This document shows positions 1-64,000 of a stretch of DNA of 64,000 nucleotides, in pieces; position 1 is the stretch's first letter; each line of letters starts with the position of its first letter. The notes under the pieces were generated by a model. The model searched no databases, had not been told where the DNA came from, and was given only the letters and a program-made list of their open reading frames with translations. Origin of the DNA: Stenotrophomonas hibiscicola ATCC 19867 (GTDB taxonomy: Bacteria; Pseudomonadota; Gammaproteobacteria; Xanthomonadales; Xanthomonadaceae). Location: contig NZ_KB907498.1 in NCBI RefSeq assembly GCF_000382065.1, forward strand, positions 812,714 to 876,713, read 5' to 3'. The translations under genes and the position numbers were made by a program.

Positions 1-1
1 C

Positions 2-259
2 GTCGAACAGGTGGCCGGTGAAACCGACCCGTATGCGGCCATTGCCCAGCGCCTGCGGCAGACGCCGATCTGGATCTTCCATGGCGCGCTGGATGACGTG
101 GTGCCGCCGAATGACGACCGCCGGCTGCACGCCGCATTCCAGAACGCCAACGCGCGTGACGTGCGCTACACCGAATACCCGGAAGGCAACCACAATGCCT
201 GGGACGCCACCTACGCCGACCCGGCGATGTGGGAATGGATGTTCGCGCAGAAGCGCTGA
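2..259 (+). CDS. alpha/beta-hydrolase (esterase/peptidase-like), C-terminal fragment
   Basis: Only the last 85 codons are present; the gene begins left of the window. The visible part has the typical end of a prolyl-oligopeptidase or dienelactone-hydrolase type alpha/beta-hydrolase. A beta-strand leads into IFHGALDDVVPP, which should carry the acid residue of the catalytic triad, and PEGNHNAWD carries the probable catalytic histidine. The nucleophile serine lies outside the window. The natural substrate cannot be told from this part. The stop is followed within about 30 bases by a REP array, so the gene is probably the last of its transcription unit. Fold assignment is fairly safe; exact family is not. 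Confidence 0.75.
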   Translation, partial: VEQVAGETDPYAAIAQRLRQTPIWIFHGALDDVVPPNDDRRLHAAFQNANARDVRYTEYPEGNHNAWDATYADPAMWEWMFAQKR

Positions 260-290
260 GCCATAGCTTCTGCTGGGAAACATCTGTGGG

Positions 291-412
291 TGGATGCCAA
301 CCGTTGGTCGGCTTGGGTATTGGTGGATGCCAACCGTTGGTCGGCTTGGGTATTGGTGGGTGCCGACCGTTGGTCGGCTTGGGTATTGGTGGGTGCCGAC
401 CGTTGGTCGGCA
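291..412 (-). repeat. tandem array of four 33-bp REP/SMAG-type units
   Basis: Four head-to-tail units start at 291, 324, 357 and 390, a strict 33-bp period. The two units nearest the transposase have the full palindrome core (arms TGCCGACC and GGTCGGCA). The two outer units carry GATGCCAACC and an imperfect stem. The array ends directly against the stop codon of the RAYT gene. It is oriented opposite to the array on the other side of that gene. Confidence 0.9.
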
Positions 413-904
413 CTATCTCTCCGCTTCGGGGTAATCCATTGCTTGGTACCTCCCATCGATCTCCCATCGGCACCAGGCATACGGATACTCTCCCACGCAG
501 CTCGCCAAGTTCGCCCTGACCGGGTTGGCGACGATGTACATCGCATGGCGAAACAGTGATTCTTCAGAACGCATGGCGTGATCGTGATAGCTCGATTGCC
601 AAAATGGTCCTGTCTTACCCAGCATGCGGTTGATCCGCAATGCACTGCTCGATTTGAAGCGTTGCATGATGTAGTCCAGCGAGAACGCACGGATCTCCAC
701 AAGCCAATGGATGTGGTCCGGCATGACCACATAGGCAAGTGAGTGCGTCAGGCCATCATCATCAATGCGACGGAACACATCCATCACCTCCTGTGCCGCA
801 GTGGCATCATCGAAGTAGCGTCGACGTTCCTGGGTGACGGTGGTCAGGATGTAGGATTGCCCGATCCGGGAATGACGGCCAAGGCGTAGGCGTGCGCGGT
901 TCAT
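413..904 (-). CDS. REP-associated tyrosine transposase (RAYT, IS200/Y1-like)
   Basis: A 163-residue single-domain Y1 HUH transposase of the REP-associated type. The HUH metal-binding motif is visible in MPDHIHWLVE near residue 62, and the expected catalytic tyrosine in SSYHDHAM near residue 105. A conserved YIVANPVRA segment follows. Family members bind and cleave REP palindromes as single-stranded DNA and are thought to spread them in the host genome; they are usually one per genome and domesticated rather than mobile. Here the gene sits between two oppositely oriented REP arrays (291-412 and 1018-1143), a strong contextual match. The ORF is intact, so it is probably functional. No terminal inverted repeats of an ordinary insertion sequence are seen. 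Confidence 0.92.
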   Translation of the reverse strand: MNRARLRLGRHSRIGQSYILTTVTQERRRYFDDATAAQEVMDVFRRIDDDGLTHSLAYVVMPDHIHWLVEIRAFSLDYIMQRFKSSSALRINRMLGKTGPFWQSSYHDHAMRSEESLFRHAMYIVANPVRANLASCVGEYPYAWCRWEIDGRYQAMDYPEAER

Positions 905-1017
905 GGGCCCAAGCGTGCGCCTGCCGGTATCCCTCTTCTATCGGGCAACCACGTCAGTACAGGTAGGCCCGGAACCATTCAATGGCCAGGCCCGCACTTC
1001 ACCGCACTGATGGTTCG

Positions 1018-1143
1018 GTGCCGACCAACGGTCGGCACCCACCGGATCGGCTGAGAACAGATCAGCCGTGCCGACCAACGGTCGGCACCCACCGGGTCGG
1101 ATGAGGACAGATCAGCCGTGCCGACCAACGGTCGGCACCCACC
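1018..1143 (+). repeat. tandem array of three 50-bp REP units
   Basis: Three copies of the palindrome GTGCCGACC/GGTCGGCAC followed by CACC start at 1018, 1068 and 1118, an exact 50-bp period. The 24-bp spacers are near-identical (GGATCGGCTGAGAACAGATC versus GGGTCGGATGAGGACAGATC). The array lies between the RAYT start and the 3' end of pyrB and may act as a transcriptional end for pyrB, which is read toward it. Confidence 0.9.
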
Positions 1144-1150
1144 AAAGTGG

Positions 1151-2101
1151 TCAGCCCAGCAAGGTTTCCAGCACGGCCATGCGCACCGCGACGCCGTTGG
1201 CGACCTGGCGCAGCACCCACGACTGCGGGCCGTCGGCCACGTCATCGGTGATTTCCACGCCACGGTTGATCGGGCCCGGATGCAGCACCGCAGCGTCCTT
1301 GCCGGCACGGGCCAGGCGTTCGTTGGTCAGGCCGTACTGGGCGTGGTACTGCTCCAGCGACGGCACCAGGCCTTCTTCCATGCGCTCGCGCTGCAGGCGC
1401 AGCATCATCAGCGCGTCGGCGCCTTCCAGCATCGCATCGAAATCATCGCCGACCACGCAGCCCTTCAGGGTCTCGTCGTCCGGCAGCAGTGACTGCGGGC
1501 CGCACACGCGGATCTCGCCCACCCCCAGCGTGCGCAGCGCATGCAGGTCGGTGCGCGCCACGCGCGAGTGCTTCACGTCGCCGACGATCACCACCTTCAG
1601 CTTCGAGAAATCCGGGCCCTTGGCCTGGCGCAGGGTCAGCATGTCCAGCAGGCCCTGGGTCGGGTGCGCACTGCGGCCGTCGCCGGCGTTGATCAGTGCG
1701 GTGCCCTCGCCCGCCGCCTCGGCCAGCGCGGCCACGGCGCCGTCATCGGGGTGACGCACCACGAAGCCGCGCACGCCCATTGCTTCCAGGTTGCGCAACG
1801 TGTCGCAGGCCGTTTCGCCCTTGCGCGTGGACGAGGTCGACGCGTCGAAGTTCAGCACATCGGCGCCCAGGCGCTGCGCGGCCAGCTGGAACGAGCTGCG
1901 GGTGCGCGTGGACGGTTCGAAGAACAGCGTGCATACCGCAGAACCGGCCAGCACGTGGCGCTTGTTGCCGACACGGCCGACTGCGGCGTCACGGATCTGC
2001 CCTGCCCGGTCCAGCAACTGCAGCAGTGTTTCGCGCGGCAGGCCCTCCAGGGTCAGCAGGTGGCGCAGGCGTCCGGAGGCATCGATTTGCTGGGCAGTCA
2101 T
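1151..2101 (-). CDS. pyrB: aspartate carbamoyltransferase catalytic chain
   Basis: A 316-residue protein, the usual size for PyrB. It joins carbamoyl phosphate and L-aspartate to N-carbamoyl-L-aspartate, the committed step of pyrimidine synthesis in the cytoplasm. The carbamoyl-phosphate loop FEPSTRTRSSF lies near residue 60, AHPTQGLLD near 145, and the C-terminal HPGPINRGVEI loop binds aspartate. The ATG follows a GACTCCCGCC leader 16 bases after the ruvX stop, so it is probably translated from the yqgE-ruvX-pyrB transcript, as in pseudomonads. No adjacent pyrI or pyrC-like chain is present, so assembly with a dihydroorotase-like partner encoded elsewhere is possible but unproven. Confidence 0.97.
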   Translation of the reverse strand: MTAQQIDASGRLRHLLTLEGLPRETLLQLLDRAGQIRDAAVGRVGNKRHVLAGSAVCTLFFEPSTRTRSSFQLAAQRLGADVLNFDASTSSTRKGETACDTLRNLEAMGVRGFVVRHPDDGAVAALAEAAGEGTALINAGDGRSAHPTQGLLDMLTLRQAKGPDFSKLKVVIVGDVKHSRVARTDLHALRTLGVGEIRVCGPQSLLPDDETLKGCVVGDDFDAMLEGADALMMLRLQRERMEEGLVPSLEQYHAQYGLTNERLARAGKDAAVLHPGPINRGVEITDDVADGPQSWVLRQVANGVAVRMAVLETLLG

Positions 2102-2117
2102 GGCGGGAGTCGTGCAG

Positions 2118-2612
2118 TCAGGGAATGGGGGTGGCGTCGTCGGGGGAGGACAGCCAGCGGTCGATGATCACCGCCGCGGCCACAGCATCGAGGGCGGCCG
2201 CATCGCGGCGGCGCTTGCGTCCTTCGGCGCGCTCGACGGCGAAGCGGCGTGCGGCCTCGACCGAGCTGGAACGCTCGTCGATCATCACCACGGGCAGCTT
2301 GAAACGTTCCCGCAGCTGGCGGGCGAAGCCCTGCGCGCGCTTGCGGTTGGGCTGGTCCTGGCCGTCCAGCGTAAGCGGATCGCCGACCACCAGGCCGTCG
2401 GGCTTCCATTCCTTGAGCAGGCGCTCGATCGCGGTCCAGTCCGGGCCGTTGCCGTGCACATCGACCACGGCCACCGCGCGCGCATGGGCGGCGAAAGCAC
2501 TGCCGATGGCCACGCCGATGCGTCGCGAGCCGACATCGAAACCCAGAACGGTGCCGTCACGGCGGATCGCCGGGGCAGCAGGAACCGGTGCGGGCGCGGC
2601 CGGCTCAGACAT
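2118..2612 (-). CDS. ruvX: Holliday-junction resolvase-like RNase H-fold protein RuvX/YqgF
   Basis: A 164-residue protein of the RuvX/YqgF family, with an RNase H-like fold. [14 protein letters not shown] near residue 24 holds the first catalytic aspartate, and MIDERSSS near residue 112 a second acidic site. Roles reported for the family are pre-16S rRNA 5' processing and Holliday-junction cleavage. The N-terminal 17 residues are proline/alanine-rich and poorly conserved in kind, so a start slightly downstream is possible, but no better start codon is seen. It overlaps the yqgE stop by eight bases and precedes pyrB, the common yqgE-ruvX-pyrB order. Confidence 0.93.
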
Positions 2613-3171
2613 GGCCGCTGTAGTCGGTCAGCCGGAACAGATCCACGCCGATGCGCGCAGCCGCGCCCTGCCAGCGCTGCTCCAGCGGCAGCTGGAAAAC
2701 CAGCTCGGCATCGGCCGGCACGGTCAGCCAGCTGTTCTCGGACAGCTCGGTTTCCAGCTGCCCCGCACCCCAACCGGCACAGCCAAGGGTGACCACGGCA
2801 TTGGCCGGGCCTTCGCCGCGCGCCATCGCTTCGAGGATGTCGCGCGAGGTGGTCAGGTACAGGCCGTCGCCCACGGTCAGGCTGGAATCCCACGCCCGCG
2901 CGTCGTCATGGATGACGAAGCCGCGTTCGGGATGCACCGGGCCACCGTTGAGCACCATGCGCGCCTGCAGCTCGCCATCGCCGGTGGCGATGTCCATCTG
3001 CGCGAGCACTTCGCCCAGGGTGTACTCGGACGGCTGGTTGACCAGCACCCCCATCGCCCCGTTCTCGTCGTGCTGGCAGATCAGCGCGACGCTGCGGGCA
3101 AAGGTCGCGTCGAGCAGCGACGGCAGCGCGACGAGCAGGTGATCGGCAAGGGAGGTCGGCATTACAGGCAT
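2605..3171 (-). CDS. yqgE: UPF0301/AlgH family protein YqgE
   Basis: A 188-residue UPF0301 (YqgE/AlgH) protein. Family hallmarks are [24 protein letters not shown] near the N terminus, [12 protein letters not shown] in the middle and [11 protein letters not shown] later. Its biochemical role is not settled; in Pseudomonas the homologue AlgH affects alginate. Either ATG at 3171 or the one at 3162 could start it; the length fits both. It heads the yqgE-ruvX-pyrB unit and is divergent from the DUF4153 gene, with a 91-bp gap for both promoters. Confidence 0.93.
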
Positions 3172-3262
3172 GGGTCCATTCTACCTGCTGGGGGCGGGAT
3201 GGTCGCGCGATGGCGCCGAACCGCGATGGGCTAGGATGGTGCTTTGCCATGGAAGGTCATCG

Positions 3263-5068
3263 ATGCAGTCTTCATCGCCCCTGACCCTGCCGGCACGCAG
3301 CGCCATCGTCCTGATCGCCCTGCTGCAGGGTCTGATGCTGTATGCCGCGCAGGAATTGTCCGATGCGTGGCCGTTCCGCGATATCGGCTGGCGCTACTGC
3401 TGGTACGCCTGGGTGCTGGCCATTCCCAGCGCGGTGGCGCTGAGCCTGGTCGAGCTGGGCCAACGCCGCCTGTGGCTGCAGGCGGCGCTCGGCTCGGTGG
3501 TGGTGCTGGCACTGGCCGCCTGGATCGGCTGGAACCTCAATGGCGAGGCCGCACTGGAATCGGGCGCGTTGCAGCTTCCGTTGACCCTGGGAATGGTGGT
3601 GGCGGTGTTCGTGGCCCTGCCATGGTGGCAGTTCCAGCTGCAGCACGGTCAGTGGCGCGCCAGCTACCCCGAGCTGTTCGAGCGCGCCTGGCAGAACGGC
3701 TTGACCCTGGCCCTGGCGGCGCTGTTCACCGGGCTGACCTGGCTGCTGCTGTGGCTGTGGGCGGCGCTGTTCCAGCTGCTGGAGGTCACCTTCTTCCGCG
3801 ATCTGTTCCGCCAGGATGCTTTCATCGCACTGGCCACCGGCAGCCTGGCCGGGTTTGGCGTGCTGATCGGGCGCACCCAGCATCGGGCGATCCAGATCAC
3901 CCGCCAGGTGCTGTTCGCGATCTGCCGCGGCCTGCTGCCACTGCTCTCGTTCATCGCCGTGTTGTTCGTGCTGAGCCTGCCGCTTGCCGGGCTGGAACCA
4001 CTGTGGAAGACCCGTTCGGCCGCCAGCCTGCTGGTGGTGGTGTCACTGCTGCTGGTGACGTTCACCAATGCGGTCTACCAGCAGGGGGAAGACTCCCCGC
4101 CGTACCCTCTCGTGCTGCGCCGTCTGGTCGAGGCCAGCCTGCTGGCGCTGCCGGTCTACGCCGCGCTGGCGCTGTATGCGCTGGGCCTGCGCGTGGTGCA
4201 GTACGGCTGGACCGTGGACCGGTTCTGGGCACTGCTGATCGCGCTGGCCGTGGCCGGCTATGCCCTGGGCTATGCGCTGGCGGTACTGCGTCGCCAGGGC
4301 CGCTGGCTGCAGGCGCTGGAACCGGTCAACCGCTGGATGTGCTGGGTGGTGCTCGCACTGGCCCTGCTGGGCAACTCGCCCCTGCTGGACCCGGTGCGGC
4401 TGACCCTGTCCAGCCAGCTGGAGCGCCTGCGCGCGGACCCGCCGGCGATCACCAGCAGTGACGTCAACGTGCTGCGCTTCGATCTTGGCCGCCGTGGCGT
4501 GCAGGCGCTGCGCGAGTTGCAGCGTGATCCGGCCATCATCGCCGATGCCAATGCGCCACAGGTGGTCGCGGCAGCACTGGCGCGTACCTCCCGCTGGGAC
4601 GACGGCCACCGCCTCGACAAGGGGCCGCAGGACGTCGCCGCCCTGCGGCGCGCGCTGAAGCTGGCCGCCGGATCCAGCTCGCCACCGGACGACTGGTGGA
4701 AAGCTCTGGCCACCCGATCGATCAATGGCGAATCCTGCGCACAGAGCGAGCGCGACTGCCTGGTCGTGCATCGCGACCTGGACAGTGATGGTACCGGCGA
4801 AGTGCTGCTGTGCGAGCTGTACACCCACCGTGGACCGGACTGCGTGCTGTACGCACGTGGCAGCGATTCCCAGTGGCGCCGGGCCGGTGCGCTGTTCGGC
4901 ACCGTCAGCGGCCCGGCCGAGGCGATCAACCAGGCCCTGCGTAACGGCAAACTCACGCTCGTGCCACCGCGCTGGCCGATGCTGTCCATCGGCGGGCACC
5001 CTGCAGTGGCCATCGATCCCGAACCCGAATCCGAATCCGAATCCGAATCCAACGAGCCTTCCCCATGA
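3263..5068 (+). CDS. DUF4153-type polytopic membrane protein
   Basis: About 601 residues. The N-terminal 380 or so are hydrophobic and contain around ten to twelve membrane segments with leucine/tryptophan-rich helices. The C-terminal 200 residues are soluble and probably extracytoplasmic or cytoplasmic. The match is to the DUF4153 family, whose function is unknown. The ATG at 3263 is chosen because GGAAGG lies eight bases upstream; the frame stays open further upstream but without a ribosome site. The C terminus ends in a proline/glutamate/serine repeat (PEPESESESESNEPSP) coded by a six-base DNA repeat, which could vary by slippage. The stop overlaps the tag start by four bases, so the two are co-translated. 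Confidence 0.85.
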   Translation: MQSSSPLTLPARSAIVLIALLQGLMLYAAQELSDAWPFRDIGWRYCWYAWVLAIPSAVALSLVELGQRRLWLQAALGSVVVLALAAWIGWNLNGEAALESGALQLPLTLGMVVAVFVALPWWQFQLQHGQWRASYPELFERAWQNGLTLALAALFTGLTWLLLWLWAALFQLLEVTFFRDLFRQDAFIALATGSLAGFGVLIGRTQHRAIQITRQVLFAICRGLLPLLSFIAVLFVLSLPLAGLEPLWKTRSAASLLVVVSLLLVTFTNAVYQQGEDSPPYPLVLRRLVEASLLALPVYAALALYALGLRVVQYGWTVDRFWALLIALAVAGYALGYALAVLRRQGRWLQALEPVNRWMCWVVLALALLGNSPLLDPVRLTLSSQLERLRADPPAITSSDVNVLRFDLGRRGVQALRELQRDPAIIADANAPQVVAAALARTSRWDDGHRLDKGPQDVAALRRALKLAAGSSSPPDDWWKALATRSINGESCAQSERDCLVVHRDLDSDGTGEVLLCELYTHRGPDCVLYARGSDSQWRRAGALFGTVSGPAEAINQALRNGKLTLVPPRWPMLSIGGHPAVAIDPEPESESESESNEPSP

Positions 5069-5610
5069 GCGGTTACTGCCTGATTGCCCCCGGCCATCCG
5101 GTGCACGACTACTACCACGCCAACGAGTACGGCTTCCCGCAGCGGGACGAGCGTGAACTGTTCGAGCGATTGGTACTGGAAATCAACCAGGCCGGTTTGA
5201 GCTGGGAAACGATCCTGAAGAAGCGCGAGGGCTTCCGCGCAGCCTATGACGGCTTCGATGTGGACCGCGTGGCGGCCTACGCCGAGCAGGACATCGCGCG
5301 CCTGCTGTCGGACGCGGGCATCATCCGCAACCGGCTGAAGGTGCTGGCGGCGATCCACAACGCGCAGGTGATCCAGCAGCTGCGGGCCAGCCATGGCAGC
5401 TTCGCGGCGTGGCTGGATGCACACCACCCGCGCAGCAAGGCCGACTGGGTGAAGCTGTTCAAGAAGACGTTCCGCTTCACCGGCGGCGAGATCACCGGCG
5501 AATTCCTGATGAGCCTGGGCTACCTGCCCGGTGCGCACGCCGAGGATTGCCCGGTGCACGCGCGGCTGTTGACGCTGTCGCCGCCGTGGCTGCAGGCCAC
5601 CGTACGTTGA
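5065..5610 (+). CDS. tag: DNA-3-methyladenine glycosylase I
   Basis: A 181-residue Tag enzyme that removes 3-methyladenine from alkylated DNA and so starts base-excision repair. The Zn-binding pattern of the family is present: Cys5 near the N terminus, the His of HANEYGFP, and the C-terminal H-x3-C of GAHAEDCPVH. The region LEINQAGLSWETILKKREGF matches the core glycosylase helices, including the expected glutamate of the active site. The ATGA overlap with the DUF4153 gene suggests co-translation. Confidence 0.95.
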   Translation: MSGYCLIAPGHPVHDYYHANEYGFPQRDERELFERLVLEINQAGLSWETILKKREGFRAAYDGFDVDRVAAYAEQDIARLLSDAGIIRNRLKVLAAIHNAQVIQQLRASHGSFAAWLDAHHPRSKADWVKLFKKTFRFTGGEITGEFLMSLGYLPGAHAEDCPVHARLLTLSPPWLQATVR

Positions 5611-5616
5611 AGGACG

Positions 5617-5682
5617 GCCGCCGGACATGGCCCGGCGCTACCGGAACCGCCACGTAGTAGCGCCGGGCCATGCCCGGCGAAC
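5617..5682. repeat. pair of facing SMAG palindromes
   Basis: Two GTAG-type palindromes face each other: GCCGGACATGGCCCGGCGCTAC and, after a short spacer, GTAGCGCCGGGCCATGCCCG. Together they can form a long hairpin. They lie between the convergent tag and yitT-like genes, where they may serve both as a terminator. Confidence 0.85.
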
Positions 5683-5695
5683 GCGGAGAGCGCGA

Positions 5696-6403
5696 TCACA
5701 CGCCCATGTAGCGGCCGGGGCGGTGGTTGAACATCAGCACCAGGCTGAGCACCACCGCGCCGATGGCCGAGTACAGCACCTTGGAAGGCGACAGCACGAA
5801 GAACGCGGCCGCCATCAGGCAGGCGTCGTAGGACATCTGCACCTTGCCCGCGCTCCAGCCACGGGTGCGCTGCAGGTACACCGCCAGGATGCCGATGCCG
5901 CCGAGGCTGGCACGATGGCGGATGAAGAACAGGATGCCCAGGCCGGACAACGCGCCACCGACGATCGCCGAATACAGCGGGTGGATGTGCGAGAAGTCGA
6001 TCCAGCGCGGCAGCAGGTCGGTCAACACGCCACAGGCGGTGACCGCAGCGAAGGTCTTCAGGGTGAATTCCCAACCCATGCGCCGCAGCGCCACCCAGTA
6101 GAACGGCAGGTTGACCAGCACGAACACCAGGCCGAAGTTCCAGCCCATCGCGTAGTGCAGCAGGAACGCCATGCCCGCCATGCCGCCGATCATCAGCCCG
6201 CCCTTGGCGAAGATGGCCAGGCCCAGCGAGGCCACCATCGTGGCCAGCACCATGCCCTGCACGTCCTCGGCGATCGAGTGGCGCAGCGCTTTGTCGTCGG
6301 CGGTGGTGCCGGCGCTGTCGGGCGGCGGGGTCAGCGGACCGGCGGTGACCAGGTGGCCGTCAGCGTCGTCGCACGGCGCGGGGCCATGGGAAGGAAGGGA
6401 CAT
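5696..6403 (-). CDS. YitT family membrane protein
   Basis: About 235 residues with five to six membrane segments, of the YitT/DUF161 type. GLMIGGMAGMAFLLHY and GGALSGLGILFFIRHRASLGG are typical of the family, as is the position of a GG-rich turn before the last helices. The function of YitT proteins is not established. I take the ATG at 6403, which leaves a 35-residue polar N-terminal tail; the frame also allows an ATG at 6451. Neither has a clear ribosome site. It is convergent with tag. Confidence 0.8.
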   Translation of the reverse strand: MSLPSHGPAPCDDADGHLVTAGPLTPPPDSAGTTADDKALRHSIAEDVQGMVLATMVASLGLAIFAKGGLMIGGMAGMAFLLHYAMGWNFGLVFVLVNLPFYWVALRRMGWEFTLKTFAAVTACGVLTDLLPRWIDFSHIHPLYSAIVGGALSGLGILFFIRHRASLGGIGILAVYLQRTRGWSAGKVQMSYDACLMAAAFFVLSPSKVLYSAIGAVVLSLVLMFNHRPGRYMGV

Positions 6404-6513
6404 GCGGGTGGGGAACAGCGGGTGGGGAGCGGTATTAGACACGAACTGCATGACAGTTGCAGATGAAATCGTTCAGCTGAATGCGCCCCGCCCTGCCCCG
6501 GGCCCGCCGCTGC

Positions 6514-6726
6514 TCAGCCCTTGCCGGCCAGATGGTGCGCCACCAGCGCGTTGGCATGGCCATGGCCCAGCCCATGCTCACTTTTCAGGAAGCTGACCAG
6601 TTCCATGTGTTTCAGGCCCTTCTTCCCTGCCAGCAGCCCGAGCCAGTGGGCGACCGGCTGCCCATAGGTCTTCTCGATGGAGGGGAAGTACGAGGCCGGG
6701 CCTTTCGGCTTGGTGTCAGTGCTCAT
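6514..6726 (-). CDS. DUF4287 domain small protein
   Basis: A 70-residue cytoplasmic protein. The segment SYFPSIEKTYGQPVAHWLGLLAGKKGLKHMELVSFLK and the HGHANALVAHHL end match DUF4287, a short helical domain of unknown function often found with DUF5655. A CAGGAGCTGCAG leader gives a good ribosome site (AGGAG) before the ATG. It stands alone between a YitT gene and a REP element. Confidence 0.85.
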   Translation of the reverse strand: MSTDTKPKGPASYFPSIEKTYGQPVAHWLGLLAGKKGLKHMELVSFLKSEHGLGHGHANALVAHHLAGKG

Positions 6727-6800
6727 CTGCAGCTCCTGTTGAAGTCATTCATTCGACGAACCACAGTCCCTGAAATCGACATCCCCTCACGTCCGACCCA

Positions 6801-6826
6801 GTGCCGACCAACGGTCGGCACCCACC
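6801..6826 (+). repeat. single REP element
   Basis: One copy of the palindrome with arms GTGCCGACC and GGTCGGCAC plus the CCACC tail, identical in core to the array beside the RAYT gene. Confidence 0.9.
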
Positions 6827-6868
6827 AAAGCAGAATGCCGTTCCAACAGCTCGCGGGAAATTGTCGAA

Positions 6869-7128
6869 GGCGGGGTGGCTCAGGTTGCGGGGGCGTGAGC
6901 GCCATGGGCCCGAGGCATGCCTCGGACGGGTTGGGCAGGACGCCCAACCCCGGTCTTGCCGTGTGCGCAGGACAGCGCACACGAGCAAGCGCGACCGAGG
7001 CTACATGGGTGAGGGCGCTTTGCTTGCGAAGCACTGCTTCGCAAGCGCCCGAAACCACAGCCGCCAGCGGCTGGGCCGGGCCCCGGAGGGGGACTTGCGC
7101 CGTCCCCCGCAACCTGAGCCACCCCGCC
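6869..7128. repeat. 260-bp hairpin-rich element bounded by a perfect 25-bp inverted repeat
   Basis: The stretch 6865-7210 has no supported gene. The 25 bases at 6869-6893 are the exact reverse complement of 7104-7128. Between them lie several further hairpins: 6910-6925 (CCGAGGCATGCCTCGG), 6930-6948 (GTTGGGC/GCCCAAC), 6961-6982 (GTGTGCGC/GCGCACAC) and 7022-7046 (GCTTGCGAAG/CTTCGCAAGC). It could be a MITE-like mobile remnant or a structured RNA. No ORF inside looks real. Confidence 0.75.
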
Positions 7129-7210
7129 TCCCACGGGAAGCCAGCTTTTGACGTTGCCGTTGACGTTGATTCGGCAGCTGCCGGGCGCAGCCCGGCCGTA
7201 TCATCCCCTC

Positions 7211-8107
7211 ATGCCCCGCGAAAACCTCAACGACCTGCAGGCCTTCGTCCACGTTGCCCGCGAGGGCAGCTTCACCAAGGCCGCCGCCCAGCTGGGCGTG
7301 TCCCAGTCCGCGCTCAGCCATGCCATGCGCGGACTGGAGCAGCGCCTGGGCGTGCGCCTGCTGACCCGCACCACCCGCAGCGTGTCCACCACCGAAGCCG
7401 GCGCCCGCCTGCTGGAAACGCTGGCCCCGCGCCTGGCCGAGATCGAGGATGGGCTGGCCGCGCTGACCGAGTACCGTGAACGCCCGGCCGGCACCATCCG
7501 CATCAATGCCACCGGCCACGCCGCCGAGTACATCGCCTGGCCCAGGCTGGCGCCGCTGCTGCAGCAGTATCCGGATTTGAAGGTGGAACTGGCGGCCGAC
7601 TACGGGTTGGCCGACATCGTGGCCGAGCGCTACGACATCGGCATCCGCCTGGGCGAGCGGCTGGCGCGCGACATGATCGCCGTATCGATCAGCCCGCCGC
7701 TGCGCATGCGCGTGGTCGGGGCGCCCAGCTACTTCCGCCAGCACCTGGTGCCGCGGCACCCGGACGACCTGGCCGGGCACAACTGCGTCACCCTGCGCCT
7801 GCCCACGCATGGCGGGCTGATGCCGTGGGATTTCGGCCAGGACGGCAATGAACTGAGCGTGCGTGTGAGCGGCCAGTGGATCTTCAACAGCATGGGCATG
7901 ACCCGCGCCGCCGCGCTGGCAGGCAGCGGGTTGGCCTGGCTGCCGGAGGACCAGGTACAGCCGATGCTGGACGATGGCCGCCTGCTTTCGGTGCTGGACG
8001 ACTGGTGCCCGCACTTCGATGGCTATTACGCGTACTACCCCTCGCGCCGCCACGTGACCGTGGCGATGCGGACGGTGCTTGATGCGCTGCGTGGGCCGAT
8101 GGGGTGA
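7211..8107 (+). CDS. LysR family transcriptional regulator
   Basis: A 298-residue LysR regulator. The N-terminal winged helix-turn-helix (LNDLQAFVHVAREGSFTKAAAQLGVSQSALSHAMRGLE) is followed by a long linker helix and a two-lobed effector domain of the CrgA/DUF-type group. The ATG at 7211 begins MPRENLNDLQAF, the standard position relative to the helix-turn-helix; upstream in-frame codons lack family features. In related genomes such regulators control a neighbouring oxidoreductase, and here the aldo/keto reductase lies convergent 62 bases downstream. Target and ligand are inference only. Confidence 0.93.
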   Translation: MPRENLNDLQAFVHVAREGSFTKAAAQLGVSQSALSHAMRGLEQRLGVRLLTRTTRSVSTTEAGARLLETLAPRLAEIEDGLAALTEYRERPAGTIRINATGHAAEYIAWPRLAPLLQQYPDLKVELAADYGLADIVAERYDIGIRLGERLARDMIAVSISPPLRMRVVGAPSYFRQHLVPRHPDDLAGHNCVTLRLPTHGGLMPWDFGQDGNELSVRVSGQWIFNSMGMTRAAALAGSGLAWLPEDQVQPMLDDGRLLSVLDDWCPHFDGYYAYYPSRRHVTVAMRTVLDALRGPMG

Positions 8108-8117
8108 GGATCAAGGA

Positions 8118-8143
8118 GTGCGGACCAACGGTCCGCACCCACC
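8118..8143 (+). repeat. variant REP element with compensated stem
   Basis: The arms read GTGCGGACC and GGTCCGCAC instead of GTGCCGACC and GGTCGGCAC: both sides of the stem changed together, so pairing is kept. A half element (CCAACGTTCCGCACCCA) follows at 8143-8161. It lies between two convergent genes. Confidence 0.85.
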
Positions 8144-8169
8144 ACCAACGTTCCGCACCCAGCTGTTGA

Positions 8170-9228
<1,059 letters not shown>

Positions 9229-9263
9229 TCATGACTGGAATTCATCAATCGCCTACGCGCCCA

Positions 9264-9323
9264 GTAGAGTCGACGGGTAGAGTCGACTGTTAGTCGACTG
9301 CGCTTCCTGACAGTCGACTCTAC
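9264..9323. repeat. GTAGAGTCGAC-type SMAG cluster
   Basis: GTAGAGTCGAC is repeated, followed by inverted copies (TTAGTCGAC and CAGTCGACTCTAC). The group begins with GTAG and ends with CTAC, the hallmark of SMAG elements. It fills the gap between pilU and the aldo/keto reductase. Confidence 0.85.
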
Positions 9324-9334
9324 ACATCGCCAGG

Positions 9335-10477
9335 TCACCGGATCTCGGAGATCTCCACCCCATCCAGGCCCTGCGACAGCGTGCGCGCGTCGCCGCCCTG
9401 GCTGAGCTTGATGCGCAGGCGCACTTCGTTCTGCGAGTCGGCGTAGCGCAGTGCGTCCTCGTAGCTGATCTCGCCGGCCTGGTACAGCTCGAACAGGCTC
9501 TGGTCGAAGGTCTTCATGCCCAGCTGGACCGAGTCCTTCATCACTTCCTTCAGCTTGTGGATCTCGCCGTCGCGGATGTAGTCCTGCACCAGCGGCGTGC
9601 CCAGCAGGATCTCCATCGCCACCTTGCGCGAGCGGCCGTCGGGCGACGGCACCAGCTGCTGCGCGACCACGCCCTTGAGGTTCAGCGACAGGTCCATCAG
9701 CAGCTGGTTGCGGCGGTCTTCCGGGAAGAAGTTGATGATGCGATCCATCGCCTGGTTGGCATTGTTGGCATGCAGCGTGGCGAGCACCAGGTGGCCGGTT
9801 TCGGCGAACGCGATGGCGTGATCCATGCCTTCGCGGGTACGCACCTCGCCGATCATGATCACGTCCGGCGCCTGGCGCAGGGTGTTCTTCAGGGCCGCTT
9901 CCCAGCTGTCGGTATCGATGCCGACCTCGCGCTGGGTGATGATGCAGCCCTCGTGCTTGTGCACGAACTCGATCGGATCTTCGATGGTGATGATGTGGCC
10001 GGTCGAGTTCTGGTTGCGGTAGCCGATCATCGCCGCCAGCGATGTCGATTTGCCGGTACCGGTGGCACCAACGAACAGGATGATGCCGCGCTTGGTCATC
10101 GCCAGCGTCTTGATGATCGGCGGCAGGCTCAGCTCTTCCACGGTCGGAATGCGCGTCTCGATGCGACGCAGCACCATGCCGACCTGGTTGCGCTGGTAGA
10201 AGCAGCTGACGCGGAAGCGGCCGACACCGGACAGGCCGATGGCGAAGTTGCATTCATGCGTCTTCTCGAACTCCTCGCGCTGCGCAGGGGTCATCACGTT
10301 GAGCACCAGGTCGCGGCTCTGCTGCGGCGTGAGCGGGGTCTGCGTGATCGGCGAGATCTTGCCGTTGACCTTCATCGCCGGCGGCATGCCCGCAGTGATG
10401 AACAGGTCCGAGGCGCGCTGGTGCGCCATCAGCTTGAGGAACGAAGTGAAATCGATGGTGGTCGCGGTGGTGTTCAC
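9335..10477 (-). CDS. pilU: type IV pilus twitching ATPase PilU
   Basis: A 380-residue PilT/PilU-family ATPase. PilU assists PilT in pulling back type IV pili. Walker A is GATGTGKST near residue 130; the Asp box (IITIEDPIEF), Walker B (IMIGEVRTREGMD) and His box (ATLHANNANQ) follow in order. The IGLSGVGRFRVSCFYQRN region is typical for PilU. I choose the GTG at 10477 (VNTTATTIDFTSFLKL), which has CGGGAG upstream and matches the usual PilU start; an in-frame ATG further up would add 22 residues with no family likeness. It follows pilT, 99 bases after its stop. Confidence 0.95.
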   Translation of the reverse strand: MNTTATTIDFTSFLKLMAHQRASDLFITAGMPPAMKVNGKISPITQTPLTPQQSRDLVLNVMTPAQREEFEKTHECNFAIGLSGVGRFRVSCFYQRNQVGMVLRRIETRIPTVEELSLPPIIKTLAMTKRGIILFVGATGTGKSTSLAAMIGYRNQNSTGHIITIEDPIEFVHKHEGCIITQREVGIDTDSWEAALKNTLRQAPDVIMIGEVRTREGMDHAIAFAETGHLVLATLHANNANQAMDRIINFFPEDRRNQLLMDLSLNLKGVVAQQLVPSPDGRSRKVAMEILLGTPLVQDYIRDGEIHKLKEVMKDSVQLGMKTFDQSLFELYQAGEISYEDALRYADSQNEVRLRIKLSQGGDARTLSQGLDGVEISEIR

Positions 10478-10576
10478 GGCAGGCTCCCGGAAAAGCGGTT
10501 TACCAGGTAACGGTCGGTGGAGGAAACAACACGGAGCGGCCACGCCATTGCACGCGCCGCCCGTGGCTGCCCTGCC

Positions 10577-11614
10577 TTACTCGAACAGGCGCTTGTCCTT
10601 GGCGTAGTCGCGGGCCTGGTTGCGGGTGATCAGGCTGCGCTTGACCAGGTCCTGCAGGTGCTGGTCCAGGGTCATCATGCCGTACTGCTGGCCGGTCTGG
10701 ATCGCCGAGTACATCTGCGCCACCTTGTCCTCGCGGATCAGGTTGCGGATGGCCGGCGTGCCGACCATGATTTCCCACGCTGCGGTGCGGCCACCGCCGA
10801 CCTTCTTCAGCAGCGCCTGCGAGATCACCGCACGCAGCGACTCGGACAGCATCGAGCGCACCATCGGCTTTTCGCCGGCGGGGAACACGTCGATGATGCG
10901 GTCGATGGTCTTGGCCGCCGAGCTGGTGTGCAGGGTGCCGAACACCAGGTGGCCGGTCTCCGCAGCGGTCAGTGCCAGGCGGATGGTTTCCAGGTCGCGG
11001 AGTTCGCCGACCAGGATGATGTCCGGGTCCTCGCGCAGTGCCGAGCGCAACGCTTCATTGAAGCCATGCGTGTCGCGGTGCACTTCGCGCTGGTTGATCA
11101 GGCACTTCTGCGAGGTGTGCACGAATTCGATCGGATCCTCGACGGTGAGGATGTGGCCGTATTCGTTCTTGTTGATGTAGTCGATCATCGCCGCCAGCGT
11201 GGTCGACTTGCCCGAGCCGGTCGGACCAGTCACCAGGATCAGGCCCTGCGGCTGCTGGATCACTTCGCGGAACAACGGCGGGCAGGCCAGGTCCTCAAGG
11301 GTGAGCACCTCGGACGGAATGGTACGGAACACCGCACCGGCGCCACGGTTCTGGTTGAACGCGTTCACACGGAAGCGCGCCAGCGACGGAATCTCGAAGG
11401 AGAAGTCCACTTCGAGGAATTCCTCGTAATCGCGGCGCTGCTTGTCGGACATGATGTCGTACACCAGCGCGTGGACCTGCTTGTGGTCCAGGGCCGGGAT
11501 GTTGATCCGGCGAACATCGCCGTCCACGCGGATCATCGGCGGCAGGCCTGCAGACAGGTGCAGGTCGGACGCTTTGTTCTTTACGGAAAACGCCAGCAGT
11601 TCGGCGATATCCAT
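10577..11614 (-). CDS. pilT: type IV pilus retraction ATPase PilT
   Basis: A 345-residue hexameric ATPase that retracts type IV pili and so drives twitching. Walker A is GPTGSGKST near residue 136, the Asp box LTVEDPIEFVH, Walker B IILVGELRD and the His box FGTLHTSSA; the AIRNLIRE motif near residue 290, needed for retraction in other PilT proteins, is intact. Length equals that of Pseudomonas PilT. It is the first gene of a pilT-pilU pair and is divergent from yggS, which is the same arrangement as in pseudomonads. Confidence 0.98.
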   Translation of the reverse strand: MDIAELLAFSVKNKASDLHLSAGLPPMIRVDGDVRRINIPALDHKQVHALVYDIMSDKQRRDYEEFLEVDFSFEIPSLARFRVNAFNQNRGAGAVFRTIPSEVLTLEDLACPPLFREVIQQPQGLILVTGPTGSGKSTTLAAMIDYINKNEYGHILTVEDPIEFVHTSQKCLINQREVHRDTHGFNEALRSALREDPDIILVGELRDLETIRLALTAAETGHLVFGTLHTSSAAKTIDRIIDVFPAGEKPMVRSMLSESLRAVISQALLKKVGGGRTAAWEIMVGTPAIRNLIREDKVAQMYSAIQTGQQYGMMTLDQHLQDLVKRSLITRNQARDYAKDKRLFE

Positions 11615-11701
11615 GAGCGGCTACTCCCCAATAACGGCTTCGACTGGAAGGATCTTTCCCCGGGCGGCAGTATAGCCTCCTGATTCAATGGAACGCGTTA
11701 C

Positions 11702-12379
11702 GTGGCCACTCCCCTGCCCCAGATCCTGAGCAACCTGCATGCCGCCGCCGAGGCGGCCGGCCGGCCCGATCCGCGCCTGCTGGCCGTGTCCAAGACCCAA
11801 CCGGCCGAGGCCGTGACCGCGCTGGCCGCACAGGGCCAGCAGGCCTTCGGCGAAAACTATGTGCAGGAAGCGCTGGCAAAGATGCAGGCGCTGCAGCACC
11901 TGGCGCTGGAATGGCACCTGATCGGCCACCTGCAGTCGAACAAGGCCGATGCCGTGGCCACCCACTTCGACTGGGTGCAGAGCGTGGACCGGCCCAAGCT
12001 GGTAACGGCGCTGGCGCGCCATCGCCCGGCCGCACGCGGCCCGCTGAATGTGCTGATCCAGGTCAACATCGACGATGAATCCAGCAAGCACGGCTGTGCA
12101 CCGGAAGACGTGGATGCATTGGCTGCGGCAATTGCCGCCGAGCCTGCCCTGCGCCTGCGCGGGCTGATGGCGATTCCCGCGCCATGGCCCGACGCCGAGC
12201 GTCGTCGGGATGCATTCGTGCGCATGCGCACACTTTTCCAGTCGCTGGCCGCCCAGCACGCGCAGGTCGACACGCTGTCGATGGGCATGAGCAGCGACTA
12301 CGCCGAAGCCATCGCCGAGGGCGCCACCCTGGTGCGCATCGGCACCGCCCTGTTCGGCGCGCGCCCGCGCCCGGCCTGA
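11702..12379 (+). CDS. yggS: PLP homeostasis protein (YggS/PROSC family)
   Basis: A 225-residue single-domain PLP-binding protein of the YggS/PLPBP family, which buffers free pyridoxal phosphate and affects amino-acid pools; no catalysis is proven. The PLP lysine is in LLAVSKTQPAEA near residue 31, and the phosphate-binding end is SMGMSSDYAEAIAEGATLVRIGTALFG. Translation starts at GTG with a GGAACG site upstream; the nearby ATG at 11689 is out of frame. It precedes proC by 18 bases, the conserved yggS-proC pairing. Confidence 0.95.
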   Translation: MATPLPQILSNLHAAAEAAGRPDPRLLAVSKTQPAEAVTALAAQGQQAFGENYVQEALAKMQALQHLALEWHLIGHLQSNKADAVATHFDWVQSVDRPKLVTALARHRPAARGPLNVLIQVNIDDESSKHGCAPEDVDALAAAIAAEPALRLRGLMAIPAPWPDAERRRDAFVRMRTLFQSLAAQHAQVDTLSMGMSSDYAEAIAEGATLVRIGTALFGARPRPA

Positions 12380-12397
12380 TTTTCAAAGGAGACGTCC

Positions 12398-13219
12398 ATG
12401 GCAGCTGATTCCATCACCTTCATCGGCGGCGGCAACATGGCGCGCAGCCTGATCGCCGGCCTGATCCGCCAGGGCGTGCCGGCCGCGCATATCCATGTGG
12501 CCGAACCGGTTGCAGCGCTGCGCGAGTCGTTGGCTGCCGACTTCGGCGTGCAGGTGCACGACAACGCCACCGATGCCGCCGCACAGGGCAGCACCTGGCT
12601 GCTGGCGGTGAAGCCGCAGGTGCTGCGTGAGGTCTGCCAGTCGCTGCAGGCACTGGCCCAGGCACACCGGCCGCTGGTGGTGTCGATCGCTGCCGGCATC
12701 ACCAGTGCGCAGCTGCAGCGTTGGCTGGGGGGCGACCTGGCAGTGGTGCGCGCGATGCCTAACACCCCTGCCCTGCTCGGCGCTGGCGTGACCGGCCTGT
12801 ATGCCACGCCCTCGGTGGATCCGCAGCAACACGCGCAGGCCGAACAGGTGCTGGCCAGCGCCGGGCGCACGGTGTGGATCGAGAGCGAGGTACTGATGGA
12901 TTCGGTGACTGCGGTCTCCGGCAGTGGACCGGCCTATGTCTTCCTGCTGGCCGAAGCGATGGAAGCGGCGGGTATTGCCCAGGGCCTGCCGGCCGACGCC
13001 GCGCGCACGCTGGTGGTGCAGACCCTGCTGGGTGCCTCGCGGATGCTGGCTGAAGCCGGCGAAAGCCCGGCCGAGCTTCGCCGCCGCGTGACCTCGCCGA
13101 ACGGAACCACCCAGGCCGCGATCGAGAGCTTCCAGGCCGGTGGCTTCGAGGCGCTGGTGAACACGGCGCTGCGCGCCGCGCAGGTGCGCGGGCAGGAATT
13201 GTCTGCGGCGAATGATTGA
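12398..13219 (+). CDS. proC: pyrroline-5-carboxylate reductase
   Basis: A 273-residue P5C reductase, the last step of proline synthesis: 1-pyrroline-5-carboxylate plus NAD(P)H to L-proline. The N-terminal Rossmann motif is FIGGGNMARSLIAGL; AVSGSGPAYVFLLAEAM in the dimerisation domain and RRRVTSPNGTTQAAI near residue 230 are family signatures. AAAGGAG lies eight bases before the ATG, a strong ribosome site. It is co-transcribed with yggS. Confidence 0.97.
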   Translation: MAADSITFIGGGNMARSLIAGLIRQGVPAAHIHVAEPVAALRESLAADFGVQVHDNATDAAAQGSTWLLAVKPQVLREVCQSLQALAQAHRPLVVSIAAGITSAQLQRWLGGDLAVVRAMPNTPALLGAGVTGLYATPSVDPQQHAQAEQVLASAGRTVWIESEVLMDSVTAVSGSGPAYVFLLAEAMEAAGIAQGLPADAARTLVVQTLLGASRMLAEAGESPAELRRRVTSPNGTTQAAIESFQAGGFEALVNTALRAAQVRGQELSAAND

Positions 13220-13228
13220 TCCCGATGT

Positions 13229-13254
13229 GTGCCGACCAACGGTCGGCACCTACC
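13229..13254 (+). repeat. single REP element
   Basis: REP palindrome (arms GTGCCGACC and GGTCGGCAC) with a CTACC tail, followed by a small ATCCACCCATGGCGTGGAT hairpin, between convergent proC and a LysR gene. Confidence 0.88.
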
Positions 13255-13278
13255 ATCATCCACCCATGGCGTGGATGC

Positions 13279-14154
13279 TCATTGCCCCAACGTGGTCATG
13301 ACGAAATCCACGAAGCACTGCAACCGCGGGCGTGGCCTGCGGTCGGGCAGGTAGATCAGGTGCATCGGCCGCGCCTCGGGCAGGTAGTCGCGCAGCAGCG
13401 GCTTCAGGCGCCCGGCAGCAATTTCGCCAGCCAGCAGCGCCGTCGGTTGCAGCACCAGACCCGCTCCTGCAACGGCAGCTTCGCGCAACGCGAAACCATC
13501 GTTGCAGGTCAGGCGCGCTTCCCAGTCCACCTGTTCACCGTTGGCCAGCTGCCAGCCGTGGCCACCGCGCCAGGCCAGATGGCTCAGGCAGTCATGCCCT
13601 GCCAGATCGGCGGGCGTACGCGGCGTGCCGCGCCTGCGCAGGTACGACGGTGACGCACACAGGCTCATCGCATACGGCGGCAGCGGCCGCGCCACCAGTT
13701 CCTGCGATGGCAGCGGCCCGACCCGGATCGCCACATCGAAACCATCCTCGATCAGATCCACGCGGCGGTTGCTCAGGTCCAGCTCGATATTCAACTGCGG
13801 CTGTGCGCGCAGCAGGCCGGCCAGCTGCGGCGCCAGCACGCAGCTGCCCCAGGTGGTCGGCGCACTGACCCGCAGCAGGCCACGTGGCTGTACCTGCAGA
13901 CCGGCCACATCGGCCTCGGCCTGCTGCACCTGCTCCAGCACCTGCCGGCATCCGGCCAGATAGGCGCTGCCGGCTTCGGTCAGGCGCTGGCGGCGGGTGT
14001 TCCGTTGCAGCAGCGCGGTGCCCAGATGCGCCTCCAGCTGCTGGATGTACTTGCCCACCATCACCGCCGACACCTGCAGCTGTTCGGCGGCCCCGGCAAA
14101 GCTGCCGCGCTCGGCCACGGCGACGAAGGCCTGCATGCAGCGAAGGGTATCCAT
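13279..14154 (-). CDS. LysR family transcriptional regulator
   Basis: A 291-residue LysR regulator starting MDTLRCMQAFVAVAERGSFAGAAEQLQVSAVMVGKYIQQLE, the usual helix-turn-helix placement; the nine extra in-frame codons upstream are not needed. The effector domain is of the CrgA-like class (VDLIEDGFDVAIRVG). The gene is divergent from a short-chain dehydrogenase with a 98-bp shared control region, so it probably controls that gene and itself. The inducer is unknown. Confidence 0.92.
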   Translation of the reverse strand: MDTLRCMQAFVAVAERGSFAGAAEQLQVSAVMVGKYIQQLEAHLGTALLQRNTRRQRLTEAGSAYLAGCRQVLEQVQQAEADVAGLQVQPRGLLRVSAPTTWGSCVLAPQLAGLLRAQPQLNIELDLSNRRVDLIEDGFDVAIRVGPLPSQELVARPLPPYAMSLCASPSYLRRRGTPRTPADLAGHDCLSHLAWRGGHGWQLANGEQVDWEARLTCNDGFALREAAVAGAGLVLQPTALLAGEIAAGRLKPLLRDYLPEARPMHLIYLPDRRPRPRLQCFVDFVMTTLGQ

Positions 14155-14252
14155 TGCTAATCCAAAGTTAGGAATCTGCAAATCATACGCCGCTTACCTA
14201 ACCCCAATGTGACGGCGCAGACTGCGCTCACACCCTCACGCAAGGAACCGCC

Positions 14253-14855
14253 ATGAAGATCCTCCTCGTCGGTGCCAGCGGCACCCTCGGCCAGGCAGTC
14301 GCCCGCCAGCTCGGCCAACAGCATCAGATTCTCGCCGCCGGCCGCAGCAGCGGCGAATTGCGCGTGGACCTGACCGATGACGCCAGCGTCGCCGAACTGT
14401 TCTCGCGTACCGGTGCAGTCGATGCGGTGATCTCCACCGCCGGCTCGGTGCATTTCGGACCGCTGCAGGAGATGACGCCCGAGCAGTTCACTATCGGCCT
14501 GCAGGACAAGCTGCTGGGACAGGTGCGGCTGGCACTGGCCGCGCAGCACCACCTCAATGCCGGTGGCTCGATCACCCTGACCAGCGGCATCATCAGCGCG
14601 CAGCCGATCCGCGACGGCGTCAACGCCACCGCAGTGAATGCCGCACTGGAAGGCTTCGTGCGCGCCGCCGCACTGGAGCTGCTGCCGCGCGGCCTGCGCA
14701 TCAACGTGGTCAGCCCGAACGTACTGATCGAATCGATGGCCGCCTACGGCCCCTACTTCCCGGGCTTCGAAGCGGTAAGCGCACAGCGCGCGGCACTGGC
14801 CTTCCAGCGCGCGGTGGAAGGCATCCAGAGCGGCGAAACCATCACGGTCTGGTAA
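14253..14855 (+). CDS. short-chain dehydrogenase/reductase
   Basis: A 200-residue SDR. The cofactor motif is VGASGTLGQAVARQL at residues 5-19. The active-site serine is in ITLTSGIIS. The usual YxxxK reads NATAVNAALEG, so the catalytic tyrosine is replaced, a feature of a known group of short SDR-like proteins whose activity is uncertain. The ribosome site AAGGAA lies seven bases before the ATG. It is divergent from a LysR regulator. Confidence 0.9.
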   Translation: MKILLVGASGTLGQAVARQLGQQHQILAAGRSSGELRVDLTDDASVAELFSRTGAVDAVISTAGSVHFGPLQEMTPEQFTIGLQDKLLGQVRLALAAQHHLNAGGSITLTSGIISAQPIRDGVNATAVNAALEGFVRAAALELLPRGLRINVVSPNVLIESMAAYGPYFPGFEAVSAQRAALAFQRAVEGIQSGETITVW

Positions 14856-14857
14856 GA

Positions 14858-14935
14858 AAAAGGGGACGGAGGGGATCAAGTCGTTTTCGTCCGCCGGGCA
14901 TGGCCCGGCGCTACCGGGAGCGCGTCCCCTTTTTC
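14858..14935. repeat. GGGGACGGAGGGG inverted repeat with embedded SMAG palindrome
   Basis: AAAAAGGGGACGGAGGGGAT and the closing GCGTCCCCTTTTT form the ends of a stem; a SMAG palindrome (GCCGGGCATGGCCCGGCGCTAC) lies in the middle. The same outer sequence recurs at 23276. It separates the SDR gene from soxR, which are convergent. Confidence 0.8.
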
Positions 14936-15368
14936 ATTCCCAGCGCATCGGGCCATCGCCGCGTTCGCCGAGGACGTCGCCGGGATTGGCCAGGCGGCAA
15001 TGCTGCAGTGACAGGCAGCCACAGCCGATGCAGCCGGTCAGTTCATCGCGCAGCAGCTGCAGCATGTGGATGCGCTCTTCCAGCTCGGTGCGCCAGCGCG
15101 CGGACAGCTTGGCCCAGTCAGCCTTGGTCGGTGCACGGCCTTCAGGCAGGCTCTCGAAGGCGCGGCCGACCGCTTCCAGTGGCATGCCCACCCGCTGCGC
15201 AACGCGGATCACCGCCAGCCGGCGCAGCACGTCGCGGCTGTAACGGCGTTGGTTGCCCGAGGTGCGCAGGCTGCTGATCAGCCCCTTGCGCTCGTAGAAA
15301 TGCAGTGCGGAAACGGCCACGCCACTGCGCTGGGAGACCTCGCCAACGCTGAGTTCCTGGGATGCCAT
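14934..15368 (-). CDS. soxR: redox-sensing MerR-family activator SoxR
   Basis: A 144-residue MerR-type activator. The N-terminal helix-turn-helix is [21 protein letters not shown]; a dimerisation helix follows. The four cysteines of the [2Fe-2S] cluster are in [12 protein letters not shown] (C-x2-C-x-C-x5-C) near residue 118, the defining SoxR pattern. Oxidation of the cluster by redox-cycling compounds switches on the target promoter. It is divergent from the mfsA-like pump, and a perfect 18-bp palindrome between them (15376-15393) should be its operator, so it probably also controls itself. Confidence 0.96.
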
Positions 15369-15371
15369 TGC

Positions 15372-15402
15372 TTGACCTCAACTATAGTTGAGGTGGCATG
15401 CT
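15372..15402 (+). promoter_or_regulatory. SoxR-dependent promoter and operator of mfsA
   Basis: CCTCAACTATAGTTGAGG at 15376-15393 is a perfect 18-bp palindrome very close to known SoxR boxes. It overlaps a -35 TTGACC (15372-15377). With the 19-bp spacer typical of MerR-type promoters, the -10 would be CATGCT at 15397-15402. Transcription would then start near 15409, which favours the mfsA ATG at 15449 over the one at 15398. Confidence 0.8.
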
Positions 15403-15448
15403 GCTATCTTCGCCGCCCGTTGACAAGCGCGGCCCGCCCCTGACCGGT

Positions 15449-16819
15449 ATGACCCCGACCCTCTCTCCCGCCGACACCCGCCTGCCGGCTGACACATCGA
15501 TCCTGTCCGCGCGCTACCGCGCCACCACCCTCGGCATGGTCGCGCTGGTCGCGCTGCACGCCTTCGAAGCATTGGCCGTCGCGGCCGCGATGCCCACGGT
15601 GGCCGAAGCACTCAGCGGCCTGCGCCTGTATGCGCTGGCCTTCGGTGGCACACTGGCCACCAGCGTGATCGGCATGACCCTGGCCGGACGCTGGGCCGAC
15701 CGCCAGGGCCCGGCACGGCCGCTGTGGTACGGCCTGGCCTGCTTCGTGCTGGGCCTGCTGCTGGCCGGCTTCGCCGTGCGCATGGGCATGCTGGTGGCCG
15801 GGCGCCTGCTGCAGGGCCTGGGTGCGGGCGCGATTTCGGTCTCGCTGTACGTGATGGTCGGCCGCAGCTACCCCGAGCACCTGCGGCCGAAGGTGTTCGC
15901 GGCATTCTCGGCGGGCTGGGTGGTGCCCTCGATGGTCGGCCCGGCGCTGAGCGGCCTGATCGTCCAGCATCTCGGCTGGCGCTGGGTGTTCCTGGCGGTG
16001 CCGCTGCTGGCAGTCCCTGCTGCCCTGTTGCTGCGGCCTGCGCTGGCGCGCATGCAGCCCTCCGCCGACAGCAACGACGACGAGGGGCGCGGCAACGTCG
16101 TACGTTGGGCCAGTGGTGCATCGCTGGCGGCGCTGCTGCTGTACTTCGGCGGCCAGCAGCACGGTCCGACCGCCCTGCTCTGCATCGGCGTGGCGATGCT
16201 GGCGCTGCTGCTATGCGTGCATCGCCTGCTGCCGGCCGGAACGCTGATCCTGCGCAGGGGCCTGCCCAGCGTGATCGCACTGCGCGGCATCGCCGCTGCC
16301 GCATTCTTCGCCTGCGAAGCCTACCTGCCGCTGCTGCTGCAGCGCGAACGCGGGCTCCCGCCCAGCTGGGCCGGCGCGGTGCTCAGCCTCGGCGCACTCG
16401 GTTGGTTCGCCGGCTCCTGGCTGCAGGGTCACCAGCAGCGCGGCTGGTCACGCCAGCATCTGCTGCGCGTCGGCACGGCGATGATGACGGTCGGCATCGC
16501 CGCAACGCTTGCGGTGTTGTTCAATGCAGTGCCATTGCCGGTGGCCCTGGTGGGCTGGACGGTCACCGGTTTCGGCATGGGCATGATCTACGCCAGCCTC
16601 TCGGTACTCACGCTTTCGCTGTCAGCAGCGCATGAGCAGGGTGCCAACACGTCGGCCCTGCAGCTGAGCGAGGCCCTGTCGGTGACCACCGCGCTGGCGG
16701 TCTCCGGTGCGTTGTTCGCGCTGTTCGTGGAAAGCGCGCCGCACACCGGCTACCTGCTGTGCCTGGCGATCACCTTCGGCCTGGCGGTGCTGGCCGCGGT
16801 GATCGCGCGGCGGGTGTAG
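15449..16819 (+). CDS. mfsA: MFS efflux pump under SoxR control (MfsA-like)
   Basis: About 456 residues with twelve to fourteen predicted membrane helices and the MFS motif GRWADRQGPARPLWYG between helices 2 and 3. In S. maltophilia an MFS pump divergent from soxR, MfsA, has been described as giving paraquat and fluoroquinolone tolerance; position and family agree, so the name is applied by context. The ATG at 15398 is also in frame, but it lies inside the inferred promoter, so the next ATG at 15449 is preferred. The pump would export redox-active drugs from the cytoplasm across the inner membrane. Confidence 0.88.
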   Translation: MTPTLSPADTRLPADTSILSARYRATTLGMVALVALHAFEALAVAAAMPTVAEALSGLRLYALAFGGTLATSVIGMTLAGRWADRQGPARPLWYGLACFVLGLLLAGFAVRMGMLVAGRLLQGLGAGAISVSLYVMVGRSYPEHLRPKVFAAFSAGWVVPSMVGPALSGLIVQHLGWRWVFLAVPLLAVPAALLLRPALARMQPSADSNDDEGRGNVVRWASGASLAALLLYFGGQQHGPTALLCIGVAMLALLLCVHRLLPAGTLILRRGLPSVIALRGIAAAAFFACEAYLPLLLQRERGLPPSWAGAVLSLGALGWFAGSWLQGHQQRGWSRQHLLRVGTAMMTVGIAATLAVLFNAVPLPVALVGWTVTGFGMGMIYASLSVLTLSLSAAHEQGANTSALQLSEALSVTTALAVSGALFALFVESAPHTGYLLCLAITFGLAVLAAVIARRV

Positions 16820-16837
16820 CGTCGCCCGGTTTCGGCA

Positions 16838-16913
16838 GTGTCGGCCGCTGGCCGGCACCATCACGGGATTCCCGCGTGCGCGGAGAGTGCCGGCCAGCGG
16901 CCGGCACTACCGG
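16838..16913. repeat. facing SMAG palindromes (GTGCCGGCCGCTGGCCGGCA type)
   Basis: TGTCGGCCGCTGGCCGGCAC and its inverted partner GTGCCGGCCAGCGGCCGGCA then CTACC, with a 31-base spacer. The whole can fold into a long stem and lies between convergent mfsA and the lipase-like gene. Confidence 0.88.
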
Positions 16914-18928
16914 GTCCCCGTCCCCACGTCATCGATATCCCGGTGCAGGATGCGCCGCACTTCCAGCACCGCTTGCGGGGTCTCCTGCACGCTGTGGCCG
17001 GAAATGATCACCTTCTCCGACTGTGCACCCGGCAGGTGCGCACTCCAGTACGGCACCAGTCCGTCATCGGACTTGTCCACCGGCAGCTCCGGCTTGCGCT
17101 GGGCGATGATCGAGTGGTACTTCAGTCCCGCTTCGATCGGCAGCTGCGCTGCGGCCTTGACGAACGGATCGCTGGCCTTGAGGTTGTCGATGCTGTTGGG
17201 AATCTTCGGCTTGGCCGTGCCATCGACCTGCTGCTCGGCCTGCGCCAGCGCCATGAACACGTCCTCGAACTTGCCGAGGATGGTCAGTGGCAGGCGCACC
17301 AGCCGGCCCAGCAGGCGCCCGACCTTGTTGCCGGCGATGTCCGTGCCCTGGTGGGGAGCGGCGATGAAGATCGCGCGCTCCACGTTCGGCTGTGCCTTGA
17401 AATGCAGCAACGGCCCCAGCTTGTTCTGCACGCGCTTCAGACGCTCGCCCTTCAGGTCATAGTTGGCCAGCAGGTCGTTCCACAGCACGTCACCGGATTC
17501 GCTCACCAGCAGCCGCGCGAGCACGCCGCCCATGCTGTGGCCGATGTAGACCATGTCCTTCGATGCACGCGTGCTGCCAGTGGGATCGAAGTGCTTCAGC
17601 GTGTCGTTGAACGCGTTGGCGATCTCGTAGCGGTTCAGCGCGATCGGTGCGTTGGTCGGGTAATAGACCTGCCACACCTGGAACTGCTGGCGCAGTTCGG
17701 GGTCGCCCATGATCTCGTTGGCCAGGTTCACCCAGGCTTCCGGGCTGCTGGCCAGGCCGTGCAGCATGAAGATGATGCGGCGGTTCGGGTCCCACGGTTG
17801 CATCAGGTAGATGTGTGGCTCGCCGATGCCCTCGCTCATGCCGAACAGGGTGCGCAGTGACTGCCGGGCGAAGCCGCTCTGGGCAAGCCACAGGCCGTAG
17901 GCTGCGGTGAAATTGCCGGCCAGCGGCACCTGCTCGCCGTGCAGGGTGATGCGCTCGGTGGCTTCCGGCGAATAGGCATCCAGTTCAACCCGGCGCGTCC
18001 GCATCACATCGTCCAGGCTGCTGCCTTCGAAACGCAGCAACGCGGTGACGTTGATCGAGGACATCTCGCTGAACTCGGGCACCGAATCGTCATGCCGGTG
18101 GCGACGGCCACGGCGCTCGTCATCGCCATCATCCGCTGCCGTTTCGGCCTTCGGGCCATCCGCTGCGACTACGGGTGCGACCAGCTTCGGCGGGTCCATC
18201 ACCATCACCAGCTCGGCACCGAAGCCATCACGGCGATAAGTACTGCGCAGCCCAACGAAGCTGACCGTGCCGGCCGGCACCAGCTGCGCGGGAATGCTTT
18301 TCAGGTTCAGCTGCTGGTAGTTGGAGGCCAGCGACCAGCTGCCAACCGCGATCGGCTTCGTGTAGTCCTCGCCAGCCAACGCAGCGGCGCGCGCACGCAC
18401 GAACAGCACCACCGCTGCCTTCTCGGCGGCGTAGTTGTAGTAGTCGCGCACCTGTGTCTGCCGGTCCTCGAAGGCACGGTCGGACGGCGAGCGGCCGCTG
18501 TAGAACAGGTAGGCATAGGCGTAGCGCGCGGCTTCCAGCCAGGCGTCCAGCGCTGCGTCGCTCATCGGCGGATCACCGGCTGCGGTCTTCTTCGGCGTCA
18601 GCGCCAGCGCGGCCTTCACCCACAGTTCGGACAGCGCCGACAGCCGCTGCTCGACATTGAGATCGTCGGTCATCAGCAGCGTGCTGCGGCAGACCAGGAA
18701 GTCCTTCTCGCACTGCGATTCGTCCAGGCCTGCCGCGCTGAGCGTCTCGCGCGCAGCGGGGCTGAGCTTGCCGGTATTGAGCACGTCGGCACGCTTGTTG
18801 ACCAGCGAATCGCTGGATTTGACCTGCTTGACGGTGACCATCGCGCAACCACTGCTGCCCAGCAGCAGGAAGGCGGCGAACAACACCGGCAGCGCACGCT
18901 GCCAGCGGATCAGGAGGAGTCGAGTCAT
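16907..18928 (-). CDS. lipoprotein with alpha/beta-hydrolase (lipase-like) domain
   Basis: 673 residues. The N terminus has a lipoprotein signal with lipobox LGSSGC, so Cys28 is the likely acylated residue and the protein is membrane-anchored in the envelope. The C-terminal half is an alpha/beta-hydrolase: IIFMLHGLASSPEAWVNLAN (oxyanion region), YIGHSMGGVLARLL with the nucleophile serine near residue 465, and ISGHSVQETPQAVLEVRRIL with the probable catalytic histidine. The substrate may be lipid or ester; not determinable here. A charged, histidine-rich insert (GDDERRGRRHRHDD) is near residue 280. Its start shares the A of the preceding TAA (TAATG), so translation is coupled to the DUF4105 gene. 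Confidence 0.9.
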   Translation of the reverse strand: MTRLLLIRWQRALPVLFAAFLLLGSSGCAMVTVKQVKSSDSLVNKRADVLNTGKLSPAARETLSAAGLDESQCEKDFLVCRSTLLMTDDLNVEQRLSALSELWVKAALALTPKKTAAGDPPMSDAALDAWLEAARYAYAYLFYSGRSPSDRAFEDRQTQVRDYYNYAAEKAAVVLFVRARAAALAGEDYTKPIAVGSWSLASNYQQLNLKSIPAQLVPAGTVSFVGLRSTYRRDGFGAELVMVMDPPKLVAPVVAADGPKAETAADDGDDERRGRRHRHDDSVPEFSEMSSINVTALLRFEGSSLDDVMRTRRVELDAYSPEATERITLHGEQVPLAGNFTAAYGLWLAQSGFARQSLRTLFGMSEGIGEPHIYLMQPWDPNRRIIFMLHGLASSPEAWVNLANEIMGDPELRQQFQVWQVYYPTNAPIALNRYEIANAFNDTLKHFDPTGSTRASKDMVYIGHSMGGVLARLLVSESGDVLWNDLLANYDLKGERLKRVQNKLGPLLHFKAQPNVERAIFIAAPHQGTDIAGNKVGRLLGRLVRLPLTILGKFEDVFMALAQAEQQVDGTAKPKIPNSIDNLKASDPFVKAAAQLPIEAGLKYHSIIAQRKPELPVDKSDDGLVPYWSAHLPGAQSEKVIISGHSVQETPQAVLEVRRILHRDIDDVGTGTR

Positions 18929-19944
18929 TACTGCGGGTCCTGCTCGGTGCCAGGTACGCCCTGGCGGATCACGGTGGAGAAGTGGTCGCCGCTGCCCAGG
19001 TCCAACGCACGCTGGGTGATGCGGCCCTTGTCATGCAGCTCGGCATAAGGCACGCCTGGGGTGAGTGCGCCGACCTCCTGCGCATACTCGGCCAGATACC
19101 CGGACAGCAGCAGGCGGTAGTCCAGCGGCAGGCGCGGCGCGATCTGGCGGGCCAGATCGAAGACGATCGTGGTGCAGTTGCTGGTGAGTGTGTTGTAGAA
19201 GCCCGGCTTCGCATCCAGTTCGCGCGCCTGCGCGATGTACGCGGCGAACAGCTCCTTCAGCTGCGCACGGTCCATGCCGTGCAGGCGGTACAGGTAGACA
19301 TCCTCGCCACGCGCATTGGTGCGGGTGCGGATGATGTCGGTCTCCTCCGCGGCCACCAGGGTCATCTCGAACTTGCGGAAGAAGCCACCCAGCGCCGAGA
19401 ACGATTCGCCGCGTTCCTTGCGGATCTCCAGCGAGAACACCACGTGGCGACCGTCCTCGAAGCCAAACGAGATGAGGGTGTGGGCGATCGCCGGGCCCAT
19501 CCAGTACGACAGCACCAGGTCGGCCGAGCGCAACTGGTCCAGGTCGTACGCGCGGCGCACCCAGTGCGCGTCGTAGTCGGTTTCGCTGCGCCAAGTGAAA
19601 TCACGCACGTTGTCGAGCACCACGTGGCGCCCGTCGAAGGACACCACATGCAGGCGCTGGGCCACGTCATCGGCCCATACGCGGTCCTGGCGCGGGGTCA
19701 GCAGCAGCCACCACAGGCCGGCCAGCGCCAGCGACGCGCCGAACGCCATGCCCAGGCGACGATGGCCACGGCCACGCGCGACCTGCCACGACGCCCACAG
19801 CGCAACCAGCAGCCACAGCGCCGCAACGCCATTGGCCAGCCAGCCCGGCCCCGGCACCTGATAGGCCAGCAGCCCGGTCACCCACAACGCCGCCAGCGCC
19901 ATGGCACTTCCTGTCATCCAACGTCCTGCGGCTCTCACTGGCAT
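18928..19944 (-). CDS. DUF4105 membrane-anchored protein
   Basis: About 338 residues. Two to three N-terminal membrane helices are followed by a DUF4105 domain (residues about 110-330) whose conserved features include GRHVVFSLEIRKERGE and FYNTLTSNCTT with an invariant-looking NC pair, suggesting a papain-like/NlpC-type cysteine site. Function is not established. I choose the ATG at 19944 because GGGACC/GACAGG precede it; an ATG at 19968 is also in frame. Its stop codon is fused with the start of the downstream lipase-like gene, so they probably act together at the envelope. Confidence 0.82.
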   Translation of the reverse strand: MPVRAAGRWMTGSAMALAALWVTGLLAYQVPGPGWLANGVAALWLLVALWASWQVARGRGHRRLGMAFGASLALAGLWWLLLTPRQDRVWADDVAQRLHVVSFDGRHVVLDNVRDFTWRSETDYDAHWVRRAYDLDQLRSADLVLSYWMGPAIAHTLISFGFEDGRHVVFSLEIRKERGESFSALGGFFRKFEMTLVAAEETDIIRTRTNARGEDVYLYRLHGMDRAQLKELFAAYIAQARELDAKPGFYNTLTSNCTTIVFDLARQIAPRLPLDYRLLLSGYLAEYAQEVGALTPGVPYAELHDKGRITQRALDLGSGDHFSTVIRQGVPGTEQDPQ

Positions 19945-20072
19945 CCTGTCGCGGTCCCGAAGCCGCATAGTTAGCCACAAGCGGGTTCACCGTGGCATCT
20001 ACGGCCCGTTCAGGCACGCCGGCGCACCGTCTCCGGCGGCCGCACGGCCAGATGGATCACACAGGAGCAATG

Positions 20073-20477
20073 ATGGGCATCACTTCCGTGGCCGGCGTTC
20101 CGGTCCAACCCCGGCACCGCGCAACCTGCCACTGCGGCACGGTCGAGCTGCTGCTGGACCTGCCGGACGGCATCGTCGATCCCCGCCGCTGCGACTGCTC
20201 GATGTGCCGGCGCCGGGGTGCCATCGCCGCCAGCGTCCCCCGCCAGGGCCTGCAGGTGGTGCGCGGGCAGCATCACCTGCAGAAGTACCAGTTCAACACC
20301 CATGTGGCCGAGCACTACTTCTGCGGCGTGTGCGGCATCTACACCCATCACCGGCGCCGCTCCAACCCGGACCAGTACGGTTACAACGTGGCCTGCCTGG
20401 AGGGCATTGATCCGTTCGCGCTGGGGGTCATTCCGGTCAGCGACGGGGTCAACCACCCGTCAGACCGCGCCGGCTAG
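20073..20477 (+). CDS. GFA (CENP-V/Gfa-like) zinc protein
   Basis: About 134 residues of the GFA family, which binds zinc through clustered cysteines. Visible ligands: CHCG near residue 22, CDCSMCRRRGA near residue 42, and CGVCG near residue 90. The founding member was named for glutathione-dependent formaldehyde activation, but most members have no known reaction. AGGAG lies five bases before the ATG at 20073 (the ATG at 20070 is also possible). It is divergent from the DUF4105 gene. Confidence 0.88.
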   Translation: MGITSVAGVPVQPRHRATCHCGTVELLLDLPDGIVDPRRCDCSMCRRRGAIAASVPRQGLQVVRGQHHLQKYQFNTHVAEHYFCGVCGIYTHHRRRSNPDQYGYNVACLEGIDPFALGVIPVSDGVNHPSDRAG

Positions 20478-20647
20478 TGGCGCGTGCGCCGCGGCGGCGT
20501 GGCGACCTTCTGCCAGGGCGCCATGCCGCTGCGCCCGGCCCGCGCAGGGCGTTTCAGCCAGGGCCGGCGCGGCGGTGCCTGCGGCGCATCCGCGGCCGGG
20601 GGAGGAAGCGGTCGACGGCCAGGCCAGAGATGGTCGAGCAGCCACAT
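20474..20647 (-). CDS. small proline/arginine-rich hypothetical protein
   Basis: A 57-residue ORF beginning MWLLDHLWPGRRPLPPP, rich in proline and arginine (predicted pI high). GGAGA lies seven bases before the ATG, which supports translation. It overlaps the end of the GFA gene by four bases on the other strand. No family is recognised; it could be a membrane-surface or nucleic-acid-binding small protein, or not a gene at all. Confidence 0.4.
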   Translation of the reverse strand: MWLLDHLWPGRRPLPPPAADAPQAPPRRPWLKRPARAGRSGMAPWQKVATPPRRTRH

Positions 20648-20756
20648 GGCGGGTCTCCGTGGGGGACGGGGACGATCAACACTAGACCCGGGTGGGCATG
20701 GGCGGCGTGAGCGGAAGACGACAACGGGATGACGGCGAAGGCGGGCGATGAGCCTG

Positions 20757-22274
20757 CTACGCAGTACGCCCGACCACCGCGTCTTTACGTTTCCGCAGCA
20801 ACAGGTGCAACAACGCAGCACATGCGGCGGTCAGCAGCGCCAGTACACGCAGCAGTGTTGCCAGCGCCTCACTACTGGGGTGCTGCAGCTGCATGCGGCT
20901 CATCGCCGGTAGCAGTGCCTGCGCCTGTTCCCGCGCCCCCGTGGCCAGATAGGCACCGGCACGCGCCAGCGATGCCGGCGACGCGCCCTGCAGCTGATGG
21001 CCGATCAGCAGCGCAAGCAAGGCAATGACTGCGGCCAATGCGATGCCTTCACCGGCCACCCGCACGGTTCCGAAGATGCCAGCGGCCATGCCCGCACGCT
21101 GTACCGGCACCACGCTGACCGACAGCCCATCCATCAAGCCCCACGGCAAGGCCGTTCCTGCGCCGATCAGCATCAGCAACGGCACCCACTGCGACGGCGA
21201 CGGATGCGATGCGTGGCGCGACAGCAGGTACAGACCAGAGGCACAGACCAGCAGGCCCAGCGTGCACAGCCGCGCACTTCCAACGCGCTCCGCCCAGCGC
21301 GCGGCCAGCATCGGCAGCACCAGCATCGGCGCGGACAGGGCCATCATCTGCAGTCCCACCAGCGTCGCGCTCTGGCCATGCACGCCCAGCAGTTGCAGAG
21401 GTAACACGACCAGCAGCACCACGTAGCCGAAGCAGGTCGCCACCGGCAGCAACTGGACACCAAGGAACGCCGGTTGCGAGAACAGTGAGAGGTCCAGCAA
21501 CGGTGAGGGGTGCCGCCGCTCGATGAAGACGAACACCCCGCCCAACAGCAGCGTCGCCAGCAGCGCCAGCTGCACGCACGCGGCATGCAGGCCGAACTCG
21601 CCCGACCACAGCAGCGCCAGGGTCAACGCCGCCAGCGTCAGGCTGAAACTCAGCATGCCGCCGATATCCAGTGGTCGGTGCTCGCCATGACTTTCAGGCA
21701 ACGCGCGTGCCCCCAGGCCGAAGGCCACCAACGTGAGCACACCGCCCGCGGCGAACACGCTGCGCCATCCCAATGTCTGCAGCAGCAGGCCCGCGAGCAG
21801 GGGCCCCAACGCCAGCCCCATGCCGAACGTGGTGCCCAGCAGGGCGAAGACACGGGCACGCGCCGGCCCCTGCCAGGCCTGTGCCAGCAGCGCCGTGCCG
21901 GACGCCAGCGCCGCCGCCGCGGCAACGCCCTGCAACCCGCGCGCCAGATCCAGCCATAGCAGCGTGCGAGCAAGGCAGACGGCGGCGGTGGCGGTGGTGA
22001 AGCCCGCCGTGCCCAGCAGGAACAGCCGCCGACGGCCATATCGATCGGCCAAGCCGCCCGCAGCGAGGAACAGACTCCCGAAGGTGAGCATGAAGGCGTT
22101 GGTCACCCAGGCCAGCGCGGTGGGCGATGCCGCCGCGGAACGGGCCAGCGCCGGCACCGCGACTGCACCGGCAGAGAAGGACAACGGCAACGCCAGCGCG
22201 GCCAGGCAGACCGCAAGCAGCGCCCAGCGCTGCTGCGCGCGGACAGGTACAGGGAGCATCGAATCCGGGGCCAT
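20757..22274 (-). CDS. MFS transporter, DHA2-like drug exporter
   Basis: About 505 residues with fourteen predicted helices, the DHA2 (EmrB/QacA) layout. Family motifs: LADRYGRRRLFLLG after helix 2 (motif A) and a GLALGPLLAGLLLQTLGWRSVFAAGG segment resembling the antiporter motif C near helix 5. It would use the proton gradient to export small toxic compounds. The ATG at 22274 is preferred since GGAGG lies five bases upstream. It is divergent from a LysR gene 106 bases away, which likely controls it. Confidence 0.92.
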   Translation of the reverse strand: MAPDSMLPVPVRAQQRWALLAVCLAALALPLSFSAGAVAVPALARSAAASPTALAWVTNAFMLTFGSLFLAAGGLADRYGRRRLFLLGTAGFTTATAAVCLARTLLWLDLARGLQGVAAAAALASGTALLAQAWQGPARARVFALLGTTFGMGLALGPLLAGLLLQTLGWRSVFAAGGVLTLVAFGLGARALPESHGEHRPLDIGGMLSFSLTLAALTLALLWSGEFGLHAACVQLALLATLLLGGVFVFIERRHPSPLLDLSLFSQPAFLGVQLLPVATCFGYVVLLVVLPLQLLGVHGQSATLVGLQMMALSAPMLVLPMLAARWAERVGSARLCTLGLLVCASGLYLLSRHASHPSPSQWVPLLMLIGAGTALPWGLMDGLSVSVVPVQRAGMAAGIFGTVRVAGEGIALAAVIALLALLIGHQLQGASPASLARAGAYLATGAREQAQALLPAMSRMQLQHPSSEALATLLRVLALLTAACAALLHLLLRKRKDAVVGRTA

Positions 22275-22380
22275 GCGGGCCTCCATCCATCAGGGGCATT
22301 GATGATGGACAGGCCGCTATTCCAGAAAAACAGGCTCGGTGGACGTTGATTGCGGCGAGATGTTCCGCAATCATCCAAGC

Positions 22381-23304
22381 ATGGACTCCATCTCCGCCCT
22401 GCTCGCCTTCGTCCGCACCGCGGAGGCAGGCAGCATTGTCGGTGCCGCCCGCGTACTCGGCCTGTCAGCCTCGGCCGTCGGCAAGCGCATCGCCCGGCTT
22501 GAACAGGAACTCGGCACGCGCCTGTTCCAGCGCACCACCCGCCGCGTGCATCTCACCGACGAAGGCGAACTGCTGCTGCAACGCTGCCGGCGTGCGCTGG
22601 ATGAGCTTTCCGAAGCGCAGGCGGACCTGGCGCAGCGACAGCACGCCCCCAGCGGACTGCTGCGCATCGGCCTGCCCACCATCGGCTACCGCTTCCTGCT
22701 GCCGGTGCTGCCCGGCTTCCAGCAACGCTATCCGCAGGTGCAGCTGGAACTGGACTTCAACGACCGCATCGTCGATGTGGTCAGCGAAGGCCTGGATGCA
22801 GTGATACGCAGTGGCGAACTGGCCGATTCCAGCCTGACCGCACGGCGGCTGGGTGGTTTTCGTTTCATCCTCTGTGCGGCGCCGGGCTATCTGCAGATGC
22901 ATGGAACGCCCGGCGATGTGGGCGACCTGCGCATGCATACCGCGCTGCGCTTCCGTTACCCCACCACCGGAAAGCTGCATCCGTGGCAGCTGCCGGGCAT
23001 CGAAGGCGACGCCGGGGCGCGCCTTCCCACGGCGATGACCTGCAACAACATGGAAGCCGTGCTGGCCGCTGCGATCGGACGCATGGGCCTGGCCTGGATG
23101 CCTGACTTCCTCGCAGCCGACGCGCTGGCCGATGGCCGCCTGCAACAGGTGCTGCCCACACTGCCCACGCACCAGGGGCAGTTCTCGCTGCTGTGGCCCG
23201 GTGGGCGCCATCCCAGTGCACGCCTGCGGGTGTTCATCGACTACGCCGTTGCGCACCTTTTCCGCAGCACCCCGGAAAAGGGGACGGAGGGGATTAAGTC
23301 GTAA
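22381..23304 (+). CDS. LysR family transcriptional regulator with repeat-derived tail
   Basis: A 307-residue LysR regulator: helix-turn-helix in MDSISALLAFVRTAEAGSIVGAARVLGLSASAVGKRIARLE, then the effector domain with VDVVSEGLDAVIRSGEL. The last ten residues (EKGTEGIKS) and the stop are coded by the left arm of an inverted repeat (23276-23301) that also occurs elsewhere in the window. It probably controls the divergent DHA2 exporter. The start at 22381 puts the helix-turn-helix at the normal position. Confidence 0.92.
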   Translation: MDSISALLAFVRTAEAGSIVGAARVLGLSASAVGKRIARLEQELGTRLFQRTTRRVHLTDEGELLLQRCRRALDELSEAQADLAQRQHAPSGLLRIGLPTIGYRFLLPVLPGFQQRYPQVQLELDFNDRIVDVVSEGLDAVIRSGELADSSLTARRLGGFRFILCAAPGYLQMHGTPGDVGDLRMHTALRFRYPTTGKLHPWQLPGIEGDAGARLPTAMTCNNMEAVLAAAIGRMGLAWMPDFLAADALADGRLQQVLPTLPTHQGQFSLLWPGGRHPSARLRVFIDYAVAHLFRSTPEKGTEGIKS

Positions 23305-23352
23305 TTGGTCCTGCTGTGCCTGAAACGACTTAACCCCCTCCGTCCCCTTTTT
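23276..23352. repeat. 26-bp inverted repeat joining two convergent genes
   Basis: The left arm AAAAGGGGACGGAGGGGATT continues to AAGTCG at 23301; the right arm begins CGACTTAACCCCCTCCGTCC at 23326 and ends in TTTTT. The spacer is 24 bases. A following partial copy (CGTCCCCTTTTT) extends the right side. Each arm supplies the stop codon of one of the two convergent genes, and the structure resembles a bidirectional terminator. Confidence 0.85.
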
Positions 23353-24229
23353 CGTCCCCTTTTTCCTGGCGGCTGAAGCGGCGCGCGCCGGCGACGCAGA
23401 TCACTGCGACCAGAGTCACCAGCACCATGCTGAGGCTGACCGATTCGTGCAGCAGCAGCGCGGCCAGGGCCAGGCCGAAGAAGGGCTGCAGCAGCTGCAG
23501 CTGGCCGACAGCGGCGATGCCGCCCTGGGCCAGCCCGCGGTACCAGAACAGGAAGCCGATCAGCATGCTGAACACCGCCACGTAGCCCAGCGCCCACCAC
23601 GCCGAGGCACCGACCGCAGTGAACGAGGCCGGGCGCATCAGCACCGTCAACGGCAGCATCACCGGCAGCGCCAGCAGCAGTGCCCAGCTGATCACCTGCC
23701 AGCCGCCCAGATGACGGGCGAGCCGACCACCTTCCGCGTAGCCCAGCCCGCACACCACGATCGCCGCCAGCATCAGCAGGTCGGCCTGCAAAGAGGCTTC
23801 GATGCCGTTGCGCGCGGCATAGCCGACCACGCAGGCACTGCCCAGCAACGAGAACAGCCAGAACGCCGGGCGCGGCCGATCGCCACCGCGCAGCACGCCG
23901 AACACCGCTGTACTCAACGGCAGCAGGCCGAGGAACACGATGGTGTGTGCCGACGAAGCATGGCGCAGGGCGAGCGCGGTCAGCAGCGGGAAGCCGACCA
24001 CAACGCCGAGGCTGACCACCACCAAGCCCGGCAGGTCGCCGCGCCGCGGCCACGGTTGGCGCAGCATCAACAACAGGCCCAGGCCGAGCACCGCGGCGAT
24101 GGTGGCGCGTGCGGCGGTGACGAACCCGGCATCCAGCTGCAGCACCGCCAGGCGGGTGGCCGGCAATGAGCCCGCGAAGATCACCACACCAATGAAGCCA
24201 TTGATCCAACCACTCGCCGACCGTTCCAC
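23330..24229 (-). CDS. EamA (DMT) family transporter
   Basis: About 299 residues with ten predicted helices in two EamA halves, a drug/metabolite-transporter type permease. The GTG at 24229 (VERSASGWINGFIGVVIFAGSLPATRLAV) is chosen because AGGAG lies seven bases upstream; codons further up lack membrane character. The hydrophilic tail EKGDEKGDGGG is coded by the inverted repeat at 23276-23352. It is divergent from a MocR-type regulator, an arrangement common for amino-acid or vitamin exporters; the substrate is unknown. Confidence 0.9.
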   Translation of the reverse strand: MERSASGWINGFIGVVIFAGSLPATRLAVLQLDAGFVTAARATIAAVLGLGLLLMLRQPWPRRGDLPGLVVVSLGVVVGFPLLTALALRHASSAHTIVFLGLLPLSTAVFGVLRGGDRPRPAFWLFSLLGSACVVGYAARNGIEASLQADLLMLAAIVVCGLGYAEGGRLARHLGGWQVISWALLLALPVMLPLTVLMRPASFTAVGASAWWALGYVAVFSMLIGFLFWYRGLAQGGIAAVGQLQLLQPFFGLALAALLLHESVSLSMVLVTLVAVICVAGARRFSRQEKGDEKGDGGG

Positions 24230-24362
24230 GCCTGTACTCCTGAAGGTGCCGGACGATGCCCGGCTGCACCTGTATGGAAGCATCCAGCGCGGAACGACCC
24301 CAGCTACAATCCAGTACAGCCGCAAGTAACTGTACTGCCCACACTTCCACTACGGTTCCACC

Positions 24363-25742
24363 ATGCCGCGCCCGCTCACCCGCATCGAATCGGTCATCCA
24401 GACCGTCCGCACCCGCATCAGTGCACGGGTGGATGGCCCCGGCTCCCGCCTGCCTTCGGTACGTGCGCAGGCAGCGACCATGGGAGTTTCAGTCTCCACC
24501 GTGGTCGAGGCCTACGAGCGCCTGGCGGCCGAAGGCCTGATCAGTGCACGCGCAGGCTCGGGCTTCTACGTCAGTGGCCCGGCCGCACCGCTGGCGCTGG
24601 CCGAAATGGAGCCGCGGCTGGATCGCGCGGTGGATCCGCTGTGGGTATCACGACAATCGCTGGAAACGCCCGCGGGCGATCTCAAGCCAGGGTGCGGCTG
24701 GATGCCCAGTGACTGGCTGTATCACGATGGCGTGCGCCGCGGCCTGCGCGGGCTGGCGCGTGCCGATGCCATGCAACTGGTGGACTACGCCGGCCCGCTC
24801 GGGCTGCCCGCGTTGCGCCAGCTGCTGCAAAGGCGCAGCGCCTCGCTTGGCATCGATGCACCGATGGAGCAGATCCTGCTGACCGAATCCGGTACGCACG
24901 CGGTCGATCTGCTCTGCCGTTTCCTGCTCAAGCCCGGCGACTGCGTGCTGGTCGATGACCCGAGCTACTTCAATTACCACGCGCTGCTCAAGGCGCACCA
25001 GGTGCAGGCCATCGGCGTGCCGTACACGCACAGCGGCCCGGACCTGGAGGCGTTCGCGCAAGCCCTGCAGGCGCATTCGCCGCGGCTGTACATCACCAAT
25101 TCCGGCCTGCACAACCCGACCGGCGCGGTGCTTTCGGCCAACACCGCGCACCGCCTGCTGGGCCTGGCCGAACGCAGCGAGTTGATCATCGTCGAGGACG
25201 ACATCTTCGCCGACTTCGAACTGCAGCCGGCACCGCGGCTGGCCGCGCTCGATGGACTGTCACGGGTGATCCACGTCGGCAGTTTCTCCAAGACGCTGTC
25301 GGCAGCGTCGCGCTGCGGCTACATCGCTGCGCGCCACGACTGGATAGAGGCACTGACCGACCTGAAGCTGGCGACCAGCTTTGGCGGCGGCCATCTGGCC
25401 GCGCAGTTGATGCACATCGCGCTGACCGATAGCGGTTACCGCCGCCACATGCAGTCGATACGTTCGCGCCTGGCCGATGTACGCCGGCACACACTGCGGA
25501 AACTGCAGGCGCTGGGCATCACGCCGTGGCTGCAGCCGGAAGCCGGCCTGTTCCTGTGGTGCCAGCTGCCCGACGGCCGCGACGCCGCCGCACTGGCGCG
25601 GCAATGCCTGCGCGAGGGCATCGTGCTGGCGCCGGGCAACGCGTTCAGCCAGTCGCAGCGCGCGGCCGACTATCTGCGCTTCAACGTCTCGCAGTGCCAG
25701 GACCCGAGTATCTGGCAGGTGCTGGCGCGGGCGTTGCGCTGA
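24363..25742 (+). CDS. MocR-type regulator (GntR helix-turn-helix plus aminotransferase-like domain)
   Basis: 459 residues. The N-terminal GntR-type winged helix (GSRLPSVRAQAATMGVSVSTVVEAYERLAAEGLISARAGSGFYV) is joined to a fold-type I aminotransferase domain. The PLP lysine is expected in VGSFSKTLSAASRCGY near residue 315, and TNSGLHNPTGAVLS near residue 245 is the cofactor-contacting NPTG motif. MocR proteins sense PLP-bound metabolites and act on divergent genes, here the EamA transporter with a 133-bp shared region. Its ligand is not known. Confidence 0.93.
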   Translation: MPRPLTRIESVIQTVRTRISARVDGPGSRLPSVRAQAATMGVSVSTVVEAYERLAAEGLISARAGSGFYVSGPAAPLALAEMEPRLDRAVDPLWVSRQSLETPAGDLKPGCGWMPSDWLYHDGVRRGLRGLARADAMQLVDYAGPLGLPALRQLLQRRSASLGIDAPMEQILLTESGTHAVDLLCRFLLKPGDCVLVDDPSYFNYHALLKAHQVQAIGVPYTHSGPDLEAFAQALQAHSPRLYITNSGLHNPTGAVLSANTAHRLLGLAERSELIIVEDDIFADFELQPAPRLAALDGLSRVIHVGSFSKTLSAASRCGYIAARHDWIEALTDLKLATSFGGGHLAAQLMHIALTDSGYRRHMQSIRSRLADVRRHTLRKLQALGITPWLQPEAGLFLWCQLPDGRDAAALARQCLREGIVLAPGNAFSQSQRAADYLRFNVSQCQDPSIWQVLARALR

Positions 25743-25840
25743 GCTGGATGCAAGCCGGTCAGCGCAGGCAGGAGCGACCCGCGGCAAAGGCACTTGCATG
25801 CCACGGTACAGTGGTATGTCCCTGTTGCAGGAATGCACGC

Positions 25841-26515
25841 ATGTCTTCGTTCTCCGATCCGCAGGCCGTTGCCCGCTATGCCGAGGGCCCGCTGCGCCAG
25901 GTGCCGGGCTTCCTCGCGTTGCAGCAGATGAGTCGCCTGCTGCTGGCCGAACACGTTCCTGCGCAGGGCCGCGTGCTGGTGCTGGGCGCCGGTGGCGGGC
26001 TGGAGCTGAAGGCATTTGCCGAGGCGCAGCCGGGCTGGCAGCTGCTGGGCGTGGACCCGGCTGCACCGATGCTGGCCCTGGCCGAACAGACACTGGGCCA
26101 GCTGATGTCGCGCGTGCAGTTGCTGGAAGGCTACATCGACGATGCCCCCGATCTGCGCTTCGATGGTGCCAGCTGCCTGCTGACCCTGCACTTCCTCGAC
26201 GCCGCGCAGCGCCTGCACACGCTGCGCGAGCTGCACAGGCGCCTGCAGCCCGGCGCACCGCTGGTGGTGGCGCACCACAGCGTGCCGCAGGATCCGGCCG
26301 GCAAGCTGCGCTGGTTGCAGCGCTACGCCGCGTTCGCCGAAGCCTCCGGCGTTGCCCACGCCGATGCACAGCGCGCGATCGACGCCATTGCCGAGCGGCT
26401 GCCGCTGCTGGCCCCCGAACAGGAGGTCGCCCTGCTGCAGGAGGCCGGCTTCGACGGCGTGGAGCTGTTCTATGCGGGCTTCAGCTTCAAGGGCTGGGTG
26501 GCGTACGCCGGCTGA
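25841..26515 (+). CDS. SAM-dependent methyltransferase, class I
   Basis: About 224 residues with a Rossmann-like class I methyltransferase fold. Motif I is VLVLGAGGGLELKAFAE near residue 50 and the acidic loop LLGVDPAAPMLALAEQ follows; LLTLHFLDAAQRLHTLRELHRRLQPGAPLVVAHHS holds motifs IV-V. The acceptor substrate cannot be predicted. The ATG at 25841 begins MSSFSDPQAVARYAEGPLRQVPGF; the frame extends upstream without family features. It is convergent with smqnr, three bases apart. Confidence 0.9.
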   Translation: MSSFSDPQAVARYAEGPLRQVPGFLALQQMSRLLLAEHVPAQGRVLVLGAGGGLELKAFAEAQPGWQLLGVDPAAPMLALAEQTLGQLMSRVQLLEGYIDDAPDLRFDGASCLLTLHFLDAAQRLHTLRELHRRLQPGAPLVVAHHSVPQDPAGKLRWLQRYAAFAEASGVAHADAQRAIDAIAERLPLLAPEQEVALLQEAGFDGVELFYAGFSFKGWVAYAG

Positions 26516-26518
26516 TGC

Positions 26519-27166
26519 CTACGGCACCACCGTGATGCCGATGCGCTGCATCAACAGCGCCACCTGCTGGACATCCAGCGTGGCGCCACGCAGGTTGGTG
26601 CTGCGCAGGTCCAGCTCACCCAGCTCCGAGTTGGTCAGGTCGCAGTCGGTGAAGTTGGCGCTGTTCCAGTCGATGCCCTCGAACTGGCCACCGGACAGGT
26701 CCGAGCCGGCAAAGCTGGCGCCGCTGACGTTTGCACCGTCCCAGCGGTTTTCCCACAGTTCGCACTTCTCCAGCGTGACCCGCGAGAAATTGGCATAGCG
26801 CAGGTTCGACTTCTTGATGAAGGCGCTGCAGAACCAGCTGCGCGTGGTGATCTGGTTCATGAAGCTGGCGTTGCTGAAATCCGCACCCTGCGCGCGGCAC
26901 TCGCTGATCTCCAGGCCCAGCGCCTTGATGAAGTTGAAGTGGCACATGCTGATGTCGCAGCTGCGGAAGCTGGCCTCCTTCAATGTGGCGCCATTGAAGC
27001 GGCAGCCGCTGCGGCTGTCGGCATCGTAGAAGCTGCAGTTGATGAACTCGGTGGCGGTCAGGTCGGCACCGGAAAAATTGCACTCATGGAACTGCTGGTC
27101 GACCACTTTGTGGCCGGTGTATTGGTCCGCGCCGATGCGCAGCTTGCGGTGAACGGTGGGGGACAT
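26519..27166 (-). CDS. smqnr: Smqnr-like pentapeptide-repeat quinolone-protection protein
   Basis: A 215-residue protein almost wholly of pentapeptide repeats (A/S/C-D/N-L/F-x-x), for example FSGADLTATEFINCSFYDAD and FSNASFMNQITTRSWF. It is expected to fold as a right-handed beta-helix that mimics DNA and shields gyrase and topoisomerase IV from quinolones. The size, the loops that break the helix and the C-terminal dimerisation helix fit the Qnr class; chromosomal Smqnr genes are typical of S. maltophilia. It is divergent from a DeoR regulator followed by an MFS gene, the published smqnr-smqnrR-smtcrA layout. The exact allele cannot be named. Confidence 0.9.
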   Translation of the reverse strand: MSPTVHRKLRIGADQYTGHKVVDQQFHECNFSGADLTATEFINCSFYDADSRSGCRFNGATLKEASFRSCDISMCHFNFIKALGLEISECRAQGADFSNASFMNQITTRSWFCSAFIKKSNLRYANFSRVTLEKCELWENRWDGANVSGASFAGSDLSGGQFEGIDWNSANFTDCDLTNSELGELDLRSTNLRGATLDVQQVALLMQRIGITVVP

Positions 27167-27282
27167 CAGGGATTCCCTGCCAGGTGCCCCGCCATCATGC
27201 CGGGCCGCGAGGGCGATCCATAGACGTGGGCGCGGGCGGATTCACCGGCAGTCCAGCCGCCCTGCGTCCCCCCAACGCAGCA

Positions 27283-27316
27283 TGCACGTTGTTGCACGTT
27301 AATGCACGAACGTGCA
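27283..27316. promoter_or_regulatory. candidate DeoR operator: TGCACG repeats at 10-bp spacing
   Basis: TGCACGTT, TGCACGTT, TGCACGAA and TGCAGACT begin at 27283, 27293, 27303 and 27313, exactly one helical turn apart. They lie in the control region between smqnr and the DeoR gene and just upstream of the latter. TTCGTGCATTAACGTGCA reads as an inverted partner. This is the best candidate binding site for the regulator. Confidence 0.65.
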
Positions 27317-27326
27317 GACTTGCAGC

Positions 27327-28103
27327 ATGAGCTCCGATCCCAGCCCCCTCCCCGCCCAGCGCACCCGGCAGATCCTGGAGGAACTGCGCCAGCAGGGCCG
27401 CGTGGTTGCCGCCGAGCTGGCGCGCCGCTATGCCGTGTCCGAAGATTCGATCCGCCGCGACCTGCGCGAGCTGGCCGCGCAGGGCCTGTGCCAGCGCGTC
27501 TACGGTGGCGCCGTACTGCCACCGCCCAAGGAACGCCCGCTGCGCGAGCGGCTGACCCGCGACCGCGGCGACAAGGCCGAGCTGGCCGCCCGCGTCTGCG
27601 CGTTGCTGCAACCCGGCCAGGTCGTACTGCTCGACGCTGGTTCAACCAACCTGGTGATCGCCCAGCAGTTGCCGGCCGCCCTCGGCTTGACGGTGATCAC
27701 CAACGCGCCACAGATCGCCACGGCCGCCAGCCTGCTTGAAGGCACCTCGGTGCAGCTGATCGGCGGGCGCCTGGCCAGCGGTGGCGGCGCGGTCGGCGCC
27801 GAAGCACTGGCCCAGGTGCAGCGCCTGCGCGCCGATGTGTACCTGCCCGGCCCCTGCGCGGTGGACGGCGACACCGGCGTGTGGGCAATGGATGCGGAAG
27901 AAGCCACGCTGAAGCGCGCGATGGTGGCCTGCAGCAGCCGTGTCATCGTCGCCGCAACGACTGAAAAGCTGGGTGCACGCGGCAACTGGCAGATTGCCAG
28001 CCTCGACGAGATCGACGACCTGGTGCTGACCACCACCGCACCGCCCGCATTGGCGGCACGCTTCCGCGCCGCAGGCATCGCGGTACACCCCACTCCCCCC
28101 TGA
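27327..28103 (+). CDS. smqnrR: DeoR-family repressor (SmqnrR-like)
   Basis: About 258 residues. N-terminal DeoR helix-turn-helix (RTRQILEELRQQGRVVAAELARRYAVSEDSIRRDLRELAAQG) and a C-terminal phosphosugar-sensing (DeoRC) domain with LLDAGSTNLVIAQQLP and GPCAVDGDTGVWAMDAEEATLKRAM. In S. maltophilia a DeoR-type regulator, SmqnrR, in this position represses smqnr and smtcrA; the name rests on that context. The ATG at 27327 is preferred; a GTG at 27312 would overlap the proposed operator. The natural ligand is not known. Confidence 0.9.
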   Translation: MSSDPSPLPAQRTRQILEELRQQGRVVAAELARRYAVSEDSIRRDLRELAAQGLCQRVYGGAVLPPPKERPLRERLTRDRGDKAELAARVCALLQPGQVVLLDAGSTNLVIAQQLPAALGLTVITNAPQIATAASLLEGTSVQLIGGRLASGGGAVGAEALAQVQRLRADVYLPGPCAVDGDTGVWAMDAEEATLKRAMVACSSRVIVAATTEKLGARGNWQIASLDEIDDLVLTTTAPPALAARFRAAGIAVHPTPP

Positions 28104-28114
28104 CCGTACCGCTC

Positions 28115-29248
28115 ATGTCCGTTGCCAACCGCGCGCGTGCCGAACAGCACGCGACCCGCGCTGCGTTCTTCATTCCCGGCTTCGCCACCGCGCTGTGGGC
28201 CACCCTGGTGCCGTTCGCAAAGGCACGCACCGGGATCAACGACGCCACGCTGGGGCTGGTGCTGCTCTGCCTCGGTGCCGGTTCGCTGCTGGCAATGCCG
28301 TTGTCCGGCGTGCTGGCCGCGCGCCTCGGCTGCCGCCGGGTGATGGTGGCCAGCAGCCTGCTGATCTGCCTGACCGTGCCCGGCCTGGCACTGGCCGGTT
28401 CGGCCTGGACACTCGGGCTGGTCCTGTTCGTGTTCGGCGCCGCCGTGGGCGCGATGGACTGCACGATGAACGTACAGGCCGTCATCGTCGAGCGCGAAGC
28501 ACGGCGCGTGATGATGTCCGGCTTCCATGCCTTCTTCAGCATCGGTGGCTTCCTCGGCGCGGCCACCATGACCGTGCTGCTGTCCGCACAGCTGCCGCCC
28601 TTGGCATCGGTGCTGATCGGCGTCGGCGCCATGCTGCTGGCGTTGCTGCTGTCAGCGGCGTACTGGCACAGCGAACGCATGCCGCACGACACACCGATGC
28701 TGGCCCTGCCACACGGCATCGTGCTGTTCATCGGCGTACTGGCGTTCGTTGCGTTCCTCGGCGAAGGTGCGATGCTGGATTGGAGCGCGGTGTTCCTCAG
28801 CGATGTGCGTCGCGTCGATGCCAGCCTCGCCGGCGTCGGCTATGTGACCTTCACCCTGACCATGACCATCGCCCGCCTGTTCGGCGATGCACTGGTGGCG
28901 CGCGTGGGCCGCCAGCGCGCGATCGTTCTCGGCGCTCTGCTTGCTGCCGCTGGCGTGCTGGTGCTGACCCTGGTCACGCCATGGCAGGCGTCGCTGGCGG
29001 GCTATGTGCTGGTCGGCCTTGGCTGCGCCAACATCGCGCCGGCGCTGTTCTCGCTGGCCGGCCACCAGACCCGCATGCCGGGTGCGCTGGCGATCACCGC
29101 CGTTTCCACGCTGGGCTTCGCCGGCATCCTTGCCGGACCGGCGCTGATCGGCTTCGCCGCCAACCATTTCGGCCTGATCGCCGCATTCATCGGCGTTGCC
29201 ACGGCCTTGTTGCTGGTGGCGATGTCCACGCGTTGGCTGCGGGTGTAG
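28115..29248 (+). CDS. smtcrA: MFS transporter (SmtcrA-like)
   Basis: A 377-residue MFS protein with twelve predicted helices. Motif A-like ARLGCRRVMVASSLL follows helix 2. Family features match YbjJ-like transporters. In S. maltophilia the gene downstream of smqnrR, smtcrA, has been linked to tetracycline tolerance. Start ATG or GTG is near 28115, eleven bases after the regulator's stop, so it is co-transcribed with it and likely self-limited by that repressor. Position supports the name; transport specificity is inference. Confidence 0.88.
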   Translation: MSVANRARAEQHATRAAFFIPGFATALWATLVPFAKARTGINDATLGLVLLCLGAGSLLAMPLSGVLAARLGCRRVMVASSLLICLTVPGLALAGSAWTLGLVLFVFGAAVGAMDCTMNVQAVIVEREARRVMMSGFHAFFSIGGFLGAATMTVLLSAQLPPLASVLIGVGAMLLALLLSAAYWHSERMPHDTPMLALPHGIVLFIGVLAFVAFLGEGAMLDWSAVFLSDVRRVDASLAGVGYVTFTLTMTIARLFGDALVARVGRQRAIVLGALLAAAGVLVLTLVTPWQASLAGYVLVGLGCANIAPALFSLAGHQTRMPGALAITAVSTLGFAGILAGPALIGFAANHFGLIAAFIGVATALLLVAMSTRWLRV

Positions 29249-29257
29249 CCCAAGGCA

Positions 29258-30763
29258 TCAACGCCGCCTGCGCCGCAGCTTCATCCGCAACCGGCGGCAG
29301 CCGATCACCGTGGCCGTTGCACACAACGCAGTGCCCGCAACGCTCAACAGCAGCAGAACAGCCAACCGGGCGGTGTCGAAGCGCAGCATCGCAGGCAGGT
29401 CCCAGCTGTGCAGGAAGCAGAACAGCCAACGCCCCACCCGCTCGCGATACCCCATCGTCAGCAATGGATCGCCGGTCGCCAGATCGAGATAGACGCGCGT
29501 CGCCTCGGCATCGCCAAAGTCGACCACCGCCACCGGGAAGCGGCGCACCGCTGCGCCGTTCATGGCTTCAGGTGCACGTGGGTAGAAGTACGCATCCGCT
29601 GCGTGCTGGACCCAGTACCCCTGCATGGGCGCATCCGACAGCGCCCGCACCTTCTGCTGCAGCCACCCGGCCGGCAGCAACCGCGCAACCTGCAGATGCC
29701 CATTGCTGCCGGACACGATACGGGTCTCGCCCTGTCCGTCCAGCAGCACCGCGAACAGCTCGCCACCGATGCGTCGCCACTGGATCTCCACGGGCATAAA
29801 CCGCTCGGCCTCGACGGCCGTCAGCAGCGCCGTCGGTTCACCCAATGCGCCATCCACCGCCACCGTGCCACCACGATAACGTCCGCCGTCGATCGCCTCG
29901 CGCGTGCTGCTCAAGACGCCCAACGGGTTCATCGACATCAGCCCGCTGAAGATCCAGGTGAACACGAACGCTGCAGCCACCAGCCCGATCAGATGGTGCC
30001 AGCGCATCCATGGTTCGACGTATGGCGTCTTCGCACCCGAACGGTAGTGACCACGGAAACGCCAGCGCCACACACCGACCACGATGCCGCTGACTGCGGC
30101 CACCGTGCACAGCGCGGACAACACGATCACCACCCACGTCCACACCGGGTCCACCGACTGCATGCGCAGGAAGTACAGCCAGTGCAGCCAGGCACCCACA
30201 TAGTTCCAACGCTGCTGCACATGCGGTGCGTCCAGCACCGCTTCGCCGGTGTGCGAGGACACATACAGGTCACCCGGCTGCGCGCCCCCTACCTCCACCC
30301 GGTACAGCGGCCGGTGCGCGTCCAGCGCGCGCGAGTGCGTCCAGCGATCCTCATCCACGCGCATCGCGCCGACGAACGCCTGGCCGCCAGCAAACTGCGC
30401 AGCGGATGCTTCGGCGCGCTGTGCCGACACCGGCAGCAGAACCTTGCCGGTGCGCGCAGACCAGGCGCCCACGTTGCCGCCGCTTCGCACCACATACGCT
30501 GGCTCGCCGCGCAGCGTCGTCAGTGCCACGGCCTCCGGCTCGGCCTGCACGGCGGCAGGCAGTACAGACAGCCCCTGCAGGTCGCGGGCCTCACCCAGCA
30601 CCGGCAACGCCGCCAGCCGCTCGCCGGGCGTCAGCTTCGGGTAACCAATGAACAGCATCACCATGCCGCTGACGAACCACAGCAGCATCAGCAGGCATCC
30701 GCCGATGCCCAGCCAGCGATGCACCAAGTAGGTCCAGCGCTTGGCGGTGGAACGCAACGTCAT
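29258..30763 (-). CDS. PepSY-domain membrane protein
   Basis: About 501 residues with four to five membrane helices and PepSY-associated TM regions (WTYLVHRWLGIGGCLLMLLWFVSGMVMLF at the N terminus). PepSY proteins beside TonB receptors are thought to act as inner-membrane reductases that free iron from siderophores. HRW and a later HH pair (MRWHHLIGLV) are candidates for haem ligands. The ATG at 30763 (MTLRSTAKRW) begins eleven bases after the receptor's stop, so the two form one operon. Confidence 0.88.
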   Translation of the reverse strand: MTLRSTAKRWTYLVHRWLGIGGCLLMLLWFVSGMVMLFIGYPKLTPGERLAALPVLGEARDLQGLSVLPAAVQAEPEAVALTTLRGEPAYVVRSGGNVGAWSARTGKVLLPVSAQRAEASAAQFAGGQAFVGAMRVDEDRWTHSRALDAHRPLYRVEVGGAQPGDLYVSSHTGEAVLDAPHVQQRWNYVGAWLHWLYFLRMQSVDPVWTWVVIVLSALCTVAAVSGIVVGVWRWRFRGHYRSGAKTPYVEPWMRWHHLIGLVAAAFVFTWIFSGLMSMNPLGVLSSTREAIDGGRYRGGTVAVDGALGEPTALLTAVEAERFMPVEIQWRRIGGELFAVLLDGQGETRIVSGSNGHLQVARLLPAGWLQQKVRALSDAPMQGYWVQHAADAYFYPRAPEAMNGAAVRRFPVAVVDFGDAEATRVYLDLATGDPLLTMGYRERVGRWLFCFLHSWDLPAMLRFDTARLAVLLLLSVAGTALCATATVIGCRRLRMKLRRRRR

Positions 30764-30774
30764 CGCCAGCGCCC

Positions 30775-32913
30775 TCAGAAGCGATGGTCGACGGTGAATT
30801 CGACGCGCCGGTCCGCACCCAGCAGCCATTGCGTGCTGGTGTAGTACGCGGTGGCGTAGTACGCCTTGTCGAACACGTTGAACAACCGCGCGGACAGCCG
30901 CGTGCGCGGTGCCGCCTGCCAGGTCAGTGCCAGGTCGGTGGTGCTGTAGCCGGGCAGCTCCAGTGTGTTGGCGTTGTCGGCGTAGCGCTTGCCGACGTAA
31001 CGCACGCCACCCGCCGCACTCCAGTCCGGTGCGAACTGCCAGCTCAGCCTCATACTGGCCAGGCGCTCGGCTACGTTCGGCGGCACGTTGCCATCACGCG
31101 ATACCAGCACCGCCGGCGAACCCGTGGTTTCCAGGAAGTCCTCGAATTCGGCCTTCAGCACCGTCGCGTTGGCATCCAGCGTCCAGTGCGGCGCGACGTT
31201 CCAAGTCAACGACGCTTCAATACCGCGCGAGGTCTGCGCGCCCACCTGCACGCGGCGATCCGGCACCAGCGGATCGCGGCTGAGCAGCCCGGTCTTGCGG
31301 ATGCAGTACGCCGCCAGCGTCCACTCGCCACCGTCGAAGGCCTGCTTCAGGCCCACCTCGATCTGCCGCCCCTTGGCCAGATCGAATGCTCCATTCGCGG
31401 GGCTGATCATCAGCAGCCCGCTGACCGGATCTGCCGCCTGCGAGTACTGCGCATACAGGCTCAGCGTCGGCTGCAGCGCGAATACCGTACCCGCACGCCA
31501 GCCGGTGCTGCTGTAGGTTTTCGAGAACGCGTTCTGGCCGCTGATCAGATCGGTGCGATCAATGCGCGCGCGGTCGCGGCGCAGGCCACCCAGCACCGAC
31601 CAGCGCTCGCTCAGCGCCAGCCGGTCTTCCACGAACAGCGCGTACTGCTCGGCACGGTTGCGGTAGCGCGGCAGGTTCGGCGCGTCGCTGGCGAACTGGC
31701 CCGGCACCGGATCGAACGGATCGACCGGGCCCGAGCTGCCGGCATAGGTGTTGTTGGTGTGCTTGAAGTGCGCGCGGTTGGCATCCAGGCCCACCGCGAA
31801 GTTGTTCTGCAGGCCACCCGCCGTTCCCTGCACGCGCAGCGTCGAGGTCAGTCCGGTCTGGTCCTGGTTGTGGGTGATCTCGGTATTGCCCGAGCGATCG
31901 ATCAAGCCGGTAGCGCGGTTGTAGACATAGGCCTCGGCATTGCGCCAATCACGCTGGCTGTCGATCTGGTAGACGCGGGTTCGCCATTCCACGTTCGCGT
32001 TCGGTGTCCACAGCGCGTCGAGCTGGGTCCAGCGGTCGCGGAAGCGGATCTCGCTGTCATCGACGTTGTAGTTGCGGTGGCGCAGCGCCTCCAGTTGGCG
32101 GCCCTCGACCAGCGGCGTGCCGAAGTAGCGCATGGGTTGCTGGTAGCCCTGCGCATGGGTGAGCGTCAGCTGCAGGTCCGCACGTGGCTGCCACAGCAAC
32201 GCACCGGAGAATGTCGCGTCGCTGTTGCGCCCACGATCAACCCAGCCACCGCTGTAGTTGCCACTCACATCCAGCCGGTAGGCCAGCTCGGGCGACAGCG
32301 CGCCACCGCTGCCGAAGCCCAGGCGCGCGGTGTCCTCGCTGCCCACGGTTACGCTGATCTCGTTTTCGATGGCGCCGCGCGTGGGCTTCTTCGGCACGAT
32401 GTTGATCACCCCGCCGATCGCACCATCGCCATGGATGACAGAGGCCGAGCCGCGCAGCACTTCGATGCGCTCGATCGACCAGGTATCGAACGGGAAGGTG
32501 ATGCCCACGCCGCCGTACTGTCGCAGCCCGTCGTACAGCCGCATCACCGAAGCACCGTCGGTGAAGCCGCGGCTGGACAGCGCACTCAGGCCATTGCCCG
32601 GATGCGGCATTGCACTGATCGCACCCGCTCGGCTGATCGCATCGTTGAGGTTGCTGTCGCCGCGCTGACCCAGCTGTTCGCGCGAAATTACCGTCAGGCT
32701 GGCCGGCGTCTGCAGCACGCTCAGGCCCAATGCAGAGCCGGCGCTGGCGGTGGAGGACAGCTCGCCGCTGCGAGTATCGACCACCCGCACGGTCTCCAGC
32801 GTGGTCGGGGGTGCCGCGTCGGCGGCAAGCAGGGGCGCGGCATGCAGGAGCAACGCGCACAGGACAGGCAGCGTCGCCCGGCGCGGGCGCGCGGGGTTGG
32901 GGTTCGTTTTCAT
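30775..32913 (-). CDS. TonB-dependent siderophore receptor
   Basis: About 712 residues. A signal peptide (MKTNPNPARPRRATLPVLCALLLHAAPLLAADA) precedes a TonB box/plug region (TLETVRVVDTR ... TPASLTVISREQL) and a 22-strand barrel ending in phenylalanine (VEFTVDHRF), as outer-membrane proteins do. It should import a ferric siderophore using TonB/ExbB/ExbD energy. The ligand is not known. The ATG at 32913 is chosen because it starts the signal peptide. It is the first gene of an operon with the PepSY protein. No Fur box was certain to the eye. Confidence 0.93.
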   Translation of the reverse strand: MKTNPNPARPRRATLPVLCALLLHAAPLLAADAAPPTTLETVRVVDTRSGELSSTASAGSALGLSVLQTPASLTVISREQLGQRGDSNLNDAISRAGAISAMPHPGNGLSALSSRGFTDGASVMRLYDGLRQYGGVGITFPFDTWSIERIEVLRGSASVIHGDGAIGGVINIVPKKPTRGAIENEISVTVGSEDTARLGFGSGGALSPELAYRLDVSGNYSGGWVDRGRNSDATFSGALLWQPRADLQLTLTHAQGYQQPMRYFGTPLVEGRQLEALRHRNYNVDDSEIRFRDRWTQLDALWTPNANVEWRTRVYQIDSQRDWRNAEAYVYNRATGLIDRSGNTEITHNQDQTGLTSTLRVQGTAGGLQNNFAVGLDANRAHFKHTNNTYAGSSGPVDPFDPVPGQFASDAPNLPRYRNRAEQYALFVEDRLALSERWSVLGGLRRDRARIDRTDLISGQNAFSKTYSSTGWRAGTVFALQPTLSLYAQYSQAADPVSGLLMISPANGAFDLAKGRQIEVGLKQAFDGGEWTLAAYCIRKTGLLSRDPLVPDRRVQVGAQTSRGIEASLTWNVAPHWTLDANATVLKAEFEDFLETTGSPAVLVSRDGNVPPNVAERLASMRLSWQFAPDWSAAGGVRYVGKRYADNANTLELPGYSTTDLALTWQAAPRTRLSARLFNVFDKAYYATAYYTSTQWLLGADRRVEFTVDHRF

Positions 32914-33041
32914 TTTTTCACGGCATGCAAGGCCACCCCGCAATGGCAGGCAGCAATCAGAAACGGACAGACACGCGCGTGCGGGCACCGGCCGTGGCCG
33001 GCAACCTCATGGAAGAACGTTCAGTGCAACGCGCGTGCGGC

Positions 33042-33488
33042 TCAGACGGCCATCAAGGCCGGCGGCCCACGCGCTCCCAATGTGCCGCTGATCCGTTGCG
33101 GCAACGCCTGCACCGCACCGCGCAACGCGCGGCACACCGGTGCCATCTGCGCCAACAGCAGCACGGCCGCCACCAGCAGGGTGATCAGCCGTGCAGCGAT
33201 CAGGCAGTAATCGCAGTCCACGCCCATTTCATGATCGGCGTGTGGATCGGCAGCGGGCTTCTTTGTAGCCTCGCCGTGCGGCATCGCAATCGCGTGATGG
33301 TCGTGGTGCCCTTCCAACGCGTGCTGCGCATGTTCTGCCTGCATTGCGTGGTCCATGGCCGCCACCGGCGCAGCGGCAGCCACGTGACCATGCGCCAGCC
33401 AGCGGCTCACCAGCGGGGCAAGCAGCACCAGCAGCATGGCAAGCCATGCCAGGGCCTGGAACCGGCGGTGGAGAACAGAACGGCGCAC
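33042..33488 (-). CDS. DUF2946 protein with histidine-rich loop
   Basis: A 148-residue protein with an N-terminal membrane helix, a histidine-rich periplasmic segment (HAMQAEHAQHALEGHHDHHAIAMPH) and a second helix after the DCDYC motif. This matches DUF2946, a family often found next to copper or iron uptake receptors. The His and Cys residues suggest metal binding. It precedes the TonB receptor gene with a gap of about 130 bases and may share its regulation. Confidence 0.85.
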   Translation of the reverse strand: MRRSVLHRRFQALAWLAMLLVLLAPLVSRWLAHGHVAAAAPVAAMDHAMQAEHAQHALEGHHDHHAIAMPHGEATKKPAADPHADHEMGVDCDYCLIAARLITLLVAAVLLLAQMAPVCRALRGAVQALPQRISGTLGARGPPALMAV

Positions 33489-33628
33489 GTCGCCATTCTA
33501 CGGGGCCATGGCCAACCTTGGACCCCGTTCAGGGTTTACCCCCTGCGACACGGTGACGCAGGACTGCCCTCCCCCGCGCACGCCCTCCATTCAGTAGATC
33601 CACGCCATGCGTGGATGCTTTTCGCCCA

Positions 33629-34009
33629 TCAACTCACGTACTGGGCCACACCATTACCAAACGACCAATTTTCCCGCTTCACTTCCACCAGATTGATGAA
33701 CACGTCTTCGCGACGGATGCCCACTGCCGCATGCAGGCCATCGGCAATGCCCAGGTACAACGCCTTTTTCTGCTCCAGCGTGCGCCCTTCGTTCCAGGTG
33801 ATCTGGATGCAGATGAAGTCGTCGGTGCGATCCACGCCCAGGTAGCCGGGGTCGTAGATCAGCGTGCCGGGCGCGTGTTCCTGGAAGATCTGGAAGCGAT
33901 CATTTTCCGGCACGCCCACCGCGCGCATGGCCTGGTAGATGGTTTCGCCGACGCGTTGCAGGTAGTCGGCGGATTTGCCTTTGCGAAGATCGATGCGGGC
34001 GAGCGGCAT
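33629..34009 (-). CDS. tautomerase-family protein
   Basis: A 126-residue member of the tautomerase superfamily. It starts MPLARIDLRKGKSADYLQRVGETIY, so after Met removal Pro1 is the N-terminal catalytic base. GLHAAVGIRREDVFINLVEVKRENWSFGNG holds the second beta-alpha-beta unit; trimeric assembly is typical. Substrate unknown. The frame is open far upstream, but the ATG at 34009 is chosen because of Pro1. GGAGTGCCACC precedes the start. Confidence 0.92.
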   Translation of the reverse strand: MPLARIDLRKGKSADYLQRVGETIYQAMRAVGVPENDRFQIFQEHAPGTLIYDPGYLGVDRTDDFICIQITWNEGRTLEQKKALYLGIADGLHAAVGIRREDVFINLVEVKRENWSFGNGVAQYVS

Positions 34010-34380
34010 GGTGGCACTCCAGAGTGGATGGGTACGACGACAGGCTGAGACTACGCCTGCCCGGGGCGGTGGGACAGCACAGGGATGGAACCCTCTGGCT
34101 CCACGCGTGGCATGGTCCCGCGTCCGCCGCGCGGGGTGACGCGATTGCCGTGGCGGCGCCGCTCTGGAGTCGTCTCGTGCACGGTCGGCAGGGGCGGCGA
34201 TGCGCGCCATCAGTGATGGGCCGCACTACTTGCAGGTGTCGGACGACACACAACGGGAAACGTCTGGCCTGCCTAGGGACAGTTGAGAATTTCCCTTACA
34301 GACCGATGTGATTGCCCGGCTTGAAGATCGCCATGCCGAGGCAAGACGCCTTGGCCGGGATTGGCGTCTCGAATAAACGA
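34010..34380. other. intergenic stretch with no supported gene
   Basis: This stretch upstream of the tautomerase gene shows no ORF with family likeness, no REP element and no RNA structure I can support. Long minus-strand frames here are shadows of the plus-strand genes that follow. Confidence 0.5.
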
Positions 34381-34578
34381 ATGAACACCCATCGCTGCGG
34401 TTTGCGCCGCAGCAGAGAAAATGTATCGATTGCCTCCATGGCGGCCGGTGCGTGGGGATCGACAGATCCGCCAGGCCTTCTTCTCGATGGGAGTTCGTTT
34501 GCCTTGGTACGCCAACCCGCACCGTCCGCCACCTTCACTCCGGAAGGTGGTCCTATGCCAGTGAGGGTTTCGCCATGA
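34381..34578 (+). CDS. possible small hypothetical protein
   Basis: A 65-residue ORF, MNTHRCGLRRSRENVSIASM at the N terminus, ending TPEGGPMPVRVSP. Its stop overlaps the next start as ATGA (34575-34578), which suggests translational coupling. Third-codon GC is lower than in neighbouring genes and no clear ribosome site is seen, so it may be a recent acquisition or not real. Confidence 0.35.
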   Translation: MNTHRCGLRRSRENVSIASMAAGAWGSTDPPGLLLDGSSFALVRQPAPSATFTPEGGPMPVRVSP

Positions 34579-34982
34579 CCAACCACACCGCCGTCCATTC
34601 CCGCCTGCATACCCTGATCGGCGACGTCGCCGCCGATGTGCCCGAAGACCTCGCACGCGAGATCGAGTGCGCACTGAACGAACAGAACCTGCCGGCGCAG
34701 TCGGCCACGTTCTTCGCCCGTCTCAATGCGATCAACCATGCCGACGGTGATGACGGACAGCCGTGCAACAGCCTCACTCTCGGTGCCAGCAACCACGCCT
34801 CCCTGCGCCGCTCGATGTCTGGGCTCAGCGCAGTACTCGATCTGCTGCAGGCCGCCGACCATGCGCGCAACGAAGGCGGCCCGGACGAACAGTTGGGCGC
34901 CTTCCATATCGACGGACTGATCGTGGCCGCACGACAACTGGTGCGCGAGGCGCATCATTGCCTCTCCGGCGGCGACGCCTGA
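34575..34982 (+). CDS. hypothetical protein, unrecognised
   Basis: A 135-residue soluble, mildly acidic, helical protein (MTNHTAVHSRLHTLIGDVAA at the start). No family is recognised. The segments VAADVPEDLAREIECALNEQNL and GAFHIDGLIVAARQLVREAHHCL are probable amphipathic helices. GTGAGGG lies seven bases before the ATG. It may be coupled to the small ORF upstream and lies 52 bases before another unrecognised gene. Confidence 0.65.
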   Translation: MTNHTAVHSRLHTLIGDVAADVPEDLAREIECALNEQNLPAQSATFFARLNAINHADGDDGQPCNSLTLGASNHASLRRSMSGLSAVLDLLQAADHARNEGGPDEQLGAFHIDGLIVAARQLVREAHHCLSGGDA

Positions 34983-35034
34983 CCGGCCCGGATATGCTCC
35001 CGCTACAATCGCGCAGGGAGCGCAGGAGACTGCA

Positions 35035-35598
35035 ATGGACGCCGAACACCTGGAATACTTCAAGGCCGCACTGGAAGGCCGCGCAACCGTGGGCTGGAAC
35101 GTCTGGTTCGCTGCCAACCAGCACGCGCTGGCACAACAGCTGAGCCGCCCTGCACTGCTGCGCCTGAAGTTCAGCACACTGGATGAAGCCGAACGCCTGC
35201 TGGCCGAAGCCGGCATCGTGCCCCGCAGCACAGCGGGCAAACGCTACGAAATGTACTGCGCGCAGTTCTCGCCGGACGTGGTGGACGCGAACGGTCGCCC
35301 GCTACCGGCCCTCTGGCGCGCAGCGCACGGCGGAGCCATCGGCCTGCTTGCCGATGGCGAGCGTGAGGCCGGCCAGGCGAAGCTGCTCGCGGAGTTCCGC
35401 CGCGTCCGCAAGCGCGGGCTGCAGCAGGCCCATGAATGGTTGGCCGATCTGTGCTTTGAGGGCGAGATGGAACTGACCAGCGGCAATGCCGAGGTGGGCC
35501 GTAGCCTATTGGCGGTGGTGGTGCAGGCGGGTAGCGGCCATGACCTGCTGGATGCCACGGCGATGATCGCGCGCGAGTTGCTGGAGCGGCACGGCTGA
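35035..35598 (+). CDS. hypothetical protein, unrecognised
   Basis: A 187-residue soluble, mostly helical protein starting MDAEHLEYFKAALEGRATVG. No known domain is evident. GCAGGAG lies six bases before the ATG, a good ribosome site. The coding bias agrees with the genome (high third-position GC), so the gene is real. It ends about 85 bases before tRNA-Val, which is on the other strand. Confidence 0.8.
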   Translation: MDAEHLEYFKAALEGRATVGWNVWFAANQHALAQQLSRPALLRLKFSTLDEAERLLAEAGIVPRSTAGKRYEMYCAQFSPDVVDANGRPLPALWRAAHGGAIGLLADGEREAGQAKLLAEFRRVRKRGLQQAHEWLADLCFEGEMELTSGNAEVGRSLLAVVVQAGSGHDLLDATAMIARELLERHG

Positions 35599-35645
35599 AA
35601 GGGCGTGTGCTTCCAGCTGATCTTGCTGGATCGCTGGTAACAAAA

Positions 35646-35667
35646 AAGCCCCCATTTCTGGAGGCTT
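35646..35667 (-). terminator. intrinsic terminator of tRNA-Val
   Basis: On the minus strand AAGCCTCC and GGGGGCTT pair around AGAAAT and are followed by a run of T. It lies just past the 3' end of tRNA-Val. Confidence 0.85.
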
Positions 35668-35683
35668 CTTTCGTTCTGCAACA

Positions 35684-35758
35684 TGGTGGGCGGTACAGGG
35701 ATCGAACCTGTGACCCTTGCCGTGTGAAGGCAATGCTCTACCGCTGAGCTAACCGCCC
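35684..35758 (-). tRNA. tRNA-Val (CAC)
   Basis: A 75-nt cloverleaf with encoded CCA. The acceptor stem GGGCGGT pairs with ACCGCCC, the T arm is CAGGTTCGATCCCTG, and the anticodon loop TTCACAC between TTGCC and GGCAA gives anticodon CAC, which reads GUG. It has its own strong promoter and terminator. Confidence 0.95.
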
Positions 35759-35778
35759 GGTGTGTTGCTGAGCCGCTC

Positions 35779-35806
35779 ATTATAGGGGCTTTTCAGAGGC
35801 CGTCAA
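35779..35806 (-). promoter_or_regulatory. sigma70 promoter of tRNA-Val
   Basis: On the minus strand TTGACG and TATAAT are separated by 16 bases, ending about 20 bases before the mature 5' end of the tRNA. This is near-consensus, as expected for a stable RNA gene. Confidence 0.85.
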
Positions 35807-35849
35807 CAGTTTTTCACATTCGTGTTCACGGGTGTCTTCGGGCAACAGG

Positions 35850-35873
35850 AGCCGAGCATGGCTCGGCTCTACA
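35850..35873. repeat. SMAG palindrome
   Basis: GAGCCGAGCATGGCTCGGCT followed by CTAC, a single GTAG-type palindrome between tRNA-Val and the pilZ gene. Confidence 0.8.
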
Positions 35874-35891
35874 GGACCGCGCCGCACCGCC

Positions 35892-36245
35892 TCACATCGT
35901 ATGGGTCGGCTTATCCGAACCGGTCAGGCCCGCCAGCAGGGTTTCGATCTTGTGGCGCACGCCCTCGCCTTCGGCACCGTCGGCCAGCTGCACGCCGATG
36001 CCGGCGGTGCGGTTGCCCTGCGCGCCGGCCGGGGTCACCCAGATCACCTTGCCGGCCACCGGCAGGCGCTCGCTGGAATCGGGCAGGGTCAGCAGCAGGA
36101 ACACCTCGTCGCCCAGGAAATAGCGCTTGGGTGTGGGCACGAAGATGCCGCCATTCTTCACGAACGGCATGTACGCGCTGTAGAGCGCGGCCTTGTCCTT
36201 CACGGCCAGGGACAGGATGCCCTGGCGGGCGTTGCTGGCACTCAT
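35892..36245 (-). CDS. pilZ: PilZ-domain protein for type IV pili
   Basis: A 117-residue PilZ-domain protein. The sequence (LSLAVKDKAALYSAYMPFVKNGGIFVPTPKRYFLGDEVFLLLTLPDS) is that of the classic PilZ needed for type IV pilus assembly, which lacks the RxxxR and D/NxSxxG motifs that bind cyclic di-GMP; indeed no such motif is seen here. In Xanthomonas this PilZ works with PilB and the GGDEF/EAL protein FimX. It overlaps holB by four bases and ends the mltG-tmk-holB-pilZ operon. Confidence 0.94.
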   Translation of the reverse strand: MSASNARQGILSLAVKDKAALYSAYMPFVKNGGIFVPTPKRYFLGDEVFLLLTLPDSSERLPVAGKVIWVTPAGAQGNRTAGIGVQLADGAEGEGVRHKIETLLAGLTGSDKPTHTM

Positions 36246-37198
36246 CGATTTCCCCTTGCGGCAGGCCGCTCGTTCACCTTGTTCCAGGCCAGCAGCAACT
36301 CGACCACCGCAAGGTCTGCACGCACCGTGGTGCGCAGCAGGTCGCGGGTGCGGTTGGCCGCATCGAACCAGGCTGCAAGCTTGTGCAATCGCTCCGGCGT
36401 GGTCAAGGCATCGGTGCTGGCCTGGGCCAGCGCCAGGTCGGCGGCAAAGCGTAGGCGCAATGCCGCGTTTTCATCGCCGCACCACTTCTGCGCCAGTTCC
36501 ACCGCACCGGTCTTGCCGGCGGCCAGCTGTTCCAGATCTCGACCGACTTCGCGGCGCAGGCTCAGGCCGTCTTCGCGCAGCCAGTTGTCGGCCTGGCCGG
36601 GATGGCCGCGGGCGGCCTCCAGCGCTTCGCGCGCCGATGCTTCACTGTGGCCCTGCTGCTGCAGCCAGGCCAGTGCATCGTGCTGGGGCGGCAGCTTGAA
36701 CTCCAGGCGCTGGCAGCGGCTGCGGATGGTCTGTGGCAGGCGTGCCGGGTCGCTGCTGATCAGCCACAGGTAGCGGCCGGGCTGCGGCTCCTCCAGCGTC
36801 TTCAGCAGCGCATTGGCCGCCGAGCGGTTGATCGCATCGGCCGGATCGACGATCACCACCTGCGCCACGCCGTACTGCGGGGTCAGCGCCAGCTTGTCGG
36901 TGATCTCGCGCACCTGCTCGATGACGATCTCGGTACGCAGCTTGTCGCCGCTCTTGTTCGGAATGAAGCTGACCAGCTGCAGGTCCGGATGGGTGCCGGC
37001 GGCGATCAGCTGGCGCGTGCGCGTGGCGTGCGTTGCATCACCCTGCGCCAGCACGTGGTCGGCCAGCGCCAGCGCCACCTCGCGCTTGCCCAGCCCGGCC
37101 GGGCCGCAGATCAGCAGGCCATGACCGAGGCGACCGGCGTCGAGCGCGGCCACGGTCTGGTCGAACGCGCGCTGCTGCCACGGCGAAAACGTGCTCAT
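36242..37198 (-). CDS. holB: DNA polymerase III delta-prime subunit
   Basis: A 318-residue AAA+ clamp-loader subunit of the delta-prime class. It opens and loads the sliding clamp with delta and tau/gamma. GPAGLGKREVALALADHVL is a degenerate Walker A; LLKTLEEPQPGRYLWLISSDPARLPQTIRSRCQRLEF contains the SRC (sensor 1) region. The zinc-binding cysteines seen in the E. coli protein before AGTHPD are absent here. The ATG at 37198 (MSTFSPWQQRAFDQ) is chosen since it overlaps the tmk stop as ATGA. Confidence 0.93.
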   Translation of the reverse strand: MSTFSPWQQRAFDQTVAALDAGRLGHGLLICGPAGLGKREVALALADHVLAQGDATHATRTRQLIAAGTHPDLQLVSFIPNKSGDKLRTEIVIEQVREITDKLALTPQYGVAQVVIVDPADAINRSAANALLKTLEEPQPGRYLWLISSDPARLPQTIRSRCQRLEFKLPPQHDALAWLQQQGHSEASAREALEAARGHPGQADNWLREDGLSLRREVGRDLEQLAAGKTGAVELAQKWCGDENAALRLRFAADLALAQASTDALTTPERLHKLAAWFDAANRTRDLLRTTVRADLAVVELLLAWNKVNERPAARGNR

Positions 37199-37860
37199 GC
37201 GCCCTCCCCGTCCTGCAGCCAACGCTCGATACGTGCGACCACATCGGCGGCCACGCGTTCCTGCACCTGGCCGGCGTCAATCAGCGCGAAGCGCTGCGGG
37301 TCCTGCTGTGCGCGGCTGCGGAACACGGCGCGCACGCGCTGGAAGAAATCGTCCTGCTCGCTCTCGATGCGGTCCGGCCACAGGTCACGGCCATTCGCGC
37401 GGGCGCGGCCCACCGCCACATCCACATCCAGCAGCAGGGTCAGGCCCGGCAGCAGGCCGACCGCGCGGCGCTCCAGGTCGGCAATCCACTGCGGATCCAG
37501 GCCACGGCCGCCGCCCTGGTAGGCGTAGCTGGAATCGGTGAAGCGATCGCTCAGCACGTAGGCACCGCGCTGCAGCGCCGGCCGGATCACCTGGCGCACA
37601 TGCTGGGCGCGTGCGGCGAACACCAGCAGCAACTCGGCTTCGGCGCTGAGCGGCTCGGCAGCGATCTCGGCATCAGGCTTCAGCACCAGGCCGCGGATGC
37701 GCTCGGCCAGTGGCGTACCGCCCGGCTCGCGGGTCAGCACCACCTCGTGGCCGTGGCTGCGCAGGCAGTCACGGATGGCATTGATGGCGGTGGTCTTCCC
37801 CGCGCCCTCGCCGCCTTCCAGGCTGACGAAACGCGGGTGACGAAGCAGCGCGGGACTCAT
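37195..37860 (-). CDS. tmk: thymidylate kinase
   Basis: A 221-residue dTMP kinase that makes dTDP from dTMP and ATP. P-loop EGGEGAGKTTAIN at residues 14-26, the DRFTDSSYAYQGGGRGLD motif near residue 105 for substrate binding, and a LID region (ARANGRDLWPDRIE). It overlaps both mltG and holB by four bases, so the three are translationally coupled; this order is common in gamma-proteobacteria. Confidence 0.97.
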   Translation of the reverse strand: MSPALLRHPRFVSLEGGEGAGKTTAINAIRDCLRSHGHEVVLTREPGGTPLAERIRGLVLKPDAEIAAEPLSAEAELLLVFAARAQHVRQVIRPALQRGAYVLSDRFTDSSYAYQGGGRGLDPQWIADLERRAVGLLPGLTLLLDVDVAVGRARANGRDLWPDRIESEQDDFFQRVRAVFRSRAQQDPQRFALIDAGQVQERVAADVVARIERWLQDGEGA

Positions 37861-38918
37861 TGCGCCGGGATCTCCTGGGTACGTTGCTGGCGCAGCTGCT
37901 GCAGGTAGCGGGCTACGGCGGCGTTGTGCTGCTCCAGGCTGGGCGAGAACACGTGCGCGCCGCTGCCGTCGCCCACGGCGACGAAGTACAGCGCGTCACC
38001 GGCGGCCGGCTGCGCGGCGGCCATCAGCGCGTCGCGACTGGGCATGGCGATCGGGGTCGGGGTCAGGCCCGCACGGGTATAGGTGTTGTACGGCGTATCG
38101 GTGGTCAGGTCGCGGCGGCGGATGTTGCCGTCATACGCAGCACCGATGCCGTAGATCACGGTCGGGTCGGTCTGCAGGCGCATGCCGATCTTCAGGCGGC
38201 GCATGAACACGCCGGCGATCTGCGGGCGCTCGCTGGCCAGCGCGGTTTCCTTCTCGATGATCGACGCCAGCGTCAGCAGTTCGTAGGGCGTGTTGATCGG
38301 CAGGTCCGGCGCGCGGCTTTCCCAGGCTTCGTCCAGCGCCTTTTCCATTGCGGCGTGGGCGCGCTTGAGCACGTCCAGATCACTGTCGCCGCGCTGGTAG
38401 ACGTAGGTCTCCGGCAGGAAGCGGCCTTCCGGGTGCTGGCCACCGAAGCCGAGGCGCTGCATCAACGCGGCGTCATCCAGGGTATCGGTGGTGTGCAGCA
38501 GCGGCTCGGCGCGCTTGAGTGCAGCACGCAGCTGGCGGATGTTCCAGCCCTCGACAATGGTGACGCGGTGCTGCAACACCTTGCCGGCGCGCATGCGCAG
38601 CAACAGCTCGCGCGGGGTCAGCTCGCCACTGAGCGCGTACTCGCCCACCTTCAGCTTGCCGGCCGCATCGAGCTGGCGCGCCAGCAGTTGCCACTGGGTG
38701 TCCTGGCCCTCGTCCACGCCGGCATCGCGCAGCTTGCGCAGCACGCTGTTCATGCCATCGCCGCTGGCGATGACCACGCTCTCGGCGGTCGGGGTGATCG
38801 GGGCATCGGCGAACCGGGTCTGCTGGTAGAAGAACCACGCGCCCGCGCCGGCCACGACGGCGGCCAGCACCACCACCAGCGTTACCACGAACAGACACCC
38901 GCGCTTGGCTCCCGCCAT
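37857..38918 (-). CDS. mltG: endolytic murein transglycosylase MltG
   Basis: A 353-residue MltG (YceG). One N-terminal membrane helix (CLFVVTLVVVLAAVVAGAGAWFF) anchors a periplasmic LysM-like segment and the catalytic domain. The catalytic glutamate is in LTLASIIEKETALASERP near residue 225; LQTDPTVIYGIG and NTYTRAGLTPTPIAMPS follow. It cuts nascent peptidoglycan and helps set glycan strand length. It starts the mltG-tmk-holB-pilZ unit; the usual pabC is not present before it. Confidence 0.96.
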   Translation of the reverse strand: MAGAKRGCLFVVTLVVVLAAVVAGAGAWFFYQQTRFADAPITPTAESVVIASGDGMNSVLRKLRDAGVDEGQDTQWQLLARQLDAAGKLKVGEYALSGELTPRELLLRMRAGKVLQHRVTIVEGWNIRQLRAALKRAEPLLHTTDTLDDAALMQRLGFGGQHPEGRFLPETYVYQRGDSDLDVLKRAHAAMEKALDEAWESRAPDLPINTPYELLTLASIIEKETALASERPQIAGVFMRRLKIGMRLQTDPTVIYGIGAAYDGNIRRRDLTTDTPYNTYTRAGLTPTPIAMPSRDALMAAAQPAAGDALYFVAVGDGSGAHVFSPSLEQHNAAVARYLQQLRQQRTQEIPAQ

Positions 38919-38995
38919 GGACTACCTCTGAACTCGATTCCGTCGTGCAGGATACCGTGCCGGTGGATTGGGGTCATGACCGGAGTCGCGCCTGC

Positions 38996-39119
38996 GTGCC
39001 GACCAACGGTCGGCACCCACCACAACACTGGCACCCACCGGTACGGTAGTGCCGGCCGCTGGCCGGCAATCGCGTGGATCGTGGATGAATGAGGTTGCCG
39101 GCCAGCGGCCGGCACTACC
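38996..39119. repeat. REP element plus facing SMAG palindromes
   Basis: At 38996-39021 is a REP unit of the RAYT-array type. At 39045-39119 two GTAGTGCCGGCCGCTGGCCG palindromes face each other around a 28-base spacer. Two families of palindromes thus sit side by side, in the gap between pabB and mltG. Confidence 0.88.
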
Positions 39120-39128
39120 GGTGCACGC

Positions 39129-40493
39129 CTAGCCCTGCTGGCCCAGCGCGCGCAGCAGGCCGCGGGCCTTGGCGCGGGTCTCGTCCAGTTCCTTGTCCGG
39201 GTCCGAATCGACCACGATGCCGGCGCCGGTGCGGAAGCTCACCTCCTGGCCGTCCACTTCGGCGGTGCGGATCAGGATGTTCAGGTCCAGGTCGCCATCG
39301 CGGTTCAGCCAGCCGAACGCGCCGGTGTAGGCACCACGCGGCACCTGCTCCAGCTCGCTGATGATCTGCATGCAGCGCACCTTGGGGCAGCCGGTGATGG
39401 TGCCGCCCGGGAACGTGGCGGCGATCACCTCGCCGGGCGTGACCTCCGGGCGCAGGTGGCCGCTGACGTTGCTGACGATGTGGTGCACATGCGCGTAGCT
39501 CTCCACGGTCATCAGCTCATCGACCACCACGGTACCGGGCAGGCAGATACGGCCCAGGTCGTTGCGCTCCAGGTCGATCAGCATCACGTGCTCGGCACGC
39601 TCCTTGGGGTGGCCGACCAGTTCCTGGATGCGCGCGGCATCATCGTCGCCCTCGAAGCGCGGACGCGTGCCGGCAATAGGACGCGTCTGCGCGTGGCCGG
39701 CATGCACCGACACCAGCCGTTCCGGCGAGGAACTGACCACGTGGCGGCCGTGCGCGCTGAACAACCCGGCGAACGGTGCGGGGTTGGCACGGCGCAGCTG
39801 CGCATACAACGCTTGCGGGCTGACCGGCGCGGCGAACTGCGCGCTCCAGCGCCGCGACAGGTTCACCTGGAACACATCGCCGGCACGCAGGTAGTCGATC
39901 ACCCGGCGCACGCCATCGGTGAAGCGCTGTGGCGCATCCTCGCCGACCGACTGCGGCGGCTGCCAGCCCTGCCCGGCCTCCGGCAATGCCTGCGACGCCA
40001 AGGTCATCAGCGCCTCCAGCAGGGTCTGCTCACCGGCTTCGGCGATGACGAAGCTGGCGTCGTTCTGGTGGTCGTGCAGCACCGCGGCCGGGCAGCGCAG
40101 CGCCAGCGCGGTCGGGCGGCCGTCCTCGCGCGCGCGCGCCGGCAGCACCGGTTCGATCTGGCTGGCCACTTCGTAGTCCAGCATCAGCGCCCAGCCGCCA
40201 CGGAACGGCAGGCTGTGGCTGCCGTCGTGCGGCAGACGTTCGTGCTGCCAGGCGCGATCCAGCGCCTGCAGGAACGTGCCGGGCTGCACGGCACCCTGCA
40301 AGTCGCGCACCTGGCCATCGGCGTCCAGCCGCAGGCCCTCGCCCTGCGTGGCCAGCAGCAGGCTCCAGCGGCCCTGGGCGGTGCCCGAGGCAGTGGATTC
40401 CATCAGCAGCGGGAAGCGCGCCGGGTCATGCTGCTGCAGGGCCAGCAGATCGATCGGGTGCGGCAGCGGGTGGATCAGCGGTGCGTGGGTCAT
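39129..40493 (-). CDS. pabB: aminodeoxychorismate synthase component I
   Basis: A 454-residue chorismate-binding enzyme, near the 453 residues of E. coli PabB. With an amidotransferase partner it converts chorismate and glutamine to 4-amino-4-deoxychorismate for folate. The core reads FQVNLSRRWSA, SPERLVSV, RPIAGTRPRFEGDDD, AEHVMLIDLERNDLGR, FPGGTITGCPK and FRTGAGIVVDSDPDKELDET. At the position of the E. coli nucleophile lysine (PIKGT) there is alanine (PIAGT), as in TrpE. Context (between fabF and mltG) is that of pabB. No pabC follows. Confidence 0.88.
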   Translation of the reverse strand: MTHAPLIHPLPHPIDLLALQQHDPARFPLLMESTASGTAQGRWSLLLATQGEGLRLDADGQVRDLQGAVQPGTFLQALDRAWQHERLPHDGSHSLPFRGGWALMLDYEVASQIEPVLPARAREDGRPTALALRCPAAVLHDHQNDASFVIAEAGEQTLLEALMTLASQALPEAGQGWQPPQSVGEDAPQRFTDGVRRVIDYLRAGDVFQVNLSRRWSAQFAAPVSPQALYAQLRRANPAPFAGLFSAHGRHVVSSSPERLVSVHAGHAQTRPIAGTRPRFEGDDDAARIQELVGHPKERAEHVMLIDLERNDLGRICLPGTVVVDELMTVESYAHVHHIVSNVSGHLRPEVTPGEVIAATFPGGTITGCPKVRCMQIISELEQVPRGAYTGAFGWLNRDGDLDLNILIRTAEVDGQEVSFRTGAGIVVDSDPDKELDETRAKARGLLRALGQQG

Positions 40494-40521
40494 GGCGGCC
40501 AGGTCGGGGGTTCAGATGCAC

Positions 40522-40544
40522 GGAAGCCGCCTTGCGGCGGCTCC
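40522..40544 (-). terminator. hairpin after fabF
   Basis: GGAAGCCGCC and GGCGGCTCC pair around a TTGC loop, 42 bases past the fabF stop, with no clear run of T. It could slow or end transcription between fabF and pabB. Confidence 0.5.
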
Positions 40545-40585
40545 GTAGAACGCGGCATCGAGCATGGCCCGACGCTACAACTCGG

Positions 40586-41848
40586 TCAGACGCGCTTGAA
40601 GATCAGCGTGCCGTTGGTGCCGCCGAAGCCGAAGCCATTGGACATCACCACGTCGACCTTGGCCTGGCGTGCTTCGTTGGGCACGTAGTCCAGGTCGCAG
40701 CCTTCGCCCGGCTGCTGCAGGTTGATGGTCGGCGGAATGACGTTGTCCTGCAGCGCCATCACCGAGAAGATCGCTTCCACGCCGCCAGCAGCGCCCAGCA
40801 GGTGGCCGGTCATCGACTTGGTGGAGCTGACCATCATCTTGTAGGCGTGGTCGCCGAAGGCGGTCTTCATGGCCATGGTCTCGCCCAGGTCGCCCAGCGG
40901 CGTGGAGGTGCCGTGCGCGTTGAGGTAACCCACCTGTTCCGGGGTCACGCCCGCGTCCTTCATGGCCATGACCATGCAGCGCGCGGCGCCTTCGCCGTTC
41001 TCGCTCGGTGCGGTCATGTGGTACGCGTCGGAGCTGGCGCCGAAGCCGGCCAGTTCACAGTAGATCTTTGCGCCACGCGCCTTGGCGTGCTCGTACTCTT
41101 CCAGGATCAGGATGCCGGCGCCGTCGCCCAGCACGAAGCCGTCACGGTCCTTGTCCCACGGGCGCGAAGCCTGTTCCGGGGCGTCATTGCGGGTGCTCAT
41201 GGCCTTCATTGCGCAGAAGCCACCCAGTGCGGTCGGCGAGGAGCCACGTTCGGCACCGCCGACCACCATCACGTCGGCGTCGCCGTACTGGATCATGCGC
41301 ATCGCGGTACCGATCGAATGGTTCGAGGTCGCGCACGCCGAAACTGCCGAGAACGACGGGCCCTTCAGGCCGGTGATGATGCTCAGCTGGCCCGGCAGCA
41401 TGTTGATGATGGTCTTGGGCACGTAGAAGGGCGAGATCTTCTTGCCCTCGTGGAACTCGATGGTCTGCTCTTCGATGCCGAGCAGGCCGCCGATGCCGGC
41501 GCCGACGATGGCGCCGATGCGCTCGGCATTGGCGTCGGTGATCTCCAGGCCCGAGTCGTGCAGGGCCATGAACGAGGCACCGAGGCCGTAATGGATGAAC
41601 GGGTCCATCTTCTTGGCATCCTTGCCGCTGACCCGGAATTTGCCGAACAGTTCGTTGTCGGCGGTGATGTCAAAGCCCTTGACCTCACCTGCAATCTTGG
41701 TGGTGAACCGATCCAGGTAGGCATCAGAAATGTTGGTCAGCGGACCGATGCCCGAACGACCGTGGGTGATGCCTTCCCAGCTGCTGGCCAGATCATTGCC
41801 CAACGGCGAGACGATACCCAGGCCGGTTACGACGACGCGACGCTTCAT
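40586..41848 (-). CDS. fabF: beta-ketoacyl-ACP synthase II
   Basis: A 420-residue KAS II condensing enzyme that extends acyl-ACP by two carbons from malonyl-ACP and governs temperature control of unsaturated chain length. The catalytic cysteine is in [13 protein letters not shown] near residue 168; the two histidines are in [13 protein letters not shown] near residue 309 and [12 protein letters not shown] near residue 346. Size and motifs fit FabF rather than FabB. It follows acpP in the usual fabD-fabG-acpP-fabF order, with a hairpin in the gap. Confidence 0.97.
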
Positions 41849-41917
41849 TGCTGATTCTCCTGACCCGAAGGTTCAATCGGGTAACACGGTTTGCTTCGGT
41901 GTGATGCCCAAACACAC

Positions 41918-41937
41918 GGGGCCGCAACTGCGGCCCC
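41918..41937 (-). terminator. hairpin between acpP and fabF
   Basis: GGGGCCGC and GCGGCCCC form a perfect 8-bp stem with an AACT loop. There is no T run, so it is more likely an attenuator or an mRNA-stabilising 3' end that lets acpP be made in excess over fabF. Confidence 0.6.
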
Positions 41938-41990
41938 ATGGGGTGCGGTGCGCGGCGAGCGTGAGCCCGCGCGCGCACTGCCGTCTGACA

Positions 41991-42230
41991 TCAGGCCTTG
42001 ACGTGGGCCTTGATGTAGTCGATGGCGGCCTGCACGGTGCTGATCTTCTCGGCTTCTTCGTCCGGGATCTCGCACTCGAATTCTTCTTCCAGGGCCATCA
42101 CCAGCTCGACGGTGTCCAGCGAGTCAGCGCCCAGGTCATCGACGAACGATGCGCTGTTGGTGACTTCTTCTTCCTTGACGCCAAGCTGTTCGACGACGAT
42201 TTTCTTGACGCGTTCTTCGATGGTGCTCAT
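41991..42230 (-). CDS. acpP: acyl carrier protein
   Basis: A 79-residue acidic ACP. The phosphopantetheine serine is in [20 protein letters not shown], near residue 38. It carries growing acyl chains in the cytoplasm for fatty-acid, lipid A and other synthesis. The ATG at 42230 is preceded by GGAGCGAG; upstream in-frame codons lack ACP features. The gene is set apart from fabG by a 153-base gap that may hold its own promoter, consistent with high expression. Confidence 0.98.
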
Positions 42231-42382
42231 GGGATCTCGCTCCAGATGGAGTTGTGGTTCAAAAGTGGTCGCCATCAAGGGCGATGGCCGTGGGATAGTG
42301 TAGTGGAAACCGGCGCGGCCTTGCATTGCAGCAAAAACCCCCGCAGATCAACCACTTGCGGCGCAATCCCTGCGCCCCTTGC

Positions 42383-43126
42383 TTACGGCATGTACATGCC
42401 GCCGTTCACATGGAGGGTTTCGCCGGTGATGTAACCGGCAGCCGGGCTGGCCAGGAAAGCCACCGCATGGGCGATGTCTTCCGGCGATCCCAGGCGTTCG
42501 AGGGCGATGTCGTTGATCAGCGCGGTGCGCGCTTCTTCCGGCAACGCCTTGGTCATGTCGGTGTCGATGAAGCCAGGTGCGACAACATTGACGGTGACGC
42601 CGCGCGAACCGATTTCCTTGGCCAGCGACTTGCTGAAGCCGATGATGCCCGCCTTGGCCGCGGCGTAGTTGGCCTGGCCGGCGTTGCCGGTCACGCCCAC
42701 CACCGATGCGATGTTGATGATGCGGCCCTTGCGTGCCTTCATCATGCCGCGCATCACCGCCTTGCTGGTGCGGAACACGCTGGTCAGGTTGGTGTCGATG
42801 ATCGACGCCCAGTCCTCGTCCTTCATGCGCATCAGCAGGTTGTCGCGGGTGATGCCGGCATTGTTGACCAGGATCGAGATCGGGCCGAATTCCTTGGCGA
42901 TGCCATCGAGCACGCTGTCCAGCGCGGCGGCATCGGTGACGTTCAGCGCGCGGCCGTGACCGCCGTGGGCAGCCAGGCGGTCGCCGATCGCGGCAGCGCC
43001 GGATTCGGTGGTGGCGGTGCCGATGACGGTGGCGCCCTGGGCGGCCAGCAGATCGGCGATGGCGGCGCCAATGCCACGGCTGGCACCGGTGACCAGTGCG
43101 ATTTCACCCTGTAGGGGCTTGCTCAT
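42383..43126 (-). CDS. fabG: 3-oxoacyl-ACP reductase
   Basis: A 247-residue SDR, the NADPH-dependent 3-ketoacyl-ACP reductase of fatty-acid elongation. Cofactor motif VTGASRGIGAAIADLL at residues 11-26; NNAGITRDNLLMRMKD; the catalytic set Ser in NIASVVG and Tyr-x3-Lys in ANYAAAKAG. LHVNGGMYMP ends the protein as in other FabG. AGGAAAAC precedes the ATG at 43126. It lies between fabD and acpP. Confidence 0.97.
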   Translation of the reverse strand: MSKPLQGEIALVTGASRGIGAAIADLLAAQGATVIGTATTESGAAAIGDRLAAHGGHGRALNVTDAAALDSVLDGIAKEFGPISILVNNAGITRDNLLMRMKDEDWASIIDTNLTSVFRTSKAVMRGMMKARKGRIINIASVVGVTGNAGQANYAAAKAGIIGFSKSLAKEIGSRGVTVNVVAPGFIDTDMTKALPEEARTALINDIALERLGSPEDIAHAVAFLASPAAGYITGETLHVNGGMYMP

Positions 43127-43207
43127 GATGTTTTCCTCAGACGGGAGCGGCCGCCGCACCGTGCCGCTTGCAGCGGCCACCGGTACGGCCGGCAGGAACA
43201 GGGAAGG

Positions 43208-44152
43208 TCAGGCCGACCATGCCTCGCGGGCGGCTTCGAAGTCGCCCGGCGTGGCCAGCGGACGGCCGTCGATGGCCTTGTCGATGCGCTTGACCAGGCC
43301 GGTCAGCACCTTGCCTGGGCCGCACTCGGCGATCTGGGTGATGCCGCGGGCGGCCAGCGCCTGCACGCAACCGGTCCACTGCACCGGCTGGTACAGCTGC
43401 TGGACCAGCGCGGTGCGGATGGCGTCCACGCCGTCGTGCACCTGGGCATCGACGTTCTGCACCACCGGCAGCTGCGGCGCCTGCCAGGACAGGCCGGCCA
43501 TCACTTCGGCCAGGCGGTTGGCGGCTTCGCGCATGAGCGGGGTGTGCGAGGGCACGCTGACAGCCAGCTTGACCGCCTTGCGCACGCCCTTCTCGGCCAG
43601 CAGCGCCAGTGCACGGTCGACCGCATCGGCGTCGCCACCGATCACGATCTGGCCCGGCGAATTGAAGTTGGCCGGCACCACCACCTGGCTGCCTGCGGCT
43701 TCGGCGCAGACGTCCAGCACCAGCTGGTCTTCGGCACCGAGCACGGCGGCCATGGCCCCGACACCGGCCGGTGCCGCTTCCTGCATCAGCTGGCCACGCA
43801 GGCGCACCAGGTGCGCACCGTCATGCAGGCTCAGCGCGCCGGCGGCGACCAGGGCGGTGTACTCGCCCAGACTGTGGCCGGACAGCACCGACGGGCGCGG
43901 ACCGCCCACGGCGTTCCAGGCGCGCCACACGCCGATGCTGGCGGCCAGCAGGGCCGGCTGGGTGTATTCGGTACGGTTGAGCATTTCCTCCGGGCCGCCC
44001 TGGGACAACGCCCACAGGTCGACACCGGCACCATCGGATGCCTCGGTGAAGGCTTCACGCACCTGCGGGTGCAGTTCGGCCAGCTCGGCCAGCATGCCCA
44101 CAGACTGCGAGCCCTGGCCGGGGAAGACAAAAGCGAGGGTGGATACGGTCAC
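43208..44152 (-). CDS. fabD: malonyl-CoA:ACP transacylase
   Basis: A 314-residue FabD that moves malonyl from CoA to ACP. The nucleophile serine is in LSGHSLGEYTALVAAG near residue 92; FVFPGQGSQSVGML starts the protein; the catalytic histidine is in VPSHTPLMREAA near residue 200. The start is the GTG at 44152 (VTVSTLAFVFPGQG); the frame is open upstream but without homology. It follows the kinase-like gene, with an inverted repeat in the gap. Confidence 0.96.
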   Translation of the reverse strand: MTVSTLAFVFPGQGSQSVGMLAELAELHPQVREAFTEASDGAGVDLWALSQGGPEEMLNRTEYTQPALLAASIGVWRAWNAVGGPRPSVLSGHSLGEYTALVAAGALSLHDGAHLVRLRGQLMQEAAPAGVGAMAAVLGAEDQLVLDVCAEAAGSQVVVPANFNSPGQIVIGGDADAVDRALALLAEKGVRKAVKLAVSVPSHTPLMREAANRLAEVMAGLSWQAPQLPVVQNVDAQVHDGVDAIRTALVQQLYQPVQWTGCVQALAARGITQIAECGPGKVLTGLVKRIDKAIDGRPLATPGDFEAAREAWSA

Positions 44153-44248
44153 GCGGTCATCCGCTTGTTGCAATCGAAGCGGGCCATGATAAGGGGGAAT
44201 CCGCTGTGTCGTCTGTACGTGCGCGTATGCAGGCGTATGGAGCAATGA

Positions 44249-44288
44249 CAGGGTCAGATCCCTTTTCCACCGGAAATGGGATCTGACC
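44249..44288. repeat. GGGTCAGATCCC inverted repeat
   Basis: GGGTCAGATCCCTTTTCC and GGAAATGGGATCTGACCCC form a near-perfect stem with a short ACC loop. It lies between fabD and the kinase-like gene. Similar units are common in Xanthomonadaceae intergenic DNA and this one may act as a transcription brake. Confidence 0.75.
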
Positions 44289-44299
44289 CCGGCCGACGA

Positions 44300-45082
44300 T
44301 CAGCAGAACAGCTGCAGGACGTCCAGATCGCCGTCGGCGAGGAAATCCACGCACAGCCCCACCAGCATCAGCACGCCCGCAGTACTGGCGCCATGGGTGA
44401 TGAAAATGGAATGGGCCAGCGCGCGCGCTGAACGGCCCAGCTTCATGCAGACCCGGGCCAGGCTGCGCAGGCGGCCACTGACCGCATGCACGTGCTCGCG
44501 CACCGGTGCCTGGGCACCGCCCATCGCCTCGGCCATCATCGCCTGCAGGTGCTCGGGGCGGTCGGCATAGTACTTGGCCACGCCATAGCCGAACATCAGC
44601 CAGTCGCGGGCCTGGGCTTCGGACAGGTCCATCACTTCCAGTGGATCTTCCTCGAAGTCGATGAAACCGACCTTGTCGCCATCCCAGGTGAGGTTGCGCG
44701 GCAACGGCTGGCCGAAATAGGCGCCGCGCGCATGCGCTTCGGCAATGGCCTGCATCGCCGCCATGACCAGCCGATCACGACCGGCCTCGTCGGCCTGGCG
44801 CAGGCAGGTATTGAACGAGCTGCCGTTGTCGCCGATTACGAGCGCGGCATGGCCGGTGCCCAGCACGTCAGGCACGTTCACACCTTGCGCCTGCAGTTCT
44901 GCAAGGCGGCGGGCCTCGGTTTCGCGTGCGGCGTCGCCGCCACGGTGCGGAGGAGGACGAAGGGCATCGAGGTGGAAACGACGGGCAACAAAATTGAGCA
45001 GGCCAAGGGCCAGCGCCCGGCTTCCCTTGCCGTACTGCTTCAGCCAGGCACGTTGCCCTTCGATGACGATGGGCTCAACCAT
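44300..45082 (-). CDS. kinase-like (RIO/WaaP-type fold) protein with altered catalytic loop
   Basis: A 260-residue protein. The middle resembles small kinases of the RIO/Kdo-kinase group: PDVLGTGHAALVIGDNG (hinge region), AEAHARGAYFGQPLPRN (catalytic loop) and VGFIDFEEDP (the DFG-like metal site). In active relatives the loop reads G-x-Y-H-G-D-L-N-P-R-N; here the His is Phe and the catalytic Asp is Gln. The C terminus has a probable membrane helix (GVLMLVGLCVDFLA). TAAGGAGG lies eight bases before the ATG. It lies between fabH and fabD, an unusual site. Function is unknown; a link to lipid or envelope synthesis is inferred only from position. Confidence 0.7.
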   Translation of the reverse strand: MVEPIVIEGQRAWLKQYGKGSRALALGLLNFVARRFHLDALRPPPHRGGDAARETEARRLAELQAQGVNVPDVLGTGHAALVIGDNGSSFNTCLRQADEAGRDRLVMAAMQAIAEAHARGAYFGQPLPRNLTWDGDKVGFIDFEEDPLEVMDLSEAQARDWLMFGYGVAKYYADRPEHLQAMMAEAMGGAQAPVREHVHAVSGRLRSLARVCMKLGRSARALAHSIFITHGASTAGVLMLVGLCVDFLADGDLDVLQLFC

Positions 45083-45158
45083 GACAGGTCCTCCTTAAAC
45101 GCGTTACGGCCCCGGAGGGCCGCAACGACAAAGCTTCACATTGTCGTAACTTGCACTA

Positions 45159-46136
45159 TCAATAGCGCAACAGAGCCGAACCCCACGTGAAGCCACCACC
45201 GAAGGCCTCCAGCAGCAGCAGCTGGCCGCGCTCGACCTTGCCCGAACGCACGGCGGCGTCGAGCGCCAGCGGCACCGAGCCGGACGAGGTATTGCCATGC
45301 TTGTCGACAGTCACCACCACCTGGTCCATCGACATCTCCAGGCGCTTGGCGGTGGCTTCGATGATGCGCAGGTTGGCCTGGTGCGGAATCAGCCAATCCA
45401 GGTCGGACTTGTCCAGGCCGTTGGCGGCCAGGGTCTCGTCCACGACCGAGTCCAGCGCCTTGACGGCGTACTTGAACACGTCGTTGCCCTTCATGTTGAT
45501 GGTGCCGCCACCGTTGGCGCCGTCCTTGAAACCGCTCGAGACGCCGACCGGGTTCCACAGCAGTTCCTTCTTGCTGCCGTCTGCATGCAGGTGGGTGCTG
45601 AGGATGCCGGTCTCTTCGTCGGCCTTGAGCACGACGGCGCCAGCGCCATCGCCGAACAGTACGCAGGTGGTGCGATCGTTCCAGTCGACCATGCGGGTCA
45701 GCGTTTCGGTGCCGATCACCAGCACGTGCTTGCAGTCACCGGAACGGATGAATTTATCGGCCACGCCCAGCGCGAACACGAAGCCCGAGCAGGCTGCGTT
45801 GACGTCGAAGGCGGGGCACCCGGCCACACCGAGCTTGGCCTGGATCAGGCACGCGGTGGACGGGAAAATAAGGTCAGGCGTGGTCGTACCGACCACGATC
45901 ATGTCGAGCTGCGAAGCGTCGATGCCTGCGGCTTCCAGCGCGCGCAGGGCGGCGTTGTAGCCAAGGTCGCTGGTGGTTTCGCCTTCGGCCGCGATGTGCC
46001 GTTCACGAATGCCGGTGCGCGACTGGATCCACTCGTCCGAGGTTTCGACCATTTTTTCCAGGTCGGCGTTGGTCAGGACTTTTTCCGGCAAATAGCTGCC
46101 GGTGCCCGCGATCCTCGAGTAGATCCGCTTGCTCAT
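45159..46136 (-). CDS. fabH: beta-ketoacyl-ACP synthase III
   Basis: A 325-residue KAS III that begins fatty-acid synthesis by condensing acetyl-CoA with malonyl-ACP. The catalytic cysteine is in [13 protein letters not shown] near residue 114; His in [12 protein letters not shown] near residue 253 and Asn in [16 protein letters not shown] near 283 complete the triad. CAGGAAAC lies before two adjacent ATGs; I take the second (46136, [11 protein letters not shown]). It follows rpmF with no plsX between them. Confidence 0.97.
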
Positions 46137-46227
46137 CATGTTTCCTGTTGCGCGGGCCGCCGATCACCGGCACGCCCGGGAAAGAAGGCAAAGGCCGCTG
46201 CCCGGAGGCAGCGGCCTTCCCGGCACA

Positions 46228-46422
46228 TCAATCTTCTTCGACGGCCGAGGTCTTGGTCTGGATGACCTTCTTGCCGCGGTAGAAACCATCGGCAGTGATG
46301 TGGTGACGCAGATGCACTTCGCCGGTGGTCGGGTCGGTCGACAGCTGCTTGGCGCTCAGGGCGTCATGCGAACGGCGCTGGCCGCGGCGGGACGGGGTAA
46401 CACGGGATTTCTGGACAGCCAT
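46228..46422 (-). CDS. rpmF: 50S ribosomal protein L32
   Basis: A 64-residue basic ribosomal protein beginning [20 protein letters not shown]. The middle ([27 protein letters not shown]) is typical of proteobacterial L32. No Zn-binding CxxC pairs are present, so this is the zinc-free type. It follows yceD and precedes fabH, the common yceD-rpmF-fab layout, which ties translation capacity to lipid synthesis. Confidence 0.97.
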
Positions 46423-46529
46423 GGGATTGCTCCAAACTCGGTTCGTTTTGCTTCGTCGTTTCGTCGCACAGGACGCCAGCGCCCAGCACACTTTTCGCTT
46501 TCGCCGCAGCCGCCGACGACAACCGGCTG

Positions 46530-47039
46530 CTATTGTTTCTTCAATGCCGCCAACGCCGCAAACGGGTTGGCCTTCTTTGTTTCTTCTTCGCTCGGCGCCC
46601 AGTCCTTGTCGACTGCTTCACCGTCGGGCGACAGCGGTACCACCGGCACCGCCAGCACCAGCTCGTCCTCGACCAGATCCAGCGGCTTCAGCTGGCCATC
46701 TTCCGGCACCAGCAACGCCTCGTATTCCTCCGGCAGGGACGATTCCTCGTCCTCGTCGCGGATCAGGCCAAGCCTCTGGGTCACCTTCACCGGCAACAGG
46801 AATCGCTGCATGCTGCGCTGACAGGTCAGCGGCAACGCGGTGTCGATGGTCAGTTCCACATAGGATACCCGCAAGACGTCGTCGCGACCGAATTCAAGCG
46901 AGTAGACGCACTCGCCGTCGGTATCTGCGACCAACCCCTGCAGGCGGGTCAATTCAGCCAGGGAGACCTGACCGTCGAAGCGCCTTCGCGCTACAACCAT
47001 CCGCCAGGCATCCAGCGTTTCGGGCACGTTCGCGGACAT
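46530..47039 (-). CDS. yceD: YceD/DUF177 family protein
   Basis: A 169-residue acidic protein of the DUF177 (YceD) family, found upstream of rpmF in most bacteria; in plants and bacteria it is linked to 23S rRNA accumulation. Seen here: [45 protein letters not shown] and the acidic [34 protein letters not shown]. The ATG at 47039 is chosen; the open frame upstream overlaps the divergent maf gene. The gap to rpmF is 107 bases. Confidence 0.93.
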
Positions 47040-47152
47040 AAGCCGCTGAATACTAAGGATCGGAGCGGCGGCTGTCAAATGCCCGCCATACAGGACTTGC
47101 CGCTGGCGCTGCAGACGGGCCAGACTGCTTCGCCCTGCCCCGGTATTGTCGC

Positions 47153-47722
47153 ATGTCACTGGTCCTGGCCTCCACGTCCCGCTACCGCCGTGAACTGCTG
47201 CAGCGGCTGGGCCTGCCCTTCGACTGCGCGCGCCCTGAGGTGGATGAAACCCCGTTGAACAACGAAGCGCCATTGGCCCTGGCCACCCGCCTGGCCGCCA
47301 CCAAGGCGGTCGAGGTGGCGTGCCGGCATCCCGGCGCGTGGGTGATCGGCTCGGACCAGGTCGCGGACCTGAACGGCCAGCCACTGGGCAAACCGGGTAC
47401 GGTCGAGGCCGCCTGCGCACAGCTGGCGGCGATGTCCGGGCAGACCGTGCACTTCCATACCGCCGTCTGCCTCAGCCGTGATGGAGCATCATTCACGGCC
47501 ACCGATCTGACCGAGGTCCGCTTCCGCGCACTGGAACCGGACGAGATCGCCCGCTACGTGGCCACCGAACAGCCGCTGGACTGCGCCGGCAGCTTCAAAT
47601 GCGAGGGCCTGGGCATCAGCCTGTTCGACGCCATCGACAACCGCGACCCGACCGCGCTGATCGGCCTGCCGCTGATCACGCTATGCGGATTGCTGCGCAG
47701 GGCAGGTTTCGCGGTGCCGTGA
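47153..47722 (+). CDS. Maf-like nucleotide pyrophosphatase
   Basis: A 189-residue Maf protein. Family motifs: LVLASTSRYRRELLQRLGL at the N terminus, EVDETPL near residue 27, VIGSDQVADLNG near residue 66 and AGSFKCEGLGISLFDAIDNRDPTALIGLPL near residue 145. Maf enzymes hydrolyse modified or canonical nucleotides such as m7GTP, UTP or dTTP; the YceF subgroup (near yceD and rpmF) prefers m7GTP, so that is the likeliest activity. It is divergent from yceD. Confidence 0.95.
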   Translation: MSLVLASTSRYRRELLQRLGLPFDCARPEVDETPLNNEAPLALATRLAATKAVEVACRHPGAWVIGSDQVADLNGQPLGKPGTVEAACAQLAAMSGQTVHFHTAVCLSRDGASFTATDLTEVRFRALEPDEIARYVATEQPLDCAGSFKCEGLGISLFDAIDNRDPTALIGLPLITLCGLLRRAGFAVP

Positions 47723-47725
47723 ACG

Positions 47726-47812
47726 GTAGAGCCGAGCCCATGCCCGGCTGTTTTTTTTGAGGCTGCCTGCCATCTGAAGCAGAAGCAGCGGAGCATCGGC
47801 TCGGCTCTACAG
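47726..47812. repeat. pair of SMAG palindromes with T tract
   Basis: GTAGAGCCGAGCCCATGCCC-GGCT then TTTTTTTT, and at the far end ATCGGCTCGGCTCTAC. The first hairpin plus eight T would terminate maf transcription; the second faces the glycosyltransferase gene. Confidence 0.85.
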
Positions 47813-47824
47813 GACCAGCGGACC

Positions 47825-49660
47825 TCAACGGACCTCGAACGCTTGCTCCTGCCATTGCTCCACGCTGCCGTCGCGCCCGTGCAGGCGCAGGCCCAGCCAA
47901 TGCCTGCCCGGCGCGAGCGTGGCGGTATCCAGCGAGGCATCAAAGCCCACCGCCGGATGCTGCGGATCGGTACTGTCCGGCCAGGTGTGGCGCACGTCGA
48001 ACACACGCCCGTAGCGGGCATCACCGATGGAGCGGCCATCGACCAGCACTTCAACCCGCGCCAGGCCGACGCCATCCTTGAACGCCCAGCCCTTGATCGC
48101 GAGCGTGCCGGACACCTTCTCGCCGTTGGACGGCGCATCCAGCCACGCCATCGCCGGCGTCACGCACGGCCCTTGCGCGCGCTGCACCGGCAGGCGGAAC
48201 AACAGGAAGCGCTGGAATCCGTGATCACTGCTGACCACGCGTGGCGCAGGCAGCGGCCCCACCTGATCGCAGATGGCGTGATAGCGCGCCAGCAGTTCGC
48301 GATAGCGCTGGTCGCTGGGTGACAGCACCAGCAGCATCGGCGCCGTGCGCTCGCCCTCATGCAGCAGGCCCCACTGTGCCAGCTGTGCGGTGCGGCCATG
48401 CTTGTCATTGAGCGGATGCGGCAGCACCTCGATGTTGCCATTGCCCAGCTGGAAACCCAGTTCAGCGCCGACCTTGAAGTTGCCGGCCAGCACGCGTGTC
48501 CCTTGCGGCATCTGCCGCAACTCCTCGCGCACCGCTACCGCCAGGGGTTGCCAGCCGGCGAAATTGCGCGGGTAGTACTTGCTGCCGGCCATCTGCTCGC
48601 GCAGTGCCGGCGTGGAGGCCATCAGGTAGTAGCCGAAGGCCAGCACCATGCCCGCACCGGCCAACCACCAGCCGGTGCGGCGCAGCCAGCGCGGCCAGCC
48701 GTTGAGCACCACCGGCACCGCCACCAGCAGTGCGAGGTAACCCGGCAGCGGCCAGTGGAAACTGATCCGCTCGACGTCAGTAAAGAAGCCGAGCACGAAA
48801 ATGCCCAGCGTGGATACGCCGCCCACCAGGCCGAAATAGCGCCACTGCACGCGCGCGCCGCCACCGCTCCGGGTTCCTGCCAGCGCCACCTTCCACATCG
48901 CCATGCACAGGATCGGCGTCACCAGCATCGGCTGGATCACCAGGAACCACAGCCCGCCCCATTCGAAGGCCCAGGGATGACGCTCGACCACCTGGAATTT
49001 CAGCCCGGCATCGTGGTTGTCCGCATTCCACGCCAGCAGTGGCAGCCACGCCAGCACGCCCACCGCCAACGCGACCCATACGCGCGGATCGGCCAGCATG
49101 CGCCGCCCCTGCGGCAATGCCAGCAGCGCAATGAAACCCACGCCGATGACACCGATGAAGCGGTAATGGCTGAGCGCACCGATCAACAGGCCCAGCGCCA
49201 GCTTCATCGCCGAGGAGGCATCCACGTTGTGCAGCAGGCGCGCGCCGGCATGCAGGCAGATCACCGCCGCCAGTGCCATCGGCACGTCCGGCACCGCCAG
49301 CAGGCCCAGCGTCGCCGACAACGGCATCAACAGCGTGAGGCTGCCCGCCTGCCAACCGGCCACGTTGCCGAACCAGCGCGTGGCCGTGCGCACCACCAGC
49401 AGCGGCAGCAGCGCACCGATGGCCAGGAATGGCAGGCGCAACGCGAGCACGTGATGGCCACCGATCTCAACGCCCAGCCGGGCCAGCCACGCGGTCAGCC
49501 CGGGCAGGTCCGAATAGGCTGCGGCCAGATGCTGGCCTTCCTGCCAATAGAACGCTTCGTCGACGAACAGCGGCAGGCGCGCGGCAACGATCAGCTTGGC
49601 CGCTGTGACCAGCGTCCATAACCAGAGAAATATCGTCCGTGCGCGCTGTTCGCCTTGCAT
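47825..49660 (-). CDS. ArnT/PMT-like membrane glycosyltransferase with C-terminal Ig-like domain
   Basis: A 611-residue GT-C glycosyltransferase of the GT39/GT83 (PMT_2) type. Residues 1-370 hold about ten to eleven membrane helices; the first periplasmic loop has the expected acidic motif in LPLFVDEAFYWQEGQ. It should use a lipid-linked sugar and modify an envelope molecule. The last 110 residues (MAWLDAPSNGEKVSGTLAIKGWAFKDGVG ... GRHWLGLRLHGRDGSVEQW) look like a beta-sandwich, unusual for the family and possibly substrate-binding. It is divergent from the moxR operon, with starts 42 bases apart. Confidence 0.87.
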   Translation of the reverse strand: MQGEQRARTIFLWLWTLVTAAKLIVAARLPLFVDEAFYWQEGQHLAAAYSDLPGLTAWLARLGVEIGGHHVLALRLPFLAIGALLPLLVVRTATRWFGNVAGWQAGSLTLLMPLSATLGLLAVPDVPMALAAVICLHAGARLLHNVDASSAMKLALGLLIGALSHYRFIGVIGVGFIALLALPQGRRMLADPRVWVALAVGVLAWLPLLAWNADNHDAGLKFQVVERHPWAFEWGGLWFLVIQPMLVTPILCMAMWKVALAGTRSGGGARVQWRYFGLVGGVSTLGIFVLGFFTDVERISFHWPLPGYLALLVAVPVVLNGWPRWLRRTGWWLAGAGMVLAFGYYLMASTPALREQMAGSKYYPRNFAGWQPLAVAVREELRQMPQGTRVLAGNFKVGAELGFQLGNGNIEVLPHPLNDKHGRTAQLAQWGLLHEGERTAPMLLVLSPSDQRYRELLARYHAICDQVGPLPAPRVVSSDHGFQRFLLFRLPVQRAQGPCVTPAMAWLDAPSNGEKVSGTLAIKGWAFKDGVGLARVEVLVDGRSIGDARYGRVFDVRHTWPDSTDPQHPAVGFDASLDTATLAPGRHWLGLRLHGRDGSVEQWQEQAFEVR

Positions 49661-49702
49661 TGCTCTATGGATAATCGAGTGGATTCCAGATCTGAGACGA
49701 TC

Positions 49703-50656
49703 ATGCCAGCCTCGTCCCCCAATCCCAGCATGCTAACCGATCAATTGCGTCAGGCCCTGCGGGAGGCACAGGATCAGGTCAACGCACTGGTGCTGGGCAA
49801 GGTGCCGGAAGTCAGGCTGGCCTTCGTCGCATTGCTGTCCGGCGGCCACCTGCTGATCGAAGACCTGCCCGGCCTGGGCAAGACCACGCTGGCGCATGCG
49901 CTGGCCAGCAGCCTGGGCCTCAGTTTCCAGCGCGTGCAGTTCACCTCAGACCTGTTGCCCGCCGATGTGCTGGGCGTGTCGGTGTATGAAGCCGGCAGCC
50001 GCCAGTTCCAGTTCCACCCAGGCCCGGTATTCACCCACGTACTGCTGGCCGACGAGATCAATCGCGCCCCCCCGCGCACGCAGAGCGCGTTGCTGGAAGC
50101 CATGGCCGAGCAGCAGGTCACCCTGGACGGGCAGACGCACCCGCTGCCGGACCCCTTCTTCGTCATCGCCACACAGAACCCGGTGGACCTGTCAGGCACC
50201 TTCCCGCTGCCGGATTCACAGCTGGATCGCTTCCTGCTGCGGCTGGCGATGGGCTATCCCAGCGCCCAGGCCGAGCGCGAGCTGCTGCGTGGCAGCGACC
50301 GCCGCGACCTGATCGCGCGGGCCGTGCCGAAGCTGGATGACACCCAGGTGCGCACGTTGCGCGACGCGGTGAACCAGGTGCATGCCAGCGACGCGCTGAT
50401 CGACTATGTGCAGGCCCTGCTGACCCGCAGCCGCCAGCACGCAGGCGTGCGCGTCGGCCTGTCGCCGCGTGCCGGCCTGGCGCTGCTGCGTGCAGCCAGA
50501 GCACATGCACTGCTGCTGGGTCGCGCGCATGTGGTGCCGGAGGACGTGCAGACGCTGTTCGTCGCCGTGGCCGGCCACCGGTTGGTGGCGGAAGCCGAAT
50601 CCAGTTCGGGGCCGGCATTGGCACGCGCGATCCTGCAGACCGTCGCGGTGGATTGA
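49703..50656 (+). CDS. MoxR-type AAA+ ATPase
   Basis: A 317-residue MoxR ATPase. Walker A EDLPGLGKTTLAHALA near residue 58, Walker B LLADEINRAPPRTQSALLEAMAE near residue 120 and sensor 1 VIATQNPVDLSGTFPLPDSQLDRFL near residue 160. MoxR proteins act as chaperones for metal or complex assembly, often with DUF58 proteins as here. The ATG at 49703 is chosen; others upstream lack family features. It begins a moxR-DUF58-transglutaminase-slp operon. Confidence 0.94.
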   Translation: MPASSPNPSMLTDQLRQALREAQDQVNALVLGKVPEVRLAFVALLSGGHLLIEDLPGLGKTTLAHALASSLGLSFQRVQFTSDLLPADVLGVSVYEAGSRQFQFHPGPVFTHVLLADEINRAPPRTQSALLEAMAEQQVTLDGQTHPLPDPFFVIATQNPVDLSGTFPLPDSQLDRFLLRLAMGYPSAQAERELLRGSDRRDLIARAVPKLDDTQVRTLRDAVNQVHASDALIDYVQALLTRSRQHAGVRVGLSPRAGLALLRAARAHALLLGRAHVVPEDVQTLFVAVAGHRLVAEAESSSGPALARAILQTVAVD

Positions 50657-50658
50657 AC

Positions 50659-51603
50659 GTGGCCACACGCTGGGCACGCATGCAGCTGCTGGCTCGGCCG
50701 CGCAGGCCCGAAGCCTTGCCGAAACGACTGGATCGCCATCGCATCTATGTGCTGCCCACCCGCTTCGGCCTGTTCGTTGCAATCCTGCTGGCAGCCATGC
50801 TGCTGGGCGCGCTGAACTACAACAACAATCCCGCCCTGCTGCTGGCCCTGCTGCTGGCGGCAGCGGCAATCGCCAGTGCCATTGCCGCGCATCTCCAGTT
50901 GTCCGGCGTACAGATCGACGCGATCTCCGCCGAGCCGGTACCGGCCGGGCAACCCTTGCGCCTGCGCGTGGACCTCTCTCTGCGGGATCCGCGTGCGCGG
51001 CACGGCCTTCATCTCCAGCTGGGCGACAGCCAGGCCTGGACCTCGCTGCCTGCACACGGCCGTGGTGAAGTGGAACTGGAGGTTCCCAGCGAACGCCGGG
51101 GCTGGCTGGAGCTTCCACGTATCCGTCTGTCCACGACCCAGCCCCTGGGCCTGGTGCGGGCGTGGTCGTGGGTGTGGCCGGAACAACCGCTGCTGGTCTA
51201 CCCACTGGCCGAAGCCCTGGCGCCTGCACTGCCGGAGAGCGGCAGCGATCCGCTGCATACCCGTGCCCACGCCAGCGGTGAGGAACTGCATCAGCTGCGG
51301 CCCTATCGTGCGGGCGATGCGCCACGCAGCATTTCGTGGAAGCACTCGGCACGCCGCGACAGCCTGCTGGTGCGCGAGTACGAAAAACCGGTCGGCATCG
51401 AAGTAGTCCTCGACTGGCGCGCATTGGCGCCGCTGGGCCAAGAAGCACGCATCGCTCGATTGGCGCGCTGGGTGGATGTAGCCGAGCGCGAGGGCCGCCG
51501 CTACACCCTGTTGCTGCCTGCACACCCGCCGTTCGGGCCCGGACAGGGCGCCAGCCACCACCACCTGTGCCTGCGCGCGCTGGCGCTGATGCCGCATGAC
51601 TGA
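50659..51603 (+). CDS. DUF58 protein
   Basis: About 314 residues. Two hydrophobic helices near residues 35-80 anchor it in the membrane; the rest includes the DUF58 signature LRPYRAGDAPRSISWKHSARR near residue 215 and a weak von Willebrand-like fold. DUF58 proteins are usual partners of MoxR ATPases. The start is uncertain: GTG at 50659 is proposed; TTG at 50653 overlapping the moxR stop is also possible. It overlaps the next gene by eight bases. Confidence 0.9.
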   Translation: MATRWARMQLLARPRRPEALPKRLDRHRIYVLPTRFGLFVAILLAAMLLGALNYNNNPALLLALLLAAAAIASAIAAHLQLSGVQIDAISAEPVPAGQPLRLRVDLSLRDPRARHGLHLQLGDSQAWTSLPAHGRGEVELEVPSERRGWLELPRIRLSTTQPLGLVRAWSWVWPEQPLLVYPLAEALAPALPESGSDPLHTRAHASGEELHQLRPYRAGDAPRSISWKHSARRDSLLVREYEKPVGIEVVLDWRALAPLGQEARIARLARWVDVAEREGRRYTLLLPAHPPFGPGQGASHHHLCLRALALMPHD

Positions 51604-53545
51604 GACCCCGGAGCTGCTCGACCGCAACGCCCGCAACTGGACCCTGGCCAGCGCGGCGCTGGCTCTGTTGCCGCTGCTGCTGCAGCTGCCGCCACTGCTG
51701 GCGGGCGTGATCGCGCTGGCGGCGATTTTCACCGCCGCCCTGTCGCGGCGGACAGTGCTGCCGATGCCGGTGCGCCTGCTGCTGGTGCTGGCCATGCTCG
51801 GCGCCATCGTCTGGCAGATGGGCATGGTGCGCCCAGGACGCGACACCGGTTGCGCGCTGCTGGCCGCGATGCTGGCGATCAAGTCCAGCGAGCTGCGCAG
51901 CCTGCGTGATGCCCGCAGTCTGCTCGGCTTTGCGCTGTTCTCGCCCTTTGCAGCATTCCTGCTCGACCAGGGGCCGCTGACAACAGCACTGGCCGCGCTG
52001 GCCGGGGTCAGCGCACTGCTCGCCCTGCAACGCCTGGCCCAGGATGAAGGCCATGCTGGCCGCCTGCCGTTGCACGGGCAGCTGCGTGGTGTCGGCCGCC
52101 TGCTGGCGATCGGCCTGCCGCTGGCATTGGCCTGCTTCTGGCTGTTCCCGCGCCTTGCCACGCCACTGTGGGGCGTTCCCGAGCGCGCCGTGGGTACACC
52201 GGGGCTGTCCGACAGCATGGAACCCGGCCAGTGGCTGGACCTGATGGCCGACGACACCCCGGCGTTGCGCGTGCAGTTCTTCGGTGCCCCACCCGAGCCG
52301 GCGCAGCGCTACTGGCGCGGCCCTGTACTGACCGCCTTCGATGGACGGCGCTGGACACGCGAGCCTGCGAGCGCGCGGCGACCTGCTGCGGTGGTTGAAG
52401 CCGGTACACAGGGCTGGGATTACCAGATCGACTACGAGCCGACTGACCGCCGCCAGCTTGTGGCGCTGGACCTGCCCAGCGGTGCGCCTGCGGGCAGCAT
52501 GCTGGATGCGGACATGAGCCTGCGCAGCGAACGCCCGCTGGCCTCGCTCAGCCGCTGGCGATTGCATTCGGCCCCTCCACGGCAGTTCGACAGCACGCTG
52601 TCGCCCCTTCTGCGCCGCGCGACGCTGCAGCTGCCGGCCGGCTTCAACCCGCGCACCGCCACCCTGGCCCAGCAATGGCGACAGGACGCCAGCGGTGATG
52701 ACGAGGCCATCGTGCGCCGCGCGCTGCAGTGGATCACCACGGATTTCTCGTACACGCTGGATACCCCGGCGGCGGGGCGCGACCCGATCGACGAGTTCCT
52801 GTTCGGCTACAAGGCCGGCTTCTGTGAACACTTCAGCTCGGCTTTCGTGGTGCTGATGCGCAACGCGGGTGTACCCGCGCGGGTGGTGACCGGTTTCGCC
52901 GGCGGCACCCGCAACCGCATCGGCGACTACTGGGTGGTGCGGCGGATGGATGCCCACGCCTGGGCCGAGGTGTGGCTGCCGCAGCGCGGCTGGGTACGGG
53001 TAGACCCGACGGCGGCCGTGGCACCGGAACGCATCCTGGACACGCTGGACGACCGCCTGCAGGCCGGCACGGACACACCACTGCGACAGCGGTGGCTGCA
53101 GCTGGGCCAGATGGGGGATTGGCTGCGCCGCGGCTGGAACGATCTGGTGCTGTCCTTCGATGCGCGCCGCCAGCAGCAACTGCTCAAGCCTTTCGGGCTG
53201 GACGATCTGGGTCCCGGGCAGCTGGTCGCCGGCTTCGTCGTGGCCGCCCTGCTGGCACTGGCGTGGATGGCCTGGCTGCTGGCCCGCGGCGAGGGCGAAC
53301 GCGACCCGCTGCTGCGCGCCTGGCATCGCCTCGGGCGACGCTACGCCCGCCTCGGCCTGGCCCGAGAACCGCACGAAACCGCACAGCACTGGGCACAGCG
53401 GGTTCACCGGCAGCGACCCGACCCGACCCTGCTCGCGCTCAGCCAGCGTTTCGCCGACGCGCGCTACGCTGGAACTTGCAACGACCTCGCCTCATTATTG
53501 CGGGACCTGCGCAGGCATCGCCCGACTTCCGGAGCCTCCCCATGA
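51596..53545 (+). CDS. membrane transglutaminase-like protein (TgpA/DUF3488)
   Basis: A 649-residue protein: five to six N-terminal membrane helices (residues 15-185), a periplasmic transglutaminase core, then one more membrane helix near residue 550 and a cytoplasmic tail. The catalytic set is Cys in GYKAGFCEHFSSAFVVLMR near residue 410, His in RMDAHAWAEVW near 455 and Asp in WVRVDPTAAV. In Pseudomonas the TgpA homologue is essential; its substrate is not known. It is coupled to DUF58 by overlap and ends in an ATGA overlap with the slp gene. Confidence 0.94.
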   Translation: MTETPELLDRNARNWTLASAALALLPLLLQLPPLLAGVIALAAIFTAALSRRTVLPMPVRLLLVLAMLGAIVWQMGMVRPGRDTGCALLAAMLAIKSSELRSLRDARSLLGFALFSPFAAFLLDQGPLTTALAALAGVSALLALQRLAQDEGHAGRLPLHGQLRGVGRLLAIGLPLALACFWLFPRLATPLWGVPERAVGTPGLSDSMEPGQWLDLMADDTPALRVQFFGAPPEPAQRYWRGPVLTAFDGRRWTREPASARRPAAVVEAGTQGWDYQIDYEPTDRRQLVALDLPSGAPAGSMLDADMSLRSERPLASLSRWRLHSAPPRQFDSTLSPLLRRATLQLPAGFNPRTATLAQQWRQDASGDDEAIVRRALQWITTDFSYTLDTPAAGRDPIDEFLFGYKAGFCEHFSSAFVVLMRNAGVPARVVTGFAGGTRNRIGDYWVVRRMDAHAWAEVWLPQRGWVRVDPTAAVAPERILDTLDDRLQAGTDTPLRQRWLQLGQMGDWLRRGWNDLVLSFDARRQQQLLKPFGLDDLGPGQLVAGFVVAALLALAWMAWLLARGEGERDPLLRAWHRLGRRYARLGLAREPHETAQHWAQRVHRQRPDPTLLALSQRFADARYAGTCNDLASLLRDLRRHRPTSGASP

Positions 53546-54069
53546 ACACCAAGTTCCTCCTCACCGCTGTGGCCACGCTGGCCCTGTCGGCCTGCGCCAC
53601 GGCCCCGAAGCCGCTGCAGGGACAGTTCAGCCTGGTCTCTCCTCGCGACTCGGTCGCTACCCAGCAGGTCGGCACGCCGGTCCGTTGGGGCGGTCGCATC
53701 ATCGAAACCAAGCCTGGCCAGGGCGAGACCTGCTTCCAGATCATCTCGCGCCCGCTCAATGGCAGTGGCCGCCCGAACACCACCTCGTCCGATGCCAGCG
53801 ACGGCCGCTTCATCGCCTGCCGTGCCGGCTTCTACGACCCGGCGGTGTTCGAGGCCGGTCGTGACGTCACCTTCATCGGCAAGATCGACGGCTACCAGAA
53901 CACCCGCATCGGCGAGTACGACTATCGCCTGCCGAAGCTGGCGGCCGATGTCATCTACCTGTGGCCGGAACAGCGCCAGGTCGATGTGGTGCCCTACCCC
54001 TATGGCCCGTGGGGTCCGGGTCCGTGGGGCCCTTACTGGGGCGGCTATGGCCGCTGGGGCTGGTGGTGA
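53542..54069 (+). CDS. Slp-family outer-membrane lipoprotein
   Basis: A 175-residue lipoprotein. The signal MNTKFLLTAVATLALSAC has a lipobox ending in Cys18. The body matches the Slp family (GTPVRWGGRIIETKPGQGETCFQIISRPL, DGRFIACRAGFYDPAVFEAGRDVTFIGKIDG), reported as starvation-induced in E. coli. The C terminus is glycine/tryptophan/tyrosine-rich. It is translationally coupled to the transglutaminase gene; this coupling suggests an envelope role shared with it. Confidence 0.92.
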   Translation: MNTKFLLTAVATLALSACATAPKPLQGQFSLVSPRDSVATQQVGTPVRWGGRIIETKPGQGETCFQIISRPLNGSGRPNTTSSDASDGRFIACRAGFYDPAVFEAGRDVTFIGKIDGYQNTRIGEYDYRLPKLAADVIYLWPEQRQVDVVPYPYGPWGPGPWGPYWGGYGRWGWW

Positions 54070-54092
54070 CCGCCACCGCACAGGCATGACGG

Positions 54093-54119
54093 AAAGGCCG
54101 CCCTCGGGCGGCCTTTTTC
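54093..54119 (+). terminator. intrinsic terminator after the slp gene
   Basis: AAAGGCCGCC and GGGCGGCCTTT pair around CTC and are followed by TTT. It closes the moxR operon and lies between convergent genes. Confidence 0.88.
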
Positions 54120-54145
54120 ATCCACGCATGGCGTGGACAGGGGCT

Positions 54146-54505
54146 TCAACGCCCAGGCGCACCGAAATGCCCCAGCGGTGCCCCCGCCAGCAGGTGCATA
54201 TGGATATGGAACACGGTCTGCCCGGCATGCTCACGGCAGTTCATCACGATGCGGTAGCCGTCCTGCGCGAAGCCCTCGCGGCGCGCGTACTCGGCAGCGG
54301 CCAGGGCCAGTTTGCCGATCAGGTGCGCCTGCGACGGCTGCAGGTCATCCAGGGTCGGAATGATCTCGTTCTTCGGAATGAACAGCACGTGCACCGGCGC
54401 CTGCGGTGCGATGTCCTTGAAGCCCAGCACCTCGTCATCCTCGTAGACGATGGTGGCCGGGATCTCGCGACGGATGATCTTGCTGAAGAGGGTTTCGTTG
54501 CTCAT
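54146..54505 (-). CDS. HIT-family nucleotide-binding protein (HinT-like)
   Basis: A 119-residue histidine-triad protein. The HIT motif is HIHMHLLAG near residue 103. IPATIVYEDDEVLGFKDIAPQAPVHVLFIPK is typical of HinT-type purine nucleoside phosphoramidases, which cleave AMP-N bonds. The ATG at 54505 begins MSNETLFSKIIRREIPA, the usual start. It is convergent with the slp gene. Confidence 0.95.
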   Translation of the reverse strand: MSNETLFSKIIRREIPATIVYEDDEVLGFKDIAPQAPVHVLFIPKNEIIPTLDDLQPSQAHLIGKLALAAAEYARREGFAQDGYRIVMNCREHAGQTVFHIHMHLLAGAPLGHFGAPGR

Positions 54506-54572
54506 GGTCGGCCTCGGCGGGGATGTCTCCCGCATTGTAGGCCGCCCACGCCCGGCCACGTCCGGCCGTTGC

Positions 54573-55172
54573 TCAATCGCGGAATTCGCTGCGCGTACCG
54601 AACGCGTGCGACAGCGTGCCACGATCAACGTATTCGAGCTCGCCGCCCAGCGGCAGGCCCTGCGCCAGGCGGCTGGGCTGTACCTTGCGTGCGCGCGCCA
54701 GCTGCGCCAGGTAATGCGCGGTGGCCTCGCCCTCGACAGTGGCGCTGGTGGCGATGATCAGCTCCTGCACCTCGCCTTCGGCCAGCCGTCGCTCCAGCTG
54801 CTCCAGGCCCAGTTCGCGCGGGCCGACGCCATCGAGCGGCGACAGTCGCCCCTGCAGCACGAAGTAGACACCGCGGAAGCCGGTGGCGTTTTCGATGGCC
54901 AGGCGGTCGGCCGGCGATTCGACTACGCACAGCTGGCTGCGCTCGCGGCTGCCGTTGGCACAGGTCGGGCACAGCTCGGTTTCGCTGAAATCGCGGCACT
55001 GCGCACAGTGGCCGATGCGCTCCACCGCCAGCGCCAGTATCTGGGCCAGGCGCTGGCCACCTTCGCGCTCGCGCTCTAGCAGGTGGTAGGCCATGCGCTG
55101 CGCCGTCTTCTGGCCCACGCCAGGCAGCACCCGCAGCGCGTCGATCAATTGTTCAAGCAGGGGTGCGGACAC
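54573..55172 (-). CDS. recR: recombination protein RecR
   Basis: A 199-residue RecR (E. coli, 201). An N-terminal helix-hairpin-helix ([22 protein letters not shown]), a zinc site with [16 protein letters not shown] near residue 57, and a Toprim domain ([21 protein letters not shown]). With RecO and RecF it loads RecA at single-stranded gaps. It is the last gene in the dnaX-ebfC-recR unit, a conserved order, though a SMAG cluster and hairpin separate it from ebfC. Confidence 0.97.
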
Positions 55173-55188
55173 GGCGGTGTGCTTTGAT

Positions 55189-55273
55189 GGCGTCGAGCAA
55201 GCTCGACAGCTACGTGTAGTCGAGCCATGCTCGACTGAGGGTTGCAGCGGGCGCCTGCAGCAGCAGGCGCCCC
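55189..55273. repeat. SMAG cluster and a 10-bp hairpin between ebfC and recR
   Basis: GTCGAGCAAGCTCGACAGCTAC and the inverse GTAGTCGAGCCATGCTCGAC lie side by side, then GGGCGCCTGC/GCAGGCGCCC forms a perfect 10-bp stem at 55249-55272. They interrupt the dnaX-ebfC-recR unit and may reduce recR transcription. Confidence 0.8.
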
Positions 55274-55281
55274 GCCAAGAA

Positions 55282-55602
55282 TCAGAACGGCAGCTTCATG
55301 CCCGGCGGCAACTGCATGCCAGCGGTGGCCGAACCCATCTTCGACTTCGACTCGGCATCGATCTTGTTCGAAGCATCGTTGAAGGCGGCGGCGATCAGGT
55401 CTTCCAGCATCTCCGGGTCGCTGGTCAGCGACGGGTCGATGCGCACCTTGCGGCATTCCTTGGCGCCGGTCAGGGTCACGCTGACCATGCCGCCACCGGC
55501 ACTGCCGGTCACTTCGATCCTTGCGATTTCTTCCTGGGCCTTCTGCAGGTTCTCCTGCATCTTCTGGGCCTGCTGCATCAGTTGGGCGATGTTGCCGCGC
55601 AT
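55282..55602 (-). CDS. nucleoid-associated YbaB/EbfC protein
   Basis: A 106-residue YbaB/EbfC DNA-binding protein. It begins [20 protein letters not shown], the glutamine-rich helix of the family, and has a central [18 protein letters not shown]-like strand region and a [21 protein letters not shown] helix. Dimers bind DNA as tweezers with little specificity. It lies just behind dnaX, with a six-base gap. Confidence 0.96.
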
Positions 55603-55608
55603 AGTCTC

Positions 55609-57639
55609 TTACTCGTCAAAAGAACGGATGGAATCGGAAACAACCCGGGCACCGTGCTGTTGGATCAGCACCTGCACCTCCGGATCGTCCATGAAAACAG
55701 CCTCTGCCACCTGCTGCCGCTCACTACGCTGGCGGTCGGCACGCTGATGCAGGGTCTCGGCCGGAACGTGCTCGATCTCCACGGTCTCGACCACGATCTT
55801 CGGGGCCTGGCCAAGGGCTTTCTCCAGCATCTCGCCCAGGGCGGCCAGCGCACGCTCAGAGCGCAGGTACTCAAATCCGGGCGAAAGGCCCAGTTTCAAG
55901 GTCCCGTGCTGGCAACTGATGAAGGCAGCGTTGGCCGCCAGCTGCCGCGACGGGCCGCTGAGGCCGCTGTTGGCCACCAGATCCAGCCAGTCCTCGGCCG
56001 TGGCCAGGTCGCTGACACCTTCCAGCGGCGCGGTCCCCTGCACTGGCGCGGGCTCGGCCGGCGCGATGGCAATGCCTTCAGTGCGGAACGGGCGCTCGGG
56101 CGGTGCAGGCTCGCTGGGAGCCACGACGGGAGCCGGCGGCTCATGCCAGGGCGCGACCATGGCGGCGTCTGGCCCCGCCATCTCGGCCGCCAGCGCCTCG
56201 TCACGCGCCTCGGTTTCGTCGGTGGCCCACGGCGGCAGGTCGTCGCCCGCTTCCGCTTCAGCAGCCAGTGGAGCGGCCTCGGCCTTCATCGGCGGCGGCT
56301 GCACAGGCTCTTCCACCGGAACCGGCTCGGGCTCCGGCGTCGGGTCCGGTTCGGGTTGCGGGGCCGGCTCGGGTTCGGGTTCAGGTTCGCGCGGCGCGGC
56401 CTGCACCGGAGCGGCCACCTGCGCCACCACGGCCGGGCTTGCCGAAGCGGCGGCAGTCGCCGGCATCGCTTCGTGGGTACCCGCACCGGTGCCACCACCG
56501 GCCGCATTGCCACCCGGCGCATTGCCTGCACCATCCACCGACTTCGGTACCGGCGGGACTGCTACGGCCGGGCGGAATGCCAGCATCCGCAGCACGGTCA
56601 TTTCGAAACCTGCGCGCGGGCTCGGCGCCAACGGCAGGTCGCGCCGGCCATTCAGAGCCATCTGGTACCAGAGCTGCACCACTTCCGGGCGCAGGCGCTC
56701 GGCGAATGCGACGGCGTCCAGGCCTTCGGCAGCGGCCGCACCCGGTACCAGCTGCTGCACCTGGATGCGGTGCAGGCCTTCGGCCAATGCTTCCAGCACG
56801 CCACTCCAGTCCGGCGAGAATTCGGCCAGCGCAGCCACCACCTGCAGCAGGCGCGGACCATCGCCCTCGGCCAGCGCATCGAGCATCGCCGCCACCTGGG
56901 TGCGGTCGACCGTGCCCAGCATGGTGCGCACCACGTCCTCGCGCAGCGCGCCGCCGGCATAGGCGATCGCCTGATCAAGCAGCGACAGGCCGTCGCGCAG
57001 GCTACCGTCAGCGGCCTTGGCCAGCTGTACGATGGCACTGCCGTCGGCCTCGATCTCTTCTGCCGCCAGGATGCGCGTCATCTGGCCCTGGATCTGATCC
57101 TCGTCCAGGCGCTTGAGGTTGAATTGCAGGCAGCGGCTCAGCACGGTGACCGGCAGCTTCTGCGGGTCGGTGGTGGCCAGCAGGAACTTCACGTGCTCCG
57201 GCGGTTCTTCCAGCGTCTTCAGCAGCGCGTTGAACGCCGCCTTGGACAGCATGTGCACTTCGTCGATCAGGTAGACCTTGTACTTGCCACGCGAGGGCAT
57301 GTACTGCGCGTTCTCGATCACTTCACGCACGTCATCCACACCGGTGTTGGACGCGGCGTCGATTTCCAGCAGGTCGATGTAGCGGCCGGCGTCGATGTCC
57401 AGGCAGGCCGCGCACTGGCCGCACGGGTCGGCGCTGGTGCCCTGCTCGCAGTTCAGCGACTTGGCGAAGATGCGCGCGATGGTGGTCTTGCCCACGCCGC
57501 GGGTACCGGTGAACAGGAACGCGTGGTGGACCCGGCCGCTGTCCAGCGCGTTGCTGAGCGCACGGACCACGTGTTCCTGGCCCACCAGCTCGGCAAAACG
57601 CTTCGGACGCCACTTGCGGGCAAGGACGAGGTAGGACAT
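55609..57639 (-). CDS. dnaX: DNA polymerase III subunits tau/gamma
   Basis: About 676 residues. AAA+ clamp-loader motor: Walker A LFTGTRGVGKTTIAR near residue 45, four zinc cysteines from LNCEQG through CGQCAAC, Walker B KVYLIDEVHMLSKAAFNALLKTLEEPPEH and the SRC motif. A long linker with Pro-Glu repeats (EPEPEPAPQPEPDPTPEPEP) divides it from the C-terminal tau domain that binds the polymerase and helicase. The ATG at 57639 (MSYLVLARKWRP) is the normal start. No A-rich slippery heptamer is seen in the linker, so a frameshifted gamma form is not supported. Confidence 0.97.
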   Translation of the reverse strand: MSYLVLARKWRPKRFAELVGQEHVVRALSNALDSGRVHHAFLFTGTRGVGKTTIARIFAKSLNCEQGTSADPCGQCAACLDIDAGRYIDLLEIDAASNTGVDDVREVIENAQYMPSRGKYKVYLIDEVHMLSKAAFNALLKTLEEPPEHVKFLLATTDPQKLPVTVLSRCLQFNLKRLDEDQIQGQMTRILAAEEIEADGSAIVQLAKAADGSLRDGLSLLDQAIAYAGGALREDVVRTMLGTVDRTQVAAMLDALAEGDGPRLLQVVAALAEFSPDWSGVLEALAEGLHRIQVQQLVPGAAAAEGLDAVAFAERLRPEVVQLWYQMALNGRRDLPLAPSPRAGFEMTVLRMLAFRPAVAVPPVPKSVDGAGNAPGGNAAGGGTGAGTHEAMPATAAASASPAVVAQVAAPVQAAPREPEPEPEPAPQPEPDPTPEPEPVPVEEPVQPPPMKAEAAPLAAEAEAGDDLPPWATDETEARDEALAAEMAGPDAAMVAPWHEPPAPVVAPSEPAPPERPFRTEGIAIAPAEPAPVQGTAPLEGVSDLATAEDWLDLVANSGLSGPSRQLAANAAFISCQHGTLKLGLSPGFEYLRSERALAALGEMLEKALGQAPKIVVETVEIEHVPAETLHQRADRQRSERQQVAEAVFMDDPEVQVLIQQHGARVVSDSIRSFDE

Positions 57640-57801
57640 CAGGCCACCGTTTTCCATCGGATGTTCCATTGTGCCATGCCTGTCCAGCCCCCTCGCCTCC
57701 GGCACGTCCTTCGCAGATTCCTGGCTGGGGTGCTTGTGAAGTGCCGCGCAGCCCGCTAGAATCTGCGCCCCTGCTGAGGCGTTTGCCGATGGCAGGGATC
57801 C

Positions 57802-57894
57802 GGAGAGGTGTCCGAGTGGTTGAAGGAGCACGCCTGGAAAGTGTGTAAGCGTCTAAACCGCGCTTCGGGGGTTCGAATCCCCCTCTCTCCGCCA
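57802..57894 (+). tRNA. tRNA-Ser (GGA)
   Basis: A 93-nt class II tRNA with long variable arm and encoded CCA. The acceptor stem GGAGAGG pairs with CCTCTCC; the T arm is GGGGGTTCGAATCCCCC; the anticodon loop CTGGAAA gives GGA, which reads UCC and UCU. It is read away from dnaX. Confidence 0.96.
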
Positions 57895-57906
57895 AGTTAC
57901 GAACTA

Positions 57907-57932
57907 AGCCCCTGATTTCAGGGGCTTTTTTC
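57907..57932 (+). terminator. intrinsic terminator of tRNA-Ser
   Basis: AGCCCCTGA and TCAGGGGCT form a stem with a TT loop and are followed by TTTTT. Confidence 0.9.
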
Positions 57933-58767
57933 TTGGGTTCGTATGTGGCCCCATACCCCGACCCATACTTCGTCAATCCGTTGATTCCTGGCCTATCAGC
58001 AGCGCGCCCTGCGCGTTGGGACGGCAATCCAGATAGTCAGCAAGAGCGCTGCACTTGGAGAAGCGAGAGTGCACGCAAGCAGTTTCAGATGACCGACCTG
58101 CGTGCATCGCGAAGCACGCCGCTCCCTCGCCACCGCCTCTGACAGCCGTAACGAAATGAGGTGCCGCATGCGCAAGGTCCTGAGCGCGCGTAGCAGCATG
58201 AGCGCCCAGGCAAGCGACCAACACCAAGAGCTGCTGCGCGCTGCGCGTCAGCGGCCCGTAGAAGCGGTTGAGAGGCAGTTGAGCGGATGGGAGGGCGCAG
58301 GCGGTCCAGCGCCGTGCGTACCCCGGCGTGCGCACTCGTCTCCCCGCCACGCCTGCGCACTTCATAGGGTGCTTTTTCTGCACCACCTGCACAAAGGCCA
58401 GGAGCAGGCCCAGCAAGGCTATGGATGACGTTGAGGGGCATCCAACTACCTGCGAAACCCTGCACTAAAGGGGGTATCTGGCAGGGGCATCAGCCACCAA
58501 GTGGGAGCCAAATTCGCAGACACCAGGAAGAAGCGAAAACAAGGCGTCCAACAGTGTCCAAGAAGAAAACTCCCACTACTGACAGTGTTTCAGGAAGGCT
58601 ATGAATTGAGGGTCTGAAACAGAAAACGTGTGGCGAGCATCGCACTGCCAGTTTTGCCAACAGGTTCCTTGGAGTTCCTTGTGGCACAGCGCTTTCCAGC
58701 CACCTCTGCCTTCTGATTGACACCCCCAATCCAGCAACAGTTTCCAACATTGATGTTTTTCGGTGTT
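57933..58767. other. gene-poor lower-GC stretch, no supported gene
   Basis: No ORF here has convincing codon use, a ribosome site and family likeness. The base composition drops below that of the flanks from about 58430 on. It is probably decayed accessory (phage-type) DNA. Confidence 0.5.
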
Positions 58768-58769
58768 AC

Positions 58770-58877
58770 AAGTGTGGCAGGTGTTACGGCAGTCAAATAT
58801 GCAACTATAATCAAATGGTTACGCTATTCGCACCGAACGCGGCCACGGTGTAACACAGGTGTTACCGGTGTTACAGC
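58770..58877. repeat. cluster of GGTGTTAC/GTAACACC repeats
   Basis: GGTGTTAC (or GTGTAACAC) occurs at least five times: twice near 58771-58789 and three times in 58852-58877, in both orientations, around an AT-rich core with ATGCAACTATAATC. It resembles iteron-like arrays or the codon-repeat tails (Val-Thr-Pro) of phage replication genes. Confidence 0.6.
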
Positions 58878-59056
58878 CTACCCACCGCGACGCCAGCTCG
58901 AAGACTTGCCCGCCCGCCCCTGGCGCCGACTTCGGTCGTCACGCCGACGGGGACTGTGATATGAGGGCAATGCCTTGCTGGAAGGCTCTTTCAGGGATTG
59001 GAAGGATGGAATGGCTTGAGAGAATTGCGTGCCGCGCGTCGGCCCGCCGAAAGGGC

Positions 59057-60016
59057 ATGAGAACGTATTTCGGCAAGCTGAGCGTCGTCGGCGCCTGGCT
59101 CTGCTGGCTGATGTTGGTTGGCTTGGCACTGCCGCTAATCGCAACTGCTCAGACGGTCACTTACATCCACACCGACGCCCTTGGCTCGGTCGTTGCCGAA
59201 ACCGATGAAAGCGGCAACGTGATCAAACGGTACGACTATGAGCCCTACGGGGGTGTCGTGGACGGACCGGTTACGGATGGGCCTGGCTACACGGGGCACG
59301 TGAGCGATGCTGCCACGGGGCTGAGCTACATGCAGCAGCGCTACTACGATCCCCAACTAGGGCTCTTTCTCTCTGTAGATCCCGTCTCACCAAACGACAA
59401 ACCGGGCTCCGCCTTCAACCGCTATCGATACGCTGCGGGCAATCCCTACAGATTCGTCGATCCTGATGGCCGCCAGGAACGGGCGGCGGAGAGACATGCC
59501 GACTCGGTAGCGAGCTCACCCTCTGCATATGATACGTTCGGCCCCGCAGCACTTGCGGTAACAACAGCGATTGTGCGCGCGACGCCAGTTGTTGGGCCTG
59601 CTGCTGCATCGGCAATGTCTGGCTCCATTAATTCGGCGCAACCACTGGCCCTGCCATCACCAGCACCTGCAGCGCCCACTGCGCCAACTCCTGCCGCTGC
59701 CCCGGCGACACCTTGTGGCCCGAGCTATGTCGTCTCGTCGAACGGAACAGCATTTCCGGTACCCACAGGGGCGAGCGGACCAACTCCGGTCATCAACCCC
59801 GCAGGAAAACAGACCGGTGTCGCATTTACTGGGGGTGCCGGAGGCAGTAATGGGCAAGTCGCCACCATGCGGATGATGGACCCAACCCCTCCCAGGGGAA
59901 ACAGTCCTGGATATCCAGCTGGCTATATCAAGTACGAGAATGCTGGAAAGCAAGGCGTAGATCCGCTCTCCGGGAAAACGCTACCTAATTCGAAGTCTCA
60001 CTTCCCAGTCAGATAG
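59057..60016 (+). CDS. short secreted Rhs-core protein with variable C-terminal tail
   Basis: About 319 residues. A Sec-type signal peptide (LSVVGAWLCWLMLVGLALPLIATAQ) precedes one Rhs core: YIHTDALGSVVAETDESGNVIKRYDYEPYG and LSYMQQRYYDPQLGLFLSVDPV, ending in NPYRFVDPDGR. A Pro/Ala-rich linker then leads to a C-terminal tail of about 90 residues (MRMMDPTPPRGNSPGYPAGYIKYENAGKQ) that may be a toxin; I do not recognise it. Full Rhs proteins exceed 1,000 residues, so this is an orphan-type mini-Rhs. In-frame ATGs exist further up (59006, 58961); 59057 is chosen for the signal peptide. A candidate immunity gene follows by eight bases. Confidence 0.75.
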   Translation: MRTYFGKLSVVGAWLCWLMLVGLALPLIATAQTVTYIHTDALGSVVAETDESGNVIKRYDYEPYGGVVDGPVTDGPGYTGHVSDAATGLSYMQQRYYDPQLGLFLSVDPVSPNDKPGSAFNRYRYAAGNPYRFVDPDGRQERAAERHADSVASSPSAYDTFGPAALAVTTAIVRATPVVGPAAASAMSGSINSAQPLALPSPAPAAPTAPTPAAAPATPCGPSYVVSSNGTAFPVPTGASGPTPVINPAGKQTGVAFTGGAGGSNGQVATMRMMDPTPPRGNSPGYPAGYIKYENAGKQGVDPLSGKTLPNSKSHFPVR

Positions 60017-60024
60017 GCCTGAAC

Positions 60025-60357
60025 ATGATCGAGCACCAGGCGGAAGCTCTCCGGCCATTGATCGGAAAAAATGTGACACTGGGGATTGAAGATGGCATGG
60101 CCACGATAGGTACGCACGATGGCTGGGAGCTGCATATCTACAACTCTTTCAGCCTCCTTAGCGATGGCATTGCGGAGAATCCTCCGCGCTCAACGCTGAG
60201 CTTGGTGCTGGAGGATTGCCGGTTCGATCACGAGACAATGGTTGCGCAGTTTTCTAGAGGGGTCACACTCACAGTCGACTTAAGTGAAGATGGCTACTCT
60301 GGCCCAGAGGCGATGCAGTTGAATAGTCCAGATGGAACTATCGTGATCTGGAACTAA
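60025..60357 (+). CDS. candidate immunity protein (DUF6188-like)
   Basis: A 110-residue acidic, soluble protein. The C terminus (VTLTVDLSEDGYSGPEAMQLNSPDGTIVIWN) resembles small DUF6188-type proteins that often follow Rhs or other polymorphic toxins. No signal peptide. It begins eight bases after the mini-Rhs stop, so the two are probably co-expressed, as toxin and immunity pairs are. The pairing is an inference from position and size. Confidence 0.6.
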   Translation: MIEHQAEALRPLIGKNVTLGIEDGMATIGTHDGWELHIYNSFSLLSDGIAENPPRSTLSLVLEDCRFDHETMVAQFSRGVTLTVDLSEDGYSGPEAMQLNSPDGTIVIWN

Positions 60358-60400
60358 GTTCGATGCAGCCGCCGCTACTCGCACTGGGATCACCCCCCAA

Positions 60401-60439
60401 GGGCGACAGGTATTGACCTTCTCCCTGTCGCCCCTGTTT
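60401..60439. terminator. hairpin between immunity and portal genes
   Basis: GGGCGACAGG and CCTGTCGCCC pair over 10 bp with a 13-base loop, followed by CTGTTT on the plus strand. It lies between two convergent genes. Confidence 0.65.
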
Positions 60440-60483
60440 CGAATGAAGCAGTAGCTTGACCTCGCCCCTGCAGGGGTAGGCAT

Positions 60484-61377
60484 TTAGTTCGTTGAACGTT
60501 CTATTTCGAAGGGGGCAAAAGTGATGACCTCCTCACCGATCCATTCGTTGACCATGGCCATGCGCGATTGCAGGGGAGCCAGTTCCATCGACGCCCACAC
60601 GGTGGCCGCATCCCGAATCGAGCCGAATCCGCCCGCATTCTGCGGGACGATACCCAGCAGCTGCGGTGGGATGCGCAGCGCGGCCAGGATGTCATCACGG
60701 GTCACACGCTTGATGCCGGTGAACTCATCCTTGGCCGCCACTTCGCTGATCGGGATCAGCTGCAACCCGTCCTTCTTGCCGTTGGGCGAATGCACGAACA
60801 AGTTGCGGAAATTGCCCGGCCCACGCGAGTCTCGCAGCGCCTGCCGCAGGGCGTCCACATCCATGCCCTCCGGCTGCGGGTCGGTCATGTAGAGGATGAA
60901 CCCGGCGTGCGAGCCGTTGGTGTAGTACCTACGGCGGAACAACGTGGCCGATTCATTGAGCAGCGCCGACTGCACGACTGCCAACCACTCCGGCAACCCG
61001 TAGATTTCCTGATCGGTATCGGCCTCGCGCAGCTGGTGCACCGAGCCAGGTGCAAGTTCATGCTCGGCCCGCCCAGCTCGCACCTGGAAGAACACAATTG
61101 GATCCACGCCACGGCGTATGTACTGCTCCATCAGCGGGTGCAGCTGCAACAGCCGCCCGGAGTGCGAGAGTTGCCGCCCCAGGTAGGCCATGCCGAACAC
61201 CAGGTAATCCAAGGCCAGCTGCGAGAACGCGGTGCGGTCCAGCAAGCGATGCGGCATGAAGGTGCGCACTAGCATGTTGCGCTTGAAGATCAGGCCACTG
61301 TGCAGGAACGGATTGGAGCGCGTGGTGCGCGACAGGCCACTGAGGGTGATCGGTGGTTCGTAATGGCGACCGTTGCT
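60484..61377 (-). pseudogene. P2-type phage portal gene, 5'-truncated
   Basis: The ORF from an internal ATG at 61275 gives 263 residues (MLVRTFMPHRLLDRTAFSQL), but portal likeness continues upstream in frame through PPITLSGLSRTTRSNPFLHS to about 61374, after which a TAG stop at 61378-61380 lies. It is of the P2 gpQ (PBSX) portal type: LALDYLVFGMAYLGRQ, YGLPEWLAVVQSALLNESATLFRRRYY, VTRDDILAALRIPPQLLGIVPQN. Roughly 45-50 N-terminal residues are missing. No other phage structural gene is near, so this is a relic. Confidence 0.85.
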
Positions 61378-61807
61378 CTACCGCCCCACCGATGCCAGCG
61401 CCTGCCTGTCGATTTTCGACAGCAACGTACCCACCTACTTCGCGCCCGAAGAGCGCAGTGACTTTGAACGCTTCCTGCGCGAACAGGCCACGGACTGTGC
61501 ATTCCAGGTCATCGAGCGCGATGGCAGCATCGTGGCCTGTGGCGGCCTGTCGCGACGCGGCGACGGCAGTGCCGGTTTCTGCTGGGGGATGGTCCAGCGC
61601 GCGCTGCACCGGCATGGACTGGGCCGCGAACTGGCACTGGCACGCCTGCGCCAGGCTGAAGCGGATCCCTCGATCAAGCGCATCGCGCTCAGTACCAGCC
61701 AGCACACCCAGGGCTTCTATGCCGGGCTGGGCTTCCAGGTGACGCGGATCGTGCCCGATGGCCACGGCGCCGGGATCGACGCCGTGGAAATGGAGCGGGA
61801 GCTCTAG
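61373..61807 (+). CDS. GNAT-family N-acetyltransferase, possibly N-terminally clipped
   Basis: A 144-residue GNAT protein. Acetyl-CoA motif: RALHRHGLGRELALARLRQAE (R/Q-x2-G-x-G/A region) near residue 80, followed by STSQHTQGFYAGLGFQV. It should acetylate an amine substrate, unknown. The frame starts at a TTG (LYRPTDASACLSIFDSNVP) directly at the junction with the portal relic. Relatives usually start some residues earlier, so the original start has probably been lost, and translation efficiency is in doubt. Confidence 0.75.
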   Translation: MLYRPTDASACLSIFDSNVPTYFAPEERSDFERFLREQATDCAFQVIERDGSIVACGGLSRRGDGSAGFCWGMVQRALHRHGLGRELALARLRQAEADPSIKRIALSTSQHTQGFYAGLGFQVTRIVPDGHGAGIDAVEMEREL

Positions 61808-61819
61808 CGCTCCCGCCCC

Positions 61820-61846
61820 GGCCCCATCCACGCAGTGCGTGGATCT
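61820..61846. repeat. ATCCACGC hairpin
   Basis: ATCCACGCAGTGCGTGGAT hairpin between two convergent genes. Similar hairpins occur at 13255, 33597 and 54119 in this window, so it is a dispersed intergenic unit. Confidence 0.7.
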
Positions 61847-61864
61847 ACCGCTGGCCCGCTCCCC

Positions 61865-64000
61865 TCAGAAGCCTACGCGCAGGTTGATCTGCCCGCCAAC
61901 ATCACGGCGGCCATCGCCGTGCTGGCCCTGCACGAACATCGACAGCTGGCTGTTGCGGCCGAGGCCGACCGCCACGCCCAGCTGGCTGACCAGCGCATTG
62001 CGCGCCATCACCGCACTGTAGACATCGAAGGCATTGCCGCCCACCGCGAAGCGATTGCGGCTGGCCACATCGGTGTCACCCGAGGCGTGCTGCCAGCCGA
62101 GGCCGACCGTCAGCTGTGCCGGGAAGCGCTCGCCGCTGCCCACGTCCCAGCGCCCACGCACGCCCACGGTGCTGACATTGAGCGTGTCCTTGCCGCCTTC
62201 CAGCGCCAGCGCAGCAGTGCCGCCCTGCTCCACTGCGCGATCGCTGTCGACCCAGTGCTTGGTGAACTGCACGTACGGCTGCAGCTGGGTCCTGCCATGG
62301 GACCAGGTCCAGCTGCCCTCCACCTGCGCGATGGTCACATCCGAGTCCTGGCGGCTGTACAGGGTCTGGCCCAGCAGCGGCACCTCACGCGTGGTGCGCG
62401 TGCGGTAGTCGCCGCGCGATACGCTGCCACCGACCGCGAAACCGTTGTTCCACTGGCCCTGTGCATACAGGCCGAACGTGTGGCCACGCAGGCGGGCCCG
62501 CGAACTGCGATCGTACAGGCGCGTATCCAGCCGCTCGTTGCCTGCGGCCGCACCCAGCACCACGTGCTCGCCCAGCTGCCAGTCCACGCCCGCCATCAGC
62601 GCATTGCGGTTGGAGCGGATGTCATCGCCGTTGCCGTCACCGTCCTGGCGGAACACCTTGCCACTCCCGGCCAGCCAGGCCGAGGCTCGCTCACCACGCA
62701 CGGTCGGCAGCTCACTGCCCAGGCGCTGGCGGATACCCTCCTCCAGGTAGTTGTCGTACAGCAGCACCGCGCGGCTGGCCGCATGCACTTCACCCGAAAG
62801 CTGGTCGAACGCCGCGCGCGCAGTGCCCGCGTCATACATCAGCAGGGTGTTGTACAGGCCCAGCGCCGGGCCGCTCTGCGGCAGGCTGTCCAGCGCTGCG
62901 GCAGTGTTGTACTGGTTGCGCGTCGTCGCTGCGGTGGTGAATGCTGCGGTCTGCGCCACGTCTATCTGCAGGTTGGCGGTGTTGGCGGTATAGACCGGCG
63001 TGATCGTCAGGAAGGCCGACGGCGAGGTTGCCGAAGCGAACTGCCCGCTCACGCCACCACCTGCATTGACCACCGTGTACTGCTGGCCCTGCTGGTAGCT
63101 GGTGCTCGGCGAAATGGTGTTCACCCGCACCGTGCTGCCACCCACGTTTGCACTACCGCCCACCTGCACCGTGTCGCTGCCGGTGGCACCCAGGTCGATG
63201 CCCAGCGTGCTGCCCGGCGACAGGGTCAGATTGCCGCCCACCGTAATGGTGCCGGCGCCATTGCCCGCACCGCCGCTGTTGCCTGGACCATTGCCCGGCG
63301 AGAGCACGCCGCCGCTGGACACCGTCACGCCACCGCCGGCCCCCCCGATGGTGCCGGTTCCGGACAGCGTGGTGCCGCTGCCGATCGTCCACTGGCCACC
63401 GATATTGCCGGTGACATTCAGGCCACCGCCGGTGACCTGGCCGGTGCCGCTGAAGCCGCCGCTGTTGCCGCCCAGGTTCAGGCCGCCCGGGCCTGCCTGC
63501 ACGATGCTGCCACCACCGCTGATGGTGCCGCCCAGCGTGGTGGTGCCGCCGGTGTTGATGACCAGGCCACCATTGTTGGTGATATTGCCGGTGATCGAGC
63601 CGCTGGCGCCGCCATTGCCGACCTGCACGGTGCCGCCGGCATTGATGGTGGTGCCGCCGGTGTAGGTGTTGTTGCCGGTCAGGGTGACCGTTCCGGTGCC
63701 GGCCTGGGTCAGGCCACCGTTGCCGCTGATGGTGCCGCCCACCGTGGTGTTGCCGCCGACGTTGAACACCAGGCTGCCGTTGTTGGCAACGTTGCCGGTG
63801 ATCGCACCGCTCGCGCCACCGTTGCCGACCTGCAGCGTGCCGCCGGTGTTGATGGTGGTGCCGCCGGTATAGGTGTTGTTACCGGTCAGGACCACGGTGC
63901 CGGTGCCGGCCTGGGTCAGGCCGCCGCTGCCGCTGATGGCACCGCCGACGGTGGTGTTGCCACCCACGTTGAACACCAGGCTGCCGTTGTTGACGACGCT
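61865..64000 (-). CDS. autotransporter with PATR-type repeats, 5' part missing
   Basis: The frame runs from the right edge to 61865, 711 codons; the N terminus lies outside. From the right: glycine/threonine/asparagine-rich autotransporter-associated beta-strand repeats (GGLTQAGTGTVVLTGNNTY), then a passenger stretch, an AIDA/pertactin-like junction, and a C-terminal beta-barrel (residues ~430-711) ending in phenylalanine (INLRVGF), the outer-membrane insertion signal. It should be a type Va surface protein, perhaps an adhesin. No protease motif is seen in the visible part. Confidence 0.9.
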   Translation of the reverse strand, partial: SVVNNGSLVFNVGGNTTVGGAISGSGGLTQAGTGTVVLTGNNTYTGGTTINTGGTLQVGNGGASGAITGNVANNGSLVFNVGGNTTVGGTISGNGGLTQAGTGTVTLTGNNTYTGGTTINAGGTVQVGNGGASGSITGNITNNGGLVINTGGTTTLGGTISGGGSIVQAGPGGLNLGGNSGGFSGTGQVTGGGLNVTGNIGGQWTIGSGTTLSGTGTIGGAGGGVTVSSGGVLSPGNGPGNSGGAGNGAGTITVGGNLTLSPGSTLGIDLGATGSDTVQVGGSANVGGSTVRVNTISPSTSYQQGQQYTVVNAGGGVSGQFASATSPSAFLTITPVYTANTANLQIDVAQTAAFTTAATTRNQYNTAAALDSLPQSGPALGLYNTLLMYDAGTARAAFDQLSGEVHAASRAVLLYDNYLEEGIRQRLGSELPTVRGERASAWLAGSGKVFRQDGDGNGDDIRSNRNALMAGVDWQLGEHVVLGAAAGNERLDTRLYDRSSRARLRGHTFGLYAQGQWNNGFAVGGSVSRGDYRTRTTREVPLLGQTLYSRQDSDVTIAQVEGSWTWSHGRTQLQPYVQFTKHWVDSDRAVEQGGTAALALEGGKDTLNVSTVGVRGRWDVGSGERFPAQLTVGLGWQHASGDTDVASRNRFAVGGNAFDVYSAVMARNALVSQLGVAVGLGRNSQLSMFVQGQHGDGRRDVGGQINLRVGF
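63563..63976 (-). repeat. two near-identical 207-bp repeats in the autotransporter gene
   Basis: Two units of 69 codons (63770-63976 and 63563-63769) are almost identical, starting FNVGGNTTVGGAISGSGG and FNVGGNTTVGGTISGNGG, and a third, more diverged unit follows. The series continues over the right edge of the window. The high DNA identity suggests copy-number change by recombination. Confidence 0.85.

Follow-up and report, generated by a model that had tools for sequence, protein, structure and literature searches.

The 64,000-nucleotide stretch of Stenotrophomonas hibiscicola ATCC 19867 DNA analysed here, referred to as the window, contains a 260-base element that raises the question of what a strongly paired, gene-free sequence between two genes is and what it is kept for. 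The sequence-only reading had described perfect 25-base inverted arms 210 bases apart, at least four inner hairpins and more structure than chance would give. The arms (6869-6893/7104-7128) are indeed exact reverse complements separated by 210 bases; with two mismatches allowed they extend to 31 nt (6863-6893/7104-7134, 94%). The RNA fold of the 260-nt element reaches -192.6 kcal/mol versus -129.8 +/- 5.8 for 200 dinucleotide shuffles (z -10.9), and five terminal hairpins are predicted in it (Table 1), bearing out both the hairpin count and the excess of structure. The palindrome at 6910-6925 is paired elsewhere in this fold and forms a hairpin when other copies are folded. As had been stated, no convincing gene lies inside the element, the open reading frames that span it having the look of GC-rich chance frames. 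The element sits between divergent genes: on its left a short minus-strand ORF (ATG 6726, 69 codons read), and on its right the gene of a LysR-type regulator (ATG 7211). No sigma-70-like promoter was found near it. The promoter-like hexamer TATCAT (7199-7204) lies shortly 5' of the LysR ATG, and the regulator transcript may be leaderless. An Rfam search of the window element returned nothing useful, and matches to eukaryotic microRNAs in the Rfam searches were set aside as reflecting the long stem.

Table 1. Parts of the window copy, its flanks and the terminal hairpins of its predicted fold (window coordinates).
Feature	Positions	Strand	Remark
P1 stem, 5' arm (25 bp, perfect)	6869..6893	+	other copies have different arm sequences, still paired
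P1 stem, 3' arm	7104..7128	+	
Core, 5' half: junction and 5' side of hairpin P3	6894..6907	+	aligned with basic copies
Module A, replacing the P3 loop: two hairpins and palindrome 6910-6925	6908..6988	+	
Core, middle: P3 3' side, joiner GACCGAG, P4 5' side up to ATGG	6989..7008	+	
Module B, replacing the P4 loop: hairpins 7022-7046, 7058-7073, 7082-7091	7009..7092	+	
Core, 3' part: bulge and 3' side of lower P4 helix	7093..7103	+	
5' flank hairpin, ACAG...CTGTC type, GGGA in loop	6844..6866	+	from alignment
3' flank: CCACGG(G)AA and TTGACG/GTTGCC-type hexamer tract	7129..7179	+	from alignment
GC hairpin GCCGGGC-GCA-GCCCGGC at insertion edge, adjoining TATCAT	7180..7196	not assigned	
REP-like palindrome upstream	6801..6821	not assigned	missing from empty sites
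Terminal hairpin, loop AGGAC (6937-6941)	6928-6950		predicted fold
Terminal hairpin, loop AGGACA (6969-6974)	6960-6983		predicted fold
Terminal hairpin	7022-7046		predicted fold
Terminal hairpin	7058-7073		predicted fold
Terminal hairpin, loop GGAG	7082-7091		predicted fold

Rather than standing alone, the window element represents an enlarged copy of a repeat dispersed through its genome. Searched with the element as query, its own genome (4.42 Mb in 13 contigs) yields 75 aligned pieces, few of them near full length and many comprising the left part only, the right part only, or the ends with a short middle. These pieces resolve into a basic unit and two optional inserts, modules A and B. Stem to stem, the basic unit measures about 102-108 nt and consists of a 52-nt core on a stem (P1) of about 25-34 bp. 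In the window copy, the 5' half of the core (6894..6907) ends in ATGG, where basic copies show the loop ATGGAT, and module A is lacking in basic copies and in same-site orthologues; the window copy has no ANGGAN hexaloop, and shows the loops AGGAC, AGGACA and GGAG instead. The alignment indicates that the conserved unit is wider than the 260 bases first described, since most aligned copies of the genome share the 5' ACAG/CTGTC hairpin (6844..6866) and, alongside the unit, the 3' flank with its tract of TTGACG-type hexamers (7129..7179).

A covariance model built from 14 basic copies gave 136 matches, reduced to 118 places by removing 18 opposite-strand duplicates by hand. With the 29 module-bearing copies listed (7 with both modules, the window copy included, 11 with A only and 11 with B only) and less 3 overlaps, this makes at least 144 copies in 96 clusters, a lower bound in that scoring covered 150 of 5019 candidates; beyond these 144, the register of basic copies holds at least one more (L099:2201-2308). 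All 46 two-copy clusters are divergent, their partners standing back to back 103-265 bp apart, and the remainder comprises one minus-plus-plus cluster and 49 single copies. REP-like palindromes occur between the partners of divergent pairs. Copies also lie within ~250 bases of contig ends (the starts of C3, C5, C9 and C12 and the end of C8), where the repeat may break the assembly of this genome (G000). The SMAG/REP sequences of S. maltophilia are dispersed palindromes of the same genome, often beside the element. REPs are described as 20-40 bp long with GTAG at one end (PMC3733652), and the element has neither the GTAG tetranucleotide nor the 20-40 bp palindrome format. The claim that it is unlike the surrounding SMAG/REP units thus holds as to kind, yet the element is itself a dispersed repeat.

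To describe the basic form, 105 basic copies of this genome were located via their arms and set in one gapless register; they were oriented by CANGG(A/G)NG, and 13 more palindromes of similar size that lack this motif look REP-type by eye. In its core the basic unit forms a three-way junction from which two hairpins rise, both ending in a hexaloop ANGGAN: P3, with 5 bp and the loop ATGGAT, and P4, with a lower helix, a 5-nt bulge, a 3-bp upper helix and the loop ANGGAY. Across the 105 copies the P3 loop counts are A105 T104 G105 G104 A104 T105, and those of the P4 loop are A104, N (T50 G41 A11 C3), G105, G104, A104 and, at the last position, C77 T24 G2 A2; in other genera the P3 loop varies at its N positions too. 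The A and GGA of the hexaloops hardly vary while the N positions do, a conservation that is partly a search condition, as copies were oriented by the GGA motif and both R2 and the genome-scan pattern include loop letters.

The pairing is conserved more firmly than the sequence of the arms. P1 (25 bp) has 2492 of 2625 cells Watson-Crick, 51 G-T and 15 A-C in the 105 copies, and grouping its arms at 8 of 50 differences yields 24 clusters, of which the four largest (34, 21, 15 and 13 copies) together cover 83 of the 105. Among 86 distinct cores of this genome, 99.5% of cells are paired versus 80.0% in shuffled controls, and double changes occur in 14 of 17 pairs, with covariation in the lower P4 helix as well; the covariation score is 0.499, versus 0.155 shuffled and at most 0.105 slid. 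The corresponding values for 33 cores from 29 other genomes, two of these cores being from one congener, are 98.8% paired and a score of 0.615 versus 0.165. RNAalifold, run without a given structure, recovers the same helices, adds two covarying pairs at the P3 base, and joins the two end bases of the P3 hexaloop as an invariant A-U. Folds of single copies keep P1 and usually P3; P4 is often rearranged and often not the optimum. At the P3 base, adjacent A-G and G-A occur in 47 and 45, respectively, of the 105 basic copies.

A functional RNA strand tolerates G-T pairs, which its complement would show as A-C. P1 pairs 7-25 of 70 non-redundant elements from other genera comprise, on the GGA strand, 1194 Watson-Crick, 76 G-T, 10 A-C and 50 other pairs (G-T versus A-C, p 1e-13), after exclusion of 62 of 132 rows that were redundant or cut or had under 13 Watson-Crick pairs out of 19. 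Distinct events in the own genome number 36 G-T, 14 A-C and 62 other (p 0.0026 for G-T versus A-C). The outer stem stays paired despite locus-specific sequence, with G-T in excess of A-C, which argues that RNA (or ssDNA) of the GGA strand is under selection. G-T is a well tolerated mismatch in DNA hairpins too, and a DNA hairpin of the GGA strand could show a similar bias. Of the natures first considered for the element, a structured RNA is strongly supported, by covariation in its own genome and in other genera and by the preference for G-T on one strand; a single copy without conserved pairing is contradicted by the at least 144 copies and the covariation. Base composition of the outer P1 is also uneven in other genera, the 5' arm having G 0.36, T 0.28, C 0.23 and A 0.13 and the 3' arm being correspondingly C/A-rich.

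By its core, the element is best classed as an expanded copy of a gammaproteobacterial dispersed repeat of the YPAL/RU-2 type. YPAL/RU-2 is a 168-bp palindromic repeat of Yersinia (PMC2229807, PMC2759123) described, like the repeat here, as intergenic, multi-copy and, from its filled and empty sites, mobile (PMC2229807). Its core aligns with 44 of 48 positions identical and one gap (score 74 versus at most 28 in 100 shuffles), and has both hexaloops (AAGGAT and ATGGAT), the same joiner and the same 3' segment; ungapped anchoring gave 37/52 versus 31 in shuffles, the gapped alignment being the better test. The outer parts published for YPAL/RU-2 are not seen here, the flanks differ by eye, and its 168-bp length is not matched by a basic unit of about 102-108 nt; the repeat here, in turn, has a long perfect P1, and the published sequence lacks modules A and B. 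Copies of YPAL are reportedly positioned close to stop codons. Here, the 3'-side neighbour of the 144 copies is a convergent gene for 82 (gene end a median of 90 bp away) and a co-directional one for 59, with none found for 3, counts that are approximate in that genes were called by a simple GC3 rule; 18 of 27 copies in other genera likewise have a convergent 3'-side gene, approximately, with genes taken as longest frames. Any orientation rule relative to genes is weak. Target duplications of YPAL are given as variable, from 3 to 26 bp, and a review states that YPAL might influence the stability of upstream transcripts (PMC2229807).

Two Rfam families bear on this relationship. Ysr224 (RF02770) matches the own genome 110 times, always under its gathering score (best 45.7 versus 70); 108 of these matches fall on the strand complementary to mapped copies, two lie elsewhere, and no match shares the strand of a copy. 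This family models the strand opposite to the GGA strand, its consensus being, by eye, the complement of the RU-2 core. Its best match (45.7 bits, G000:C2:442511-442610) lies outside the mapped copies and is perhaps a diverged copy. Ysr224 copies are reported as transcripts with differing RNA-seq profiles in Yersinia ruckeri, the text available stating no strand (PMC12112432). TwoAYGGAY (RF01731) has, by name, two AYGGAY loops, like the two ANGGAN loops here, and is described with CsrA binding proposed from motifs and with two tandem G-A in a stem (PMC4333381), the latter resembling the adjacent A-G/G-A at the P3 base of some basic copies. It scores 21.7-32.2 in the stretches searched versus a gathering score of 43, and no match at that score was obtained in 20 loci, 19 of them from other genera.

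Comparison of the window's locus across related genomes implies that the repeat moves. Intergenic segments were obtained from 26 of the 30 loci returned. Nine have an empty site of 76-78 bp (L187, L189-L191, L193-L195, L198, L201); L188 and L199, which hold other sequences of 101 and 130 bp, and L192, which holds a REP, are likewise free of the element, and L186 has a zero-length segment. The basic form occupies the orthologous site in eight (L180-L185, L197, L200), the A-only form in L179 and the A+B form in three (L175, L176 and L174, the window copy), and L178 retains a broken remnant. P1 differs among these orthologues, with changes on both arms. In L180 the left and right P1 arms are of two different arm types and mismatched, as if two copies had recombined. 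The TATCAT 5' of the LysR start is kept in filled sites and in nearly all empty ones, which suggests that the element probably lies upstream of the LysR promoter. The proposal of a non-autonomous mobile unit is supported in part, by dispersal and by empty orthologous sites; the arms do not behave like ordinary transposon termini. Further copies are many, as anticipated, but at the window site, the only one inspected, no accompanying target duplication is evident by eye.

The repeat is widespread in the class. A 64-position core model run on 369 sampled Gammaproteobacteria genomes (E <= 1e-4) matches 66 of them, in 58 of 271 genera, and many matching genomes reach 14 copies, the number scored per genome, and hold at least that many. 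Among 398 sampled genomes of the phylum (E <= 1e-5), 26 match, all of the same class, in a sample for which the share of non-matching genomes outside the class is not given. A pattern scan of named genomes returned at least 118 stretches, those listed including Stenotrophomonas, Lysobacter, Methylomonas, Cellvibrio, Idiomarina, Aliidiomarina, Marinobacter, Thalassolituus, Natronospirillum, Chromatiales, Legionellales and others. Core and loops persist across genera while the P1 sequence differs from element to element, the outer arms having a mean identity of 0.31 versus 0.28 expected by composition; P1 has a median length of 30 bp, and the stop rule used ends 9 of 70 stems at 4-5 bp. Neighbouring pairs within 500 bp in other genera are divergent in seven cases and convergent in none, one partner being decayed in two of the seven (L305, L322), and tandem copies are found at four loci (L166, L216, L314, L315). 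The decayed Chromatiales copy (L322:571-795) has a P3 insert of its own, parallel to module A, with the hairpins GTGC-AGGA-GCAC and GGGC-AGGAC-GCCC at the module A position. A search of phages and plasmids with one basic copy, which tests that copy's arm type best, gave no match.

The two ANGGAN loops of the basic unit match the recognition hexaloop of RsmE/CsrA. Structures of RsmE with RNA are reported to show a hairpin with an ANGGAN hexaloop in which N is variable; the SELEX site is given as RUACARGGAUGU, mostly in six-nucleotide loops, and CsrB as having CAGGA(U/A/C)G repeats located in loops or in single-stranded stretches (PMC7652899). The P4 variants UAC-ANGGAY-GUA are close to the SELEX site, and the module A hairpin GGGC-AGGAC-GCCC contains CAGGACG, an instance of the CsrB repeat. 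Very stable stems may be unfavourable for CsrA (PMC7652899); the P3 stem of the repeat has 5-7 bp. The own genome has one csrA match, an intact gene whose product, read from an internal Met, keeps L4, R6, R7, V42 and R44. Among these, R6, R7 and V42 are contact residues. L4 and R44 are CsrA residues named in the review (PMC7652899). A csrA gene is present in 61 of 66 element-bearing genomes versus 252 of 303 others, compared by eye, a weak association, and no csrA match was found in one genome with nine element copies (G196, 98% complete). RNAs of the CsrB/RsmZ/RsmU type, which sequester CsrA and have GGA in hairpin loops as here, are sRNAs of one or few loci; the repeat, unlike these, is dispersed, and its basic unit combines two sites with a long stem. 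For RsmU of Xanthomonas, an origin from an mRNA 3' end is reported (PMC7694677).

Judged by covariation and alignment, the element is a strongly selected, RNA-like repeat of YPAL type. We consider it reasonably probable, and the most likely reading, that its RNA is a ligand of CsrA/RsmA, and infer that in this organism the repeat is transcribed, binds RsmA and exerts a sponge or cis effect. The plus-strand RNA would be a scaffold for this dimeric RNA-binding protein: P1, a long stem of free sequence, would hold up the three-way junction, and each of the two short hairpins would expose an ANGGAN hexaloop, their GGA motifs being separated by 20 nt, which would let a single CsrA dimer hold the two together. 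With both loops replaced in the window copy, module A would bring two CAGGA-loop hairpins of CsrB type and module B one GGA-bearing loop. Possibly, copies are transcribed by read-through or from nearby promoters and then either sequester RsmA or mark the host transcript for control that depends on RsmA. Several findings weigh against this reading: the mixed orientation of copies to neighbouring genes, the lack of a sigma-70-like promoter near the window copy, the modelling of Ysr224 on the opposite strand, the weak csrA association with its exception G196, the stem length of P3, the A-U that RNAalifold places in the P3 hexaloop, the single-copy folds that rearrange P4, and the absence of an ANGGAN hexaloop from the window copy.

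The same repeat could be a MITE-like DNA element moved by a transposase, its structure selected as an ssDNA hairpin by a Y1/HUH enzyme, RAYT or TIRYT. High copy number and empty sites fit such an origin, as do the divergent pairs (46 of 46 two-copy clusters), which are like REPINs, the REP-like palindromes between pair partners, and the sharing of arm types by groups of 34, 21, 15 and 13 among the 105 copies, a pattern to be expected of arms that travel with the unit; in S. maltophilia, two families of TIRs linked to TIRYT genes are also reported, one of them self-complementary and close-spaced (PMC3733652). However, none of 32 Y1 transposase loci carries a convincing element in flanks of at most 1.5 kb (best E 0.014, threshold E 0.01), these loci having been drawn from 40 matches in 20 genomes and including all five of the own genome, and 4 of the 20 element-rich genomes lack a Y1 match. 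With a P1 sequence that is free across genera, unlike a recognised terminal repeat, and an ANGGAN with variable N left unexplained, we regard this origin as unlikely. A MITE with conserved ends was ruled out by the arm identity across genera (0.31 versus 0.28 expected), and a TIRYT/RAYT origin is not supported, Y1 transposases not being found beside the element in the loci tested. The window itself has a Y1_Tnp (RAYT-like) transposase match (572-853, minus strand, 50 bits), with no element in its searched flanks.

Protection or termination of neighbouring transcripts by the stem, as proposed for YPAL and without involvement of CsrA, would suit the 82 of 144 copies with a convergent 3'-side gene ending a median of 90 bp away, the 18 of 27 such copies in other genera, and the suggestion that YPAL might affect upstream transcript stability (PMC2229807). 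A barrier, however, does not need two precise ANGGAN loops, and the window copy lies between divergent genes, upstream of the LysR promoter-like site and not at a 3' end; a 3'-end device is, in our estimation, quite unlikely. A small non-autonomous retroelement, whose RNA is recognised in trans by a reverse transcriptase or other protein with the GGA loops as handle, would combine RNA-type covariation with a sporadic, multi-copy distribution, and is in keeping with the lack of a consistent orientation to genes and with the variable 3-26 bp target duplications of YPAL (PMC2229807). That the loops match the CsrA consensus speaks against it, and we hold it to be very unlikely.

A broader form of the CsrA/RsmA ligand reading, which we put forward only tentatively, is that of a mobile, Gammaproteobacteria-wide repeat with a CsrA clamp as payload, a mobile layer of the Csr/Rsm system. 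If so, each insertion would give the genome one more CsrA ligand, two-site or, with modules, CsrB-like; a selfish or domesticated element would in this way set the free level of a global post-transcriptional regulator, individual transcripts could come under its control through insertions, and modules that swap loops would alter how many sites a copy offers. Dispersed palindromic repeats have mostly been regarded as DNA elements or as stabilisers of mRNA; here, one strand of such a repeat has a conserved structure with two sites matching the recognition loop of a known global regulator. Should CsrA bind, YPAL-like repeats would be candidate CsrA antagonists in cases without a known CsrB-type RNA, and the question of why such repeats are retained would have a concrete answer. 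The literature searched, which included few subscription papers, yielded no statement that YPAL or any dispersed repeat binds CsrA.

Two minor observations concern other sequences. Many copies occur in metagenome bins (CAMDWI, CAMBTO; L216, L226, L227, L278, L302, L305 and others), and the Klebsiella pneumoniae titles of the CAMDWI/CAMBTO bins that carry copies may be wrong. Elsewhere in the window, a C4 antisense RNA match (34434-34536, 49.7 bits) lies ~1.2 kb from a tRNA (35687-35758), a region that is perhaps a P4-like element or prophage.
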